DNA of 64,000 nt from Prochlorococcus marinus str. MIT 0919 (GTDB lineage Bacteria; Cyanobacteriota; Cyanobacteriia; PCC-6307; Cyanobiaceae): positions 1,178,001 to 1,242,000 of the forward strand of contig NZ_CP114779.1 of NCBI RefSeq assembly GCF_027359375.1, written 5' to 3'. Below, piece by piece: positions 1 through 64,000 of the stretch. Below the pieces are notes generated by a model. It saw nothing but the letters and a program-made list of their open reading frames with translations, was not told the DNA's origin and made no database searches. The position numbers and the translations under genes are program-made. The number at the start of each line of letters is the position of its first letter. Positions within the stretch are counted from its first letter, which is position 1.

Positions 1-2420
1 AGGGTTTCTCTGTTAAACCTTGCACCTTTACAAACATCGCATTGCACATAAACATCGGGTAAAAAGTTCATTTCAATAACATTTACTCCCTGACCCCGAC
101 ATGCTTCACAGCGACCACCTTTCACATTAAAACTAAATTGACCCACTTGATAGCCCCTAGCTTTTGCTTCAACTGAAGCAGCAAAAATTTGCCTAATTGG
201 ATCAAATGCACCTGTATAAGTAGCAGGGTTAGATCGAGGAGTTCTCCCTATTGGGGATTGATCAATGACAATAACCTTATCTATCGCATTAATGCCTCTA
301 ATTTCTGCTACCCCTTTAGGAAAAGGAACTTTTAAGCCAAGTTCATGATTAATAGCAGGGTGTAATAATTCATTGATTAACGTGCTCTTGCCACTCCCAC
401 TAACACCGGTAATAGCGACAAGACGACCTAAAGGAAGGTCTACTGAGACGTTTTGAAGATTATTACGATCACAATTAATTAAACGAAGATTCTTCTTGCC
501 TCCCTTACGTCGTTCTTTTGGAGTTGGTATTGACGAACGTCCACTGAGATAAGCACCCGTAAGTGAATTCTCTGCAGATAATAAGTTTTCGATTGAACCT
601 TCTGAAATTATTTGGCCACCATGAATCCCTGCTCCTGGACCTATATCAACAACATAATCGGCAGCACGAATAGTGTCCTCATCATGTTCAACAACTATTA
701 GCGTATTGCCAAGGTCTCTTAATCTCTCCAAAGTATTTAATAAACGATCATTATCTCTTTGATGCAAACCTATACTTGGTTCATCTAATACATACAGAAC
801 ACCTGTTAAGCCTGCTCCTATTTGAGTTGCCAACCGAATTCGTTGAGCCTCTCCCCCAGATAATGTCATCGCTGGTCTATCCAAAGAAAGGTAATCAAGG
901 CCAACATCAAGCAAAAAACGCAGTCTTAGCCTTATTTCTCTTAAAACCAAATCTCCTATTTGCATTTGACGAGGAGAAAGTAAATTTTTAGAAGGTTTAT
1001 CAATACCCATTAATTGTTCTATCCGTTTCAAAGTTTCATCAACACTAATTTCAGTTAATTCAGTAATAGAGTAAGGACCTAGTTTTACTGCCAAAGCTTC
1101 TGGCTTTAATCTTTTACCCGAACATGCTGGACATGGTACTAAATCCAAAAATTTTTCTAATTTTTGACGAACCGATTCTCCACCTGCATCACGTAATTGT
1201 CTTTCTAGGATTGGGAGAATTCCTTCAAAAGGCCTTTTAAAGCCTCCCTTTTGTTTATATCGACTATCAGCTTGTATTAAAATAGGTTTATCACATCCAT
1301 TTATCAAAATTTCTTTTTGATCATGTGTTAAATCTTTCCAAGGCGTTTTAATTTCAAAGCCATAGGCTTCTCCAACTGAATACAATAAAGAAAAATAATA
1401 TGAATTTTCCTTTTCACTCCAAGGCGCAACAGCAGCATAAACTGGTAGTGATGGTTCTGGAATAACTCTATCGACAGTAAATTTTTTTAAATGACCAATA
1501 CCATGACACTCTGGGCATGCCCCGTATGGACTATTAAAAGAAAATAATCTTGGAGATAATTCTTCTATTACAGCTCCATGAATAGGACAAGCAAAATTTT
1601 CCGAAAAGAGTCTTTCTCTTTCAATGCCATCCGGTAATTCCTCATTTTTTTTTGGTACAACCTCAACCAAAGCCAATCCATCACCCCGTTTTAAAGCTGT
1701 TCTTAAAGAATCTGTTAAACGCTCTTGGATTCCCTCTCTGGCAATTAAACGATCTACAACTACTTCGATTGAATGAGAATGATTTTTATCTAATTCAATA
1801 TTGTCAGATAACTCTCTAACTTCTTTATTAATTCTTACTCGAGCAAAGCCTTCAGAAGCCAGTCCCGATAATAATTTAGCGTGTGTACCTTTTTTACCTC
1901 TGACAACAGGTGCAAGTAACTGATAACGGGTACCGTCTGGTAGAGAAAGAATCTGATCTACCATTTCATCAATAGTTTGAGGACTTATAGGCCTTTTGCA
2001 TTCGGGACAATGGGGCTCGCCAGCTCTACCAAACAACAAACGCAAATAATCCTGTATTTCGGTAACAGTTCCAACAGTAGAGCGAGGATTATGACTAGTA
2101 GATTTCTGATCTATTGAAATTGCAGGAGATAAGCCTTCTATCGCATCAACATCAGGTTTATCAACTTGACCTAAAAACTGACGTGCATAAGCAGACAAAC
2201 TCTCAACATAACGTCTTTGTCCTTCAGCAAAAATAGTATCAAAAGCTAAAGAGCTTTTCCCGCTTCCACTAACACCAGTAAAAACAATGAATTTATTTCT
2301 TGGAATATTCAAATTAATATTCTTCAAATTATGCTGCCTTGCACCACGAATACTTATTAAATCTCCCAACGATTCATTCGTTAAAGATTTTTGTACAGCC
2401 TTATCCTTAGAAGGGCCCAT
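1..2420 (-). CDS. uvrA: Excinuclease ABC subunit A (partial, C-terminus beyond the left edge)
   Basis: UvrA is the damage-recognition ATPase of nucleotide excision repair; it loads UvrB at lesions. The reading frame is open from an ATG at 2420 to the window edge (about 806 codons), so roughly the last 150 residues of a family that runs about 950 are missing. Visible motifs are the first Walker A (GVSGSGKSS) after ARQHNLKNI, zinc-finger cysteines in CPECKRPI, the signature LSGGEAQRIRLA with DEPSIGLHQRD, a second Walker A (GVSGSGKSTLINELL) and a second zinc finger region with GGRCEACRGQG. It lies 44 bp downstream of recN on the same strand, so the two DNA-repair genes may be cotranscribed. Identity is secure; only the end is unseen. 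Confidence 0.96.
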   Translation of the reverse strand, partial: MGPSKDKAVQKSLTNESLGDLISIRGARQHNLKNINLNIPRNKFIVFTGVSGSGKSSLAFDTIFAEGQRRYVESLSAYARQFLGQVDKPDVDAIEGLSPAISIDQKSTSHNPRSTVGTVTEIQDYLRLLFGRAGEPHCPECKRPISPQTIDEMVDQILSLPDGTRYQLLAPVVRGKKGTHAKLLSGLASEGFARVRINKEVRELSDNIELDKNHSHSIEVVVDRLIAREGIQERLTDSLRTALKRGDGLALVEVVPKKNEELPDGIERERLFSENFACPIHGAVIEELSPRLFSFNSPYGACPECHGIGHLKKFTVDRVIPEPSLPVYAAVAPWSEKENSYYFSLLYSVGEAYGFEIKTPWKDLTHDQKEILINGCDKPILIQADSRYKQKGGFKRPFEGILPILERQLRDAGGESVRQKLEKFLDLVPCPACSGKRLKPEALAVKLGPYSITELTEISVDETLKRIEQLMGIDKPSKNLLSPRQMQIGDLVLREIRLRLRFLLDVGLDYLSLDRPAMTLSGGEAQRIRLATQIGAGLTGVLYVLDEPSIGLHQRDNDRLLNTLERLRDLGNTLIVVEHDEDTIRAADYVVDIGPGAGIHGGQIISEGSIENLLSAENSLTGAYLSGRSSIPTPKERRKGGKKNLRLINCDRNNLQNVSVDLPLGRLVAITGVSGSGKSTLINELLHPAINHELGLKVPFPKGVAEIRGINAIDKVIVIDQSPIGRTPRSNPATYTGAFDPIRQIFAASVEAKARGYQVGQFSFNVKGGRCEACRGQGVNVIEMNFLPDVYVQCDVCKGARFNRET

Positions 2421-2464
2421 CCTCTAAAAAACAGATCATATAAGTTTAGGAAGATTACTGCTAT

Positions 2465-4153
2465 TCATGCAGCTTTCTTCTCTAATAAACTTGCAGCGTA
2501 CATAGTAGCTTCAGCAAAATCACCGCCAGCCAATTCAGCAAGTTCACGCTTCCTTGCCTGAAAACCCTTTAACTCAAAGACTTTCGAAGCAGTTGATCCA
2601 TTTATTGAAACCTTAGAAATAGAAAAATGATGATCAGCCAATGCTGCAACTAATGGCTGATGAGTGACACAAAAAACTTGCCTAGTGTCAGATAAGTGCT
2701 TTAAAAGATTTGCAACAGCCGAACTGACTCTTCCACTCACACCAGAATCAATTTCATCAAAAATTACCGTACTAGCCCCATCCTGTTCGGCAAGAACAAC
2801 CTTTAAAGCCAAAATGAATCTAGACATTTCTCCACCAGAAGCTATTTCATGAAGAAGCGAAAGGGGTTGGCCAGGGTTTGCAGAAAATAAAAAATTTACG
2901 TTATCAATACCTTGAACAGAAGGCAAACATGGAATTATTCCTACTTGAAATAAAGCATTTTCTAAACCTAAAGATGGTAAGTATTTCATCAAAGAAATTT
3001 CTAATTTTTTAGCCACAGATTTACGAAGTTTGGATAATTTCTTATTAGATGAATCACGTTTTTCCCTCGCAAGCCTTTCTTTTTCTTCCAAGAGCTCTAA
3101 ATTAGTCGAACTATTTTCAGAATTCAAAATGTTATCTAAGGATTCTCTATAAAGAACTAATTCATCTAAGTTTCTATTATAACGAGCTTTTAAATTTTTC
3201 AAAAATGATCTTCTTTCTTGAACCTCATTTAATTTATCTGGATTACTTTCTAGCAAAAGATAATAATGCTCTAAATCACTAACGAGCTGTTGCAAATCAG
3301 CATGAACATCTAATGCTTTATCAAGATGAGGCTTTAAAGAATGATCCAACTCACTAATGACTTTCAATTCTTTAATAGAAAACAATATATTTTCCAAAGC
3401 AGTAGGAGATTCTTCATAAGACTCCTTTAAAAAAATAAAAAGTTTTTGAATACTTTCTTGAAGTCTAACAGCATGTGAAAGTCTATCTTCTTCAGTCTGT
3501 AAATGGATTTCCTCTTGAGCATCTGTTATATTAGCAGCCTGCAGTTCTTTGAACTCCGCCATCATAATTTCAAAATTAATTTTATTTTGATTGTACTCAT
3601 TTCTAGCAGTCTGAAGTGTACAATAAGCTTTGTTCCAATTATTCCAATTATTATTCACTTCTAAAGCTGCGTTTTTAATAATGGAAGATCCTAATTGATC
3701 TATCCAATTTAAATATGTTGTTAAAGGATCTATTTTATTTTGTTGACCTTGCAAAGTTAAATCAGCCAAATAAGGTCTTAATGTTAAAATTTGGTGCTTA
3801 GTAACAATTTGATCATTTATTTTAATTTGACTTTTTAAGTTTTTACCATTAGAACTCCAAATTCTAGAAATAGAAAATTCTTTGTCTTTAAATATAATAT
3901 TATTTTTTTGAAGCCATCTTTTTGCAAAACTATCTATTTGGAAATATCCTTCAATATAAGATTTTGTTGATCCTAATTTAACTAGCTTAGAAGCCTTAGA
4001 ATTATGAAGACCACCTAATAACAAATCTATGGCATCTAAAAAAATTGATTTTCCAGCTCCTGTCTCTCCTGTAAAAACTGTAAACCCATTCTGAAAGGAA
4101 AGGTCTAAGCTATCTATAAGACCAATGTTCTCAAGTCTCAAGCGGACTAGCAC
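2465..4153 (-). CDS. recN: DNA repair ATPase RecN
   Basis: RecN is an SMC-like ATPase acting in double-strand-break repair. The protein has an N-terminal Walker A (GETGAGKSIFLDAIDLLLGG), a long central part rich in charged helices that should form the coiled coil, and a C-terminal ABC signature (ASGGEMSRFILALK) followed by Walker B (TVIFDEIDSGVSG) and the VTHQP switch. I chose the GTG at 4153 because family members begin with a short Met then LRLENIGLI; a TTG at 4171 would add six residues. With this start it is 562 aa, close to the usual 550-560. It lies just upstream of uvrA on the same strand. Confidence 0.95.
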   Translation of the reverse strand: MLVRLRLENIGLIDSLDLSFQNGFTVFTGETGAGKSIFLDAIDLLLGGLHNSKASKLVKLGSTKSYIEGYFQIDSFAKRWLQKNNIIFKDKEFSISRIWSSNGKNLKSQIKINDQIVTKHQILTLRPYLADLTLQGQQNKIDPLTTYLNWIDQLGSSIIKNAALEVNNNWNNWNKAYCTLQTARNEYNQNKINFEIMMAEFKELQAANITDAQEEIHLQTEEDRLSHAVRLQESIQKLFIFLKESYEESPTALENILFSIKELKVISELDHSLKPHLDKALDVHADLQQLVSDLEHYYLLLESNPDKLNEVQERRSFLKNLKARYNRNLDELVLYRESLDNILNSENSSTNLELLEEKERLAREKRDSSNKKLSKLRKSVAKKLEISLMKYLPSLGLENALFQVGIIPCLPSVQGIDNVNFLFSANPGQPLSLLHEIASGGEMSRFILALKVVLAEQDGASTVIFDEIDSGVSGRVSSAVANLLKHLSDTRQVFCVTHQPLVAALADHHFSISKVSINGSTASKVFELKGFQARKRELAELAGGDFAEATMYAASLLEKKAA

Positions 4154-4229
4154 GGCAATTAAAGTAACCAAGTAAACAGTAGCTAACCCTCATTAAATTA
4201 GAAGGGGGAACAAGATACTCTTTTATGCA

Positions 4230-6080
4230 ATGACAAAAGAACTTACCGATTTCATAGAAGCAGAAGGCCTATTGGAATATGACCCAGAAACTATTGCGAA
4301 AATTTATCAAAAATATCCTTATAGATTTATAAAAAGACTGTGGGCAACCCTGATCCCTATCACACTCTTTCTTTTAGGGGTTGGCTGGGATAAATTACTA
4401 GGTTTGCTAAAGAACAAGGAAAAAGCTAGAGCAAGAGCTAAAGAGTTTGCGGATTTATTGGTGAGCCTAGGACCAGCTTTTATCAAGGCAGGTCAGGCTT
4501 TATCGACGAGGCCGGATATAGTACCCTCTATTGTGTTAGAAGAACTGGCACAACTACAAGACCAATTACCTGGTTTTGATCCAAAGTTGGCAATGGAATG
4601 TATAGAAGAAGACTTAAAAGTAAATAAAAAAGATATTTTTAAGAGCATTGAAATAGAGCCAGTTTCTGCAGCATCTTTAGGCCAAGTACATAAAGGGGTT
4701 TTAATAAATGGAGAAAAGGTTGCTGTTAAAGTACAAAGGCCTGGTTTAAGAGAACAAATAACATTAGATTTATATATTGTAAGAAATATAGCAAGATGGC
4801 TAAAAGCAAATATAAAAATAATTCGAAGTGACTTAATAGCCTTAATTGATGAATTAGGGAAAAGAGTATTCGAAGAAATGGATTATATAAATGAAGCAAA
4901 TAATGCAATAAAGTTTAAAGATTTACATATAAATAATAAAAATATTGCCGTCCCAAAAGTATACACTGAGCATACATCACGAAGAGTGTTAACAATGGAA
5001 TGGATAGAAGGAGTAAAATTGACAGATATAGAAAAAGTCAAACAATTAGGTATAAGTCCAGATGAAATGATTGAAATAGGAGTAAACTGTAGTCTTCAAC
5101 AACTTTTAGAACATGGTTTCTTTCATGCCGACCCACATCCAGGAAACTTGTTAGCTTTAGAAGATGGAAGGTTATGTTATTTAGATTTTGGAATGATGAG
5201 TGAAGTTAGCAGAGAATCAAGAACAGGATTAATACAAGCTGTCGTACATTTAGTAAACAGAAGTTTTGATAAACTTTCAAAAGATTTTGTTCAACTTGGT
5301 TTCTTATCTAAAGAAGTAAATTTAATGCCTATAGTTCCTGCTTTCGAAACAGTTTTTGGCACAGCGCTAGAATTAGGGGTAAGTAAGATGGACTTTAAAA
5401 GCGTTACAGATGATTTGTCAGGTGTAATGTACAAATTTCCTTTCAAATTACCGCCATACTATGCATTAATAATAAGATCCTTAATTACTCTAGAAGGAAT
5501 AGCACTAAGCGTAGACCCTGAATTCAAAATACTTGGTGCAGCGTATCCATACTTTGCTAAAAGATTAATGGAAGATCCTGACCCTCAACTCAGAAAAAGT
5601 CTTAAAGAAATGCTATTTGATGGTGAAACATTTAGATGGAATAGATTAAATGAACTGATGCTAAGCGCCGCCAAACAAACCGATATAGATATTGAAAACC
5701 TATTAGATAGAGTATTGGACTTTTTATTTTCTGCAAAAGGAGGCATACTTCGTAAAGAACTGGTAGAAGCAGTAGTGAGCAAATTTGATTCTTTTACATG
5801 GAAAACCATACAAAGCTTAAATAGTAAACTTCCTGAAAATATAAGATCTACTCAAATAAAGAGTAATGAAAGTTATTTAATGGTTGAAATAGAACCAATT
5901 AAAAAGATTATAAATATAGCAGAAAACCTACCAGGATTTAACAAAGAATTGATTATAAAAAAAATACCAAGAATATTAAAAGAAAAAGATACACGAAAAA
6001 TGGGTATTAAAATAGCAAAGGGAATTACAGAAAAAAGTATTGTTAGAATGATTAAGCTTGTTGCAGGAGTCAAACAATAA
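4230..6080 (+). CDS. ABC1/AarF/UbiB-family atypical kinase
   Basis: A 616-aa member of the ABC1 (UbiB/AarF) atypical protein-kinase-like family. In cyanobacteria and plastids such proteins are linked to prenylquinone metabolism and photo-oxidative stress; the substrate of this one is unknown. Visible motifs are the KAGQ motif of the family near residues 86-89, VAVKVQRPG (164-172, the nucleotide-binding lysine), the catalytic-loop-like HADPHPGNL near 299-307 and the DFG-like YLDFGMM near 317-323. A hydrophobic stretch near residues 36-55 may contact a membrane. The start ATG follows a purine-rich GAAGGGGGAA about 20 bp upstream. The next gene starts on the base after its stop codon, suggesting translational coupling. 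Confidence 0.93.
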   Translation: MTKELTDFIEAEGLLEYDPETIAKIYQKYPYRFIKRLWATLIPITLFLLGVGWDKLLGLLKNKEKARARAKEFADLLVSLGPAFIKAGQALSTRPDIVPSIVLEELAQLQDQLPGFDPKLAMECIEEDLKVNKKDIFKSIEIEPVSAASLGQVHKGVLINGEKVAVKVQRPGLREQITLDLYIVRNIARWLKANIKIIRSDLIALIDELGKRVFEEMDYINEANNAIKFKDLHINNKNIAVPKVYTEHTSRRVLTMEWIEGVKLTDIEKVKQLGISPDEMIEIGVNCSLQQLLEHGFFHADPHPGNLLALEDGRLCYLDFGMMSEVSRESRTGLIQAVVHLVNRSFDKLSKDFVQLGFLSKEVNLMPIVPAFETVFGTALELGVSKMDFKSVTDDLSGVMYKFPFKLPPYYALIIRSLITLEGIALSVDPEFKILGAAYPYFAKRLMEDPDPQLRKSLKEMLFDGETFRWNRLNELMLSAAKQTDIDIENLLDRVLDFLFSAKGGILRKELVEAVVSKFDSFTWKTIQSLNSKLPENIRSTQIKSNESYLMVEIEPIKKIINIAENLPGFNKELIIKKIPRILKEKDTRKMGIKIAKGITEKSIVRMIKLVAGVKQ

Positions 6081-6641
6081 ATGAATTATAAAATTTTAGA
6101 TCTAAAGTTATTATTAATTTGTTATTGTTTAAGCTTAACAAGCTTTTGTCATTCAATAAAAGCAGCTGAAAAAGTATCATTAATTCACGGTATTTTTAGT
6201 AGAAGTATAACTATTGAAGAAATAGAAGACTTTACAGAAAAAGGGATAAAAAAAGGTTTCTTAAAAAAAATAATTAAAGAAAAAGAAGAGAAAAAGATTA
6301 GAGAAATTTTAAAAAAAGAATATAATGCGCCAATAATATTAACAAGTAGATTGATTTATAGTGATATTGGAACTGCAATTCTTAAAAGAGTCTCAAAAAT
6401 AATATATCCTTTCAGAATTAATGAAGAAAGAGCAAGTATCTTAGCTTTGCGAGCTTCAGCAATTAAAGCGATAGATGTTGGTAATGAAAAAATTAATATA
6501 GTTAATTTTATAAAAGCTTATCCAAGCAAAGTAATGGCAATAAATGTGACTGAGCTATATAAAGTCCTTAACAAAGTAGAGTCAATGTCAGAATTAATGA
6601 AATTTTATTCAGATTCTCCTTTAGAAAAGCTAAAAAAATGA
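6081..6641 (+). CDS. Small secreted protein resembling the cyanobacterial DUF1400 N-terminal domain
   Basis: A 186-aa protein with an N-terminal hydrophobic segment (about residues 8-28, LLLICYCLSLTSF) ending in KAAEKVSL, typical of a signal peptide, so probably periplasmic or lumenal. The mature part is lysine- and isoleucine-rich and resembles from memory the DUF1400 region found in front of some cyanobacterial alpha/beta hydrolases (a short beta segment LIHGIFSRSITIEEIEDF, then helices). No hydrolase catalytic domain follows, so it is the stand-alone domain. The ATG directly abuts the stop of the ABC1 kinase gene, so the two are likely cotranscribed. Function unknown. Confidence 0.7.
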   Translation: MNYKILDLKLLLICYCLSLTSFCHSIKAAEKVSLIHGIFSRSITIEEIEDFTEKGIKKGFLKKIIKEKEEKKIREILKKEYNAPIILTSRLIYSDIGTAILKRVSKIIYPFRINEERASILALRASAIKAIDVGNEKINIVNFIKAYPSKVMAINVTELYKVLNKVESMSELMKFYSDSPLEKLKK

Positions 6642-6680
6642 GCTTAAAGGATTAAATTAATTAAAGACAAAATTTTGATT

Positions 6681-7787
6681 GTGACTTATTTAGAAAAAAT
6701 TCAAAGACATTTAGGCCTTAACCAGACATATAAACATTGGCCTGGATTGATAGAAGGGTACAAAAAATGGCTTCCAGTGTCAGATAAAACGCCTATCATT
6801 ACTCTACAAGAAGGTGCTACGCCATTAATCCCTTTAAAAGCGATAAACGAAGTAATTGGCAAAGGAGTAAAAATCTATGTGAAATATGACGGTTTAAATC
6901 CAACAGGGTCTTTTAAAGATAGAGGTATGACAATGGCAATAAGCAAGGCAAAAGAAAATAAATGTGAAGCTGTGATATGTGCAAGTACTGGAAATACATC
7001 TGCTTCTGCAGCTGCCTACGCTAAAAGAGGGGGATTAAAATGCTTTGTTCTTATTCCTGATGGTTATGTGGCTCAGGGAAAACTAGCACAGGCATTAGTT
7101 TATGGAGCCGAGGTATTAGCAATAAAAGGGAATTTTGATAAAGCATTAGATATAGTTCAAAATTTATCTGAAAAATATCCAATTACACTTGTTAACTCTG
7201 TTAATCCTTATAGGATTCAAGGACAAAAAACAGCTGCTTTTGAAATTATAGATGCTATGGGTGAAGCACCAGACTGGGTATGTATACCAATGGGAAATGC
7301 AGGAAATATCACTGCTTATTGGATGGGTTTTGAAGAATATTTTAAAGCAGGGATTAGTAAAAAATTACCAAGGATGATGGGGTTCCAAGCTAGTGGTTCA
7401 GCACCTTTAGTTTTAAATAAAAGAATTGAGAATCCAAATACAATTGCTACAGCTATAAGAATTGGAAACCCTGTAAATAGAGATAATGCATATATAGTAA
7501 AAGAAAAAAGTAATGGTAAGTTTACAGCTGTAACTGATGAAGAAATAATAAAAGCTTATAAATTAATAGCAAAAGAAGAAGGTATATTTTGTGAACCTGC
7601 TAGTGCGGCATCTATTGCAGGATTAATAAAAATAAAAGATGAGATTCCAAAAAATTCTAAAGTTGTTTGTGTTCTTACAGGAAATGGATTAAAAGATCCG
7701 GATACAGCAATTAATAATAATGATTCATCATTTAAATCAAATTTGAATCCCAACGTAGAAGACATAGCCAAAGCCATGGGTCTTTAA
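6681..7787 (+). CDS. thrC: Threonine synthase
   Basis: Catalyses the PLP-dependent conversion of O-phosphohomoserine to threonine. The PLP lysine lies in [10 protein letters not shown] (Lys about residue 79), the substrate loop is [13 protein letters not shown], and the PLP-phosphate glycine loop is PMGNAGNIT. The length of 368 aa fits the short bacterial/cyanobacterial type. Start codon: a GTG at 6681 is preferred; a TTG at 6675 would add two residues, and no ATG fits. It is the last gene before the gene-free origin region and is transcribed toward it. Codons are conspicuously A-rich compared with plus-strand genes to the right of the origin. Confidence 0.95.
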
Positions 7788-8154
7788 GCGCATAACCAAT
7801 TAAATTTCTGTCTGAGGAAAAGAAAGTAAAAATAGGCTTTGAATTGAGGAAAAGGATTCTGAAAACCAAAGAAAAGTAATTAGGTTTTTCAACAATGCAA
7901 GTATTTTTGTGGAAAGCTACTCAATATTCCACGAATTTCATATTCTTTACCACAGCAAATTTATTTTTAAATGCTTGCTATAAAAGGAGGATGAGACAAT
8001 TTCCACAGTAACCACAGGCTCTACTACTACTAATTCATATTCTTTTATTTAAAGAGATAGAAGAAAAACGATAATCAGTCGTTTGCTTCCATTTTTTGAA
8101 AAGATATGAAAAACTAGGATTCCATTTTTGACTTTCGTCGTTAAATTTAATTCG
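7788..8154. other. oriC: Probable chromosomal replication origin (oriC)
   Basis: A gene-free AT-rich stretch of about 367 bp directly upstream of dnaN. It holds five DnaA-box-like nonamers (compared with TTTTCCACA) within about 110 bp: 7909-7917 on the minus strand (CTTTCCACA, 8/9), 7925-7933 (TATTCCACG, 7/9), 7946-7954 (TTTACCACA, 8/9), 7999-8007 (ATTTCCACA, 8/9) and 8008-8016 (GTAACCACA, 6/9). AT-rich sequence around 7960-7985 could serve as an unwinding element. Coding-strand composition changes across this point, as expected where leading and lagging strands swap. dnaA is not adjacent, which is normal in cyanobacteria; dnaN marks the origin in this group. Promoters for dnaN must also lie here. 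Confidence 0.7.
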
Positions 8155-9312
8155 ATGAAACTCGTATGCTCCCAATCAGAACTCAATGGCGCTCTTCAGC
8201 TAGTTAGCAGGGCCGTAGCGTCTCGACCTACCCATCCTGTATTGGCAAATGTCTTACTTACTGCTGATGCCGGAACAGAACGTTTAAGTCTTACTGGATT
8301 TGATTTGAACTTTGGAATTCAAACTTCTATTCCTGCATCTGTTGAAATCAGTGGTGCTACTACCTTGCCTGCAAAACTTTTTGGGGAAATTATTTCAAAG
8401 CTTTCTTCCGATTCGCCTGTAAATTTGTCTAGTGATGAATCGGGTGAACAAGTTCAATTAGAAAGTAAAAGTGGTAGTTATCAAATGAGAGGGTTAAAGG
8501 CAGATGATTTTCCTGATTTACCTTTAGTACAAACAGGTACTTCTTTTAGTGTAAAACCTTATATATTTGCTAATGCATTAAAAAGTACTTTATTTGCAAG
8601 TAGTTCTGATGAATCAAAACAAATACTTACAGGTGTTCATTTGACTTTTATCGGTAGTTCTTTAAAGGCTGCTGCAACAGATGGACATAGATTAGTGGTT
8701 TTAAACTTAGATGATGCAATAGATTTAAATCTAGAAAATAACATAGAAAATACTGAGGAAATACAAGTTACTCTTCCTTCTAAGTCACTTCGTGAGATTG
8801 AACGTTTTATAGGAAGTTTAAAACCTGATGATAAAATTAATCTTTTTTATGATAGTGGTCAGGTAGTATTTATATCTCTTGATCAAGTTGTTACAACAAG
8901 AACTCTTGAAGGTGTTTATCCTAATTATAGTCAATTAATACCCCCTTCTTTCTCTAATATTTTAGAATTTGATAGAAAAACTTTTCTTTGTGCACTTGAC
9001 CGAATTGCTGTTCTTGCGGATCAACATAATAATGTAATAAAAATAACAAAAGATACTTCATCTGATGTTGTAAAAATTACTACTGATGCTCAGGATGTAG
9101 GAAGTGGTATGGAGTCTGTACCTGTAAAATTTAACGGGGAAAATTTTCAAATAGCATTTAATGTTAGATATTTATTAGAAGGCTTAAAAGTTTTTGAAGT
9201 TGATAAAATATTATTGCGTTGTAATTCACCAACAACTCCTGCTGTATTTTCTCCTGTTAATAATCAAGATAGTTTTATATACCTTGTAATGCCTGTACAA
9301 ATTCGTTCGTAA
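8155..9312 (+). CDS. dnaN: DNA polymerase III beta sliding clamp
   Basis: The ring-shaped processivity clamp that tethers DNA polymerase III to the template. The start is the ATG at 8155 giving MKLVCSQSELNGALQLVSRA, the classic clamp N-terminus; an in-frame TTG nine codons upstream is not needed. The product is 385 aa. Family landmarks are HPVLANVLL in domain 1, AATDGHRL in domain 2 and the C-terminal YLVMPVQIRS, which corresponds to the conserved M-P-x-R end that helps bind partner peptides. It is the first gene right of the putative origin and heads a rightward run with the PRC-barrel gene, purL and purF; the next frame begins 1 bp after its stop. Confidence 0.97.
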   Translation: MKLVCSQSELNGALQLVSRAVASRPTHPVLANVLLTADAGTERLSLTGFDLNFGIQTSIPASVEISGATTLPAKLFGEIISKLSSDSPVNLSSDESGEQVQLESKSGSYQMRGLKADDFPDLPLVQTGTSFSVKPYIFANALKSTLFASSSDESKQILTGVHLTFIGSSLKAAATDGHRLVVLNLDDAIDLNLENNIENTEEIQVTLPSKSLREIERFIGSLKPDDKINLFYDSGQVVFISLDQVVTTRTLEGVYPNYSQLIPPSFSNILEFDRKTFLCALDRIAVLADQHNNVIKITKDTSSDVVKITTDAQDVGSGMESVPVKFNGENFQIAFNVRYLLEGLKVFEVDKILLRCNSPTTPAVFSPVNNQDSFIYLVMPVQIRS

Positions 9313-9313
9313 A

Positions 9314-10057
9314 TTGATTGCTTCTAATGAATTACTTTTGAGTGATTTATTACATCATAATGTTAGATGTGATAAAGGCATAAACCATGGTTTAGGGGTT
9401 ATGGCTTGGATGCATCCTCCTATACATAGAATACTTGGGTGGGCTAGTAGACCTTCTACTTTACGACTTTTACGGAATGTTTGGAGGTTAGATCAATTAA
9501 AAGGTATTAATGCTGAAGAGGTCTTCGTAAAAGGTTTACCTGCAGAGTCTGATCAAGCAACTCTTGATCGTTTTCCTACTTTGTTAGATGCTCATATGAT
9601 TAACCGTAAAGGAGAGAAAATAGCTTTAATCGCTGACTTTGTATTTGATGTTAAAACTGGGAATATTTTATATTATTTAGTTTCTCGGTCTAATCCTAAA
9701 ATACCAGGAACAAGTAGATGGCGTTTATCTATTAATAACATAGAAGATCAACAACCTGGACTTGTCTTTACAGAGTTTCTTTCTTTAGATGATCTTCCAA
9801 TAGTTAAGTCTAGTTTACGCCAAGATATTTTAAGAAAAAGTAAGAAATTGCGAGACCAATTTGATGAAATTTCATTAAGAGCTAATAATCGTTTAGAAGG
9901 TTGGTTAGAAGAATTACCTTGGGATGAGAACGATTATTCTAAAAATAGTAAAAATTATGATTTTTTTGATCAATGGGAAGATAATATAAATTCAGAAGTT
10001 TCTCAAGAAGGCTCTTCTAAATCTTTTTCCAATTACAATGGAGATCCTTGGATATAA
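9314..10057 (+). CDS. PRC-barrel-like conserved cyanobacterial protein
   Basis: A 247-aa soluble protein of unknown function, conserved beside dnaN in marine picocyanobacteria as far as I recall. Residues about 75-140 look like a PRC-barrel: a beta-rich stretch with [20 protein letters not shown] then [18 protein letters not shown]. The C-terminal third is charged and low in complexity, ending in GDPWI. PRC-barrels occur in RNA-processing and photosynthetic proteins, so a role cannot be fixed. The start is uncertain: the first available start is TTG at 9314, 1 bp after the dnaN stop. purL starts 2 bp after its stop, pointing to one transcript dnaN-prc-purL-purF. Confidence 0.8.
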
Positions 10058-10059
10058 CT

Positions 10060-12486
10060 ATGTCAAGTAATTATACTAATGATTATTTTCAAAGTTTAAC
10101 TAACATCTCTTTAACTAATGTTGATTATGATATTGCAGTTTCTTTAAAAGCAGAGGGTTTAAAAATAACTGATTTTATAGAGATTTGTTCTCGTATTAAT
10201 CGTTGGCCTAATAGAACTGAACTAGGAATGTTTGGTGTTATGTGGTCAGAACATTGTTGTTATAGAAATTCGAAACCTTTATTGAGTGGTTTTCCTACTT
10301 CTGGTAAGCGTATATTGTTAGGTCCAGGAGAAAATGCTGGTGTTGTTGATGTTGGTGATAATCAAAAAATTGCTTTTAAAATAGAAAGTCATAATCATCC
10401 TTCGGCTGTTGAACCATTTCAGGGAGCTGCGACTGGTGTAGGTGGAATCCTGAGAGATATTTTTACCATGGGTGCCCGACCTATTGCTTTGTTAAATTCT
10501 CTTCGCTTTGGTTTGTTAGACGAAGATAAAAATGTTGGTTTATTGGAAGGTGTCGTATCAGGTATTGCCCATTATGGAAATTGTGTAGGAGTTCCTACTG
10601 TTGGTGGAGAAGTTGTTTTTGATAAAAGTTATTCAGGCAATCCTTTAGTTAATGCAATGGCAATAGGTTTGTTAGAAACAGATCAAATTGTTTGTTCAGG
10701 AGCTTCTGGTATTGATTTTCCAGTTGTTTATGTAGGAAGCACAACAGGTAGAGATGGTATGGGTGGGGCAAGTTTTGCAAGTGCTGAATTAAGTAATACT
10801 TCTTTGGATGATCGACCTGCCGTGCAAGTAGGAGACCCTTTTCTAGAAAAAGGACTAATAGAAGGTTGTCTTGAGGCTTTTAAAACTGGAAATGTTGTTG
10901 CTGCACAAGATATGGGTGCAGCAGGATTAACTTGCAGCTGTGCTGAAATGGCAGCTAAAGGTCAAGTAGGTATAGAACTCAATCTTGATTTAGTTCCCGC
11001 TCGTGAGGAGGGCATGTCTCCTTACGAATTTTTATTATCTGAATCACAAGAGAGAATGCTTTTTGTTGTTAAACCTGGCACAGAAGAAGATTTGATGAAA
11101 ATTTTCCTTAAATGGGGTTTAAAAGCAGAAGTAGTAGGAAAAGTTCTTAAAGACAACGTAGTTCGTGTTTTACATCAAAATCAAGTAGTTGTTGATTTAC
11201 CAGCAAACGCACTTGCTGAAGATACACCTATAGATCAACATTCAATCTTAAAAGATATACCCCCTGATATACAAGCTCATTGGCAATGGAAAGAAAGAAA
11301 TCTACCTTTACCTTTAATACAAGGAATTCCAAGTATCAATTCATCACATTTCTTTTCATGGAATGAGGTTGTTTTGAAGTTATTAGATGATCCTTCTATA
11401 GCATCTAAAAAATGGATATATGATCAATATGATTATCAAGTTCAGAATAATACTTTAATATCTCCTGGTTTGGGAGATGCTGCTGTTATAAGGTTAAGAG
11501 ATATTCAGGCAAAATCTAATGATAAATTATTAAATAAGGGAATCGCAGCTGTTGTAGATTGTCCTAATAGATGGGTTAATTTAGATCCAGAAAATGGTGC
11601 TATAGCAGCCGTTGCAGAGGCAGCAAGAAATTTATCTTGTGTGGGAGCTGAACCATTAGCAGTAACAGACAATTTAAATTTTTCTTCTCCAGAAAACCCT
11701 TTAGGTTATTGGCAGCTTGCAAATGCATGTAAAGGTATTTCTAAAGCATGCAAGGAGCTTCAAACACCAGTCACTGGAGGTAATGTTTCTTTATATAATG
11801 AAACCAGACTTTCAAATGGAAATATTCAACCTATTCAGCCAACACCTGTTATAGGAATGATTGGCTTAATAAAAGATATAAATAAGACTGTAGGTCATGG
11901 ATGGACTAACAAAGATGATTTGATTTGGTTATTAGGCGTTCCTTTGGAGACTTCTAGTAAATTAGATTCAAGTGTTTCATTATCTTCTACTGCTTATTTA
12001 GATAATATCTTTGGTATGCAAACTGGAAAGCCTCCTATAATAGATTTAGATTTGGAAAAAATGATTCAAACATTTTTGCGTGAATCGATATCAAATGAAT
12101 TAGTTACATCAGCTCATGATGTCAGTGATGGAGGACTTGCTATTTCTTTAGCAGAATCATGCATTGCTTCTGGATTAGGTGCAAATTGCTTTCTTCCAGA
12201 AAGTAAGACTCGCCTTGATAGACTTTTGTTTGCAGAAGGAGGTTCTCGAATTGTTGTTTCTATACCTTCTAACAAAATAGATGAATGGAAATATTCATTA
12301 TCAAAACTACAAAATACAAAGTTTGCTATTACTCCCGCAATGGAAATAGGTAAGGTTCAAAAGGAGTCTATTTTTACTCTTTCGCAAGGAAATCACCAAT
12401 TGTTAAATTTGTCAATTAATAAAATGCGATCTATTTTTAACTATTCAATTTCTAGAAGAGTTAATAAAAATGCTTCTAATGTTTAA
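10060..12486 (+). CDS. purL: Phosphoribosylformylglycinamidine synthase subunit PurL
   Basis: Converts FGAR, glutamine and ATP to FGAM in the fourth step of purine synthesis; this is the small bacterial form that works with PurS and PurQ. The start is the ATG at 10060 (MSSNYTND), 2 bp after the preceding stop; a TTG at 10048 is in frame but overlaps that gene. The length of 808 aa suits the family. Visible motifs are [48 protein letters not shown] (metal and ATP site), and the second repeat with [15 protein letters not shown] and HDVSDGGLA. purF follows 40 bp downstream, so two purine genes share the cluster. Confidence 0.96.
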
Positions 12487-12526
12487 TTATAGAACTTTTA
12501 TTTTATATCTAATATAGGAGAAAATT

Positions 12527-13981
12527 ATGTGTGGAATAGTAGGCATTTTCGCAAATGAACAAATTAATCAACTTATATATGACAGTTTGTTGTTGCTTCA
12601 ACATAGAGGTCAAGATTCAACAGGTATTGCGACTATGGAAGGAAGTCTTTTTCATTTATGCAAGTCAAAAGGACAGGTAAAAGAAGCTTATAGAACTAGA
12701 GATATGCGTAATTTATTAGGAAATATTGGTATTGGACATGTTAGATATGCTACAAAAGGTACTGCTGAGAGTGAGAACGAAGCACAGCCTTTTTATGTTA
12801 ATGCTCCTTATGGGATTATACTTGTACATAATGGTAATTTAACTAATACACGAGAATTAGAGAAACAACTTTTTAATATTGATAGAAGACATACAAATTC
12901 TTCTAGTGATACTGAAATGTTATTGAATATTTTAGCTACGGAGATACAATCACAAATTCATGGCAGTTCATTGTCTCCTGAACATGTTTTCTCTGCTATT
13001 AGATCATTACATGAGCGAATAGAAGGTTCTTATGCTGCTATAGCTTTAATTGCGGGGCATGGATTACTTGCTTTTAGAGATCCTTTTGGAATCCGTCCCT
13101 TAGTGCTAGGTAAGAGAGTTTTAAATAATAAAACTGAATGGATGGTAGCGAGTGAATCATTGGTACTAGAAAATAATGATTTTGCTTTAGTTCGTGATGT
13201 ACTTCCAGGTGAAGCGATATTTATTTCTATAAACGGTGAGCTTTATTCTAAACAATGTTCTCATAATCCTTCTTTATTCCCTTGCTCTTTTGAATATGTA
13301 TATTTAGCTAGGCCTGATTCAGTCATGAATGGTATTTCTGTATATGAAGCAAGACTTAGAATGGGAGATCAATTAGCCAAAACAATTAAAAAAGATATTA
13401 AATCAGGTGATATAGATGTTGTAATGCCTATTCCCGACTCTTCTCGTCCATCGGCTATGCAGGTAGCTAGGCAATTAGGAGTAGAATATAGGGAAGGTTT
13501 TTTTAAAAATAGATATATTGGTCGAACATTTATTATGCCAGGCCAATCATTGCGTAAAAAATCAGTAAGGCAAAAATTAAATGCTATGAGTACAGAGTTT
13601 AAAGGTAAAAATATTCTTATTGTTGATGATTCTATTGTACGTGGAACTACATCTAAGGAAATAGTACAAATGGCAAAAGTTGCAGGGGCTAATAGTGTTA
13701 CTTTCACGTCTGCTGCCCCACCTATTCGTTACCCACATGTTTATGGTATTAACATGCCTTCCAAAAAAGAATTAATTGCTTATAATAGATCACTTTCTCA
13801 AATAGAAGATATATTATTAGCAGATAAATTAGTGTATCAAGAAGTGGATGATTTAAAAAGCGCGATAATAGAGAATTCACCAGTAAATGATTTAGATTTG
13901 TCTTGTTTTACAGGAGAATATGTGACTGGAAATGTTACAAATGAATATTTAGAATGGGTTGAAAGAGAATATGTATCATGA
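12527..13981 (+). CDS. purF: Amidophosphoribosyltransferase
   Basis: First committed enzyme of purine synthesis: PRPP plus glutamine gives phosphoribosylamine. The start ATG at 12527 has a good Shine-Dalgarno (TAGGAG, about 7 bp upstream) and gives MCGIVGIF, in which Cys2 becomes the N-terminal nucleophile of the class II glutaminase after Met removal. Other landmarks are LLLQHRGQDSTGIAT, HVRYATKG, VASESL, and the PRPP loop ILIVDDSIVRGTTS near residue 365. At 484 aa it has the usual size. Its stop directly abuts the stop of the convergent gyrA-like gene, so no room is left for a separate terminator. Confidence 0.97.
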   Translation: MCGIVGIFANEQINQLIYDSLLLLQHRGQDSTGIATMEGSLFHLCKSKGQVKEAYRTRDMRNLLGNIGIGHVRYATKGTAESENEAQPFYVNAPYGIILVHNGNLTNTRELEKQLFNIDRRHTNSSSDTEMLLNILATEIQSQIHGSSLSPEHVFSAIRSLHERIEGSYAAIALIAGHGLLAFRDPFGIRPLVLGKRVLNNKTEWMVASESLVLENNDFALVRDVLPGEAIFISINGELYSKQCSHNPSLFPCSFEYVYLARPDSVMNGISVYEARLRMGDQLAKTIKKDIKSGDIDVVMPIPDSSRPSAMQVARQLGVEYREGFFKNRYIGRTFIMPGQSLRKKSVRQKLNAMSTEFKGKNILIVDDSIVRGTTSKEIVQMAKVAGANSVTFTSAAPPIRYPHVYGINMPSKKELIAYNRSLSQIEDILLADKLVYQEVDDLKSAIIENSPVNDLDLSCFTGEYVTGNVTNEYLEWVEREYVS

Positions 13982-16477
13982 CTAATTATTTAGAAATGAG
14001 TAGTTAATTATATCGATTAAGGGAACTATTTCTTTAATATATTCATCACTATCTAATTGTAAAAGAGAGTGATCTAATTTATTTAAACACAGGCTATTCA
14101 TTTGTTCCTGATCAATTCGGCCATATTTCCCTTTTGAGGTTATTATACCCGCTAAGTTATTACTATTAAAAATTTGAATAATCATATTATCATTGTTTTT
14201 AGTTTCTTTTAATTCAATATTAATATCACCTAAATCACCTTTTTTGCAGTTTCTAAGAGAAGAAATAGAATATTTTATAAAACCACCATTTTTTGTCACC
14301 ATTATTAAGTCTTCTTTTTGGGAGTTGTCTACTGAAATAGCTCCTACTATTTCTTCACCTGGAAATAGTTTCATTATCGTTGAACCTTGAGCAAGTTTAC
14401 CCATGGAAGGGATTGACTTTTCGTTCATTTCTATTTTTAGAACCCTACCTATATTTGTTCCGATTATTAAATTACTTCTCGAGTTACAGATCACAGCTGA
14501 TTTGAGTTTTATTTCTTCTTTTAATTTTAGGATTGATGCAGCTCTACCTGAAATATCTAATATTTCTTCAATAGGCAGTTTTTTAAACTTACCGTCATTG
14601 GTTAATAGACCAATACTGAGATCTTTATTAGTACCTAAAGGAATTAAAGTATTTATAGTTTCTTTTTCTAATACAGTAGGCAAAAACTTTTCTATCTTTC
14701 CTGGTTGTAACCCAGCAAATTCCCACTTTAAAAGAGCGACTTTACCAGAGTCTGTAATTACAACAATTTTTGGATTTTCTTGAATGGGCCATATTAGTTT
14801 TGTAGGTATTGGGCTATCGCCAAGATTACAACTTTCATTAAGGTGTAATCTACCTAGTACTCTTGGACTTATTATTTTTACTTCATAATCATGCTGAATA
14901 ACGAGCTTGTTTTCTTTAGGTAACTCTTCATAAGCATTTTTTCTTTGTAATTCAGCATTAGGTCTTTGATTTGCATTTCTTTCTGCTAACAACTTATCAC
15001 CATCTTCTATTAATTTCGTTTTTCTTTTAGAACCAAATTTCTTTTTTAAATACTTAAATTCTTCAATCATAGTATTTAATAATTTTTCCCTTTGATTGAG
15101 AACTATTTCTAGAGAACTTTTCTTTGTTTCAAGTGCATCACATTCATTATATAAACTTTGTGTTTCTAAATTAGTTAATCTCCTTAAGGGCATAGCTAAT
15201 ATTCCTTCAGCTTGTTTCTCTGATAGTTCTAACCTAACCATTAGTCTTGTTCTTGCCTCCATTGCATCCCTTGCTGTTTCGATCATATTTATTACACTTT
15301 TTAGATTTTCTAATGCTTTTAGTAAACCTTTTACTAATTCAAGTCTTTCGTTTGTTTTTAATAGCTCATTCTTTGTTCTTTTTATTATTGTTAATTCTCT
15401 ATACTCCAGGAAAATATTTAGAAATTCTTTTAAGGAAAGTTGTTTTGGTTGACCATTAACTATAGCTAATAATGTTGCTCCAAAATTACTTTGAAGACCT
15501 GTTTTTTGATACAAGTGCTTTAGAACTTTCTCTGGGTTACTATCTCTACGCAATTCAACTAAGATTCTCATTCCATCTCTATCACTTTCGTCGCGAATAT
15601 CAGCTATACCCTCTATTTTTGAATTGTTAACCATATCTGCTAACTTTTCTATCCAATTTGATTTACTTAACTGATAGGGCAATTCTGTGATAACAATTGC
15701 ATTTTTTTTATGCTTTCCTTTCCCTCTATTGATTTCTTCTATATGTGCTATTCCTCTCATTGGTATGCTTCCTTTTCCTTTTAAATATGTGTCTTTTACA
15801 CCACTTCCTATAAGTATTTCTCCTCCAGTTGGAAAGTCAGGGCCAGGAATTAACTTTAATAATCTTTCTTCGGATAATTGTGGTTTTTTAATTAATTCTA
15901 TTAAGGCATTTATCACTTCATTAATATTGTGTGGAGGAATATTTGTAGCCATCCCAACGGCTATTCCTGAACAACCATTTAAGATAAGAAATGGTAACTG
16001 GGCTGGCAGTACAACAGGTTCTTGTTGAGAAGAATCGAAATTAGGAGAAAATTCAACTGTATTTGACCCAATTTCACTAAGCATTGCTTCATGAGCAATA
16101 GGCGCTAATCGAGTTTCTGTATATCTCATTGCTGCTGGCGGATCATCATCTACCGATCCAAAATTTCCATGACCATCAAGAACTGGATATCTACAAGCAA
16201 AATTTTGTACGAGTCTTACTAGTGCGTCATATACGGCTTGATCTCCATGAGGGTGATATTTACCGAGTACATCTCCTACAACACGAGCACATTTTTTGTA
16301 TGGTCTTTCCGGAGTTAAACCAAGTTCTTGCATAGCAAATAATATGCGGCGTTGAACTGGTTTCAATCCATCTCTAGCATCAGGCAAAGCCCTACCTACG
16401 ATTACGCTCATCGCGTACTCGAGATAAGAACGCTGCATTTCTTGATGCAGAGATATAGCTTGAAGGCGCTCTTCCAT
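13982..16477 (-). CDS. Type II topoisomerase subunit A (GyrA/ParC-like)
   Basis: Catalytic A subunit of a type IIA topoisomerase. The N-terminal breakage-reunion domain is typical: [39 protein letters not shown], and the active-site tyrosine in [10 protein letters not shown] near residue 119. A coiled region around 350-480 and a C-terminal beta-pinwheel of weak repeats ([23 protein letters not shown]) follow. I cannot find a canonical GyrA box (Q-R/K-R-G-G-R/K-G), so this 831-aa protein may be the ParC-like or second gyrA paralogue that marine picocyanobacteria carry, rather than the main gyrase subunit. It is convergent with purF and about 80 bp downstream of the TPR gene. Confidence 0.9.
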
Positions 16478-16554
16478 CCAGATACTTGAGGATTCTTAGA
16501 AGGCCTAAGAATTTAAGAGTACATACTTATTTCCTTTCTTACCAGTTTTTCTTA

Positions 16555-17448
16555 TTACTTATTTTCAAAATCGGAGTTTGCTAAGGCTTCATTTATTGTT
16601 TTTTCGAGTTTTGGATTTTTAAAGAGTTCCTCTGTTGCTTCTTGCAATTTATCACCCCAAAGCTGTTCTTTTTGGTGCTGATAAGATACATAGTTGGGAT
16701 TAAGAGAAAGAGCTTCTTTGACAAGTTCTATTGATTCTATATTGCCTAAGTCCTTCTTATTCAGTGCCGCTGCTAATGCAAGCTTAGGTTCGGCATCATT
16801 AGTAATACTTAATGCTTCTTTCCATTTAGCTATAGCTTTATCTATTTTATTTAATTCATATAATACTAGACCTTGATTATTAATCGATTGCCAAAAATTA
16901 GGGTTTATTTTTGATGCCTCTATAAATGCATCTAAGGCAGACTTATGATTTTTTAAAATTAGATTTGCATTGCCTAATTGAAAATATGCTGTTGAATTAT
17001 TCGGTTCTAATTTTAATCCATTTTTAATTGCATCAATAGCATTCTCAGGTTTATTTTGATTAAGGGCTATAGAAGCTTCTGCGAACCAAAGACTAGCTAT
17101 TTTGGGATTATATGACTTAGCTTTTTGAATCGATGAAAGAGCTTCTTCTAAATTATTTCTTCTCATTTCTCCTTCAGCAAGAATCATCCAAAGCTCTATT
17201 TCTTCTGGGTTAAGTGCAACGGCTAGTTTTGCTAAATTAGTACCTTCTTTTGTTGGTCCAAATCTAATAAATTTAGCAGCTATTTGCCCAATTTTAATTC
17301 CAGTTCTTTTTAATTCATTTACATTAGGCTCATAGATAGTTGGTGTAAAAGCAGATGACCCCCCAATAGGTATGAATAAATTAAAAAAAATAATCGCTAA
17401 TATTATAAATCTTCGCTTTTTTATAAAAAGAATAGTGTTTTTAAACAT
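16555..17448 (-). CDS. Membrane-anchored or secreted TPR-repeat protein
   Basis: A 297-aa protein with a basic start, then a hydrophobic segment (about residues 13-32, FIILAIIFFNLFIPIGG), so exported or anchored in a membrane. From about residue 65 there are at least five tetratricopeptide-like helical repeats, for example ASLWFAEASIALNQNKPENA, STAYFQLGNANLILKNHKSA and FWQSINNQGLVLYELNKIDK. TPR proteins usually act as scaffolds; no enzyme domain is present. It lies between queG (25 bp upstream) and the gyrA-like gene on the same strand, an order I recall as conserved in Prochlorococcus. Specific partner unknown. Confidence 0.85.
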   Translation of the reverse strand: MFKNTILFIKKRRFIILAIIFFNLFIPIGGSSAFTPTIYEPNVNELKRTGIKIGQIAAKFIRFGPTKEGTNLAKLAVALNPEEIELWMILAEGEMRRNNLEEALSSIQKAKSYNPKIASLWFAEASIALNQNKPENAIDAIKNGLKLEPNNSTAYFQLGNANLILKNHKSALDAFIEASKINPNFWQSINNQGLVLYELNKIDKAIAKWKEALSITNDAEPKLALAAALNKKDLGNIESIELVKEALSLNPNYVSYQHQKEQLWGDKLQEATEELFKNPKLEKTINEALANSDFENK

Positions 17449-17473
17449 GATACTTTTAAGCTTTCATTGAATA

Positions 17474-18427
17474 TTAGTCGAAATCATCCTTTGTATTTAT
17501 TAATTTTGCATTACGTTTCCACATCCAAGGTTTAATCCGCTTTAAAGCGGACCCTTTTAATTTTTGCTTCCATGTCGCTTCATCCCATTCTTTTATTTGT
17601 TGTTTGGTTAAATTTAGAATCCAATCACGAGGCTGCACATCTGGGTCTTTGCTACTTTCTAGTTTTTTTTGGTTCCAAGGACATATATCTTGGCAAATAT
17701 CACACCCAGCGACCCACTTTCCCATTGCTTTGGCAATATTTTCAGGTATTTCCCTATTCCGATTTTCAATATTGTGATAAGCAATACATTTGTTTGAGTT
17801 AATTACAAACGGCTCTGTAATTGCTGCTGTTGGGCATGCTTCTATACATTTGTCACATTTTCCGCAAAGAGGAATTGAGGGATTATCAGGCGTTAATGCT
17901 ACGGTGCAAAGTAAATTTCCTAATACGATCCAAGATCCTTTGCTTTCATTTATAAGATTACTATTTTTCCCAATCCATCCAATACCAGCTTCTTCTGCCC
18001 ATGCTTTTTCTAAAAGTGGTTTGGAGTCCACGCAAATTTTCCATTTGCAATCTTTAATTTCACTTTCTAGCCATCTGCCTATTTTCCCAAGTCTTTTTTC
18101 TAAAACTTGATGATAATCATTGCCCCAAGCGTATCGAGCAACAAGTGGCTTGTCTTGAGCTGTTCCTGTTTGATCTATGAAATAGTTTAGCCCTACTACC
18201 AAAACGCTTTTAACATCTTTTAGAAGGCTTTCGATATTTTGTCGCCTAGGTGCTTCCATCCATCCCATATCTCCCTGATTCCCTGCCTTTAACCATCTTT
18301 GCAATGATGCTGTTCTAAGATTGATACGATTGCTACCAGGTATTCTTGCTATACCTACAGGGTTAAAACCTTGCAGTTTTGCTTGTTTTTTTAGCTCGAG
18401 ACTTAATTGATCTTGGCTTAGCGGCAT
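17474..18427 (-). CDS. queG: Epoxyqueuosine reductase
   Basis: Catalyses the last step of queuosine formation, reducing epoxyqueuosine in the wobble position of GUN-anticodon tRNAs with a cobalamin and two 4Fe-4S clusters. The N-terminal half has the typical FNPVGIARIP and GWMEAPRRQN segments; the two ferredoxin-type clusters are CGKCDKCIEACPTAAI and CDICQDICPWN. The length of 317 aa is usual without the C-terminal HEAT extension. The enzyme needs cobalamin, and cbiD of cobalamin synthesis is also in this window. The ATG at 18427 is the first in frame. Confidence 0.95.
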   Translation of the reverse strand: MPLSQDQLSLELKKQAKLQGFNPVGIARIPGSNRINLRTASLQRWLKAGNQGDMGWMEAPRRQNIESLLKDVKSVLVVGLNYFIDQTGTAQDKPLVARYAWGNDYHQVLEKRLGKIGRWLESEIKDCKWKICVDSKPLLEKAWAEEAGIGWIGKNSNLINESKGSWIVLGNLLCTVALTPDNPSIPLCGKCDKCIEACPTAAITEPFVINSNKCIAYHNIENRNREIPENIAKAMGKWVAGCDICQDICPWNQKKLESSKDPDVQPRDWILNLTKQQIKEWDEATWKQKLKGSALKRIKPWMWKRNAKLINTKDDFD

Positions 18428-18556
18428 GATTACAAAATTTTTTAAAAGGATTTTTTTGCTTAATCTTTAAGTTTTTCCATTAAAAAAAGCTTTTTAATAA
18501 ATTAAATTGGTTAACTTAGTTGAATAATGTAATTCAAAGGATTTAGAACATTCTTG

Positions 18557-19303
18557 GTGCAGTCATCTCCCAGACAAGATCTTTCTCTAGCTTCTAGGCT
18601 TCAGCAAGACCTTAAGAATGACCTTATAGCGGGATTGCTTGTTGTCATACCTTTGGCCACAACAATTTGGCTGTCAACGATTGTGAGTCGCTTTGTACTT
18701 GCTTTTTTAACTTCTATTCCAAAGCAATTAAATCCATTTATTACTCTTAATCCCCTTTTACAAGATCTGATAAACCTTGCACTTGGCTTAACGGTTCCTT
18801 TGTTAGGAATTCTTTTGATTGGTTTAATGGCTAGGAATTTTGTTGGTAGGTGGTTGCTTGAATTTGGAGAAGGGACACTTTCAAGAATTCCTTTAGCAGG
18901 TTCTGTTTATAAAACTTTGAAACAACTATTAGAGACCTTCCTTCGTGATAATTCAAAAAGATTTAGAAGGGTTGTCTTGGTTGAGTATCCAAGAGAAGGG
19001 TTGTTTAGCGTAGGTTTTGTGACTGGATTGGTAGGACCGTCTCTTCAGCCAGAATTAAACGAACCCTTGCTTAGTGTTTTCATACCAACTGCTCCGAACC
19101 CAACTACAGGCTGGTACACTCTTGTCCCAGAAGCATCTGTTAAGGATTTAAATATTTCAGTAGAGGATGCGTTTAGAACAATTATTTCTGCAGGTATTGT
19201 TAACCCTGATGAAAGAAATAATACTATTAATACAAGTTTTTCTAGTTTATTTGCTCAATTAAAATCAAATACATCACAATCTTCTGTTTCTAATCAGAGT
19301 TGA
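18557..19303 (+). CDS. DUF502-family integral membrane protein
   Basis: A 248-aa membrane protein of the DUF502 family. Two transmembrane segments are evident: IAGLLVVIPLATTIWLSTIV (about residues 24-43) and a second around 75-95 with LGLTVPLLGILLIGLMARN. Downstream come the conserved family features EGTLSRIPLAGSVYKTLKQ and VVLVEYPREGLFSVGFVTG, then FIPTAPNPTTGWYTLVPE. The function of the family is unknown. The start is GTG at 18557 or TTG one codon earlier. It is followed 24 bp later by nusB, and the pair with ftsY probably forms a short operon. Confidence 0.88.
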   Translation: MQSSPRQDLSLASRLQQDLKNDLIAGLLVVIPLATTIWLSTIVSRFVLAFLTSIPKQLNPFITLNPLLQDLINLALGLTVPLLGILLIGLMARNFVGRWLLEFGEGTLSRIPLAGSVYKTLKQLLETFLRDNSKRFRRVVLVEYPREGLFSVGFVTGLVGPSLQPELNEPLLSVFIPTAPNPTTGWYTLVPEASVKDLNISVEDAFRTIISAGIVNPDERNNTINTSFSSLFAQLKSNTSQSSVSNQS

Positions 19304-19327
19304 AAGATATTTTTTTTAAGTGTTATC

Positions 19328-19966
19328 ATGCAGTCTCGATCTATTGCTAGAGAAATTTCCCTTTTGGTTTTAGGCCAGACTTCACATATTCAAGTTGATA
19401 GTTTAAATGAGATCTCTATAAATGATTTATTGAGCTTGGGTTTAGAGACTCTTTTCAACCATTGGAGAGATCAATTAGATACTTGTGCAAATCAGCTTGA
19501 ATCAGCTAAGGAGAAATTATCTGATAGTGAATTAGTTGAGAATGACACTAAGGTTCAAATTTCAACTATTAGAAGTTATTTGCAGAGCTCTTTGAGTCAT
19601 TCAGAAGATCTTTTGAATAATCTTTCGGATGTTATAGAATTGTCTACTTTATTATCATTATCTGAACAGCCTAATATTCGAAAAGATGCTATAAAAAGAG
19701 TTGCCTTAGTGCTTGAAGATATAAAGGGAATTGATAATGCAATAAATAATGTAATGGAAGGCTGGCGCTTGAAACGACTACCAAAAATTGATCAGGACAT
19801 TTTGAGACTTGCTTATATAGATATTTATATTTTAAGAGTTCCAATCCCTATTGCTTGTAATGAAGCTGTGAACCTTGCTAATCGTTATAGTGATGAACAG
19901 GGTCGAAAAATGATTAATGGTATTTTGAGAAGACTTCATTCATCTTATTCAACTAATATTGCCTAA
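19328..19966 (+). CDS. nusB: Transcription antitermination factor NusB
   Basis: NusB binds boxA RNA with NusE (ribosomal protein S10) during rRNA antitermination. The N-terminus QSRSIAREISLLVLGQ and the C-terminal block KIDQDILRLAYIDIYILRVPI with ACNEAVNLANRYSDEQGRKMINGIL are typical. The protein is 212 aa, longer than the E. coli form (about 140 aa), because of a charged helical insertion near residues 40-110, common in cyanobacterial NusB. The stop codon overlaps the ftsY start (TAATG), so the two are translationally coupled. Confidence 0.93.
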   Translation: MQSRSIAREISLLVLGQTSHIQVDSLNEISINDLLSLGLETLFNHWRDQLDTCANQLESAKEKLSDSELVENDTKVQISTIRSYLQSSLSHSEDLLNNLSDVIELSTLLSLSEQPNIRKDAIKRVALVLEDIKGIDNAINNVMEGWRLKRLPKIDQDILRLAYIDIYILRVPIPIACNEAVNLANRYSDEQGRKMINGILRRLHSSYSTNIA

Positions 19967-21294
19967 TGGATTACGATGATTCACAATCAGGATCGATTGA
20001 AAGCTCGTCTAATACAAATTCACAGAAAAATCCTATTTTAAATGATCAGGAGACATTGGATTGGGCAAAAAAAGCATATGCAAAATTAAAACAGAAGCAA
20101 GAAGAAGAAAAAATTACTATCACTGAAACACTAAAGGAAAATGCTTTAGATAATAATTTATTAAAATCATCTAACGAAGTTTCGCCTGTTGAATTTTCAC
20201 AGGAAAATAATAATTTTGATAATTCTCTGCCTCAGCAAGAAAAAGTACCGATAGATCACGAGTCTGAGGTAAAGGATATAGGTGAATTTGACGATAGCTT
20301 TACTTGGTCTGCAGGAATATTAGCTGCTCAGGGTAGAAATCCTGATGACATATCTTATGAAGATATCAATTGGTTAACACGCTTAAGACAAGGACTGGAA
20401 AAAACTCGACAAGGCTTTGTCACTGATTTACTAGAGAAATTTGGAGATGATCCACTTACTCCAGAAATTTTAGATGATTTAGAAATTTTGCTTTTAAGAG
20501 CCGATGTAGGTGTTAGTGCAACTGACCAAATTATTAATGCCTTAAGACGAAGATTAAACGAAGAAGTTTTAGACGCTAAAGAGGGTTATCGATTTCTTAA
20601 AGAACAACTTTGTAAGATCGTTGATAAACCTATTAAAGATAGTGGGAAGAATTTATTGGCTCCCACGCATAATCGTTTAAATATTTGGCTATTGGTGGGA
20701 GTTAATGGTGTGGGAAAAACCACAACTTTAGGTAAGCTTGCAAATCTTTCATTACGAAGTGGGTATTCTGCTTTGATAGCTGCAGCAGATACTTTTCGAG
20801 TTGCTGCTGTAGAGCAAGTTAAAGTTTGGGCTGATAGAAGTGGAGTCTCAGTTGTTGCTAATGAGACACCTAATGCTGACCCGGCAGCAGTGGTTTTTGA
20901 TGCTATTGGTGCTGCCAAGTCAAAAGAAATAGAATTATTATTAGTTGATACTGCTGGCCGCTTGCAAACCAAAAATAATTTAATGGAAGAATTGGCGAAA
21001 ATTACGAAGATTATTAATCGAATTGCACCAGATGCTTTGGTCGAATCTTTGTTAGTGCTTGATGCTAGTCAAGGTCAAAATGGCCTCAGTCAGGCAATGT
21101 CATTTGCAAAGTCTGCAAACTTAACGGGTGTCGTGATGACTAAGTTGGATGGTTCTTCACGGGGAGGTGTAGCTTTTGCAATAGCAACAGAAGCTAATCT
21201 TCCAATAAGATTTATAGGTGCTGGAGAGGGCTTACGAGATTTGAAACCTTTTAATAGTTTCGAGTTTGTTGAGGCTCTTTTGGTAAATCGTTGA
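19966..21294 (+). CDS. ftsY: Signal recognition particle receptor FtsY
   Basis: GTPase receptor that docks SRP-ribosome complexes at the membrane. About 150 acidic, low-complexity residues (A domain) precede the N-G domains. GTPase motifs in order: G1 GVNGVGKTTTLGKLA, the family loop AADTFRVAAVEQVKVWADR, G3 DTAGRLQTKNNL, G4 TKLDGSSRGGVA and G5 FIGAGEGLRDLKPF. Total 442 aa. The ATG overlaps the nusB stop by one base. The NG domain lacks any C-terminal M domain, which separates FtsY from Ffh. Confidence 0.97.
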   Translation: MDYDDSQSGSIESSSNTNSQKNPILNDQETLDWAKKAYAKLKQKQEEEKITITETLKENALDNNLLKSSNEVSPVEFSQENNNFDNSLPQQEKVPIDHESEVKDIGEFDDSFTWSAGILAAQGRNPDDISYEDINWLTRLRQGLEKTRQGFVTDLLEKFGDDPLTPEILDDLEILLLRADVGVSATDQIINALRRRLNEEVLDAKEGYRFLKEQLCKIVDKPIKDSGKNLLAPTHNRLNIWLLVGVNGVGKTTTLGKLANLSLRSGYSALIAAADTFRVAAVEQVKVWADRSGVSVVANETPNADPAAVVFDAIGAAKSKEIELLLVDTAGRLQTKNNLMEELAKITKIINRIAPDALVESLLVLDASQGQNGLSQAMSFAKSANLTGVVMTKLDGSSRGGVAFAIATEANLPIRFIGAGEGLRDLKPFNSFEFVEALLVNR

Positions 21295-21351
21295 CTTTAC
21301 GGTTTGTTTTGATATTTATTGCTAGCTTTTTAGTCCCGCATTAATATTTTT

Positions 21352-22761
21352 CTGACTAATAATCAAGTAAGCCAACAGTCTCAGAAACCTTTTCAGAATA
21401 TTTCACAATCTTCTGCTGCTTATTCATCGATACGCGAACTGTTAGATAGTTTGGCGAAAGAACAAAATCGTAATCAGCAATTATTAGCTTCTCTTGGCTT
21501 TGCTTTAAGACATTTTACTAATTTAAATAGATTTTTAGACCTTGTTCCAGTCATTGCCTCTCGATTGGTTTGCCTAGAAGGGGTTTTGTTAGTCCCTTTT
21601 CATTTGCATGGAGTTATATGGAAAGAACAAATCAGAATTACTTCTCCTGATAAATCTCAGAGCTTGATAAGGAAACTTCAAGGATTTTCTCGAGGTCAAA
21701 TAAGTGGCTTTGCTTTCGAAGAAGATCATTTACTTGCTATGGATTCCCTTGTGCAAGCTCATATGCCAGGTTCGGGTATCTATGCTACTTCTCTTGTCTC
21801 TCGAGGTAGGCATTATGGAAGACTTTATGCTTTTGATCGTAAAGGTACTTTAGTTGCTAGTGATGTGAATAGGCGTCATATTCAAATTATTGCTGACTTA
21901 ACAGCTGTAGCAATTGAAAATGATCTTTTTATTCAAGAGACCCGTAAGCATGAGAGCGTAGATAGACAATTAAGTATTGGTGCTGAAATACAAGCCCAAT
22001 TACTTCCTGACCATTGTCCAATTATTGAAGGTATTGAACTTGCTGCGCGATGCAGGCCAGCTTTTCAAGTTGGTGGAGATTATTATGATTTTATGCCTAC
22101 TCGACCTGAGCTTCTTGGACGAAGACGAGAGCGTGGTCGTTGGGCTTTGGTTGTAGGGGATGTAATGGGAAAGGGAATACCTGCAGGGTTATTAATGACA
22201 ATGCTTCGTGGAATGTTGAGAGCTGAGGTTTTAAGTGGTTTACCACCAGATCGTATTCTTCATGATTTAAATCAGCTTGCCTTAGATGATTTAGCTCAGT
22301 CACATAGATTTGTTACTCTTTTTTATTCCGATTATGATCCGAGGTCTCATAAGTTGCGCTTTGCTAATGCTGCGCATAACCCACCATTACTGTGGAAAGC
22401 CGATAAACAATCAGTTTCTAGGTTAGATGCTCCTGGCTTGTTGATTGGTCTTCAGCCGGATGCGGATTATGTATGTGGGGAAATTACTTTAGATCCAGGG
22501 GATGTTCTTTTGTATTACACAGATGGTGTTACTGAAGCATTGGGAATGAATGGAGATCGATTCGATGAAACAAGATTGATTGCTTTGCTTGAAGAAGTAT
22601 CTACTCAATCTTTAAGTGCTCAAGCAATATTAGAAAAGCTTTTTAAACGTCTCGATCGTTTTGTTGGCAATGAAAATCAATTGGAAGACGATGCTTCTAT
22701 GGTTGTTCTCAAAGTTGGCGAGGGATTGTTGCTTCCTAAAGTAAATAATTCTTTGAACTGA
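21352..22761 (+). CDS. GAF-like / SpoIIE (PP2C) serine phosphatase, RsbU type
   Basis: Predicted cytosolic protein phosphatase resembling RsbU, which acts on anti-sigma-factor antagonists. After a helical N-terminus and a GAF-like sensor part (about residues 50-180) comes the SpoIIE domain: EIQAQLLPD, the metal-binding VGGDYYDF, VVGDVMGKGIPAGLLM, NAAHNPPLL and YYTDGVTEAL with Asp residues placed as in PP2C. The start is unclear. The first ATG/GTG/TTG is a TTG at 21451, but coding-like sequence continues in frame for 33 codons to a CTG at 21352 (and an ATT at 21340) with a stop just above, and the TTG would split a helix. I give the CTG start provisionally. Signalling partner unknown. Confidence 0.85.
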   Translation: MTNNQVSQQSQKPFQNISQSSAAYSSIRELLDSLAKEQNRNQQLLASLGFALRHFTNLNRFLDLVPVIASRLVCLEGVLLVPFHLHGVIWKEQIRITSPDKSQSLIRKLQGFSRGQISGFAFEEDHLLAMDSLVQAHMPGSGIYATSLVSRGRHYGRLYAFDRKGTLVASDVNRRHIQIIADLTAVAIENDLFIQETRKHESVDRQLSIGAEIQAQLLPDHCPIIEGIELAARCRPAFQVGGDYYDFMPTRPELLGRRRERGRWALVVGDVMGKGIPAGLLMTMLRGMLRAEVLSGLPPDRILHDLNQLALDDLAQSHRFVTLFYSDYDPRSHKLRFANAAHNPPLLWKADKQSVSRLDAPGLLIGLQPDADYVCGEITLDPGDVLLYYTDGVTEALGMNGDRFDETRLIALLEEVSTQSLSAQAILEKLFKRLDRFVGNENQLEDDASMVVLKVGEGLLLPKVNNSLN

Positions 22762-22810
22762 CAATTAGATAACAAACTGCTTTATTAGATAAAAGTATTG
22801 GTAACTCAAA

Positions 22811-24199
22811 TTGGTTAAAACTTGGAGTGATCGATTTGAAGAAGGATTAAATCCTTTCATAGAGCGTTTTAATGCTTCTATTGCTTTTGATTTTGTTCTT
22901 TTGGAAGAAGACCTAGATGGCTCTATTGCTCACGCAAGAATGCTTGGGAGAACAGGTATCATATCCCTTGAAGAAGCCTCTCAGCTTGAAAGTGGTTTAG
23001 AAAAAATACGATTAGAAGCTGCAAAAGGTCAGTTTCTTCCAAAGCAAGACGATGAAGATGTTCATTTCGCAGTTGAAAATCGTTTAATAGATTTATTAGG
23101 GCCGTTAGGGAAAAAATTACACACTGCTCGTAGTCGAAATGATCAAGTAGCTACAGATATACGACTTTGGTTACGTCGTCGGATAGATGGACTTGTTTTA
23201 GATTTGACTAAGCTTCAGAAGATTTTGTTAGTGAGAGCAGAAGATAATTTATATACACTTATTCCTGGATACACTCATTTACAAAGAGCGCAACCTATAT
23301 CTTTAGCTCACCATTTACTTGCATATATTGAAATGTTGCAGAGGGATAAGGAGCGTTTAATTGATTTAAGAATAAGAGTTAATACTTGCCCTTTAGGAGC
23401 AGCCGCTTTGGCTGGAACTTCTTTCCCAATTGATAGAGAATTTACAGCAGAGCAACTAGGTTTTAAAAATATTTATTTAAATAGCCTTGATGCTGTGAGT
23501 GATCGTGATTTTGCCGTTGAATTTACGGCAGCAGCTTCACTGATAATGGTTCATTTGAGTAGATTGTCTGAGGAAATTATTCTTTGGGCTACTGAAGAAT
23601 TTGGGTTTGTTCGTTTAACTGATCGATGTTCTACAGGCAGTAGTATCATGCCTCAAAAAAAGAATCCAGATGTTCCAGAATTAATAAGAGGTAAATCTGG
23701 CAGGGTGTTTGGTCATTTACAAGCTTTATTAGCAATGATGAAAGGCTTACCTTTGGCCTATAACAAAGATTTCCAAGAAGATAAAGAAGCTCTTTTTGAC
23801 TCAGTAAGTACTGTTACAGACTCTGTTAAGGCTATGACTATTCTTTTAGATGAGGGTCTTGAATTTTGTATAGATCGTCTCGGATCAGTAGTTAATTCTG
23901 ATTTTTCTAATGCGACAGATGTTGCTGATTATTTAGTCTCTAAAAATGTTCCTTTTAGAGAGGCTTATCAAGTAGTTGGTCGTTTAGTGAAGCTTTGTCT
24001 AAATGACAAAATCTTGCTAAAGGATCTTTCCATTGATCAATGGAAAGAAATACATCCTCTTTTTGATCGGGATATACATGAAAGGTTGATTCCGCAACAA
24101 GTCGTAGCTTCAAGAGTGAGTCAGGGAGGCACTGGTTTTGATCAAATTTCTGAACAGTTGCTTGCTTGGAGTAATAGGTTTTCTTCTTCAAAAGAATAA
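22811..24199 (+). CDS. argH: Argininosuccinate lyase
   Basis: Last enzyme of arginine synthesis: argininosuccinate to arginine and fumarate. Signature of the fumarase/aspartase superfamily: [12 protein letters not shown] near residues 278-289, with [13 protein letters not shown] and [16 protein letters not shown] as the other two conserved blocks. 462 aa, normal size. The start is a TTG at 22811 (TTG-GTT-AAA-ACT-TGG gives VKTWSDRFE after the initiator, the expected family N-terminus), with no ATG available. A hairpin with a T-rich tail follows (24273-24289). speA, which consumes arginine, lies at the far end of the window. Confidence 0.96.
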
Positions 24200-24238
24200 T
24201 CAGTTGTCTTTCAAACGCTAATTGGTACTAAAATCAAA

Positions 24239-24270
24239 AAGTGAGTAATTTTTAGTAGAATTATTCACTT
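24239..24270 (+). promoter_or_regulatory. Inverted repeat between argH and the RNA-binding protein gene
   Basis: Arm 24239-24250 (AAGTGAGTAATT) pairs with 24259-24270 (AATTATTCACTT) with one mismatch in 12 and an 8-nt loop. It is immediately followed by a second hairpin with a T run. It may be part of the argH terminator or a structured leader of the downstream RNA-binding protein gene, whose cyanobacterial relatives are cold-regulated. Confidence 0.45.
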
Positions 24271-24272
24271 AT

Positions 24273-24289
24273 GGCTTTTTAAGCCTTTT
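24273..24289 (+). terminator. Candidate intrinsic terminator after argH
   Basis: GGCTT (24273-24277) and AAGCC (24281-24285) form a 5-bp stem with a TTT loop, followed by TTTT. It lies about 75 bp downstream of argH and 30 bp before the GTG of the RNA-binding protein gene, so it could also attenuate read-through into that gene. The stem is short. Confidence 0.4.
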
Positions 24290-24320
24290 GGTTCATTTAT
24301 TTTTTCGGTCCAATTTTCAA

Positions 24321-25055
24321 GTGAGTATTTTTGTTGGCAACTTGCCCTTCCGCGCTGAGCAGGAAGATGTTATTCAATTGTTTGCTCCTTTTGGAGAGGT
24401 GGCAAACTGTTCTTTACCACTAGAACGCGACACAGGTCGTAAAAGGGGTTTTGCATTTATTGAAATGGCTGATGAAGCTGCTGAAACTGCAGCGATAGAA
24501 GCTCTTCAAAACGCAGAATTAATGGGACGTCCATTAAGAATTAACAAAGCAGAGCCTCGTGGCGGCGGCGGCGGCGGACCTAGAAGAGGCGGCGGTGGCG
24601 GCTACGGCGGCGGCGGTGGCTACGGCGGTGGCGGTGGCTACGGCGGTGGCTACGGCGGTGGCGGTGGCGGTGGCTACGGCGGTGGCGGTGGCTACGGCGG
24701 TCAAGGTGGCGGTGGCTACAGCGGCCAAGGCGGCGGTGGCTACAGCGGTCAAGGCGGCGGTGGCTACAGCGGTCAAGGCGGCGGTGGCTACAGCGGTCAA
24801 GGCGGCGGCGGCTACGGCGGCGGCTACGGCGGTCAAGGCGGCGGCGGCTACGGCGGTCAAGGCGGTGGCGGCTATAGCGGGGGTGGAACTGATCAGGATT
24901 CTGCCCAACGTTCTTCTGGTGCTAAAGGTTGGGAAGATCGCAGTTATGGTTCATCTGATTCAACAGATAGAGATGAAAATAGAAGCCGACGCAGACGTGG
25001 TGGCTCAGTAGAGACTGATAACTCTCAAGCTGATTACGGTGGCGCTGAAGGGTAA
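24321..25055 (+). CDS. Glycine-rich RRM RNA-binding protein (cyanobacterial Rbp type)
   Basis: A single RNA recognition motif fills residues 1-80: RNP2 is IFVGNLPF and RNP1 is KRGFAFIEM. The GTG at 24321 is chosen because it gives the short N-terminus (V/M)SIFVGNLPF of cyanobacterial Rbp proteins; a TTG 11 codons upstream lies within the hairpin region. The C-terminal part is a glycine-rich tail (about residues 85-190) with repeated GGGGYGGQ and GGGGYSGQ units, then an acidic-basic end. Such proteins bind mRNA and are often cold-induced; in other cyanobacteria some help localise photosystem mRNAs. The tail is encoded by strikingly GC-rich tandem repeats. An intrinsic terminator overlaps the stop. 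Confidence 0.93.
   Translation: MSIFVGNLPFRAEQEDVIQLFAPFGEVANCSLPLERDTGRKRGFAFIEMADEAAETAAIEALQNAELMGRPLRINKAEPRGGGGGGPRRGGGGGYGGGGGYGGGGGYGGGYGGGGGGGYGGGGGYGGQGGGGYSGQGGGGYSGQGGGGYSGQGGGGYSGQGGGGYGGGYGGQGGGGYGGQGGGGYSGGGTDQDSAQRSSGAKGWEDRSYGSSDSTDRDENRSRRRRGGSVETDNSQADYGGAEG
24561..24878 (+). repeat. GC-rich tandem repeats encoding the glycine-rich tail
   Basis: A stretch made of GGC/GGT-TAC-GGC units in otherwise AT-rich DNA. Its most regular part is a 24-bp unit encoding GYSGQGGG, with TAC codons at 24717, 24741, 24765 and 24789, exactly 24 bp apart. The near identity of the units fits slippage or unequal recombination, so copy number may vary between strains. Confidence 0.85.
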
Positions 25056-25073
25056 TTTAAAACCCTTTTTTTT
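25048..25073 (+). terminator. Intrinsic terminator of the RNA-binding protein gene
   Basis: AAGGGT (25048-25053) pairs with ACCCTT (25062-25067) across an 8-nt AT loop and runs into an unbroken T tract to about 25073. The stem includes the last codons and stop of the RNA-binding protein gene and overlaps the 3' end of the convergent dus gene. Confidence 0.6.
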
Positions 25074-26058
25074 CTAGTTGTAAAGCTGCGCTTTTTAAAA
25101 CACTTAGATCTGCATTTGCTTTTTGACCATTTGCAGTTACTTCTCTTCGCCATGCGCGAGCGCCAGGAATGCCTTGAACTAATTGCAATATATGCTTGCA
25201 TATATCCCACATTCGTCCGTCTTGATTGAGATGTGCCTCTGCATATGGGATTAGAGCCTTAATAATTTCTGATTGTTTCTTTTCAATTATTTTGTCTCCG
25301 AAAATTAATGCATCTATTTCTTTCCAAAGCATTGGGTTGGAATATGCAGCTCTACCAACCATTGCACCATCAAATTTTTGTAGTGCGTTTAAACAGTTAA
25401 TTGGAGTCTTTAAACCACCATTTAATTCGATTTTTAATTCAGGTCTTTTTTCTTTTATTCTGCCCACTTTTTCATATTCTAGAGGAGGAATAGTTCGATT
25501 TTGTTTTGGGTTTAACCCGCTTAACCAGGCTTTTCTCGCATGAATAGCAAATCTATCTGCACCTGCTGAAGCTATTTCATCTACAAATTTAAGTAATGAT
25601 TCATCACTATCTAGGTAATCAATTCCAGTTCTATGCTTAATAGTAACGGGAAGATTGGTAGCACTTTTCATTGCTTCTATACATTTAGCTACTTGTGTTG
25701 GGTGTGCCATTAAACAAGCCCCAAATTTTCCAGCTTTAACTTTTGAACTAGGACACCCTACATTTAAGTTTATTTCGTCATAGCCCCAAATTTCTGCAAT
25801 TTTTGCCGCTTCAGCTAGTTCTTTTGGGTCATCCCCTCCAATTTGCAAAGAAATAGGGTGCTCAATTTCATTAAAATCTAAAAGGCTGCTTCCTTTTTGG
25901 TGAAGCAATGCTTTAGCCACAATCATTTCTGTATAAAGCAAAGCTCTCTTACTAATGTGTCTAAAAATCACTCTGAAATGCCTATCTGTACAATCCAGCA
26001 TTGGTGCAATGCTGAATCGATAGGGCTGATAAATTACTTCTCTTGATTTGGCAACCAT
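25057..26058 (-). CDS. tRNA-dihydrouridine synthase (DusA-like)
   Basis: FMN- and NADPH-dependent enzyme reducing uridines in tRNA D-loops. Landmarks are the N-terminal FSIAPMLDCTDRHFR, the QIGGDDPKELAEAA strand-loop, the catalytic-cysteine loop EINLNVGCPSSKVKAGKFGACLM, the IKHRTGID metal/FMN segment, FAIHARKAWLSGL and LNGGLKT near the phosphate-binding end. The length of 333 aa and the DRHFR start are most like DusA. It converges on the RNA-binding protein gene with 1 bp between stops. Confidence 0.93.
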   Translation of the reverse strand: MVAKSREVIYQPYRFSIAPMLDCTDRHFRVIFRHISKRALLYTEMIVAKALLHQKGSSLLDFNEIEHPISLQIGGDDPKELAEAAKIAEIWGYDEINLNVGCPSSKVKAGKFGACLMAHPTQVAKCIEAMKSATNLPVTIKHRTGIDYLDSDESLLKFVDEIASAGADRFAIHARKAWLSGLNPKQNRTIPPLEYEKVGRIKEKRPELKIELNGGLKTPINCLNALQKFDGAMVGRAAYSNPMLWKEIDALIFGDKIIEKKQSEIIKALIPYAEAHLNQDGRMWDICKHILQLVQGIPGARAWRREVTANGQKANADLSVLKSAALQLEKKGF

Positions 26059-26130
26059 TTTTTTATGTTGCCTACAAAAGGCTCAGCTGAATGCTTATGT
26101 AGATAGCTTTGAATTAATTAATTTTCTTCT

Positions 26131-26637
26131 ATGAATAAGATTATTTCAATATCTAGTCGAAGATCGATTCTTTTAGGCTTTTTTTTGGCTATTTGGGCCC
26201 TTTTATTTTCTCCAAAAACTGTTTTTGCAGCTTCTAAGGCAAATGACCAAACTTGGGATCTAAGTAATGAAGAATGGAAACGACGCCTTTCGTCAGAAGC
26301 TTATAAAGTTTTAAGAGAAGAAGCGACTGAAAGACCTTTTACTAGTCCTCTTAATGAAGAGAAGCGGACCGGAACTTTTAATTGTGCTGGATGTGATCAA
26401 CCTTTATTTCATTCATCAAAGAAATTTGATAGTGGTACTGGTTGGCCAAGTTTTTGGGATCCTTTGCCAAATGCAATTAGTACAAAAACAGATTTTAAAT
26501 TGATTGTGCCTAGAACTGAGTATCACTGCCAGAAATGTGGCGGACATCAGGGGCATGTATTTAATGATGGGCCTAGACCAACTGGTAAAAGGTATTGCAA
26601 TAATGGCGTCGCATTAGTTTTTAGACCTGATAAGTAA
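26131..26637 (+). CDS. msrB: Exported peptide-methionine (R)-S-oxide reductase
   Basis: Reduces methionine-R-sulfoxide in proteins. The MsrB core (about residues 45-168) has two CxxC zinc sites (CAGC and CQKC), the family block FDSGTGWPSFWDP, GGHQGHVFNDGP, and the catalytic cysteine in KRYCNNG near residue 157. An N-terminal segment with SRRSILLGFFLAIWALLFS ending in VFAAS is a signal peptide, possibly Tat-type because of the SRR, so the enzyme probably repairs proteins in the periplasm or thylakoid lumen. It is a single gene between the divergent dus and downstream grpE. Confidence 0.93.
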   Translation: MNKIISISSRRSILLGFFLAIWALLFSPKTVFAASKANDQTWDLSNEEWKRRLSSEAYKVLREEATERPFTSPLNEEKRTGTFNCAGCDQPLFHSSKKFDSGTGWPSFWDPLPNAISTKTDFKLIVPRTEYHCQKCGGHQGHVFNDGPRPTGKRYCNNGVALVFRPDK

Positions 26638-26659
26638 TTTTTAAATTTGTTTTCATTGG

Positions 26660-26673
26660 TGCGGGCTTCCGCA
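26660..26673 (+). other. Short GC-rich hairpin between msrB and grpE
   Basis: TGCGG-GCTT-CCGCA forms a perfect 5-bp GC-rich stem with a 4-nt loop. There is no T run behind it, so it is a poor terminator; it could be a structured element in the grpE leader. No CIRCE-type inverted repeat (TTAGCACTC-N9-GAGTGCTAA) is seen before grpE. Confidence 0.35.
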
Positions 26674-26733
26674 GCTTGTTAGATAGGCACATTAACGTTC
26701 AACATTAGTTAAAAAGAATTTGCATTAGCTCAT

Positions 26734-27477
26734 ATGACTGAGGAAGTCTCTGCGGCATCACAAGAAGATCAAAAAGACAATTCGAATTGTGTTGATTCAG
26801 ACCAGATGGACCAATCTGGATCTGATACGGACCAATTGCAAGATAAGACTCAGGATCAAGCAGAGGAGGTCCAAGAATCTTCGTTTTTAGAAGATTCAAA
26901 AGATTCCTCGCCTCAAAGACTAGATAATGAAGCGCGGCTAGAGCAATTGGAAAGAGAACATGAAACTTTACGGAGTCAATATGTGAGGATTGCAGCTGAT
27001 TTTGATAATTTTCGAAAAAGACAAAGCCGTGACCAAGATGATCTTCGTTTACAACTCAAATGCAATACCTTAAGTGACATTCTTCCAGTAGTAGATAATT
27101 TTGAACGGGCACGACAACAATTAAACCCTGAAGGAGAAGAAGCACAAGCTCTTCATAAGAGTTATCAAGGCCTGTACAAACAATTGGTGGATGTTTTAAA
27201 GCAGCTTGGTGTTGCTCCAATGCGCGTAGTAGGGCAATCTTTTGACCCTAATCTTCATGAAGCAGTATTGAGAGAACCAAGTGAGGAAATGGCAGAAGAT
27301 ATTGTTATAGAAGAGTTACAACGTGGATACCACTTGAATGGACGTGTTTTAAGGCATGCCTTAGTTAAGGTTTCTACAGGCCCAGGCCCTACCAAGAAAG
27401 ATGAACAAACTAATGAAAAATCTATGATGGCTGAGAGTGCTAATAATGAAGACCCATCAAACATGTCGCCCGATTGA
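26734..27477 (+). CDS. grpE: Nucleotide exchange factor GrpE
   Basis: Releases ADP from DnaK in the Hsp70 cycle. The first 70 residues are acidic and glutamine-rich; a long helix follows ([20 protein letters not shown] then [17 protein letters not shown]), and the C-terminal beta domain carries [19 protein letters not shown] and [17 protein letters not shown], which match the family signature. 247 aa including the extended acidic tail regions typical of cyanobacteria. dnaJ starts 39 bp downstream, forming a chaperone operon without dnaK. Confidence 0.95.
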
Positions 27478-27516
27478 TTAAATGACTTTCTTTCCTTTGA
27501 TAAGCTACGCGTTCTA

Positions 27517-28650
27517 ATGGCTGATTTTTACGACCTATTGGGAGTTGGTAGAGATGCTGACGCTGATACATTAAAGAAGGCCTATAGGCGATTAGCTCGT
27601 CAATATCATCCTGATATTAATAAAGAAGCAGGAGCAGAAGAGCGTTTTAAAGAGATTGGTAGAGCGTATGAAGTCCTTGGTGATCCGCAAAAACGTGCTA
27701 GATATGATCAGTTTGGAGAGGCTGGCCTTGGTGGAAGTGCAGGCATGCCTGACATGGGAGATATGGGTGGTTTTGCAGATCTTTTTGAAACTTTTTTTAG
27801 TGGCTTTGGAGGTGCATCCTCAGGTGGTCAAAGGTCACAACGTAGGGGACCCCAGCAAGGGGATGATCTTCGTTATGACTTATCTATAGATTTTGACCAA
27901 GCAGTTTTTGGTCAAGAAAGAGAAATTAAAATTCCTCATTTAGAAACTTGTGAAATTTGTACAGGTTCTGGCTCTAAGCCAGGTACTGGTCCTAGTAATT
28001 GTTCAACTTGTGGCGGAGCAGGACAAGTACGTCGTGCTACTAGGACCCCTTTTGGCAGTTTTACTCAAGTTGCAGAATGTCCATCTTGTAGCGGCTCTGG
28101 ACAAATAATTGCAAACCCTTGCTCAAGTTGTAGTGGTAAGGGTGTTAAGCAAGTGCGTAAAAAACTTCGTATTAATATCCCTCCAGGAGTTGATACTGGG
28201 ACCAGGTTAAGAGTTTCTGGTGAAGGCAATGCGGGTATACTTGGGGGTCCTTCTGGAGATTTATATGTTTTTTTGAAAGTTAAAAACCATCCTCGATTGA
28301 GACGGGAAGGATTAAATATTCATTCTGAAGTAAATGTTAGTTATTTACAGGCAATTCTTGGAGATACTATAGAAGTTGATACTGTTGATGGACCAAAAAC
28401 CTTGGAAATTCCAATAGGTACTCAGCCAAATGCTGTATTGACTTTGGAAAATCAAGGAATTCCAAAATTAGGCAATCCTGTAGCTAGAGGTGACCATTGT
28501 ATCTTGCTAAAAATAAGTCTTCCTACCAGATTGTCTGAGGATGAAAAAAGCTTATTAGAAAAACTGGCTGCACATCACTCAGCAAAGGGTCTTCAACATC
28601 ATCATCATAAAAGTGGTTTATTTAGTAGATTATTTGGTGTAAATGAGTAA
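27517..28650 (+). CDS. dnaJ: Chaperone DnaJ (type I Hsp40)
   Basis: Co-chaperone that stimulates DnaK ATPase and delivers substrates. The J-domain has the HPD triad in QYHPDIN (about residue 33), then a Gly/Phe region with [11 protein letters not shown], a zinc-binding domain with four CxxC motifs (CEIC, CSTC, CPSC, CSSC), the client-binding C-terminal domain with RLRVSGEGN, and an unusual histidine cluster QHHHHKS near the C-terminus. 377 aa, normal. It follows grpE, and the tusA-like gene overlaps its last codons. Confidence 0.96.
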
Positions 28651-28897
28651 AAAGTATTCCCTTAACTTTGAATACCTTGATCTAAGGGGAGTCCCTTGCC
28701 CTGTTAATTATATTCGCTCATCTTTAGCTGCTGAGAAAATCACGCCAAATCACTTCTTAAAAATAGATCTTGATAAAGGTGAACCTGAGAAAATGGTTCT
28801 ATCTGGTCTTAGAGAAGCAGGCTTTCATGTCAAGATTATTTCTGATACTTCATCTTGGCTTACTTTAAAGGTCTCTCAAGGTGACTGTTCAGATTAA
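28643..28897 (+). CDS. TusA/SirA-like sulfur carrier protein
   Basis: An 84-aa protein of the TusA (SirA/YedF) fold. The conserved motif is [13 protein letters not shown] near residues 14-26, in which the cysteine of CP(x) would carry persulfide sulfur. Family members relay sulfur for tRNA thiolation or cofactor synthesis; the acceptor here is unknown. The ATG lies inside the dnaJ end (8-bp overlap) and its own end overlaps rsgA by 17 bp, so dnaJ-tusA-rsgA are tightly coupled. Confidence 0.85.
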
Positions 28898-29801
28898 ATT
28901 CAGCAGAGGCATTGTTGTTGCTATAAAGGCTAATTATCTACTAGTAGATTTAGAAGTAAAAAATAAAGATCTGGAAAATAAGCAAACTTTTTTTAAAGAA
29001 GTTAGATTACTTTGTAAAATGAGAAGTCGACTTAGTTATAAAGAAAATCATGTTTTTGTAGGCGATAATGTTCTATTAGAGGAAATAAATTTGGACTATA
29101 AAACAGGTATTATATGCGACATATTGCCAAGAAAAAGTCTCATGGATAGGCCTCCTGTGGCTAATATCTCTGACATTTATGTAGTCATATCTCTTGTATT
29201 GCCAGAATTCGATTTTGATCAAACTAGTAGATTTTTACTTGCTGCAGAAAATACGGGTCAAAATGTTAATATTATTTTAACAAAGTCTGACTTAATTGAT
29301 ATTTTTCAAACTAATAAGTATATACATAGGCTGAATAGTTGGGGGTATAAAGCTTTTCCAGTATCCGTAAAAAATGGATATGGAATGGATGATTTAATTA
29401 GTGAACTGAATAACATAAGCATTGGAGTTTTATGTGGACCTTCTGGATCTGGTAAGAGCAGCTTAATTAATTATTTACTACCAAAAGCAGGTATTCCTGT
29501 TAGAGATTTAACTAAAAAATTGAATAGGGGTAGACATACCACTAGACATGTAGAACTGTTTGCTTTAGGTAAAAAATCATTGCTTGCAGATACTCCAGGT
29601 TTTAATAGACCTGAAATTATTGTTAATTCAAAAGAATTAGCCTTATTATTTCCAGAATTAAAAAGTCAATTATCAAATAAGCATTGTAAATTTAGAGATT
29701 GCCTGCATTTAGATGAACCAGGTTGTTTAGTAGATAAGAATTGGGAGCGATATTCAAATTATAGAAATCTTCTAGAATCAATGATTAGTTCTCCTCGTTA
29801 A
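28881..29801 (+). CDS. rsgA: Ribosome small-subunit biogenesis GTPase RsgA
   Basis: Circularly permuted GTPase that aids late 30S maturation. After an OB-fold come G4 (LTKSDLID), then G1 ([16 protein letters not shown]), the G2 region [11 protein letters not shown] and G3 (DTPGFNRPE), in the permuted order, followed by a zinc-binding segment [14 protein letters not shown]. The 306-aa length is normal. The start is GTG at 28881, inside the tusA-like gene. Its 3' end overlaps the convergent ybaB gene by 17 bp. Confidence 0.95.
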
Positions 29802-30132
29802 GACCAGGAAGATTTAGATTTAAACCCCCTGTTAAATCTTGCATTTTTTCTTTCATTGTAGAAGTGGATATTTCATGAGCGTCTTTTAAGGCTTCTAGCA
29901 TTGCAGCTTCTGCAGACTCTTTTCCTTCATTGAGGATTGTAGAGTCTATTTCTACTTTTAGGGGTACTTGACTTCCCGATAGCCATACAGAAACTCTCCC
30001 ATCAAGATTTTGACCTTTTAGTTCCATTTCTTCTAACTCTTCTTGAAGCTTTTGTGCATCTTGTTGAATTTGTTGAGCTTTTTTAAATGCTTCAGTGAGT
30101 TGCCCAAAATTTGGGAGTCCGAATGCTGCCAT
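29785..30132 (-). CDS. YbaB/EbfC family nucleoid-associated protein
   Basis: A 115-aa DNA-binding protein of the YbaB/EbfC family, which forms tweezer-like dimers and binds the nucleoid. Typical features are an N-terminal long helix ([20 protein letters not shown]) followed by [19 protein letters not shown] and a C-terminal helix with [15 protein letters not shown]. It lies 36 bp downstream of murB on the minus strand, so it probably shares a transcript with murC-murB. Confidence 0.92.
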
Positions 30133-30168
30133 TTTTTTGTTGTATTAAGATGCAGATTAGGTGATTAT

Positions 30169-31065
30169 TCAGAAACCTAGTCGTTTTACTTCTGGATGCA
30201 GTAAAAATCCATGAGAATCTTCGACTTTTTCTTGAATGACTTGAATAAGTTTGGCTATGTCAAGAGCAGAAGCATTGTTTGAATTCACAATGAAGTTTGC
30301 ATGCATTCTAGAAATCTCCGCTCCACCAATACGAAACCCTTTTAAACCAAGATTTTCAATGATGCGTCCAGCTTTCAAAGGTTCAGGATTGCGAAAAACA
30401 CTTCCGCAGCTAGGCAGATGGTAAGGTTGGGTTTTTAATCTTTTATTGAGATTTTCAGTAGTTGTTTGAGAGAGATTTTTATTACTGTGTCCTGGCTCTA
30501 GTAAAAAACGAGCAGATAAAACTATTAATTCCTCTTCTTGGAGAATACTTTGTCGATAGGAAAAATTGAGTTCTTTTTTTGTTAATACAAAAGGTTCTCC
30601 CCCTTGTAGGGACATTACTTTTACTGATTCAAGCCTGTCTGCAGTGCAATGACCTTGAGCTCCTGCATTCATAACAGCCGCGCCTCCAACTGTTCCTGGG
30701 ATCCCTACAGCCCATTCCATTCCGTGAAGACCTACTTTTGCTACACGTCTAGCTAATCCTGGGATTGCTTCACCTGCCAAAGCTTCAATAACTCCATCTT
30801 CAGCATTGATTTTTGATCCTTGTAGTTTCCTTAAACATATAGTCAGTCCTGGAAGAATATTGTCGGTGATTAAAATGTTGGACCCAGCACCTATGATTTG
30901 GCAGTTAAGACTTTTTTGCTTTGCCCAATTAATTAAATCTTTAATTTCTTCGATATGTTTAGGTTCTGCTAGCCATTGGGCAGGTCCTCCTACTCGTAAT
31001 GTGGTGAAATTCTTAAGTAATACTAATGATTGAATGCTTTTGGATATCAAATTTTTATGCAGCAC
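30169..31065 (-). CDS. murB: UDP-N-acetylenolpyruvoylglucosamine reductase
   Basis: FAD-dependent reduction of UDP-GlcNAc-enolpyruvate to UDP-MurNAc in peptidoglycan synthesis. FAD-binding segments are [15 protein letters not shown] and [12 protein letters not shown]; catalytic region [29 protein letters not shown] and [12 protein letters not shown], where the serine of GSVFRNP is the proton donor. The 298-aa size and lack of extra C-terminal loops suggest a type II MurB. The start is a GTG at 31065 that overlaps the murC stop by 11 bp, giving a coupled murC-murB pair. Confidence 0.95.
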
Positions 31066-32497
31066 AATTGGTTGACTTTAATTTATTAGTTTGATTGGAA
31101 TTTACTAATTTCTCAGAAAACTTATCAATGTCTCCTGCACCCATAAAAATAAGCATATCATCATTTGATGTCTTATTTTCTAGAACTTTTTCTAATTCTA
31201 TAAAGTTATCACAAGAATATACTGGAATATTTTCATATTTTTTTCTTATTAATCTTGCAAGTTTTTGAGTATCTATACCTTTAATTTTTTTTTCACCAGC
31301 ACTATATATTTGTGTTAAAAATACTTTATCTGCTTTTCCAAGAGAGATTGCAAAATCATTAAGTAGATCTTTTGTACGACTATAACGATGGGGTTGAAAA
31401 ATAACCACCAATTTTTTTGTAAAAGTAGTAATACCATCATTTTGATTAGATTCGACTAGTCGAGCAGTAGAAATTGTTGCATCAATTTCACTAGGGTGAT
31501 GTGCATAATCATCTATAATTCTCCTTCCTTTCCACAAACCTTTAAATTCAAATCTTCTTTTAGGAGACTTAATATATTGAAGATTCTTTTTCAAATCATT
31601 AAATGTTAAGCCTGCTATTCTACAAGCGCTAATAGCTGCAAGTGTATTACTCAAATTATGCAAGCCAGGTAATGGCATCTTGAGTTTACTTATAAATTGC
31701 TCGTTTTCGTAATAATCTACTATTAGTTCTTTTTCATTGGTACAAATAGGTATGGCACTAAAATGCATTCCTTTAATAATCTTTCTTGAATACCAAATTG
31801 TATTGCAATGCTTATAATCTCGAAGATTTTTACAATCATAATTAGCAATAGTTTGATTACAATTCTTGCTAAAAATATTCATTGTATCTTTTAACGAATC
31901 AAGGTTTTTATAATAGTCAGTATGATCTAATTCTATATTTGTAATGATTCCTATAGTCCCTTTGAATTTAGTTAGTGTTCCATCTGATTCATCAGCTTCT
32001 GCAACTAGAAATTTACCTTTACCTATATGATAATTACTATTGAAAATCGGTACTATACCACCAATAATTGCTGTTGGATCTTGTTGGGATATTTTTAAAA
32101 GTGTGGAAATTATTGTGCTAGTTGTTGTTTTGCCGTGACTCCCTGCTACAAGAATTGATTCTTGGTTACTAATAAGTGAGGCTAAAACATCAGAACGATG
32201 AAGTATTGAAAGCCCAAGTTTTTCTGCTTCCAGTAATTCGAGGTTTGCTTTAGGTATCGCAGTGCTTACAACGATCGTTGGTAGTGTTTTAGTGGAATCA
32301 CATAGTTTGTGGATATTTTCTGCTTGTTGGTTATAGAAAATTTGTGCACCATTTTTTTCTAATTCTTTAATGGCATTATTTTGCTTGAGGTCTGAGCCAG
32401 ATATCGAAAAGCCTTTTTTTCTTAAAACCATTGCAATCGCTGACATACCAATGCCACCTATTCCTATGAAATGAAGATGGCTTGTTTCTTTTTGAAT
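31055..32497 (-). CDS. murC: UDP-N-acetylmuramate-L-alanine ligase
   Basis: Adds L-alanine to UDP-MurNAc. ATP-binding loop [24 protein letters not shown], the D-H motif in ELDHTDYY and the C-terminal FQPHRYSRT are all present. The start is a problem. The first canonical start is an ATG at 32446, which would drop the N-terminal UDP-binding motif. Upstream in frame the sequence encodes HFIGIGGIG, the expected motif, back to a TGA at 32549-32551, with no ATG, GTG or TTG. I extend provisionally to an ATT at 32497, giving about 480 aa. A different-frame ATG at 32526 would need a frameshift. The gene is coupled to murB. Confidence 0.88.
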
Positions 32498-32652
32498 TCT
32501 TCTAAGGTTTTCAACGATTGAACCATAACGTTCCCTTGCTCTTAAGGCTCATTTTTTAAATTTTTTGAGTTGAATTTCTAGGTTTTACTGGTTTTTCGAG
32601 ATGAATTTTGTAGAAAGCACGTAAAGAAGTAAAGAAATGCGCCGTATTTCTG

Positions 32653-32658
32653 TATGAT
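32653..32658 (+). promoter_or_regulatory. Candidate -10 element of the gap2 promoter
   Basis: TATGAT, close to the TATAAT consensus and preceded by TG one base away, sits 39 bp before the gap2 ATG in the 200-bp gap between divergent murC and gap2. No convincing -35 is seen, which is usual for Prochlorococcus promoters. Confidence 0.3.
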
Positions 32659-32697
32659 CACAGGCCATTTCCCCTCCGATTTATAGCGGCTTTTAAC

Positions 32698-33720
32698 ATG
32701 ACCTTACGTGTAGCGATTAATGGATTTGGCCGAATTGGTCGTAATTTCATGCGTTGTTGGTTGAGCAGAGGCTCAAATACAGGCTTGGAAGTAGTTGGTG
32801 TGAACGTCACTTCTGATCCAAAAACCAATGCTCATTTATTGAGGTATGACTCAATTCTGGGCGAGCTTAAAGATGCAGATATTGACTATGCAGATGATAA
32901 ATTCATCATTAATGGAAAGGAAATCAAATGCTTCTCTGATAGGAATCCATTGAATTTGCCTTGGAAAGAATGGGATATTGACCTCGTTATTGAATCAACA
33001 GGTGTTTTTAACACTTATGAAGGAGCGAGCAAGCATCTTGCTATCGGTGCAAAAAAAGTTATTCTTACTGCCCCTGGCAAAGGAGAAGGTGTAGGAACTT
33101 TTGTTGTTGGGGTAAATGCCGATGAATACAATCACTCTGACTTTAATGTACTTAGTAACGCAAGTTGCACAACAAATTGCCTTGCACCGGTAGTTAAGGT
33201 TTTAGATCAAACTTTTGGGATTAATAAAGGTTTGATGACAACTATTCATAGTTATACAGGTGACCAAAGAATTCTTGATAATAGTCACAGAGATCTGCGA
33301 AGAGCTAGAGCCGCAGCGATGAATATTGTTCCAACTTCAACAGGAGCAGCTAAAGCAGTCGCTTTAGTTTATCCTCAAATGAAAGGGAAGTTGACAGGGA
33401 TAGCAATGCGTGTACCTACTCCTAATGTTTCTGCTGTCGACATTGTTTTTGAAGCTGGTTGTGCAATTACTGCTGACAAAATTAATGCAGCAATGAAAAC
33501 TGCTTCAGAAGGATCTATGAAGGGCATTATTAAATATGGAGACCTTCCATTAGTGTCAAGTGATTATGCTGGAACTAATGAATCTTCTATTGTTGATACT
33601 GCATTAACAATGTCTATTGGAGATAATATGGGTAAAGTAGTTGCTTGGTATGACAATGAATGGGGCTATAGCCAAAGGGTAGTAGATCTAGCTGAGATTG
33701 TTGCACAGCGTTGGAAGTAG
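32698..33720 (+). CDS. gap2: Glyceraldehyde-3-phosphate dehydrogenase, Gap2 (Calvin-cycle type)
   Basis: Photosynthetic GAPDH reducing 1,3-bisphosphoglycerate in carbon fixation. The sequence closely matches cyanobacterial Gap2 from memory: [15 protein letters not shown] at the N-terminus, active-site [12 protein letters not shown] (catalytic Cys), [14 protein letters not shown], the [16 protein letters not shown] phosphate-binding block and [15 protein letters not shown] at the end. 340 aa. In the cofactor loop it reads [10 protein letters not shown], with Val where the NAD-discriminating Asp usually stands, consistent with NADPH use. It has its own upstream region and converges on thiL. Confidence 0.93.
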
Positions 33721-33748
33721 TCTTTAATTATCTAGAGTAATTATTACT

Positions 33749-34753
33749 TTATTTGAAATGATTAAAACCTAAATAATTCTCTAGATTAATTTCTTTGTCA
33801 TTATCCAAGACAATTTTAGGCTCTCCTTGGGTTATTTCCCCTAACAAGTGACCAGAGGGGACAATCTTTAGCCACTCTTCTGCCCACATAGGAGGCAAAC
33901 TTAAAACCAATTCATAATCTTCTCCGCCATTGATGCACCATTGGTCCCATTGATTACCAATAGGCCACTGAGGGTGTCTAGGAAAGTTGTTTGAATTAAG
34001 TATTGCTTTGCAATTGCTGCTTTTGCAAACATTGTTGATTGCTTCTAGCAGACCATCACTGGTATCTATTCCAGCAGCTCTCCAAGGCAAAACCCTAGGT
34101 TTGCAGCTAATTAATTTTTGTAGTGCAATTATCGGGGGCACTGGTCTTTGATGTCTTTTGATAGCCTCATTTTTAAGTTCACTTGATAGCGCGTTTCTTT
34201 GTTTTATCTTTTCCTCAAGAAGGATTGCTAATCCAAGCCTGCTAAGTCCATGTGGTCCACTTGTTACAAGGTAGTCACCAGGTAAAGCATGGGCTCGGTG
34301 AAGGTGTAATGGACCAAGAGATCCTATTGCTGTTATAGCAATTACTTTCTCGCTCCCTTTAGATATATCTCCACCAATTAATTTGCCTCCGTATGTATTT
34401 AAGGCACTGCTAATCCCTTCATATACTCCATCAACCCATTCCCAGGGGGTTCTAGGAGGAAGTATTAGCCCAATGGTGACTCCTAGGATTTCATCAACCC
34501 CACTTGAGGCTAAATCAGACAAATTAACGGCTATTGCTTTCCAGCCAACATCTATTGCTGAAGTTGTCTTGTCGCTAAAGTGAACTTTGTCAACAAGCAC
34601 ATCTGTATTCACGATTAAATTGTTATTAGAAGTTTTGATTAAGGCAGTATCATTTTCTATTTGACCTTCATCCATAAATAGTTTTAAACGATTCAATATT
34701 TCTTGTTCGCCTATATCACAAATACATTCTTGAAAGTTTTTCTTGTTAACCAT
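33749..34753 (-). CDS. thiL: Thiamine-monophosphate kinase
   Basis: Phosphorylates thiamine monophosphate to the active diphosphate cofactor. It is related to PurM/PurL. Landmarks are the N-terminal IENDTALI (metal-binding aspartate), LIVNTDVLVDKVHF, the AVNLSDLASSGV block, KLIGGDISKG and the C-terminal AAGIDTSDGLLEAI and NGGEDYELV. 334 aa, normal. The ATG lies inside the 3' end of the cyclophilin gene upstream (8-bp overlap), so translation is coupled. It converges on gap2. Confidence 0.94.
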   Translation of the reverse strand: MVNKKNFQECICDIGEQEILNRLKLFMDEGQIENDTALIKTSNNNLIVNTDVLVDKVHFSDKTTSAIDVGWKAIAVNLSDLASSGVDEILGVTIGLILPPRTPWEWVDGVYEGISSALNTYGGKLIGGDISKGSEKVIAITAIGSLGPLHLHRAHALPGDYLVTSGPHGLSRLGLAILLEEKIKQRNALSSELKNEAIKRHQRPVPPIIALQKLISCKPRVLPWRAAGIDTSDGLLEAINNVCKSSNCKAILNSNNFPRHPQWPIGNQWDQWCINGGEDYELVLSLPPMWAEEWLKIVPSGHLLGEITQGEPKIVLDNDKEINLENYLGFNHFK

Positions 34754-35822
34754 GAGCCTCTAGCTTTTCAATTCCATTCAGGACTTTGATTGACAGTATT
34801 TGATCATCTACGCCTAGCTTATTTAGCACTTCATTTCCTTCAACAACGTATCCAAAAGCTGAATTACGCCCATCTATTAAATTTCTTCCTGCAGGATTGA
34901 GTTCAGCTTCATACAAAAAGAAAAAGAATTGAGATGATCCATCATCTAGCGCGTCTTCAGAATGAGCCCAGCCTAATGTTCCTAGAGTTGCAAAGGGCAG
35001 CACAGGATTTGCTGTATACAATCCAAGCTCTTCAAATGTTGCGTTATAAATTGTTTCTGACTCACCTTCAACTTTGATTTCCAGTGGCACATGCCTTTCT
35101 TTTTTTGTTTCAGGATCTATATAGCCAATCTCATTTCCTTTTGGGTCTCCAGTCTGAAGGACAAAAAATTCTTCGGCTCGATTGATAGGTAGACCGTCAT
35201 AAAAACCTTTGTTAGTTAGATCAATAAATGACCCAGCTGTAAGAGGAGCATTATATCCATCAATTACAGCAGTCATTTCCCCTTGAGTTGTTTTTATAGA
35301 CACATCTGCTCGACCTAAAAGTCTAGGCAAATCATTAAATTTATCAGGTATTTCATATGGAAATTCCCCTGGGAGAAGAAGGGATTCTAGTTCTCCTATT
35401 TGTTCAAGTGATTGACGTCTTAAATTTATAAACTCTGCTTTATTTTTTTCGCTGGCTTGAACATTCAGGCTCTCAAGATTTTCTTTCAAAGATAAAAGAA
35501 CGTTTTCTGCAGTTTGCTTCTTGCTTGAAGGTACTGATTGCAGTATTTGGTTTTTTCTATTATTTAACAAAAATTGACTTCTAGATGCAGCTTTGCTAAT
35601 TGCAGGCCAACGTCCTCCTCTTACTAGGTCGCTTGTTTCTTCCAGGGTTCTTTGGATTTCTCTTAAGTCTTTTTGATTTATAGGTAGAGCGTTTCTCAAA
35701 ATTGCATATGGGTCACTAATTCGATTCCCTTTGGGAAGTGCAGCAATTGCAGGTTTATCCCAAATGAATACGAATGGGATAAATAGTGTCAGAATTGCAA
35801 ATAAGAGAATTTTTCTTGTCAT
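34746..35822 (-). CDS. Thylakoid-lumen cyclophilin-type peptidyl-prolyl isomerase (CYP38/TLP40-like)
   Basis: A 358-aa protein with an N-terminal hydrophobic signal (ILLFAILTLFIPFVFIWD, residues 5-22) ending in AIAALPKG, so it is exported, probably to the lumen. Residues about 40-160 are helical (a bundle with repeated Leu heptads), and residues about 180-358 are a divergent cyclophilin barrel: INRAEEFFVLQTGDPKG and SEDALDDGSSQFFFFLYEAE. The helical-plus-cyclophilin layout resembles plant CYP38/TLP40, which helps photosystem II assembly and repair. Whether isomerase activity remains cannot be judged. It is the first gene of a pair with thiL. Confidence 0.88.
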   Translation of the reverse strand: MTRKILLFAILTLFIPFVFIWDKPAIAALPKGNRISDPYAILRNALPINQKDLREIQRTLEETSDLVRGGRWPAISKAASRSQFLLNNRKNQILQSVPSSKKQTAENVLLSLKENLESLNVQASEKNKAEFINLRRQSLEQIGELESLLLPGEFPYEIPDKFNDLPRLLGRADVSIKTTQGEMTAVIDGYNAPLTAGSFIDLTNKGFYDGLPINRAEEFFVLQTGDPKGNEIGYIDPETKKERHVPLEIKVEGESETIYNATFEELGLYTANPVLPFATLGTLGWAHSEDALDDGSSQFFFFLYEAELNPAGRNLIDGRNSAFGYVVEGNEVLNKLGVDDQILSIKVLNGIEKLEAHG

Positions 35823-35885
35823 GTGATGTTTCAGTCATGCATGACTTTCGCACAGTTCTATGATTACTTGTGATGATTAGCGGAA

Positions 35886-36449
35886 ATGATTTCAAGTAAC
35901 GACTTCCGGACCGGCACTACAATTGAATTAGATGGTGTTGTATGGCGTGTAGTTGAGTTTTTACATGTCAAGCCTGGAAAGGGATCAGCTTTTGTTAGGA
36001 CAAAGTTGAAATCTGTTCAAAGTGGCAATGTGGTAGAAAAAACATTTAGAGCAGGAGAAACTGTGCCGCAGGCTATGCTCGAAAAAACAACTCTCCAGCA
36101 TACTTATATGGAGTCAGGGGATTATGTTTTTATGGACATGAATAGTTATGAGGAAACTCGTTTGACAGCTGATCAAATTGGAGATAGCAGGAAGTATCTC
36201 AAGGAAGGTATGGAGGTTAATGTTGTGTCATGGAATGAAAAACCGTTAGAAGTTGAATTGCCAAATTCTGTAGTTTTACAAATTAAGGAGACTGATCCTG
36301 GAGTTAAGGGAGATACTGCTACTGGAGGTACAAAGCCTGCAATTCTTGAAACAGGAGCACAGGTTATGGTTCCTTTATTTATTTCAGTCGGTGAGAAGAT
36401 AAAAGTAGATACTCGCAATGATAGTTATCTAGGTCGGGAGAACTCATGA
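35886..36449 (+). CDS. efp: Translation elongation factor P
   Basis: Relieves ribosome stalling at polyproline stretches. Three-domain KOW/OB structure in 187 aa. The N-terminus [20 protein letters not shown] and the loop KPGKGSAF place the modifiable Lys at about residue 32; the C-terminus carries [12 protein letters not shown]. The ATG at 35886 gives the normal N-terminus. The last bases overlap the accB start (ATGA), so efp and accB are coupled, an arrangement I recall in other cyanobacteria. Confidence 0.97.
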
Positions 36450-36949
36450 CAATGCATCTTGATCACGAAGAACTGCATCGCTTATTAGCCACCTTGGCAG
36501 AAAGTGATATACAAGAATTTCGCCTAGAAGGTGAGGATTTCTGTTTGGAGGTTAAACGTAATCTCCCAGGCTCAATGCCTTTAAATCATGTTGATGCTTC
36601 AAGTTCAGTTCAAGCAATTTCTCAACCAATAGCATCAGTTATTGCAGAACCTCCTGTTTCGTCAATTCCTAGTAATCCTCCCCCTGCAGTAGCAGCCTCA
36701 AGGTCTGAATATCAAGAAATTACAGCTCCTATGGTTGGGACTTTTTACCGAGCCCCTGCCCCTGGGGACCCTGCGTTTGTTGAAGTTGGTTCTCGAATTA
36801 AAGTAGGTCAAACAATTTGCATTCTTGAAGCAATGAAGTTAATGAATGAATTGGAATCAGAAGTTGGTGGAGAGATAATAGAAATACTTATTGAAAACGG
36901 TACTCCAGTTGAATTTGGTCAGGTTTTAATGAGAGTTAAACCTCTCTAA
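36446..36949 (+). CDS. accB: Biotin carboxyl carrier protein of acetyl-CoA carboxylase
   Basis: Carries the biotin for acetyl-CoA carboxylase, the first step of fatty-acid synthesis. The N-terminus [19 protein letters not shown] with [14 protein letters not shown] is typical; a proline/serine/valine-rich linker (about residues 50-90) joins the C-terminal biotinyl domain, whose target lysine is in [11 protein letters not shown]. Length 167 aa. ATG overlaps the efp stop by 4 bp. Confidence 0.96.
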
Positions 36950-36960
36950 GCTTTATCCTA

Positions 36961-37965
36961 TTAATTTGACAATTCCCATGCTGTTTTGATAGCAGATAGC
37001 ATGCTTTTACAACATGCTTTTCCAGTGCCTGCTATATCAAAACCTGTTCCATGATCCGGTGATGTGCGTACAAATGGCAGTCCTAAAGTTGTATTAACAG
37101 CAAATTCGAAAGCTATTAATTTTATTGGAATAAGCCCCTGATCATGATACAAAGCGAGAATCCCATCAGGTGCCTTTTGGATTTCATTTCCTTGCCAAGC
37201 TTTCGCTGAGGACATCCAACAAACATCAGGAGATATTGGCCCTTTTAAAACAAAATTAGGATGACTTTTCTTCCATTGTTGAATCGTTGGAATAAGCCAT
37301 TCAAGTTCTTCTTTGCCTAGTTGACCGTTTTCTCCTGCATGAGGGTTTAAGCCTGAGATACATAAGGTTGGATTTTCTTTAAACATTAAACAAAATTCTA
37401 ATAATGCATTTAATTTTGAAGTTATTAATTCGGGTGTTAATTCTTTGGATATATCAATTAAGGGAATATGTGTAGTTGCTAAAAGAGTATTTAATTTCCA
37501 TCCATTATATGGAGAAGTTGCAGTGAATAACATTGAGGTCTTTTGACTTTTAGTTAACTCGCCCAGTCTTTCTGTTTGTCCTGGGTAGCAATGTCCCGCT
37601 AGAGTCCATGCATGTTTAGATATTGGAGCCGTAACCAGCCCTTTTCCGGATCCACTTAAGACTAGTTCGCTTGCACGAGTTAACCAATCAAAGCTTGCTT
37701 TTCCACTCGATGCATTTGCCTTTCCTTGAGCAAAATTTTCTTTACAGGGAATGTTTTCGATATTTAGATCTTTAGGATTTGCAAGGGGATATACTCCTTT
37801 TTCTTTTAGACTTGCATAAATACCGTTAATAGTTTTTTTACACCCAACTAATAAAGTCTCTAGATTGTTAGGCAATTCATTGGAAGCAAGGGCTTTCAAA
37901 GTTACTTCAGGTCCAATACCTGCTGGGTCACCTAATGTTATGATTAGCGTGTTATTTTTTTTCAT
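36961..37965 (-). CDS. pdxA: 4-hydroxythreonine-4-phosphate dehydrogenase
   Basis: NAD-dependent step of de novo pyridoxal phosphate synthesis. Landmarks: ITLGDPAGIGPEVTLKAL at the N-terminus, APISKHAWTLAGHCYPGQTE (metal-binding His), GLNPHAGENGQLG and ALYHDQGLIPIKL, then VRTSPDHGTGFDIAG, all in the expected order. 334 aa. It converges on accB with an 11-bp gap. PLP is used by several enzymes in this window (threonine synthase, SpeA, the class V aminotransferase). Confidence 0.95.
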   Translation of the reverse strand: MKKNNTLIITLGDPAGIGPEVTLKALASNELPNNLETLLVGCKKTINGIYASLKEKGVYPLANPKDLNIENIPCKENFAQGKANASSGKASFDWLTRASELVLSGSGKGLVTAPISKHAWTLAGHCYPGQTERLGELTKSQKTSMLFTATSPYNGWKLNTLLATTHIPLIDISKELTPELITSKLNALLEFCLMFKENPTLCISGLNPHAGENGQLGKEELEWLIPTIQQWKKSHPNFVLKGPISPDVCWMSSAKAWQGNEIQKAPDGILALYHDQGLIPIKLIAFEFAVNTTLGLPFVRTSPDHGTGFDIAGTGKACCKSMLSAIKTAWELSN

Positions 37966-38091
37966 TGATTGTACTCAGATTCTTCTTTTATACAATTTTT
38001 TTCTATTAATTCTGTTCCGTTTTTCATATTTAATTGATTCAGTTTAATTATAATAAATTTCCTAACTTGCCTTAGATTTTTCATTATTATT

Positions 38092-39006
38092 TTAATAAGG
38101 AGAATGAAAGTTTTGAGACAAATAATTAAAGCAATCTTTTAACCCTGACTTATAACTTGGATGAATCAAAGAATACCCAAGTTCATGGCAAAGTTTTTTA
38201 TTACTAACTTTTCTATTCTCTTTCCAAAATGATAAAGCCATTGGGCTCATTGATTTGGAAGCATTCTCAAATGATTCTAAAGGTGGTAGTTTAATTTCTA
38301 GAAGATTGGCTGCATATTTCATAACCTCCACATTAGATGCGGGAAGATCATCAGCTAAATTAATAATTTGATGACTAATACTTTCAGGGGCTAAGTCTAT
38401 TAGATGCATAATAGATCCTGCTATATCATCCACATGTATTCTCGAAAAGACCTGACCTGGTTTGTCTACAAGCTTGCTTTTTTGATTTTTAATAGCTTCT
38501 AGGCTTGATCTGCCTGGACCATAAATGCCTGGTAGACGAAGGATTTGAACAGGTAAGCCAGATTGTTTCCATTCTTCTTCACAAGCTAATCGGCGGATGC
38601 TGCGAGTCTGCGTTGGTTTTGTAATATCACTTTCATCAACCCATGCACCTTTGCTATCTCCATAAACCCCAGTAGTTGATAAATATCCGGCCCATTTCAA
38701 AGGCATCTTTGTCAGTTCATTTTTTAAAATTTTAAGAACAGGGTCTTCTCCATTTTCTAATGGAGGGATGCAGCTTATTAAATGGGTTGTACCCTCAAAG
38801 ATTGTGCTAGTCGGAATTGCTTTACTAGTGCTGTCATAAAGAAAATCCGTGCCTGGTTTACTAAAGCTTCTTCTGCTACAAAAAACTTTTGCACCAAGCT
38901 TTCTGGCAACTGCAGCTATATGTTGACCACTAAAACCGCCGCCAAAAATAAGCAATTTTGAATTTGGCAAAAATTTTTGGGATTGCTTGACAACCTCTTC
39001 AATCAT
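38092..39006 (-). CDS. NAD(P)-binding epimerase-like protein (SDR-type)
   Basis: A 304-aa Rossmann protein of the extended short-chain dehydrogenase/NAD-dependent epimerase family. The N-terminal nucleotide-binding motif reads LLIFGGGFSGQHIA (G-x-x-G-x-x-G). Later segments are YLSTTGVYGD and RLPGIYGPGRSSLEAI, where an active-site Tyr and Lys would be expected; the usual YxxxK is not obvious, so the protein may bind NAD without being a classical dehydrogenase. It is similar in layout to YeeZ-type proteins. Substrate unknown. It is divergent from the small gene at 39015. Confidence 0.8.
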   Translation of the reverse strand: MIEEVVKQSQKFLPNSKLLIFGGGFSGQHIAAVARKLGAKVFCSRRSFSKPGTDFLYDSTSKAIPTSTIFEGTTHLISCIPPLENGEDPVLKILKNELTKMPLKWAGYLSTTGVYGDSKGAWVDESDITKPTQTRSIRRLACEEEWKQSGLPVQILRLPGIYGPGRSSLEAIKNQKSKLVDKPGQVFSRIHVDDIAGSIMHLIDLAPESISHQIINLADDLPASNVEVMKYAANLLEIKLPPLESFENASKSMSPMALSFWKENRKVSNKKLCHELGYSLIHPSYKSGLKDCFNYLSQNFHSPY

Positions 39007-39014
39007 AAGTACAA

Positions 39015-39266
39015 ATGTATTACTTGCTAAGTTTTTTAATGGCCTCAGGTTCTTATTTTCATATTGTGCCAGAAGGAACTACTGGTTTAGATTTGCATGC
39101 TATTGAAACTTCTTCAACCACTGAACAAAGGAAAAGTTTCCAATCCATTTTAATACTTGTACTGCTTTTGGGATTTTTTACTGTTTTGGTGAGTCTTGAG
39201 CAGCCTCATCAATTTGCTTCTATATGTCAAAAGTATAACTCTGCCAATGCATGTCAGATTTGGTAA
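39015..39266 (+). CDS. Small single-span membrane protein, function unknown
   Basis: An 83-aa protein. Its N-terminus is GSYFHIVPEGTTGLDLHAI, followed by one transmembrane helix (SILILVLLLGFFTVLVSL, about residues 44-61) and a short tail ending NACQIW. An ATG at 39039 (giving MASGSYFH) is an equally good start and would remove the hydrophobic MYYLLSFL leader. It is divergent from the NAD-binding gene with 8 bp between the two starts, and converges on the HNH gene with 3 bp between stops. I do not recognise the family. Confidence 0.65.
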   Translation: MYYLLSFLMASGSYFHIVPEGTTGLDLHAIETSSTTEQRKSFQSILILVLLLGFFTVLVSLEQPHQFASICQKYNSANACQIW

Positions 39267-39269
39267 TTG

Positions 39270-39680
39270 TTATGCTGCTTGCCAGTCCCACTTTTCGTCA
39301 GGCTTACTTATATTTTGTTTAGATGTTTTGTGTTCGTTTGGTTTAGCCCATTCAAGTAAACGCATTGCCAATCTTAGATCGCCTTCCACCCATGCGCGTA
39401 AAGCCATAGCACGTCGGGGATCATAAAACCTTTGTGTTCTATACCAATCAAACGCATCCGTATTTGATTTGTCACCATTACATGCAAGGCATGCTGGGAC
39501 ACAATTTTCTGTAATACTTAAACCGCCTTTGCTTCTAGGCAATACATGATCTATTGATTCAGATGGATTTCCGCAATAAATACAACTTTCGCCAGTAAAA
39601 CTATGGAGGGACTGTCTCCATCTTCGGACACGTAATTTGGGGCAGAAATCTTCAAGGAAAACCGCATCCCTATTTTGCAT
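39270..39680 (-). CDS. HNH endonuclease-domain protein
   Basis: A 136-aa protein with a complete HNH nuclease core: CIYCGNPSESIDHVLPRSKGG followed by ENCVPACLACN, that is two CxxC zinc pairs around a D-H catalytic motif and the ENC asparagine. The C-terminal half is helical and rich in Arg and Trp (RRAMALRAWVEGDLRLAMRL). From memory such small HNH proteins are conserved in picocyanobacteria as single genes, so this need not be mobile. It could nick DNA or RNA; there is no partner gene to tell. Confidence 0.88.
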   Translation of the reverse strand: MQNRDAVFLEDFCPKLRVRRWRQSLHSFTGESCIYCGNPSESIDHVLPRSKGGLSITENCVPACLACNGDKSNTDAFDWYRTQRFYDPRRAMALRAWVEGDLRLAMRLLEWAKPNEHKTSKQNISKPDEKWDWQAA

Positions 39681-39866
39681 CCGAGTGCATCGGTTAACTA
39701 TATTTTGCCGTGGTTATTTCTTTAGTCAATATCTGATTAGTTGTTTGTAGATTTCTAATTAGTGCTATGAGCAACCTTCAAATTTGCCAACATTAGGCTT
39801 GGTTATCCTTTTACGGGCTATTTAATTAAACTGAGGAGTCTTAAATTAGATAATTATTGATCAAAA

Positions 39867-40283
39867 TCAATAACTATACCTTTCTTCAATGTAACCTTTA
39901 TCATCTTCATCTTGTTCTTCAGCCTCTACTTCAGCCTCTACTTCAGCCTGTATTTGTTTTTGTATTTCTAATTCATTTGGATAAAGATCTCCAAGATAGC
40001 CAACGCAATTATTATATTTGGCAGGTTCCCGCACAACTGATTCGATGATCATTGCAGCGGCTTGCCTAGGCGATGTTTTGAAAATACCAGGCTTTTGATT
40101 TTTAATTGATTCATATGCTGCTCTCCAACTTGATTCATGACTATTGCCTCCTTCACGCATCAGGCAATAGATATCAACACCAATTCCTGCTCCTGCTAAA
40201 GCTGCTGTTGATCCAAAAAAGCCTATCGAGGTAAGAAATCCAATGGCAAATGGTATGAAAACCAGATTCCTTTTCTTGAGCAT
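39867..40283 (-). CDS. Secreted small protein with acidic repeat tail, function unknown
   Basis: A 138-aa protein. The N-terminus has a signal-like hydrophobic segment (LVFIPFAIGFLTSIGFFG, about 7-24) ending near AALAGAGIG. The middle is a moderately conserved-looking helical part with CLMREGGNSHESSWRAAYES and a second Cys in YNNCVGYLG, which could pair as a disulfide. The tail is acidic, with EAEVEAEVEAEEQDEDD encoded by 12-bp tandem repeats. I do not recognise the family with certainty. It is a single gene with large gaps on both sides. Confidence 0.7.
   Translation of the reverse strand: MLKKRNLVFIPFAIGFLTSIGFFGSTAALAGAGIGVDIYCLMREGGNSHESSWRAAYESIKNQKPGIFKTSPRQAAAMIIESVVREPAKYNNCVGYLGDLYPNELEIQKQIQAEVEAEVEAEEQDEDDKGYIEERYSY
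39918..39953 (-). repeat. 12-bp tandem repeat coding the acidic tail
   Basis: TTCAGCCTCTAC at 39918-39929 is repeated exactly at 39930-39941 and in part at 39942-39953 (TTCAGCCTGTAT). On the coding strand it gives VEAE units. This is a likely site of length change by slippage. Confidence 0.7.
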
Positions 40284-40759
40284 GAGATTATTCCAAGCAC
40301 TTATTTAATAACTTATCTACGTATTTTGCTCTGTCTAGTAGTTCTAATCATTTATCTATCCTTCTTCTCTGGGAATTTCACTAGTAATGATCAGAATATG
40401 AATAAGATTTTTTCTTCATTTACTCAGAAAACTCTAACACCTATTCATTTGACTACGTTCATTTCTTAAGCACTAACTTCTTGGCCATATTTTACCAATG
40501 CTCTCATTGGCACTTGCTATTAACCTTTTTAACTCCTTTTCTTAGGCTTAATTTGTTACTCCAGAGTAATTTGAGTTACTCCAATAAATGTGCTATTAAC
40601 CAGTTTTCTCTAAACATTGCCTAGAGTAAAATTGCGCTTAATTTAGAGAATAGTATTTTCAATTTAATTTTTTTACCATGTATTTTAAGCTCTTTATTTT
40701 TTAAGACTTGAGAATTTCGTATTTATGTGTTGTCATCAGTGAAAGTATTGGATTTTTAA
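40284..40759. other. Gene-free stretch with GTTACTC/GAGTAA motifs
   Basis: About 476 bp without a convincing gene on either strand, long for this compact genome. It contains the palindrome TTACTC-CA-GAGTAA (40556-40569), an overlapping GAGTTACTC (40573-40581) and a further AGAGTAA near 40622. TGCTATTAACC occurs twice in variant form (about 40516 and 40591). It may hold a promoter and operator for the small gene at 40760, or a small RNA. No tRNA or known riboswitch was recognised. Confidence 0.4.
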
Positions 40760-41047
40760 ATGTCATCTTCTTGCTCATTCAGGATTACAAGAACTGCTGA
40801 AGATCTAGCTCAAACTCTAACGGCAATATCACAACGATTGGTAAAATTGGAACGGCGTTTAGAAACGTTAGAGTCTCAAGCTACTCAATCTGATTCAATA
40901 CAGACTGATGAGGAAATTGTCATGCTTGATGGTGTTGATCAGATGCTTCAGGAATGTAAAGGTCTTTTGAATACTTCAACTAGCGAGGATAAGGACGGTG
41001 AATTTTGGTTGGAGGAGGAAAGTGAAGGTCATGGTATTGCTGCTTAA
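40760..41047 (+). CDS. Small coiled-coil protein, function unknown
   Basis: A 95-aa protein. Residues about 10-45 form a predicted amphipathic helix or coiled coil (RTAEDLAQTLTAISQRLVKL and RLETLESQ), and the C-terminal half is acidic (LEEESEGHG). No catalytic or metal motif is seen. The ATG follows a leader of about 480 bp. It converges on the aminotransferase gene. I recall similar short proteins in marine picocyanobacteria without a known role; treat as conserved hypothetical. Confidence 0.7.
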   Translation: MSSSCSFRITRTAEDLAQTLTAISQRLVKLERRLETLESQATQSDSIQTDEEIVMLDGVDQMLQECKGLLNTSTSEDKDGEFWLEEESEGHGIAA

Positions 41048-41064
41048 GTTTCTATAAATAAGCA

Positions 41065-42210
41065 TTAACCTTTTAAAATCTTTGATGCTGCATTGACTCC
41101 TGTGCCAACTGGATACTTTTCAATACCTAGTCTGTTTAGTGCAATTTCAATAGATGCTATGGCTGAGATTATATCTCGATCATTTACAAATCCGAGATGT
41201 CCAATTCTAAATACTTTGCCTTTTAAGTGATCCTGTCCTCCTGCAAGTAGTATATCAAAATTATCTTTTACATATTTTCTAATTATATCTGCATCAATAT
41301 CATTGGAACAGACAGCTGTAATTGAAGGGCTTCCACAATTTTCAGCAGCAAAAAGACTTAGGCCAATAGCCTGCATAGCTTTTTCAGTTGCTTCTTTATG
41401 TTTTTTATGGCGTTTAAAGATATTCTCCAAACCTTCTTCTTGCATCATTTCTAATGCTTCAGCGAGTGCAAAATATAAATTAACTCCTGGCGTAAAAGGG
41501 TTACTGTGTTTATCCGCTGTTTTTTTGTAAGGCTTTAAATCTAAATAAAACTTAGGTAGATCTGACCGATTATTTGCTTCCCAGGCCTTTTGACTCATAG
41601 AAACAAAACTTAGGCCAGGTGGCAACATGTATCCTTTTTGAGATCCTGATGCAACGACATCTAAACCCCATTGATCCATTGGGACATTACATGCACCTAA
41701 GCTTGTAACACAATCTGCAATTGTTATTGCTAGCTCATGTTTTTGAACATAAGAACTAATTTCTTCTAGATCATTAATAACTCCTGTGGATGTTTCTGAA
41801 TGAGTTAAGATTACGGCCCGTATTGATTTATCTTTTTCGAGTACACTTTTAAATTTTTTGGGATCTAAACTGTTGCCCCAATCAGCTTTGATTACTTGAA
41901 CATCAAGCCCATAGGCCTTAGCAACTTTGACCCATCGTTCGCCAAACTTTCCATTTTCTCCACAAATAACCTTATCGCCTCTACTCAGAGTATTTATAAT
42001 TCCTGCTTCCATAGCAGCAGTACCACTACCAGTAATTGTTAAAACGTCTGACTCAGTTTGATGGAGCCACTTAAGCAGATTCGTTGTTTTTTTTACAATA
42101 TCCTGAAACTCTGGAGTTCGATGGCCTATGGGATGCCTCCCAAGGGCTTGTAGAACTCTTTCTGGGACTGGCGTTGGTCCAGGAATCATTAGAGCAAGTT
42201 TTTCTTTCAT
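41065..42210 (-). CDS. Class V aminotransferase (alanine/serine-glyoxylate aminotransferase-like)
   Basis: PLP enzyme of fold type I, class V. N-terminal MIPGPTPVPERVLQALGRHPIGHR is the signature of alanine-glyoxylate and serine-glyoxylate transaminases; TGSGTAAMEAGI binds the PLP phosphate; VVASGSQKGYMLPPG carries the PLP lysine. It may take part in photorespiratory glyoxylate-glycine conversion or in serine metabolism; the substrate cannot be fixed. I use the ATG at 42210 (MKEKLALM), 381 aa; an ATG at 42243 would add 11 residues overlapping the divergent cbiD leader. The gene is divergent from cbiD with only about 20 bp between starts. Confidence 0.9.
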   Translation of the reverse strand: MKEKLALMIPGPTPVPERVLQALGRHPIGHRTPEFQDIVKKTTNLLKWLHQTESDVLTITGSGTAAMEAGIINTLSRGDKVICGENGKFGERWVKVAKAYGLDVQVIKADWGNSLDPKKFKSVLEKDKSIRAVILTHSETSTGVINDLEEISSYVQKHELAITIADCVTSLGACNVPMDQWGLDVVASGSQKGYMLPPGLSFVSMSQKAWEANNRSDLPKFYLDLKPYKKTADKHSNPFTPGVNLYFALAEALEMMQEEGLENIFKRHKKHKEATEKAMQAIGLSLFAAENCGSPSITAVCSNDIDADIIRKYVKDNFDILLAGGQDHLKGKVFRIGHLGFVNDRDIISAIASIEIALNRLGIEKYPVGTGVNAASKILKG

Positions 42211-42232
42211 CGCTTCCAGATGTAAAAGAGTT

Positions 42233-43429
42233 ATCTTAAACAACTACCAAGGGAATTCATTTATTTCTAATCCTTTTTCTGATTCTAGAGGTTTAACCCT
42301 ACCTATTTGGGTTGCTGCAGCTGCAAAAGCTGCAGTAGAAGTCATGCAAGGCAATGATTTTTGCCCAGTTCAGACTATTCAATTACCTGATGCTGAAGAA
42401 GTAATTAAGGTTCCTATTTCATCAGCAGCATCTCTTAATACTGGCAAGGGAGCCATGGCGATTAGTCATTGTGATCCTGGAATTTTGCTTGATTTAACAA
42501 GGGGGTTGGAAATTTGGGTTTTTGTGAATTTAGAGGAAAGTGATCAGATGGCCAATACAGACTCAGTCCTTTCTTCAGATTCATGGTTAAAAATTGATGG
42601 TGGTTTTGGGGTTGGAAAATTTGAGTCTGATGGTCAAATTTGTATCTCTGAGTTTGCCGAAAAACTTTTGTATTTAAACCTTTTGTCTTTTAGAAAACAT
42701 GGAAAACTTTTAAAATTGGAAATTATTTTCCCTGCTGGACGAGATTTAGCTCAACGAACAAGTAACCGTGCTTTTGGAGTTGTAGATGGACTGGCTTTGA
42801 TAGGTACACAAGCTGAGGTGCAAGTGAGTGCTTCTCCTGATCAACTTCAAAACGCTATAAGAAATTTGCGTGATCAATGTTCGAGAAAAAATTTTGCTGG
42901 TAATTTGACTTTTGTGATTGGTGAAAATGGTTTGGACTTAGCATTGAAAGCAGGTTTCAATGCTTTTCCAATTATTAAAACAGGTAATTGGTTGGGACCT
43001 TTACTTGTTGCAGCTGCAGAAGAAGGGGTAAAGCAATTGGTAATTGTTGGTTATCATGGCAAATTAATTAAACTTGCTGGAGGAATTTTTCATACTCATA
43101 ATCATTTAGCAGATAGTAGGTTGGAAATTTTAGTTGCTTTAGCTGTTAAAGAAGGTATTTCATTTGAATTGATAAAATCACTTGGGCAATGTGTTTCTAT
43201 TCAGGATGCCTTGCTGATGCTAGAACAAAATGATTTAACAAGTGCTAAGAAATTATGGCTTAGAATAGCTAGGGAAGTTGAGGAGAGAAGTCAAGTATAT
43301 GTTAATCGCTATATTGCTTCTTCTATGAAGATAGGAGTAGTTTTGTTCGATCGTGAACGACGATTGCGATGGGCAGGTCCATTGGGTCTTCAAAACATTC
43401 ATTCTCTAGATGTGACTCTTCAAGACTAG
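42233..43429 (+). CDS. cbiD: Cobalt-precorrin-5B C1-methyltransferase
   Basis: Methylates C1 of the corrin ring in anaerobic-route cobalamin synthesis. Family features: GLTLPIWVAAAAKAA near the N-terminus, DAEEVIKVPI, SHCDPGILLDLTRG, IIFPAGRDLAQRTSNRAFG, the glycine-rich VIVGYHGKLIKLAGGIFHTH and a C-terminal FDRERRLRWAG. The start is not obvious. The only canonical in-frame start is an ATG at 42128, whose first 35 codons are antisense to the conserved start of the divergent aminotransferase gene. Downstream there is no ATG, GTG or TTG before the conserved block. I give an ATC at 42233 only as a placeholder; real length about 385-400 aa. Confidence 0.85.
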   Translation: MLNNYQGNSFISNPFSDSRGLTLPIWVAAAAKAAVEVMQGNDFCPVQTIQLPDAEEVIKVPISSAASLNTGKGAMAISHCDPGILLDLTRGLEIWVFVNLEESDQMANTDSVLSSDSWLKIDGGFGVGKFESDGQICISEFAEKLLYLNLLSFRKHGKLLKLEIIFPAGRDLAQRTSNRAFGVVDGLALIGTQAEVQVSASPDQLQNAIRNLRDQCSRKNFAGNLTFVIGENGLDLALKAGFNAFPIIKTGNWLGPLLVAAAEEGVKQLVIVGYHGKLIKLAGGIFHTHNHLADSRLEILVALAVKEGISFELIKSLGQCVSIQDALLMLEQNDLTSAKKLWLRIAREVEERSQVYVNRYIASSMKIGVVLFDRERRLRWAGPLGLQNIHSLDVTLQD

Positions 43430-43479
43430 AGTTAAACTTTTATCTATTCTGAACTTGGTGCAGATTTTTTTTGGTTTAT

Positions 43480-45069
43480 ATGTCTTCTAATTCACAGCTT
43501 GAAAATCAAAGGAATCCTTCGATAGTTATTCTTGACTTTGGTTCACAGTATTCGGAACTAATCGCTCGCAGGATTAGAGAGACAGAAGTTTATTCGATTG
43601 TGATGGGCTATAGCACCTCTGCTAAAGAATTGAAGAAATTAGCCCCTAAAGGAATTATTCTTAGTGGAGGACCAAGTTCTGTTTATGCAGATGGCGCACC
43701 TCTCTCTGATCCAGAGATTTGGAATTTAGACATTCCTATTCTTGGAGTATGCTATGGCATGCAATTAATGGTGCAACAGTTAGGAGGGCGTGTAACTGCT
43801 GCTACAGGAAAAGCTGAATATGGGAAAGCTCCATTGCATGTGGATGACCCTACTGCATTACTAACGAATGTCGAATCTGGGTCGATAATGTGGATGAGTC
43901 ATGCTGATGCCGTAGAAGAGCTGCCTCTAGGATTTGTCCGTTTGGCTCATACTAGTAATACCTCAGAGGCTGCTATCGCTTCTCATAGCCGTAACTTTTA
44001 TGGTGTTCAGTTCCATCCTGAAGTGGTTCATTCACAGAATGGGATGGTAATGATCAGGAATTTTGTTTATAACATTTGTTGTTGTCAACCTGATTGGACT
44101 ACTACCACTTTTATCGATGAAGCAGTAAGTAAAGTACAGAGACAAGTGGGCAAGAAAAAAGTTTTGCTTGCTTTGTCTGGAGGTGTTGATTCATCGACGC
44201 TGGCTTTTTTATTGAAAAGAGCAATAGGGGATCAATTGACTTGCATGTTTATAGATCAAGGTTTTATGCGAAAAGGAGAGCCTGAGTTTTTAATGGAGTT
44301 CTTTGATCAGAAATTTAATATTAATGTTCAATATATCAATGCACGTGAGCGATTTATTTCCAAATTAAAAGGTGTGATTGATCCAGAGAAGAAACGAAAA
44401 ATAATTGGTGCAGAGTTTATTCGTGTATTTGAAGAAGAAAGTGTTCGATTAGGTCCTTTTGATTACTTGGCGCAAGGCACACTTTATCCAGACGTTATCG
44501 AGAGTTCTGGGACAAATATAGACCCAAAAACAGGAGAGAGAATTGCGGTTAAAATTAAAAGTCACCATAATGTTGGAGGTTTGCCTAAGGATCTTCAATT
44601 TAAGTTGGTTGAGCCTTTGAGATTATTGTTTAAAGATGAGGTCAGAAAAGTAGGTCGAGCTTTAGGGTTGCCTGAGGAAATTGTAAGTAGGCATCCTTTT
44701 CCAGGTCCTGGACTTGCAATAAGAATTCTTGGCGAAGTTACAGATGAGAAATTGAATTGCTTAAGAGATGCTGATTTAATTGTTAGGCAAGAAATTCGTA
44801 AAGCATCTTTATACGACGATATTTGGCAAGCTTTTGCAGTTTTATTACCTGTTTGTTCTGTAGGAGTTATGGGAGATCAACGAACTTATGCTTGGCCCAT
44901 CGTTGTGAGATGTGTTTCTAGTGAAGATGGTATGACGGCAGATTGGTCTAGATTGCCTGATCCTCTATTAGAAATTATTTCTAACCGAATAGTAAATGAA
45001 GTTGCAGGAGTTAATCGAGTAGTTTTAGATATAACTAGTAAGCCTCCTGGGACAATCGAGTGGGAATAG
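43480..45069 (+). CDS. guaA: GMP synthase (glutamine-hydrolysing)
   Basis: Converts XMP to GMP. N-terminal class I glutaminase: Cys in [10 protein letters not shown] (about residue 91) and His in GVQFHPEV; then the ATP pyrophosphatase loop [17 protein letters not shown], and the dimerisation domain ending in [13 protein letters not shown]. The ATG at 43480 is used; a TTG three codons upstream is in frame. The length of 529 aa is usual. It forms, with purL and purF near the origin, part of the purine pathway in this window. Twenty bases of its 3' end recur at 47325-47344, beyond the TPR-sulfotransferase gene. Confidence 0.97.
45049..45068 (+). repeat. guaA 3'-end repeat, left copy (repeat A)
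   Basis: GGGACAATCGAGTGGGAATA, the last codons of guaA. It recurs at 47325-47344 with one mismatch in 20, in the same orientation, on the far side of the TPR-sulfotransferase gene. Confidence 0.75.
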
Positions 45070-45389
45070 TTCATAAGGGCAGAACGCAGTTATAGATTGC
45101 AAGTAGTAGTTTGTCACGGGTTTGTAATGTATAACAGGGGCAGGAAACACAGGTGTTTCACCTCTTTGGTTTGTCTTGTCACTTCGTATTCGTGAAGAAA
45201 TCTTAGAAAGATGCTGTTCTCTACATTTTATTTCCCCATATATGGTTGAAAGGTATCAATGCACCTTCTTATCTTTTGTATGAAGAGTTAGAAGTATGTT
45301 TAGGTGTTGATCCTCTATACATCGAAAATTGATAGTCGTAATAGAAGAAAATTTTATTGTTTTTTAGGTATTTACTTTTCCTCGATAAC
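45070..45389. other. Gene-free stretch after guaA with repeat B and a possible gene remnant
   Basis: About 320 bp between guaA and the convergent TPR-sulfotransferase gene. It holds one copy of repeat B (45106-45123), a palindrome GAAACAC-AG-GTGTTTC (45144-45159) and, at 45207-45332, an open frame of 41 codons with no start that reads like coding sequence (PHIWLKGINAPSYLLYEELE and on) and may be a decayed gene piece. No tRNA was seen. Confidence 0.4.
45106..45123 (+). repeat. Repeat B, left copy
   Basis: GTAGTTTGTCACGGGTTT, matched exactly at 47254-47271 in the same orientation. Together with repeat A it brackets the TPR-sulfotransferase gene. Confidence 0.75.
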
Positions 45390-47078
45390 TTAAGCAGTTA
45401 AGTCTCGATATCTATCATCTTTAGTCAGGATTTCTATAGCAGGTGTAAGCATCTCTTTGTAGTTTTTCCATCCTCCTATAGATTTTGAATTAATCGGTGA
45501 ACGAACTTGAACTACGCTTGCGGTAGTCACGGATCGTCGGTTGAGGTGATGTGCTAGGTAGGCATCATCCCATTCCCACCCTAAATAAGAAATTAAAGAT
45601 TTAATTTCTTTCTTAGGATTACTCACTAATGAATCATAATTTAAGTCGTAGATGTTTGATCGAAATTTATTCTTGTACTTAGTCATTATATTTTCGTGAT
45701 TTAAATATATTTTTGCGCAATCAACAAGGGAGGAAGAATATTTATTTCCCCTCGCAAAATTTGCTCGGTAAATTGAGAGAATATTATCTAAAGGATTTCT
45801 AAATGAATGAATAATTATGACATTAGGTATTTGACTTGCAATGATACCTGTGTATTGATAATTATATAACCATTTATTGGTTGTAATTTTCCATTCTTCC
45901 TGCTCATTGTTTACTTTCTGCCAATATAATTCAGCAAGTGTTGACCCTTCAGAATTCTTTCTGTAATCTTCAAATGATTCTTCAAAGATATTAACCTCCC
46001 CTAAACCCTTTACACTAGTATTCATAGAAAGAATTGATTCAGTTAATGTTGATCCACTTCTAGGCATTCCAACAATGAAAATACTTTGGGGATATTTTTT
46101 GTTTTCTTTTTGATTGATATTGGCTTTCTGAGATTCAACAAGTAAACTCTGGGACTTTTTGATAAAGACATCAGCATTAGATGGGTTAAGCATGAGTTTT
46201 AATTCATTTGCCAATTGAAGGTATCTAGCACTTTCTTTATAATTTTTCTCTTTGTGCAAAATATTTGCTCTTGCGAAGTAAATATCAATATGATCTTTTT
46301 TAGAGTTACTTTTTAGAATATTTTCCGAAAATAGTTGATCCTGCCATATTTGATTTTTATTTGAATAGTTCAGGGTTGATAACGAATAGAATGCTGTAGC
46401 CAGATTTGGATTAAGTTCAATTGCCTTGCAAATAGATAGTTCAGCATCTTTTAGCTTTCCAATTTCTTTGAATATGTGCCCAAGACTGACATATGCTGTA
46501 GCGAGATTTGGATTAAGTTCAATTGCCTTGCGAATAGATAGTTCAGCGTCTTTTAGTTTTCCAATTTCTTTCAAAGTAACTCCTAAATTTGAATGTGCTG
46601 CTGCATCTGTAGGATTAAGTTCAATTGCCTTGCGAATAGATAGTTCAGAGTCTTTTAATTTTCCAAGTTCTTTCAAAGTAACTCCTAAATTTGAATGTGC
46701 TGCTGCACCTTTAGGATTAAGTTCAATTGCCTTGCGAATAGATAGTTCAGCGTCGTTTAGTTTTCCAAGTTCTTTCAAAATGCCTCCTAAATTTGAATGT
46801 GCTAATGCATCTTTAGGATTAAGTTCAATTGCCTTGCGAATAGATAGTTCAGCGTCTTTTAATTTTCCAAGACTTATTAAGATCATTCCATAATTATTAA
46901 ATACTCTTGTATCCTCGAATCCATTATCAATTAAATATTGATAAGATTTTCCTGCTTGAGAAATATTTCCATCTGAGTGATTTTTTAATGCATTATTCAG
47001 TATTTGATAATGATGTTGTTTAGTTGTTAAATCGCCTACTTTTTTTTTAGATTTATTCTGATCTCCAAAACCTTTCAT
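45390..47078 (-). CDS. TPR-repeat sulfotransferase
   Basis: A 562-aa two-part protein. Residues about 73-240 are five near-identical 34-residue tetratricopeptide repeats (consensus GKLKDAELSIRKAIELNP). Residues about 333-560 are a PAPS-dependent sulfotransferase of the Sulfotransfer family: 5'-phosphosulfate loop FIVGMPRSGSTLTES and 3'-phosphate site HSFRNPLDNILS. No signal peptide or membrane segment. It should move sulfate from PAPS to an unknown acceptor such as a polysaccharide, lipid or protein tyrosine. From memory, TPR-sulfotransferases occur in variable number in Prochlorococcus and marine Synechococcus. Flanking repeats A and B and large gaps on both sides suggest acquisition or relocation. 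Confidence 0.92.
   Translation of the reverse strand: MKGFGDQNKSKKKVGDLTTKQHHYQILNNALKNHSDGNISQAGKSYQYLIDNGFEDTRVFNNYGMILISLGKLKDAELSIRKAIELNPKDALAHSNLGGILKELGKLNDAELSIRKAIELNPKGAAAHSNLGVTLKELGKLKDSELSIRKAIELNPTDAAAHSNLGVTLKEIGKLKDAELSIRKAIELNPNLATAYVSLGHIFKEIGKLKDAELSICKAIELNPNLATAFYSLSTLNYSNKNQIWQDQLFSENILKSNSKKDHIDIYFARANILHKEKNYKESARYLQLANELKLMLNPSNADVFIKKSQSLLVESQKANINQKENKKYPQSIFIVGMPRSGSTLTESILSMNTSVKGLGEVNIFEESFEDYRKNSEGSTLAELYWQKVNNEQEEWKITTNKWLYNYQYTGIIASQIPNVIIIHSFRNPLDNILSIYRANFARGNKYSSSLVDCAKIYLNHENIMTKYKNKFRSNIYDLNYDSLVSNPKKEIKSLISYLGWEWDDAYLAHHLNRRSVTTASVVQVRSPINSKSIGGWKNYKEMLTPAIEILTKDDRYRDLTA
46408..46837 (-). repeat. 102-bp tandem repeats inside the TPR-sulfotransferase gene
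   Basis: The string GGATTAAGTTCAATTGCCTT starts at 46408, 46510, 46612, 46714 and 46816, exactly 102 bp apart, each followed by nearly the same sequence. Each unit encodes one TPR. Identity at the DNA level, not only protein, points to recent duplication or gene conversion among units. Confidence 0.92.
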
Positions 47079-47253
47079 TCTTAACCTCTAAGGGATTCCT
47101 TTTTAATCATAGTTTTTCCTAAAGGACTGAGATTATATAGATTCAATTCTTTATGAAGATTTTGATTGTATTTTCTATACTCTAATTACCTCCTCTTTTA
47201 CTTGAAGCTTCTATGATTATTAATCAAATCAAGTCTTGTTCTTTGGGAATATT

Positions 47254-47271
47254 GTAGTTTGTCACGGGTTT
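47254..47271 (+). repeat. Repeat B, right copy
   Basis: Exact 18-bp match to 45106-45123, same orientation. Confidence 0.75.
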
Positions 47272-47324
47272 ATCACGCAATTTGTGTGTCCTAGATGCCA
47301 GCTATATCCACAATCTTTTTGTGA

Positions 47325-47344
47325 GGGACTATCGAGTGGGAATA
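47325..47344 (+). repeat. guaA 3'-end repeat, right copy (repeat A)
   Basis: GGGACTATCGAGTGGGAATA, 19 of 20 bases identical to the guaA end at 45049-45068, same orientation. Order of repeats is A-B on the left but B-A on the right. Confidence 0.75.
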
Positions 47345-47432
47345 AAATTAGAAATATATCCTCTTCAGGACTTATAAAAGACTGGTTAACTAACAGAAAA
47401 ATCGCTATTTTAGACCAGTTACGTAAAATTCA

Positions 47433-48044
47433 TTGACAGTAGCTAATCACACAGAAAGCTTTGTTGACCGTAGACTTCAATATGACAGCATTCAGTTGTC
47501 GGGCAAAACTATTTTTTTAAACCCTTTTTTATATTGGCGTAGGTTTGATAACAATACAGATAGATGGCTGAGAGAGCCAGGTCAACTAGGCGAGGAACAA
47601 ATCAAAGTCAACCGTCTTCGTTTCTACCCAGAACTTGATTGGAATTTTCTTGAAGAAGAAGAACGTAATATTAAAGATGGTGCTGTTGAAATGTTCTTGA
47701 AAAGTCTTGAATTAATAAGTACTTTTCATCCAGAACTCAGTTCTGGCCAATTGTTAGAAGTAGAAAGAAAGATGGCAGTAACTAAAAAGCGTGCTTTTGA
47801 GAGATGGGTAGAGAAGTCTTTTAGACGCCGCTTTAAGAAAGAATCCCAAGAGAAACAACGAATTGCTAGAGAACGTTTTTTGTGTGAATGGCGTGAGTGG
47901 ATAGGTTTAGAGACTACTCATAAAGCAGTGGTACCTATAGTTGCAATTTGTGTTTTTGCAATGTTTGGCGGGTGGTCCATGGGCATCTCTAACAATAGTT
48001 GCAATCCATATTTCAGCAGTACAGACCAAACTGGTTTAAATTGA
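47433..48044 (+). CDS. Conserved cyanobacterial protein with C-terminal membrane segment, function unknown
   Basis: A 203-aa protein. The body is highly charged: FLNPFLYWRRFDNNTDRWLR near residue 30, an acidic helix FLEEEERNIKDGAVEMFL, then a very basic helix (KKRAFERWVEKSFRRRFKKE). Near the C-terminus one hydrophobic segment (AVVPIVAICVFAMFGGWSMG, about 169-188) could anchor it in a membrane. The start is TTG at 47433, with no ATG before residue about 109. It likely stood next to guaA before the sulfotransferase gene intervened. I do not recognise a known domain. Confidence 0.72.
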   Translation: MTVANHTESFVDRRLQYDSIQLSGKTIFLNPFLYWRRFDNNTDRWLREPGQLGEEQIKVNRLRFYPELDWNFLEEEERNIKDGAVEMFLKSLELISTFHPELSSGQLLEVERKMAVTKKRAFERWVEKSFRRRFKKESQEKQRIARERFLCEWREWIGLETTHKAVVPIVAICVFAMFGGWSMGISNNSCNPYFSSTDQTGLN

Positions 48045-48064
48045 TTTTGTAGATAATCTTCTTT

Positions 48065-48421
48065 ATGCCTGACTCTTCAGTAAGGGCTTTTCATTTGAAG
48101 GTAATGCAAGATGCACTTCCTATGGGAATGGCTGTTGTGGAGCGGGTCCGGAAAGGTGGCATTCAAAAAGTGATGGAAGTCTTTCAGTCTGCCAAAGAAC
48201 CATTTGCAGAATTAAAAATGGAAGGTGATTTGGCAGCTGGCGTGGTAAGGCAACAATTGGATAATGTAAGCCCTGGTCTTGGGAATCCAGTGAAGGAAGT
48301 TAAGATTTCTGTTGAGGAAGTAGCTTTAGAAGAGAAAACTCCATTAATGCCTATTTTATTAAGAATAGAAGAGCGATTAGATTTGTTAAAGGCTTATTTG
48401 GACGAGAATAATAATAGTTAA
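48065..48421 (+). CDS. Conserved hypothetical protein
   Basis: A 118-aa soluble protein. The N-terminal half is helical with AFHLKVMQDALPMGMAVVER and RKGGIQKVMEVFQSAKEPF; the middle has LDNVSPGLGNPV; the C-terminal helix is LLRIEERLDLLKAYLDE. No catalytic motif is visible. It lies 20 bp after the gene at 47433 and 29 bp before mrdA, all on the plus strand, so the three are likely cotranscribed, which hints at an envelope-related role but proves none. Confidence 0.75.
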   Translation: MPDSSVRAFHLKVMQDALPMGMAVVERVRKGGIQKVMEVFQSAKEPFAELKMEGDLAAGVVRQQLDNVSPGLGNPVKEVKISVEEVALEEKTPLMPILLRIEERLDLLKAYLDENNNS

Positions 48422-48450
48422 TTGATTTTTTAAAACTGTTTTTATTTGCA

Positions 48451-50253
48451 ATGAAACAAGGAGATTTTTATAAAGAAAATAGAAGTAGAAAAATAAATTT
48501 AATAAATCAGCCTAATAATTTAGTTTTTTTTGTAACCATGATATTCTTATTAATTTTTGGGAGACTTGTTCACTTACAAATATTGCAAGGGAGTAAGTTT
48601 AAGCGCTTGTCAGAGGAAAATCGAATCAGAGTAGTATCATCTCCACCCATTCGTGGCCGACTTCTTGATATTAATGGTATTACTTTGGCTGATAATAGAT
48701 TGGTATATTCATTAATTGTTCAACCACATTTGATAAAGAAATCAGAATGGCCTTTATTGGCTGAAAATCTTTCTCAATTATTAGATTTAGACTTGAAAAA
48801 AATACATGAACTTTTTGATTCAGGTATCATAAATAATCAATTTAGTATTACATTAATGGCAGAAATGTCAGATGAACAGATTATACGATTTAAAGAGAAT
48901 GAAACCCTTTTATATGGAGCACAAGTCCATTTAGAATTGATAAGATATTATCCTTTTAAGACAGTTGCATCTCATGTATTAGGGTATACTCAATATATAA
49001 CTTCAAATGAATATAAGCTTTTAGCTAATAAAGGTTATAAGATAAGAGATCGCATTGGAAGAGCGGGAATAGAATCTGTTTTTGAGCACCATCTAAGAGG
49101 TAAATGGGGCGGTGAAATGCTTGAAGTAGATGCAACAGGTAAAATTCAAAGAAGTTTAGGTTATCAATCACCTAAAGCAGGAAAAGATTTAATATTAACT
49201 TTAGACCTTAGATTACAAAATGCTGCAGAAAAAGCTCTTGAGGGGAAAAAAGGCGGTGCAATAGTTGCTTTAGATCCTCACACAGGTGCGATCAAAGCCA
49301 TGGCCAGTCGCCCAAGTTTTGATCCAAACTATTTTACTAAATTATTTACTACTCAAAAGGAATATGAGGATATTTTTTTAGCGTCTGATTTACCGCTTTT
49401 GAGTAGAGCATTAAATGCCTACGACCCTGGCAGTACTTGGAAAGTAGTGACTGGAATGGCTGGAATGGAAAGTGGTAAATACCCTCCTAATGTTTTGCTA
49501 GATACAAAACCATGTATTCAATATGGAGGACATTGCTTTCCTGAACATAATGGTTTGGGATTTGGCAAAATTGGTTATGAAGATGCTTTTCGGGTTTCTA
49601 GTAATACTTTTTTTTATCAGGTTGGAGTTGGAGTTGGTTCTGAAGAATTATATGAAGCGGCTATTAAATTAGGTTTTTATTCGCGGACGGGTATTGAAAT
49701 TAGCAATGAAGAAAGTAAAGGGTTTGTTGGTAACAAAGAATGGGCTGAGAAGGGTCGGGGATGGGGGAAACCTGGAACGACTCCTTGGATTCCTGAAGAT
49801 ATTGCAAGTGCTTCAATTGGGCAGGCTGTTGTTCAGGTGACACCTTTACAATTAGCTCGAGCTTATGCTGTTTTTGCAAATGGGGGGTATTTAATTACTC
49901 CCCATTTAGTTGAAGGCAAGGTTGATTGGTTATCGAACCAATTCAGAACGAAAGTGGACATCAAGCCTTCTACATTGCAAAAAATTAGAGAAGGGTTAAG
50001 AAAAGTAGCTATATCTGGTACAGGTAGAACTATTCATTTTGGCGAATTAACTCTTCCACCTGTTGCTGGGAAAACTGGCACGGCAGAAGATAGTACTGGG
50101 GGTAGTGATCATGCTTGGTTTGCATGTTTTGCACCTTTTGAATCTACAGAAATAGTTGTTGTGGCATTCGCTCAAAATACTCCTGGAGGAGGGTCAGTTC
50201 ATGCACTTCCTATGGCTAGAGAAGTGTTAGAGGTTTGGTATAAAGGTCTTTAG
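48451..50253 (+). CDS. mrdA: Penicillin-binding protein 2 (class B transpeptidase)
   Basis: Peptidoglycan transpeptidase for cell elongation. One N-terminal transmembrane helix (LVFFVTMIFLLIFGRLVHLQ, about 24-43), then the dimerisation domain with SSPPIRGRLLDINGITLADN, and the transpeptidase domain with the catalytic serine in DPGSTWKVV (SxxK), SSNTFFYQ (SxN) and GKTGTAED (KTG). The GRAGIESVFEHHLRG segment is typical of PBP2. 600 aa. PBP3 (FtsI) is an alternative, but the IGRAGIE linker and length favour PBP2. Confidence 0.92.
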   Translation: MKQGDFYKENRSRKINLINQPNNLVFFVTMIFLLIFGRLVHLQILQGSKFKRLSEENRIRVVSSPPIRGRLLDINGITLADNRLVYSLIVQPHLIKKSEWPLLAENLSQLLDLDLKKIHELFDSGIINNQFSITLMAEMSDEQIIRFKENETLLYGAQVHLELIRYYPFKTVASHVLGYTQYITSNEYKLLANKGYKIRDRIGRAGIESVFEHHLRGKWGGEMLEVDATGKIQRSLGYQSPKAGKDLILTLDLRLQNAAEKALEGKKGGAIVALDPHTGAIKAMASRPSFDPNYFTKLFTTQKEYEDIFLASDLPLLSRALNAYDPGSTWKVVTGMAGMESGKYPPNVLLDTKPCIQYGGHCFPEHNGLGFGKIGYEDAFRVSSNTFFYQVGVGVGSEELYEAAIKLGFYSRTGIEISNEESKGFVGNKEWAEKGRGWGKPGTTPWIPEDIASASIGQAVVQVTPLQLARAYAVFANGGYLITPHLVEGKVDWLSNQFRTKVDIKPSTLQKIREGLRKVAISGTGRTIHFGELTLPPVAGKTGTAEDSTGGSDHAWFACFAPFESTEIVVVAFAQNTPGGGSVHALPMAREVLEVWYKGL

Positions 50254-50273
50254 AGAAGTTTTGATCTAGTTTT

Positions 50274-50480
50274 TCACGCTGCATGCATTTCTTGTTCTTT
50301 GTTAGAAAGTTTCTGATCAAGTATTTGTTTGACTTCTACTAATGAGCAAGCTGGAGTCCTAAAGGGTAGTAAAAACATAGGACTTCTTTCTGGTCTTACT
50401 AACCAACTTCTGTTGTGCTCTTCTAGTAAAAGAAAACCTCTATACCGAATCGCATTGATTCTTTCCGAGAAACATCTCAT
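50274..50480 (-). CDS. Small conserved hypothetical protein
   Basis: A 68-aa protein reading MRCFSERINAIRYRGFLLLE then SWLVRPERSPMFLLPFRTPA and a C-terminal helix SLVEVKQILDQKL. The pattern of short beta strands with basic residues and conserved-looking PERSPM block looks coding. The ATG at 50480 is used; a TTG at 50540 would add a 20-residue hydrophobic leader. It converges on mrdA with about 20 bp between stops. I recall similar small proteins in picocyanobacteria but no function. Confidence 0.65.
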   Translation of the reverse strand: MRCFSERINAIRYRGFLLLEEHNRSWLVRPERSPMFLLPFRTPACSLVEVKQILDQKLSNKEQEMHAA

Positions 50481-50704
50481 TAAGAAGTTCAAGTGATTGA
50501 GAATATATTTATCAAACCATATATATAGGGTATGAAGCAATTTTGTTCGATCTTGCTGACCTAATTGTAATTAGGTTTTTTGATGAAAACTTAGAAAACT
50601 TTGTATATAATGCAATGGTTTTCACGACTGTACCTTTGCTTGAGGCAAGGATTTCTCAAAAACTTTAACTTTTGCTAGACACTATATATAGATCACTAGT
50701 TTGC

Positions 50705-51229
50705 TTAAAGTTGTAAGGGTTCCATTTGTAATAAGCGGTTTAACAGGTCATCTATTGACTCGTCTTTTGCGGGATTTTGTTTGTTGCACGCTAATTGTCT
50801 TCCAACTACTTGAGCACCTAGGTGTGTTAACTGTATTCTCATAGACAGCAATAGCTCCATACATCCTCCGCCAGAAAAGCTTGCAATTGCAATAGGTCTT
50901 CCATTAAATAACTTTCGAAAATCTTTTTCTTGAACTGATAACCATGCAATTGCATTTGTTAATGTTGGCGGTATGGAGCCGTTATATTCTGGAGCACAAA
51001 TCACCCATCTAGGTATGGAGACTATTTGAGAATGTAAAGCGTTTATTTCTTGAGGAATCCCTAATTTTTCATGGGATCTGGGGCTGTAGATGGGGATATC
51101 GATGGTTGTTAAATCAATTACTTCAGCTTTTGCTCCAAGTTTTGTACCTGCCAGGGCAAAACGTTGGGCTAATTTGAGATTCTCACCATTACTAGCAGTT
51201 ACGATTAGTAGATTTGAAAGAGGACTCAT
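50705..51229 (-). CDS. NAD(P)H-dependent FMN reductase
   Basis: A 174-aa flavodoxin-fold reductase. Landmarks are LLIVTASNGENLKLAQRFA (phosphate-binding loop, with N-G-E-N in place of the usual S-x-R), the substrate/flavin loop CAPEYNGSIPPTLTNAIAWL, and ASFSGGGCMELLLSMR. It probably reduces FMN or quinones with NAD(P)H. It lies 46 bp downstream of flv1 on the same strand, suggesting a shared transcript with the flavodiiron pair, to which it might be functionally related. Confidence 0.88.
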   Translation of the reverse strand: MSPLSNLLIVTASNGENLKLAQRFALAGTKLGAKAEVIDLTTIDIPIYSPRSHEKLGIPQEINALHSQIVSIPRWVICAPEYNGSIPPTLTNAIAWLSVQEKDFRKLFNGRPIAIASFSGGGCMELLLSMRIQLTHLGAQVVGRQLACNKQNPAKDESIDDLLNRLLQMEPLQL

Positions 51230-51275
51230 GCGGATTTGACGAAATTACTCTTACTTATTTTTATCAGAATTTTGA

Positions 51276-53108
51276 TTAATAATTTGCTCCTGTGTTCCGA
51301 TGATGTACTGCTGTAATTCCATTTGGATTAAGCACTTTGCCATGCTTGATTTCTGCATATATCAGCCAATGGTCCCCACAGTCCATTCTTTGTTTGACAA
51401 AACCTTCTAGCCAGGCCAAAGCTTCTGGAAGAATTGGTTGATTGCCAGGACTGCTTTCAAGGTGCAAGTTTAGAAACCTGTCTGCCCCTGGGGCAAAAGG
51501 TTGTAGAAATTGCTTTAACAGCTTTTGATGATTCTCTTTATTTAATATGTTTAATGCAAATAGGTCTTCTTTATGTAAGAGGGTTTCAACAGCACGATCT
51601 TTGGCTACAGCAATTGTTATTCCTGGAGGAGAGAAACTGGCTTGGCTAACCCAGCTAGCTACCATTGCTCCATTTAAAATCTGCTTACCTGACTCATCTT
51701 TTTTCTCAGTGGTTAAGATACATAAAGAACCAATTATTTTACCGAGTGCTAGCAGACCAGGATCGCTTTTTGTTGTATTAATACCTCCACTCGGTTGACG
51801 TTTCTTTTTGTATTGACTTCTAAGTAACATTCGCCCAAATTTGGTCCCCGTTTCTTTAAGAGTTTTGATCATCACTTCATCCGGGCTAAACTTTACTTTT
51901 ATTGGGTCGAAGCCGAAATGGAATCCTCCATCTTTAAGCTTGTTTTCTAGTAGATCTAAGGCTTCACCACTCCATCCATAGCTCCCAAAGATTCCTATCG
52001 GTTTTTTTCTATCGCCTTCGGCAAGTAATGTTCCCAAAGCTGAAATAATAGGTGTTGGGGCATGCCCTCCCAGAGTGGGCGAGCCTATTAAATAAGCATC
52101 AGCTTCTTGTATACATTTAATTAATTCATGAGTTTGAGTGAACTCGCAATTTAAACTTTGCACAGATATTCCAGTGGAACTAATTCCTTTAGCAAGAGAG
52201 TCAGCTATTGCGGCTGTATTGCCGTACGCACTTGCAAAAAGAAGAACTATTTTTAAAGATGTCCTTTGTTGTGATTCACCCCATCGTTGATAGTCATTTA
52301 GTAAGCTACGCCAACTTGTTTCAATTGCTGGTCCATGGCATGGGGCAATACATCGTATCTCAAGCAGCTCAAGCTTTTCGACAATTGAATTGACTTGCTG
52401 AGTCATCGGCGCCATAAGACAATCGAAATAATGGCGACGTTCTTCTTCTGTGCTTATTCGATTTAGTTCAGACCACTGATGTGTAGAGATATGGGCCCCA
52501 AATAATTTATCGCTCATTAGTAAACCTGTCTGCTTTTCGAATACCATTAGTCCTCCTGGCCATTTTGCTGTTGGTGTTGGTATTAATTGAAGTTCATAGT
52601 CGTCAGATATGATTATTGTTTGCTCTTGTTTTATTAAACTAACTTTTGGAAAGGGAGGTATTGTTACTGCGTTACTAGTGGTCGTTGAAGTTTTTGAAGG
52701 TTTGACTTGGTACCATAGATCTTTTAATAATTTTGCTGCTGGGTTTGAGCAAATTAACTTTATATTTTTAAAAGTAATAGTTAGTTCTCTAAGTAAAGCA
52801 ACACGATTCGGATTTATATGACCAATGACAACATCTAAAGTAGTCTTATCTGAAGATAAGATTTTCGTTAAGGCTGGTAAAAAAGTTGATTTAAAATTAT
52901 TACCAGGAGGATGAATAAGAATAGCGCTTGCAAGTGATTTATCAGGCTTGGTAAAAAGAAATGAATTGGCAGTAGTTCCTTTGCCTAATGAATATTCAAT
53001 TTCAAAACGAATTTTCTTTGGGCTAATACATTTTATACAAAGTAAATCTTCTTCAATAGCAAGATTTATTGAATGCTTTGAAAATTCTTTGCTTTGGGTA
53101 TTTGACAT
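51276..53108 (-). CDS. flv1: Flavodiiron protein Flv1-like
   Basis: One half of the Flv1/Flv3 pair that reduces oxygen to water with photosynthetic electrons. Class C domain order: metallo-lactamase-like domain (about 1-260), flavodoxin (about 275-420, VLLFASAYGNTAAIAD), C-terminal flavin reductase (about 450-610, MVASWVSQASFSPPG). The lactamase domain has lost most iron ligands: HINPNR replaces HxExDH, AKWPG replaces the next His, and SDKLFG the Asp, while CHGP keeps the last His; this is expected for Flv1. ATG at 53108 overlaps the upstream stop as TAATG; 610 aa. Confidence 0.9.
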   Translation of the reverse strand: MSNTQSKEFSKHSINLAIEEDLLCIKCISPKKIRFEIEYSLGKGTTANSFLFTKPDKSLASAILIHPPGNNFKSTFLPALTKILSSDKTTLDVVIGHINPNRVALLRELTITFKNIKLICSNPAAKLLKDLWYQVKPSKTSTTTSNAVTIPPFPKVSLIKQEQTIIISDDYELQLIPTPTAKWPGGLMVFEKQTGLLMSDKLFGAHISTHQWSELNRISTEEERRHYFDCLMAPMTQQVNSIVEKLELLEIRCIAPCHGPAIETSWRSLLNDYQRWGESQQRTSLKIVLLFASAYGNTAAIADSLAKGISSTGISVQSLNCEFTQTHELIKCIQEADAYLIGSPTLGGHAPTPIISALGTLLAEGDRKKPIGIFGSYGWSGEALDLLENKLKDGGFHFGFDPIKVKFSPDEVMIKTLKETGTKFGRMLLRSQYKKKRQPSGGINTTKSDPGLLALGKIIGSLCILTTEKKDESGKQILNGAMVASWVSQASFSPPGITIAVAKDRAVETLLHKEDLFALNILNKENHQKLLKQFLQPFAPGADRFLNLHLESSPGNQPILPEALAWLEGFVKQRMDCGDHWLIYAEIKHGKVLNPNGITAVHHRNTGANY

Positions 53109-54895
53109 TAATAAGATGTCCCAACTTTGCGGTGATGAACAGCTGTTTTGGCTTCTGGATTGGCAATGCTTCCGTTTTCTACCAGTGCATATATAACCCA
53201 ATGATCAGAAGTTTCCATTCTTTGTTGCACTACACAATCTAAATAAGCTAGTGCATCACTTAATACTGGCCCACCTTGCGCGGCATCTTCCAAAACACCT
53301 ATACCTTCAAAACGATTGGCGCCTGGTGGGAATCTTCTCAGGAATTGACGAAATAATTTCTGATAATTATTTTCTTCTAGAACATTGATCACAAATTTAT
53401 CTTCAACTTGCATAAGTGTTTCAATTGCACGATCTTTTGCTACAGCAACTGTGACTCCTGGAGGAGAGAAACTGGCTTGGCTAACCCAGCTAGCCACCAT
53501 TGCCCCACGGCGCTTAGCATTGTTTGTCCCCTGACTAGCGGTGACTACATATAGACCTCCACTTAAACGTCCCATTGCTTTCATTAAATCCCCATCAAAA
53601 CTTTTGATGGTCGCTATATTTTTCTTTCGATTTAGTAGTTGTCCAAGATCAGTACCTGCTTCTTCAAAACATTGATATGTATTTGCGTCAGGTTCTTTAT
53701 GCACTCTGAGAGGTGAAAATGCTTCTTTTTGTCCAAGGCTTCGTAGCTGGTTTGCAACTACATCTATTGGTTCATCATTACCGCCATAGGCGTCATATAT
53801 AGCTATCCACTGCTTTGCATTTAATCCAGCTAATAAAGTCCCTATTGAATTTTGCAGTTCAGCATCTCGATCATGTGGCCATGTTGGAACTATCACTGCT
53901 TTGGCTTCACTGATAAGGGCGTTGATTTCTTGGGAATCCGAAGCCCGAAGATCAACAAGTTGAGCTTGAGAATCTGCTTTATTAATACCTAATGCAATTG
54001 CTTGGCTTAATCGATCACAAAAGCCATATTGACTTATATAGCAAACAGCAGAATATCCTTCGTCTTTATTCCGTTTTTGACTCCATTCCAAATAATTGTT
54101 TTTCCACAAATCTATGTTGTGTTTTAAAAGAGGTCCGTGACCAACGGCAATAGTGCTTATTTCAGGTAAGTTATTTATCCGTTTAAGAGCTTGTAAAACA
54201 CTGCGCGCATTTGGTCCCATTAGGCAATCATAGTAATAGCGAAAATCTGGGAGTATTAGCTCAGAACTATAATCAAATAGTTCATTTGAGCAATAGTGGA
54301 GTCCAAATGCATCACATGTAAATAAGATTCCAGTGGCATGGTCAAAAGAAAAAATTGTGTCTGGCCAATGGAGGTTTGGAGTACTTAGAAATTCTAATTT
54401 GTGATGAATTCCATTTGCTTGATTCATCCCTAAATCAAGCTCATCACCAGTTTTGATGGTCTTTGATTTGAATTGCTTATGAACTTGATTTTCTAGAAAT
54501 TGTAAAGCAACTTTGGAACCAATAATTTCAATTTCATGATTTAAATCAAGAAGATCACCTATTAATCCTGAGTGATCAGGTTCTGTATGACTTACTACCA
54601 GATAGTCAATATTCTTTGGATCAATATTTTTCAATAAAACTTTCAACCAAGGCTTCTTAAACTTCTTATGACTAGTGTCGATTAAAGCTGTTTTTTCTCC
54701 TTTAATAAGAAAACTGTTATACGTAGTTCCATTTCTTAATCCAAATTCAATATCAAAACGATCACGTTCCCAATCTAGAGAGCGAATGGTAGTTGTATTG
54801 GAACCAATAAGTTCACATTGTATAGAGAGACCTTGTTCTCTAGAGATAGAGTCTTGGCCTACGCTAGTTTGCTCATTCATGGTGATATCAAGCAT
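53108..54895 (-). CDS. flv3: Flavodiiron protein Flv3-like
   Basis: Flavodiiron partner of Flv1 in the Mehler-like reaction. The lactamase-like domain keeps the diiron ligands: SHTEPDHSG (His103, Glu, Asp, His108), LHWPDT, TCDAFGLH and AVGHGPLLK. The flavodoxin domain begins near AVCYISQYGFCDRLSQAIA and the C-terminal flavin reductase carries MVASWVSQASFSPPG. 595 aa with the ATG at 54895; an ATG at 54880 is also possible. Intact ligands next to a ligand-poor paralogue is the reason for calling them Flv3 and Flv1. The stop is coupled to flv1 (TAATG). Confidence 0.92.
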   Translation of the reverse strand: MLDITMNEQTSVGQDSISREQGLSIQCELIGSNTTTIRSLDWERDRFDIEFGLRNGTTYNSFLIKGEKTALIDTSHKKFKKPWLKVLLKNIDPKNIDYLVVSHTEPDHSGLIGDLLDLNHEIEIIGSKVALQFLENQVHKQFKSKTIKTGDELDLGMNQANGIHHKLEFLSTPNLHWPDTIFSFDHATGILFTCDAFGLHYCSNELFDYSSELILPDFRYYYDCLMGPNARSVLQALKRINNLPEISTIAVGHGPLLKHNIDLWKNNYLEWSQKRNKDEGYSAVCYISQYGFCDRLSQAIALGINKADSQAQLVDLRASDSQEINALISEAKAVIVPTWPHDRDAELQNSIGTLLAGLNAKQWIAIYDAYGGNDEPIDVVANQLRSLGQKEAFSPLRVHKEPDANTYQCFEEAGTDLGQLLNRKKNIATIKSFDGDLMKAMGRLSGGLYVVTASQGTNNAKRRGAMVASWVSQASFSPPGVTVAVAKDRAIETLMQVEDKFVINVLEENNYQKLFRQFLRRFPPGANRFEGIGVLEDAAQGGPVLSDALAYLDCVVQQRMETSDHWVIYALVENGSIANPEAKTAVHHRKVGTSY

Positions 54896-55006
54896 TCTGA
54901 GACTCTAATACTTTGAAGTGAGAATTAACGCTTGTTTTAGGAGAAGAACTATAAATTGCGAATTTACATATCCTAAGGCTAGTTCATCACAAGATATCAG
55001 TGTTCT

Positions 55007-55900
55007 TCAAGAATTGGCAGACATAGCTTTGATCATGGCTTCGTGAGCTTGAATTTGGCTATGCTTTATTAGATTTTCTAAGAATAAGCTATGAGATTGA
55101 GGATATTGAGGTTCTTGAGCTAGTGGTAAAGCCCCTGCAACCTTTAGGCCTTCTTCACCTTCCATAGCAGGAGTGATAATAACTAAGTCTTGATCTAAAT
55201 CAGTATTATATTTCCACCACAGATCAGGCTTGGAGAATGATGGATGGTATTGATGAGGTTTTTCTTCTTTACTGATATTTTGGTTGCTTGTTTTATCTTT
55301 TTTTTGAATTGAGAGATTCTCCAGCATTTTCAACCTTTCTTTTGCAAGATCTGTTAATAATCTGCTTCGACTTCTCCCTCTTAATTGGAAAAGAATAAAA
55401 GGATCTTCTTTGAACCTTTCTCCTAATAGAAAATAGATAGCACTAATATGTTTACATGGGTTTGCTTTATCTGGACAACTACATTCACTTTTAACTTCTT
55501 GCAATTTGAATGGAAATAACCTATGCCCACTAGCAGCAAAGGCCGTTTCTATATCCTCAGGCATTGTTCCCGCTAATAATTGGGCAGACCATCTTGCCTT
55601 TTTCGCCATAGCTTCAAGAACGTATTTCCAATCTTCGTCACTTAAAATATCCAGCCAAAGTTTTACTTTGTAAGGCTCAGCTTCTGTTCCTTGCACTCGT
55701 GCATGAACTCTTCTCCCTTCAAATTGTATCGAAGTAACATTACCTTCTCTTGCATATCCCCATGCTCGCTCTAGACGTTTCTTAAATCTATATGAATTAA
55801 TTAACTCCATCCATTGCTCCACCCACCAGGATTGTTTTCCAAGTCCCTCCTTACCTATTGCAGTTGTTATTTCTGTATCATTTTTAGAAGAGTAGCTCAT
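55007..55900 (-). CDS. SWIM zinc-finger protein
   Basis: A 297-aa protein with a SWIM-type zinc finger, CSCPDKANPCKHISAIYFLL (CxC...CxH), near residues 135-155. The N-terminal half carries GNVTSIQFEGRRVHARVQGT and YKVKLWLDILSDEDWKYVLE, typical of the region that precedes SWIM fingers. The C-terminal part is helical and charged. Its ATG overlaps the stop of the SNF2 helicase gene as ATGA. SWIM proteins beside SNF2 helicases are a known bacterial pairing and probably act together on DNA or in transcription. Confidence 0.92.
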   Translation of the reverse strand: MSYSSKNDTEITTAIGKEGLGKQSWWVEQWMELINSYRFKKRLERAWGYAREGNVTSIQFEGRRVHARVQGTEAEPYKVKLWLDILSDEDWKYVLEAMAKKARWSAQLLAGTMPEDIETAFAASGHRLFPFKLQEVKSECSCPDKANPCKHISAIYFLLGERFKEDPFILFQLRGRSRSRLLTDLAKERLKMLENLSIQKKDKTSNQNISKEEKPHQYHPSFSKPDLWWKYNTDLDQDLVIITPAMEGEEGLKVAGALPLAQEPQYPQSHSLFLENLIKHSQIQAHEAMIKAMSANS

Positions 55901-58900
55901 AAATTTTCATCATCATCTAGGGAAACTAAATCTTTTAATTCTTGCACATTTAGTTTCCCTAGCCACTCTTCTCCTGAGCCAATGATTTCTTGAGCTAGTT
56001 TAGATTTATCTTGAATCATTTTGTTGATTTTCTCTTCGATTGATCCAGTACTAATAAATTTGTGAACCATAACCCTATTATTTTGTCCGATTCGGTATGC
56101 ACGATCTGTTGCTTGGTTTTCTACCGCTGGGTTCCACCATCGATCAATATGTAAAACGTGATTTGCTCTAGTTAGATTAATGCCCATCCCACCAGCCTTT
56201 AAAGATAGCAAAAATAATTTCGGGCCTCTGGGGTCTTCTTGAAACCTATCAATCATTTTTTGACGATCTGATTTTCGTGTACCTCCGTGTAGGAAAGGAA
56301 TATCATTGACCATTTTTGTTTCTAAATATTCTTTCAACATATGCCCCCATTGGGCAAACTGTGTAAATAGTAAGGCCCTATCACCTGCTTCAAAAATTTC
56401 TTCTAGAATTTCTTCCAATCTTTGCAGTTTTGAAGAACGCACTCCAAAATCTTTACTGATGCTACTTTCCTTTAATGCTAGAGCAGGATGATTGCATATT
56501 TGTTTTAGATGTATCAATAGTCCGAGAGTTTTACCTTGACGTTGACCCAGAGGTGATGATGCTATTTCATCCATCGCTTTCTCCACAGTTTTTTGATAAA
56601 GGTTTTTTTGCTCATTACTAAGACTGACCCATTCATTTAACTCCACTTTTTCTGGTAAATCAGAGATAATGGACTTGTCATTTTTTAATCTTCTTAAAAT
56701 AAATGGACTCACTCTGGCTTTGAGATCTTTTAGTGATGAGACATCCCCATAACGTTCGATAGGCATTTTGTAGCGTTGATTAAAAAATTCCTCTTCTCCC
56801 AGCACTAAAGGATTTAAAAAATTCATTAAAGCCCAAAGTTCACTGATACGATTCTCGACGGGAGTTCCTGTTAATGCGATTCGAAAAGGGACTGTTTTTC
56901 CAGTTTTTACGATTTCACGAGTTATTTGACTTTGCTTGGAGTTTGGATTTTTAATTGCCTGAGCTTCATCAATAACAATTCCCTGCCAGTCATACCCCTT
57001 AAGTATTGCTTGGTCTCTATGTAATAAACCATAACTAGTAATTAAAACATCTATCTTTTGGAGACTTTCCTTCAAAGCTTCTAATGTAGATGGTCTTTTT
57101 GAACCATAATGTTCTCGTACAGATAATTTTGGTGTAAATAGAAGTGCTTCTCTTTTCCAATTTATTAAGACCGATGTAGGAGCAATTAATAAAATAGCCT
57201 TTTTTAGTTCTTTGTTGTTTTTAAGATGTTGAAAAAATGCTAGTAATTGGATGGTTTTCCCTAAACCCATATCATCGGCTAAACATGATCCTTGTTCGAA
57301 GCGGTGGAGAAATGCTAACCATCCCAAGCCTCTTTCTTGATACGGTCTTAATTGACCAATAAATCCTTCTGGTGTACCTAATGGTTCGGGAGCCTTGTGT
57401 TGATGATATTGTTCTAAAACTTTTTGCAGTTGTGGTCCTGCATCAAAGCGATGCACTGGTAATTTGAAAAAAGTGTTTCCTTGAGTAGATGTCAGCCTTA
57501 ATGCTTCATCCAGGCTTAGATTTGGATTGTGGCTAGAGAATTTCGCAGCATTTTTTAGATCGTTAGGACGTAATTCGATCCATGAACCTTTGTGATTTAC
57601 TAGTGGACTCTTTTTCTTTGAAAGTCTTTCCAGTTCTTGAAGAGTTAATGTTACACCACCTATCATGAGTTCCCAATTCCATTTCAAGGTCTCTCCCAGA
57701 CATAATCTTTGTGAGTTATTAGACAATTCTGCTTCGATAGCAAGGCCTAGGCGGCTACCCAGTCCTTCCGCAAGACTAGGAGGGAGTATCACACCAATTC
57801 CAACATCCCGTAATTGCTTTGCAGCAGTACGTATCAGTACAAATGCTTCGGCTGGTGTTAGTTGCATTTTTTCAGGCGCAGCACTTTCTAGCCCTCTTTC
57901 TATTGGATGAAAAATACTTAAGGCTCTTCCTAACCCTTCAAGAAGTATTTCCCCAGGATTTTCAATTGGGACTTCCCCAAGTTGCAGCATGTTTCCGCTA
58001 GTCTTCCAGGCGGATTCTGCACTGACTTTGAGGCTGGGGTCTATCTCTGCTTGTAATCCAAATTTTAATTCCCAGAGCTCTTCTTTCTCGATAGGTGCAA
58101 AAAGTTCAAGACATAGTCTTGCAGCTTTAAGATTGCCAGATAGCCCTTCTTTCCAATTTTTGCTTGCTTTGGCTAGTCGTTCTGAATCATTTGTCATTAA
58201 GTCCAGAAAACCCTGTTCAGAACCCAATGCTTCTTGCCAAGCTTTGAGTAGAGGGTCTAGCGACTCACTGTTTGGTTGAAAATTTTCTCTAAGTTGTGCA
58301 TCGATTAACTCCTCCAATAGATTAGCTACTTGTAGCCTATTACTACTTGGACGAGATGAGGCTAGAACATCTAAATGGATTGGTCTTAGATCATTTTTGG
58401 CATTATTTTTAATATGTCTAGGCTCGTCAATAATGTGTGAGCATGTTGCTACTAGGGGTAGTCGACTGGCAAATTCTTCCAGTCTTTTACGTTCTTTTTC
58501 ATTATTTAATAAAGGAACCCATCTTGCTCTTGCCGGTAAGTTTTCGCTTTTTTCCAATTGTATCTGTGGTAACCATAAACCTTGAGAAATTAAACTTAGA
58601 GACCAACGTTCTAAATGACTCCACCAGAGTAGTTCTTCTCCGAAATCTGAATTTGTATCAGATAGTGGTAATTTTGCAAGCCAAGATGCTGCTTCTTTTG
58701 GCATCAACATTAAGCCATGGACTTGCCATGGCCACCATTCGAAGTTTTTGGGAAGAGGTTCTTCTGCTTGTAAAGGTAGACCAGTCCATTCTGATTGAAG
58801 ACTTTTTCCACTTTCGACTGTTGTAGAAGATTTAGCTTCTTTCTTGGAGGAAGATTGAAGAGCTTTACTGGGAAGTGTTAAACAGGTTTGAATGTCTGTG

Positions 58901-59103
58901 CATATCTCAGGAAGAAGGTTTTTTCCCAAGAGAAAACTTCTTAATTCTTCTTTTGACAGAGAAAATGGATGCTTTAGAGGTTGAGTACTTATAGTGCTTG
59001 GCTTTGCAACACGCCATGTATCCCCCCAAAGAAGCAAACCTGGAGAATGCGAACTTCGAGATGTTCGTCTTACTGGAAGCCATGTGGCGTGCAGCAGACT
59101 CAT
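55897..59103 (-). CDS. SNF2/Rad54-family helicase (HepA-like)
   Basis: A 1068-aa DNA-stimulated ATPase. A long N-terminal region of about 560 residues (SNF2-associated domain) precedes the motor: motif I CLADDMGLGKTIQLLAF, Ia ILLIAPTSVLINW, II IVIDEAQAIKNPNS, III ALTGTPVENRISELW, V LLSLKAGGMGINLTRANHV, VI ENQATDRAYRIGQ. In bacteria such proteins recycle RNA polymerase or remodel nucleoprotein. The ATG at 59103 starts MSLLHATWLPVRRT. It forms an overlapping pair with the SWIM gene; the next upstream gene is the divergent alaS. Confidence 0.94.
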   Translation of the reverse strand: MSLLHATWLPVRRTSRSSHSPGLLLWGDTWRVAKPSTISTQPLKHPFSLSKEELRSFLLGKNLLPEICTDIQTCLTLPSKALQSSSKKEAKSSTTVESGKSLQSEWTGLPLQAEEPLPKNFEWWPWQVHGLMLMPKEAASWLAKLPLSDTNSDFGEELLWWSHLERWSLSLISQGLWLPQIQLEKSENLPARARWVPLLNNEKERKRLEEFASRLPLVATCSHIIDEPRHIKNNAKNDLRPIHLDVLASSRPSSNRLQVANLLEELIDAQLRENFQPNSESLDPLLKAWQEALGSEQGFLDLMTNDSERLAKASKNWKEGLSGNLKAARLCLELFAPIEKEELWELKFGLQAEIDPSLKVSAESAWKTSGNMLQLGEVPIENPGEILLEGLGRALSIFHPIERGLESAAPEKMQLTPAEAFVLIRTAAKQLRDVGIGVILPPSLAEGLGSRLGLAIEAELSNNSQRLCLGETLKWNWELMIGGVTLTLQELERLSKKKSPLVNHKGSWIELRPNDLKNAAKFSSHNPNLSLDEALRLTSTQGNTFFKLPVHRFDAGPQLQKVLEQYHQHKAPEPLGTPEGFIGQLRPYQERGLGWLAFLHRFEQGSCLADDMGLGKTIQLLAFFQHLKNNKELKKAILLIAPTSVLINWKREALLFTPKLSVREHYGSKRPSTLEALKESLQKIDVLITSYGLLHRDQAILKGYDWQGIVIDEAQAIKNPNSKQSQITREIVKTGKTVPFRIALTGTPVENRISELWALMNFLNPLVLGEEEFFNQRYKMPIERYGDVSSLKDLKARVSPFILRRLKNDKSIISDLPEKVELNEWVSLSNEQKNLYQKTVEKAMDEIASSPLGQRQGKTLGLLIHLKQICNHPALALKESSISKDFGVRSSKLQRLEEILEEIFEAGDRALLFTQFAQWGHMLKEYLETKMVNDIPFLHGGTRKSDRQKMIDRFQEDPRGPKLFLLSLKAGGMGINLTRANHVLHIDRWWNPAVENQATDRAYRIGQNNRVMVHKFISTGSIEEKINKMIQDKSKLAQEIIGSGEEWLGKLNVQELKDLVSLDDDENL

Positions 59104-59316
59104 AGCTGCGAAGCAATAAGGTTCAATAGGTTTCCTTTATTTTGAAACCTTAGCCCACCAATAGCAATAATGGTTTCAAGCAAGTCTATCGTTAATCATG
59201 GCAAATGATTGGCTAGATTTGTGAGAAGCTGAATGCTTGCTTTGTAATTTTAAAAGTCATCACTATTGATGGCTGCTCTCACAACGATCATTTTTGTTAT
59301 GACTGTTGAAGGCTTG

Positions 59317-61971
59317 ATGTCTGATAACAACTGCAGACCTCGTACAGGAGAGGAGATTAGATCTGCGTTTTTGAAATTTTTTGCTGAACGTGGCCATCAA
59401 GTTTTACCAAGTGCTTCATTAGTCCCTACCGACCCAACAGTGTTATTGACTATTGCTGGAATGTTGCCATTCAAACCGGTTTTTTTGGGTCATGAAAAAA
59501 GACCAGCTTCAAGAGTTGTTACTAGTCAAAAATGTATTCGGACAAATGACATTGAGAACGTAGGACGAACAGCCAGGCATCAAACTTTCTTTGAGATGTT
59601 AGGTAACTTCTCTTTTGGAGATTATTTCAAGAAAGAAGCAATTCAATGGGCCTGGGAATTGAGTACAAAAGTTTATGGCTTGGACCCTAGAAATATTGTG
59701 ATTAGTATCTTTCGTGAAGATGATGAAACTGAGGGAATTTGGCGAGATGTTGTTGGGGTAAAGCCTCAACGGATTATTCGAATGGACGAAGCTGATAATT
59801 TTTGGACATCTGGTCCAACAGGCCCCTGTGGCCCTTGTTCAGAGTTGTACTATGACTTTGCACCAGAACTTGGTGATGAATCTATTGATTTAGAAGATGA
59901 CACGCGATTTATAGAATTTTATAATTTGGTTTTTATGCAATACAACAGAGATACGAGTGGCAATCTTACATCGTTGGCAAATTGCAATATTGATACAGGT
60001 ATGGGCTTGGAAAGAATGGCTCAGATATTACAGGATGTTCCCAACAATTACGAAACTGATTTGATATTTCCACTTTTAACTCACTTAGCCAATTTACTGG
60101 GCGTTAATTATCAGACCTTAGATGATAAAACAAAGGTTTCTTATAAGGTGATTGGAGATCACATTAGAGCATGTGTTCAACTGATTAGCGATGGTGTTGT
60201 CGCAAGTAATTTAGGTCGAGGGTATATCTTGCGAAGGCTCCTAAGGCGAGCTGTTAGGCATGGTCGTCAAATCGGTATTGATAAGCCTTTTTTACTTGAT
60301 ATCGGAAATGTAGCTATTCATTTAATGAAGTCTTCATATCCGCAGCTTCTGAAGCGTAAAGATTTTATTTTGAAAGAAATTGATCAAGAGGAATTACGTT
60401 TTTTAGAAACTTTGGGTAGAGGTGAAAAATTGTTAGATGATATTTTAGGACGGCATCCTAAGCAAATTACAGGTGAACAGGCTTTTGAGTTATACGATAC
60501 TTATGGATTTCCATTGGAATTAACAGAGGAAATTGCGAAAGAAAACTCTTTGCAAGTTGATTTGAAGGCTTTCGACGAGGCAATGGAACGACAGCGACAA
60601 AGAGGAAAAGCAGCTGCAACAACAATTGATTTAACTGTACAAGAGGTAATTGATAAGACTGTGAGAAGTATTAAGCCAACAATTTTTCATGGATATCATT
60701 CTTTGCAGGAAGTTGGCATCGTCCAAGCACTCATAGTTGATGACAAACTAGTGGAAGAAGTAAATCAGGGAGACAAAATACAAATTATTCTAGACAGTAC
60801 ACCTTTCTATGGTGAATCAGGTGGGCAAGTAGGCGATAAAGGGATTGTATATCGAGAGACTCATGATGATTGTTTAATTCAAGTACATAATGTGATTCGC
60901 AATAATGATGTATTTGTACATAGTGGATTAGTACAGAATGGAACTTTAAAAGTTGGCGATTTGATTCACTCTAGTGTTGATGCTATTAATCGGCGATGTG
61001 CTCAAATTAATCATACGGCTACACATCTTTTACAGGCAGCTTTGAAAGAAGTCATAGATTCCGATATAAGCCAAGCTGGATCGCTCGTTAGCTTTAACCG
61101 TCTTCGCTTTGATTTTCAGTGTAATACTGCTTTGAAATCAACTGATCTACAACAAGTAGAGGATTTGATTAATTTATGGATTTCTGAATCACATACTTTA
61201 GTAGTTAACGAAATGAATATTAGTCAAGCTAAAGCAGCTGGTGCTGTTGCGATGTTTGGAGAAAAATATGGTAAAACAGTACGAGTGGTTGATGTTCCAG
61301 GGATATCTATGGAACTTTGTGGTGGAACACACGTTGCTAATACTTCAGAAATAGGAGCGTTTAAAATTGTGAGTGAATCCGGAATTGCCTCTGGAATTCG
61401 CAGAATTGAAGCAGTTGCGGGCCCAGCTATTTTGAATTACTTAGAAGAGCGAGAACTAGTTGTAAAAACTTTGTCAGACCGATTTAAAGTTCAACCTAAT
61501 AAAATTGTTGATCGTGTTAACACCTTGCAAGAAGAAGTAAAAGTATTGGCAAAATCACTTTTAAAAGCTCAGGAAGACATTGCATTTGCCAAGACGTCAG
61601 CATTATTAACCAATGCTATATCTATAAAAAATAGTCAATATATTGTAGCTCGTCTAGATGGAATATCAGCTGATGCGCTTGAGGTTGCTATTAAGACTTT
61701 ACTTTCTAAATTAGGAGATAATTCTGCCATAGTACTTGCAGGGGTGCCTAACTCTAATGAGCCAAATAAAGTCATTTTTATAGCTGCTTTCGGGAAAAAT
61801 GTTGTTTCTGATGGCTTAAATGCTGGCAAATTTCTTGCACCCATAGCCAAGATCTGTGGAGGAGGAGGTGGTGGACGTCCAAATTTTGCACAAGCTGGAG
61901 GGAAAGACTCTAAATCTTTGGATCAAGCATTGGACTTTGCAAAAGAGCAGTTTGCCTCAACATTAAGTTAA
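59317..61971 (+). CDS. alaS: Alanyl-tRNA synthetase
   Basis: Charges tRNA-Ala. Class II catalytic domain: GEEIRSAFLKFFAERGH, LVPTDPTVLLTIAGM, QKCIRTNDIENVG and HQTFFEMLGNFSFGDYF; editing domain: INHTATHLLQAAL and CGGTHVANTSEIG (the C-x-x-x-H zinc ligands); C-terminal glycine-rich CGGGGGGRPNFAQAGG. I chose the ATG at 59317 because GAAGG lies 5 bp before it and the family starts about 12 residues before FLKFF. Earlier in-frame starts exist at 59266 (TTG), 59269 and 59299 (ATG). 884 aa, usual. It converges on speA with 2 bp between stops. Confidence 0.96.
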   Translation: MSDNNCRPRTGEEIRSAFLKFFAERGHQVLPSASLVPTDPTVLLTIAGMLPFKPVFLGHEKRPASRVVTSQKCIRTNDIENVGRTARHQTFFEMLGNFSFGDYFKKEAIQWAWELSTKVYGLDPRNIVISIFREDDETEGIWRDVVGVKPQRIIRMDEADNFWTSGPTGPCGPCSELYYDFAPELGDESIDLEDDTRFIEFYNLVFMQYNRDTSGNLTSLANCNIDTGMGLERMAQILQDVPNNYETDLIFPLLTHLANLLGVNYQTLDDKTKVSYKVIGDHIRACVQLISDGVVASNLGRGYILRRLLRRAVRHGRQIGIDKPFLLDIGNVAIHLMKSSYPQLLKRKDFILKEIDQEELRFLETLGRGEKLLDDILGRHPKQITGEQAFELYDTYGFPLELTEEIAKENSLQVDLKAFDEAMERQRQRGKAAATTIDLTVQEVIDKTVRSIKPTIFHGYHSLQEVGIVQALIVDDKLVEEVNQGDKIQIILDSTPFYGESGGQVGDKGIVYRETHDDCLIQVHNVIRNNDVFVHSGLVQNGTLKVGDLIHSSVDAINRRCAQINHTATHLLQAALKEVIDSDISQAGSLVSFNRLRFDFQCNTALKSTDLQQVEDLINLWISESHTLVVNEMNISQAKAAGAVAMFGEKYGKTVRVVDVPGISMELCGGTHVANTSEIGAFKIVSESGIASGIRRIEAVAGPAILNYLEERELVVKTLSDRFKVQPNKIVDRVNTLQEEVKVLAKSLLKAQEDIAFAKTSALLTNAISIKNSQYIVARLDGISADALEVAIKTLLSKLGDNSAIVLAGVPNSNEPNKVIFIAAFGKNVVSDGLNAGKFLAPIAKICGGGGGGRPNFAQAGGKDSKSLDQALDFAKEQFASTLS

Positions 61972-61973
61972 CT

Positions 61974-63920
61974 TTACTCTTGGAGATATGTACTTTGTCT
62001 AAGACTGGCTTCTATATGATTTATAAAACGTTGAGCATCATCAATTTGTAAGTTTCCTTTTTGTATTGCTAATTCACTTGCTATTCGTAACCTTTCTAAT
62101 AGTTGCTCTGATTCGTGTTCCATTGCATTAAGTACTTCTGCTTTAGTATTCCCCCGTATCACATGTTTTAATTTGTAGCTTCCATTTGCTGATAATCGTA
62201 TATGTATTGAATTTGTACTTCCAAATAAATTGTGTAAGTTACCCATTACCTCTTGATATGCACCTCCAAGAAACATTCCTATCCAATAATCTTCAGATGG
62301 GTAAAGAGTATGTAACTCAAGCAAGGGTTTTACTTGACCATTATCTATAAATCTTGCTAATTTCCCATCAGAGTCACACGTTAAGTCTGCAAAATGGCCT
62401 AATTGAGTTGGTTTTTCATTCAATCGATGTATTGGCATAATAGGAAATAATTGGTCGATAGCCCATGTATCTGGGGCTGATCGGAAAACTGATAAATTTG
62501 AATAATATATTTCTGCTAATGATGTATTTAACTCCTGAAGTTCTTCAGGAACTAATTTATTTTTCGGTAGTTGTATTGATAATGCTTTAGCACATGCCCA
62601 GGTCAGTTGTTCGGCTATTGCTCTTTCTAATAGGTCAATGTACCCCAATCGAAAAGCGGCAAGTGCATCTTCCTTAAACTTAAGCGCATCATTCCAAGCT
62701 TCTTGTAATTTTGATATATCAGCTTGATTTTGTACATTTATATTGGATATTGTAGTTAATGTCATACGTAGATTCTGAACACTGAGGCATTCGTCAGCTC
62801 TTTGGATTGGAATATCAGTAGGAACTGAACTTACGCCTAGTATATTGAATACTAATAAAGAGAAATGACTAGATAAAGCCCTTCCACTTTCACTTATCAA
62901 TGTAGGAACTTTTATATTTTTTGCTTTACAACATTCTTGAATAGTAGCTACCACATCATTAGCATAATTTTGTAGTGAATAATTTGTAGAAGCTAAAGTA
63001 GCTGTTCTGCTTCCATCATAATCGACCCCTAAGCCACCTCCTACATCTAGGTATCCCATTGGAGCACCTAGTTTGCTTAGCTCAATATAAATTTGCCCTG
63101 CTTCTTGTAGTGCATTTTTCAAAATAGCAATGTCATTAATTTGGCTACCTACATGAAAATGTAGGAGGATTAATTCATTGATTAAATTGGCATCGGCTAA
63201 TTTTTTGACAGCTTTTAAGATTTCTGGGATTGATAATCCAAATTTCGAATTTGCTCCAATAGAGTTTCCCCATCTTCCACTACTTTCACTTGAGAGCTTT
63301 GCTCTTATGCCGATTAGTGGTGCTGCGCCTAGTACCTTGCTGGCTTTAATAATTCTATCAACTTCATCAGACTGCTCAATAACGACTACTGGTTGCCGCC
63401 CAATTTGTCTACCAAGAATAGCAGTCTCTATATACCTTTGATCTTTATAACCATTGCATATTAATAATGCTTCAGGGTCATCTAATAATGATAGTGCAAT
63501 TAATAACTCTGCCTTACTGCCTGCCTCGAGGCCGAAATTCCATTGCTTTCCACATCTAACAATTTCTTCTAAAACATGTCGTTGTTGATTGCATTTAATA
63601 GGAAAAACTCCTTTGAATTTAGCGGAGTATTCATATTGATGAATGGCTGTTTCGAAAGAAACATGTAACTTTTTTAACCTATCTTCAAGTATGTCATCAA
63701 AACGGAGGATTAGAGGGGTTTTTATGTTTCTACTTTTTAACTCTTTGACTAAATTTTTTAGATCGAGAGATTCGTTTTTGTTTCCTTTAGGATAGACGTT
63801 AATATTTCCTAATTCATTAATTGAAAAATAATCTTTCCCCCATAGGTCTAGCCCGTATAAAAGAGCACTATCTTCTATGCTCCATTCATTCTTCTTACTA
63901 GTTTCGTTTCTGGGAGACAA
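61974..63920 (-). CDS. speA: Biosynthetic arginine decarboxylase
   Basis: PLP-dependent decarboxylation of arginine to agmatine, first step of polyamine synthesis. Fold-III features: FKGVFPIKCNQQRHVLEEI (PLP lysine), FGLEAGSKAELLIAL, HFHVGSQIND, DVGGGLGVDYDGS (PLP-phosphate loop) and the C-terminal domain with FLGGAYQEVMGNLHNLFGS. 648 aa, normal for SpeA. The start is a TTG at 63920 (SPRNETSKK); no ATG lies between it and an in-frame stop about 24 bases upstream. It converges on alaS. argH for arginine synthesis is also in this window. Confidence 0.95.
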   Translation of the reverse strand: MSPRNETSKKNEWSIEDSALLYGLDLWGKDYFSINELGNINVYPKGNKNESLDLKNLVKELKSRNIKTPLILRFDDILEDRLKKLHVSFETAIHQYEYSAKFKGVFPIKCNQQRHVLEEIVRCGKQWNFGLEAGSKAELLIALSLLDDPEALLICNGYKDQRYIETAILGRQIGRQPVVVIEQSDEVDRIIKASKVLGAAPLIGIRAKLSSESSGRWGNSIGANSKFGLSIPEILKAVKKLADANLINELILLHFHVGSQINDIAILKNALQEAGQIYIELSKLGAPMGYLDVGGGLGVDYDGSRTATLASTNYSLQNYANDVVATIQECCKAKNIKVPTLISESGRALSSHFSLLVFNILGVSSVPTDIPIQRADECLSVQNLRMTLTTISNINVQNQADISKLQEAWNDALKFKEDALAAFRLGYIDLLERAIAEQLTWACAKALSIQLPKNKLVPEELQELNTSLAEIYYSNLSVFRSAPDTWAIDQLFPIMPIHRLNEKPTQLGHFADLTCDSDGKLARFIDNGQVKPLLELHTLYPSEDYWIGMFLGGAYQEVMGNLHNLFGSTNSIHIRLSANGSYKLKHVIRGNTKAEVLNAMEHESEQLLERLRIASELAIQKGNLQIDDAQRFINHIEASLRQSTYLQE

Positions 63921-64000
63921 ATTTTTAGGAGAAAAAGTTCATTGCATACTTCTAATTATAAGAACAGATGTTTTTTCATCCTATGGCTTGACTTGCCAAG

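Follow-up and report, generated by a model that had tools for sequence, protein, structure and literature searches.

A DnaA-box and DnaA-trio module in the thrC–dnaN gap of Prochlorococcus marinus str. MIT 0919, a very probable oriC, and candidate C-centred trios in its relatives

Described systems and the position of the locus

The closest described system is the basal unwinding system (BUS) of the Bacillus subtilis oriC, which consists of DnaA-boxes 6/7 and an array of DnaA-trios, six of which are engaged in the B. subtilis structure (PMC10721633). The BUS rule requires a DnaA-box with no more than two mismatches, with up to four in the weaker box of a pair, and the commonest arrangement has the better box upstream, a box–trio distance of 13 bp, and GAT next to the boxes (PMC8287927). 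Synechococcus elongatus is a cyanobacterium too; its own DnaA opened its own BUS in vitro and needs both the boxes and the trios to do so (PMC8287927), and in this species oriC lies near dnaN and dnaA is essential (PMC7198777). For Prochlorococcus, G-C skew has already led to a published origin that carries DnaA boxes and lies between the threonine synthase gene and dnaN; neither DnaA-trios nor a BUS is mentioned in the passages of that work considered here (PMC2836286). The element described here occupies the same place and is an ordinary example of the known BUS module. The analysis gives this genome a very probable origin and locates, at single-base resolution, a candidate unwinding module in a phototroph that is very abundant in the ocean.

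The genome is a single contig of 1,716,770 bp (1.72 Mb), and the window, i.e., the whole stretch of DNA analyzed, covers its bases 1,178,001–1,242,000 (64,000 nucleotides); positions below are those of the window unless the contig is named. The left neighbor of the putative origin is thrC (threonine synthase; 6675–7787, plus strand), which was recognized from its translation and from PMC2836286 and adjoins dnaN in relatives. It is followed by a gap of 367 bp (7788–8154) and by dnaN (DNA polymerase III beta clamp; 8155–9312, plus strand), whose ATG start is backed by relatives and whose closest counterpart among named records is that of Prochlorococcus AG-402-G22, with 81% identity. The AT content of the gap (70%) exceeds that of the window (64%), which bears out the description of gene-free, AT-rich DNA directly before dnaN in an earlier, sequence-only reading of the locus. 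On its composition, boxes, and skew, the thrC–dnaN gap is very probably oriC. The dnaA gene starts at contig base 87, approximately 531 kb from dnaN, which sets this genome apart from B. subtilis.

A putative dnaN promoter, TTGCTT-16-TATGAA (8083–8110, plus strand), was read by eye from the alignment of relatives and is absent from the list of the consensus scan, which returned a single promoter-like site (8048–8075) in 7700–8250 against a mean of 2.0 in shuffled sequence. No terminator was found in 7700–8250, and Rfam gave no match in 7600–8400.

Skew and box density in the genome

Over 84 contiguous kb, the T-A disparity reaches its minimum at 8074, between the trios described below and dnaN, and the keto disparity at 8077, whereas the G-C disparity of the same 84 kb has its minimum at 4371, 3.6 kb upstream. 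The skew minimum expected at the gap is thus found for T-A but not for G-C. The best two-switch split of the T-A skew over the sampled stretches places one switch at the origin and the other near 320 kb, with arms of approximately 851 and 866 kb, so that the gap coincides with one switch of a pair separated by roughly half the chromosome. Since a stretch boundary at 8000 was preset by the analyst for this split, the fine position of the switch rests on the 84-kb minimum. The best split of the G-C skew has its far switch at 602–644 kb and its near switch after the 1158-kb stretch but before the window begins; it agrees roughly with the T-A skew near dnaN but disagrees at the far switch, for the placing of which G-C skew alone was not good enough. 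The regular T-A skew with its two switches also bears on the possibility that the gap is a relic and that replication proceeds from multiple origins without DnaA, a situation reported for Synechocystis PCC 6803. Such losses have recurred in cyanobacteria (PMC7198777); however, the skew, the intact dnaA gene, and the conservation of the block across Prochlorococcus make a relic very improbable here.

The density of DnaA boxes was compared across 41 stretches including the window (835,770 bases, 49% of the genome), which together contain 297 sites with at most one mismatch to TTTTCCACA; six of these lie within 7813–8007. Equally dense clusters elsewhere, which would have weakened the earlier reading, are absent from the sampled 49%, where the next best holds three sites in 205 bp, and a reversed-nonamer control attains a maximum of two per 205 bp. 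The Poisson probability of at least six sites in 195 bp is approximately 1.4e-10 per place. However, two of 40 shuffled nonamers reached at least five sites in 205 bp somewhere in the sample (seven and five), and clustering alone is therefore not unique evidence. Genome-wide, TTTTCCACA is not enriched; it occurs exactly 15 times against 21 for the reversed control, and with at most one mismatch 569 times against 760, so that boxes are rarer than the control.

As a separate observation, four good DnaA boxes, two exact and two with one mismatch, occur at contig positions 383384–383696, in and beside a gap between a recG-like and a dipeptidase-like gene (named by reading translations) and approximately 63 kb from the inferred terminus. 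With three boxes per 205 bp against six at dnaN and no box-and-trio match, this cluster was rejected as a second origin; it is possibly a DnaA titration or regulatory site.

Within the window, the gap before dnaN remains the strongest oriC candidate, as the sequence-only reading had proposed, since it adjoins dnaN and combines the T-A minimum with the densest sampled cluster, made up of TTTTCCACA-type boxes none of which is exact. The position of this cluster directly before dnaN, together with the putative promoter at 8083–8110, could instead speak for a DnaA-regulated dnaN operator, with replication starting elsewhere. Against this stand the skew switch in the gap, the trio array, the lack of a comparable cluster in the 49% of the genome sampled, and the published location of the origin between thrC and dnaN (PMC2836286), in view of which we consider an operator alone a most unlikely explanation. 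We hold it highly probable that the gap is a single, bidirectional, DnaA-dependent Prochlorococcus chromosome origin that opens by a trio-based mechanism; our confidence goes no higher because the statement covers the opening mechanism and because one DnaA residue, equivalent to B. subtilis Asn196, differs.

Boxes, trios, and DnaA contacts

Five box-like nonamers had been noted before dnaN and were recovered at 7908–7916 (minus strand), 7925–7933, 7946–7954, 7999–8007, and 8008–8016 (all plus strand); they span 109 bp, close to the earlier estimate of about 110 bp. Three of them, as claimed, differ from TTTTCCACA at one position, namely CTTTCCACA at 7908, TTTACCACA at 7946, whose column is strongly conserved among relatives, and ATTTCCACA at 7999. 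The weak box TATTCCACG at 7925 has two mismatches and the box at 8008 has three. Three further one-mismatch boxes extend the earlier list: TTTTCCTCA at 7813–7821 and again at 7845–7853 (both minus strand), the latter reading TTTTCCACA in many aligned relatives, and TTTTCAACA at 7886–7894 (plus strand). The whole cluster thus comprises six one-mismatch boxes in 195 bp (7813–8007) and two weaker ones, and exact TTTTCCACA is absent from the whole gap. The two boxes at 7813–7853 are inverted one-mismatch boxes 32 bp apart, and in the alignment many relatives share a conserved CTGTCTG-like motif next to them, at the gap's left end.

A check of positions confirmed that the boxes at 7999–8016 abut and share one orientation. 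This layout fits cooperative DnaA loading, although the distinguishing mark of the pair is the adjoining DnaA-trio array, which had been missed. Past a 4-bp spacer, GGCT (8017–8020), seen in the sequence and the alignment, lies CTACTACTACTA at 8021–8032, i.e., four DnaA-trios, 3'-GAT-5' on the minus strand. A possible fifth trio, 3'-TAA-5' (8033–8035, minus strand), follows where constraint fades in relatives, and the array thus exceeds the minimum of three 3'-NAN-5' trios set for a BUS. The stretch at 8033–8080 is 77% AT, holds the T-A minimum at 8074, and is the expected opening site. The upstream box ATTTCCACA has one mismatch to TTTTCCACA and two to TTATCCACA, while the downstream box GTAACCACA, recognized from the box scan and the alignment, has three and two, respectively, both within the BUS rule. 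The trios begin 13 bp from the upstream box and 4 bp from the downstream one, inside the 0–16 bp allowed; the gap therefore shows the better box upstream, 13 bp to the trios, and GAT beside the boxes. In this genome, a combined box-and-trio pattern is matched exactly at one place, in the gap, and nowhere with one mismatch; two-mismatch matches are at control level (25 against 26, the control being counted over all mismatch levels).

Like the B. subtilis BUS, the module consists of tandem boxes with the better match upstream, a short spacer, and a trio array on one strand. It differs in that its downstream box (GTAACCACA) is strongly degenerate and in that four clear trios are present instead of the six engaged in the B. 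subtilis structure (PMC10721633). The likeness to S. elongatus concerns the described features of its origin; the gap here lacks exact TTTTCCACA.

The dnaA gene is intact in this genome. Its product was aligned to PDB 8btg, taken as the B. subtilis protein because the residue numbers given in PMC10721633 fit, and seven of the eight positions checked are kept: Glu183, Asn187, Ile190, Ile193, Arg202, Glu228, and Arg264 of B. subtilis correspond to E199, N203, I206, I209, R218, E244, and R280. These seven are trio contacts or the arginine finger (PMC10721633, PMC8287927), so that DnaA carries the base-capture residues and arginine finger that belong to a BUS. The eighth position differs: in the B. 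subtilis structure, Asn196 makes contact with the third base of the trio (PMC10721633), and its equivalent here is Asp (D212). In 29 DnaA sequences, from this genome and from 28 hand-chosen genomes of 18 genera, the seven residues are unchanged throughout, and the equivalent of Asn196 is Asp in 28 sequences, the remaining one having Lys.

By analogy with B. subtilis and S. elongatus, DnaA would bind the scattered upstream boxes and the tandem boxes at 7999–8016. From this double-stranded anchor, the DnaA filament would extend rightwards over the 4-bp spacer and capture the minus-strand trio bases (3'-GAT-5' four times, 8021–8032), which may pry the helix apart and extend the opening into the AT-rich DNA ahead of dnaN, the expected place of helicase loading.

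Conservation and the middle base of the trios

The gap was aligned with 30 of the 45 relative loci from a dnaN search, giving 31 rows with its own. The loci left out were ten whole Synechococcus/Cyanobium-type loci (L048–L050, L052–L055, L057, L059, L064), L058 and L033 (cut at contig end), L035 (thrC outside the locus), L027 (thrC not found), and L062 (a gap of 1,462 bp). The block of two boxes, 4 bp, and CTACTACTACTA is ungapped in all 31 rows, and the middle base of the trio is identical in 31 of 31 rows for trios 1–3 and in 30 for trio 4; other trio changes are few and lie in outer positions. Anywhere in the genome, the box-and-trio pattern matches 134 of 392 family genomes and its reversed control 4 (manual count); for a slightly stricter pattern, the figures among class genomes are 64 and 3 of 116. 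A loose phylum-wide pattern matched 242 of 386 genomes but also gave many reversed-control matches, and was dropped as uninformative.

For the middle base, regions upstream of dnaN were collected from the window, 42 of the 45 loci (without L027, L033, and L058), and 80 further genomes, the last hand-chosen from at least 265 genomes with a dnaN match among the matches listed; they span 26 of 34 genera, and genomes with a contig start near dnaN were mostly avoided. In many single-contig genomes (G339, G340, G349, G350, and others), dnaN starts at contig base 174; the first base of the linear record therefore falls near the BUS and may separate it from the boxes upstream. Removal of three duplicates and of L170, which misfits the fixed spacer, from the 123 entries left 119 origins. 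Over trios 1–4 (476 cells, read on the trio strand), the middle position holds A 349 times, C 120 times, T five times, and G twice. As the first scoring favored plus-strand G at the middle and could thus favor C, it was repeated blind to that base; with L170 kept, the counts are A 350, C 120, T 7, and G 3 of 480, the same site was chosen in every genome common to both scorings, and four of 120 entries have tied sites. Trio five follows no such rule (A 88, T 14, G 9, C 8 in the 119 origins).

GC-rich relatives keep the block, with trios that read, e.g., CTACGACGACG. At least one C-centred trio is present in 73 of the 119 genomes, at least two in 40, and three in seven; G or T occupies a center in seven. 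The number of C-centred trios rises with the GC content of third codon positions in dnaN (Spearman 0.81, uncorrected for relatedness), and DoriC 10 describes boxes that drift in GC in GC-rich cyanobacteria (PMC6323995). One parsimony reconstruction on a dnaN protein tree (FastTree, midpoint root, 119 tips) gave 39 changes at the middle positions of trios 1–4, of which 34 are A-C, three C-T, one A-G, and one C-G. The A-C exchange, a transversion, hence makes up 34 of the 35 changes involving A, whereas at 34 four-fold dnaN columns A-C accounts for 14% and A-G for 39% of such changes; the binomial p of 2.6e-28 assumes independent changes and a fair baseline, which is only roughly true since the columns are saturated and coding. 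Third trio positions show mostly T-C changes (36 of 51).

When the middle base of the first B. subtilis trio was cytosine, opposite an abasic site, strands separated at a rate similar to that with adenine; in vivo, cells with cytosine substitutions grew faster and showed more initiation than those with guanine or thymine, which was attributed to the amino group with which Asn187 makes contact (PMC10721633). The series in picocyanobacteria resembles a natural instance of this A/C rule. We think it likely that picocyanobacteria shifted to C-centred trios as their genomes became GC-rich, and that selection holds the middle base at A or C. Both bases bear an exocyclic amino group, with which the conserved asparagine of DnaA makes contact. 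The rule in this one family, represented by 119 origins, would then read 3'-G-(A/C)-N-5' and not 3'-NAN-5', and software that requires adenine at the center of a trio would score these origins too low or overlook them. In their survey of the BUS, which detected no trio in 15% of origins, the authors suspected that some of these have trios with a base other than adenine at the center (PMC8287927), and they later showed that B. subtilis tolerates cytosine there (PMC10721633); no report of natural C-centred trios was found in the passages considered from part of the literature on DnaA-trios. A class-wide C-centred pattern matches 17 of 116 genomes, below the reversed control (about 47 of 116, manual count), and thus lends no support to such trios outside the family. 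They are a candidate variant in relatives and do not occur in this window.

It is also conceivable that the origin is real but that CTACTACTACTA is conserved for another reason, such as a factor reading the plus strand, and that the AT-rich stretch opens alone. The 77% AT of 8033–8080 would suit this, as would B. subtilis DnaD, which reads the strand opposite the trios (PMC13220808). Yet the fixed box–spacer–trio geometry, the A/C middle base, and the conserved DnaA contacts are what trio capture predicts, and S. elongatus DnaA requires boxes and trios alike (PMC8287927), so that we regard such a cause as improbable and prefer trio capture. The natural series from all-A to mostly-C trios, over which the checked DnaA contact residues stay constant, would make the recognition rule testable with matching protein and DNA.

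Some loci of the dnaN search are unusual in other respects. The thrC–dnaN gap of the Prochlorococcus locus L062 (QCFC01000013.1) measures 1,462 bp against 353–390 bp in the 30 aligned loci, and it carries the box–trio block. L027 and L029 (QCHR01000019.1) represent two copies of dnaN that face opposite ways on the same 19-kb contig from a single cell, perhaps an amplification chimera. L052 (CALPNT020000155.1) is titled as a Bifidobacterium breve MAG, yet has a dnaN and an upstream block of picocyanobacterial type, and is perhaps a mislabelled or mixed bin.
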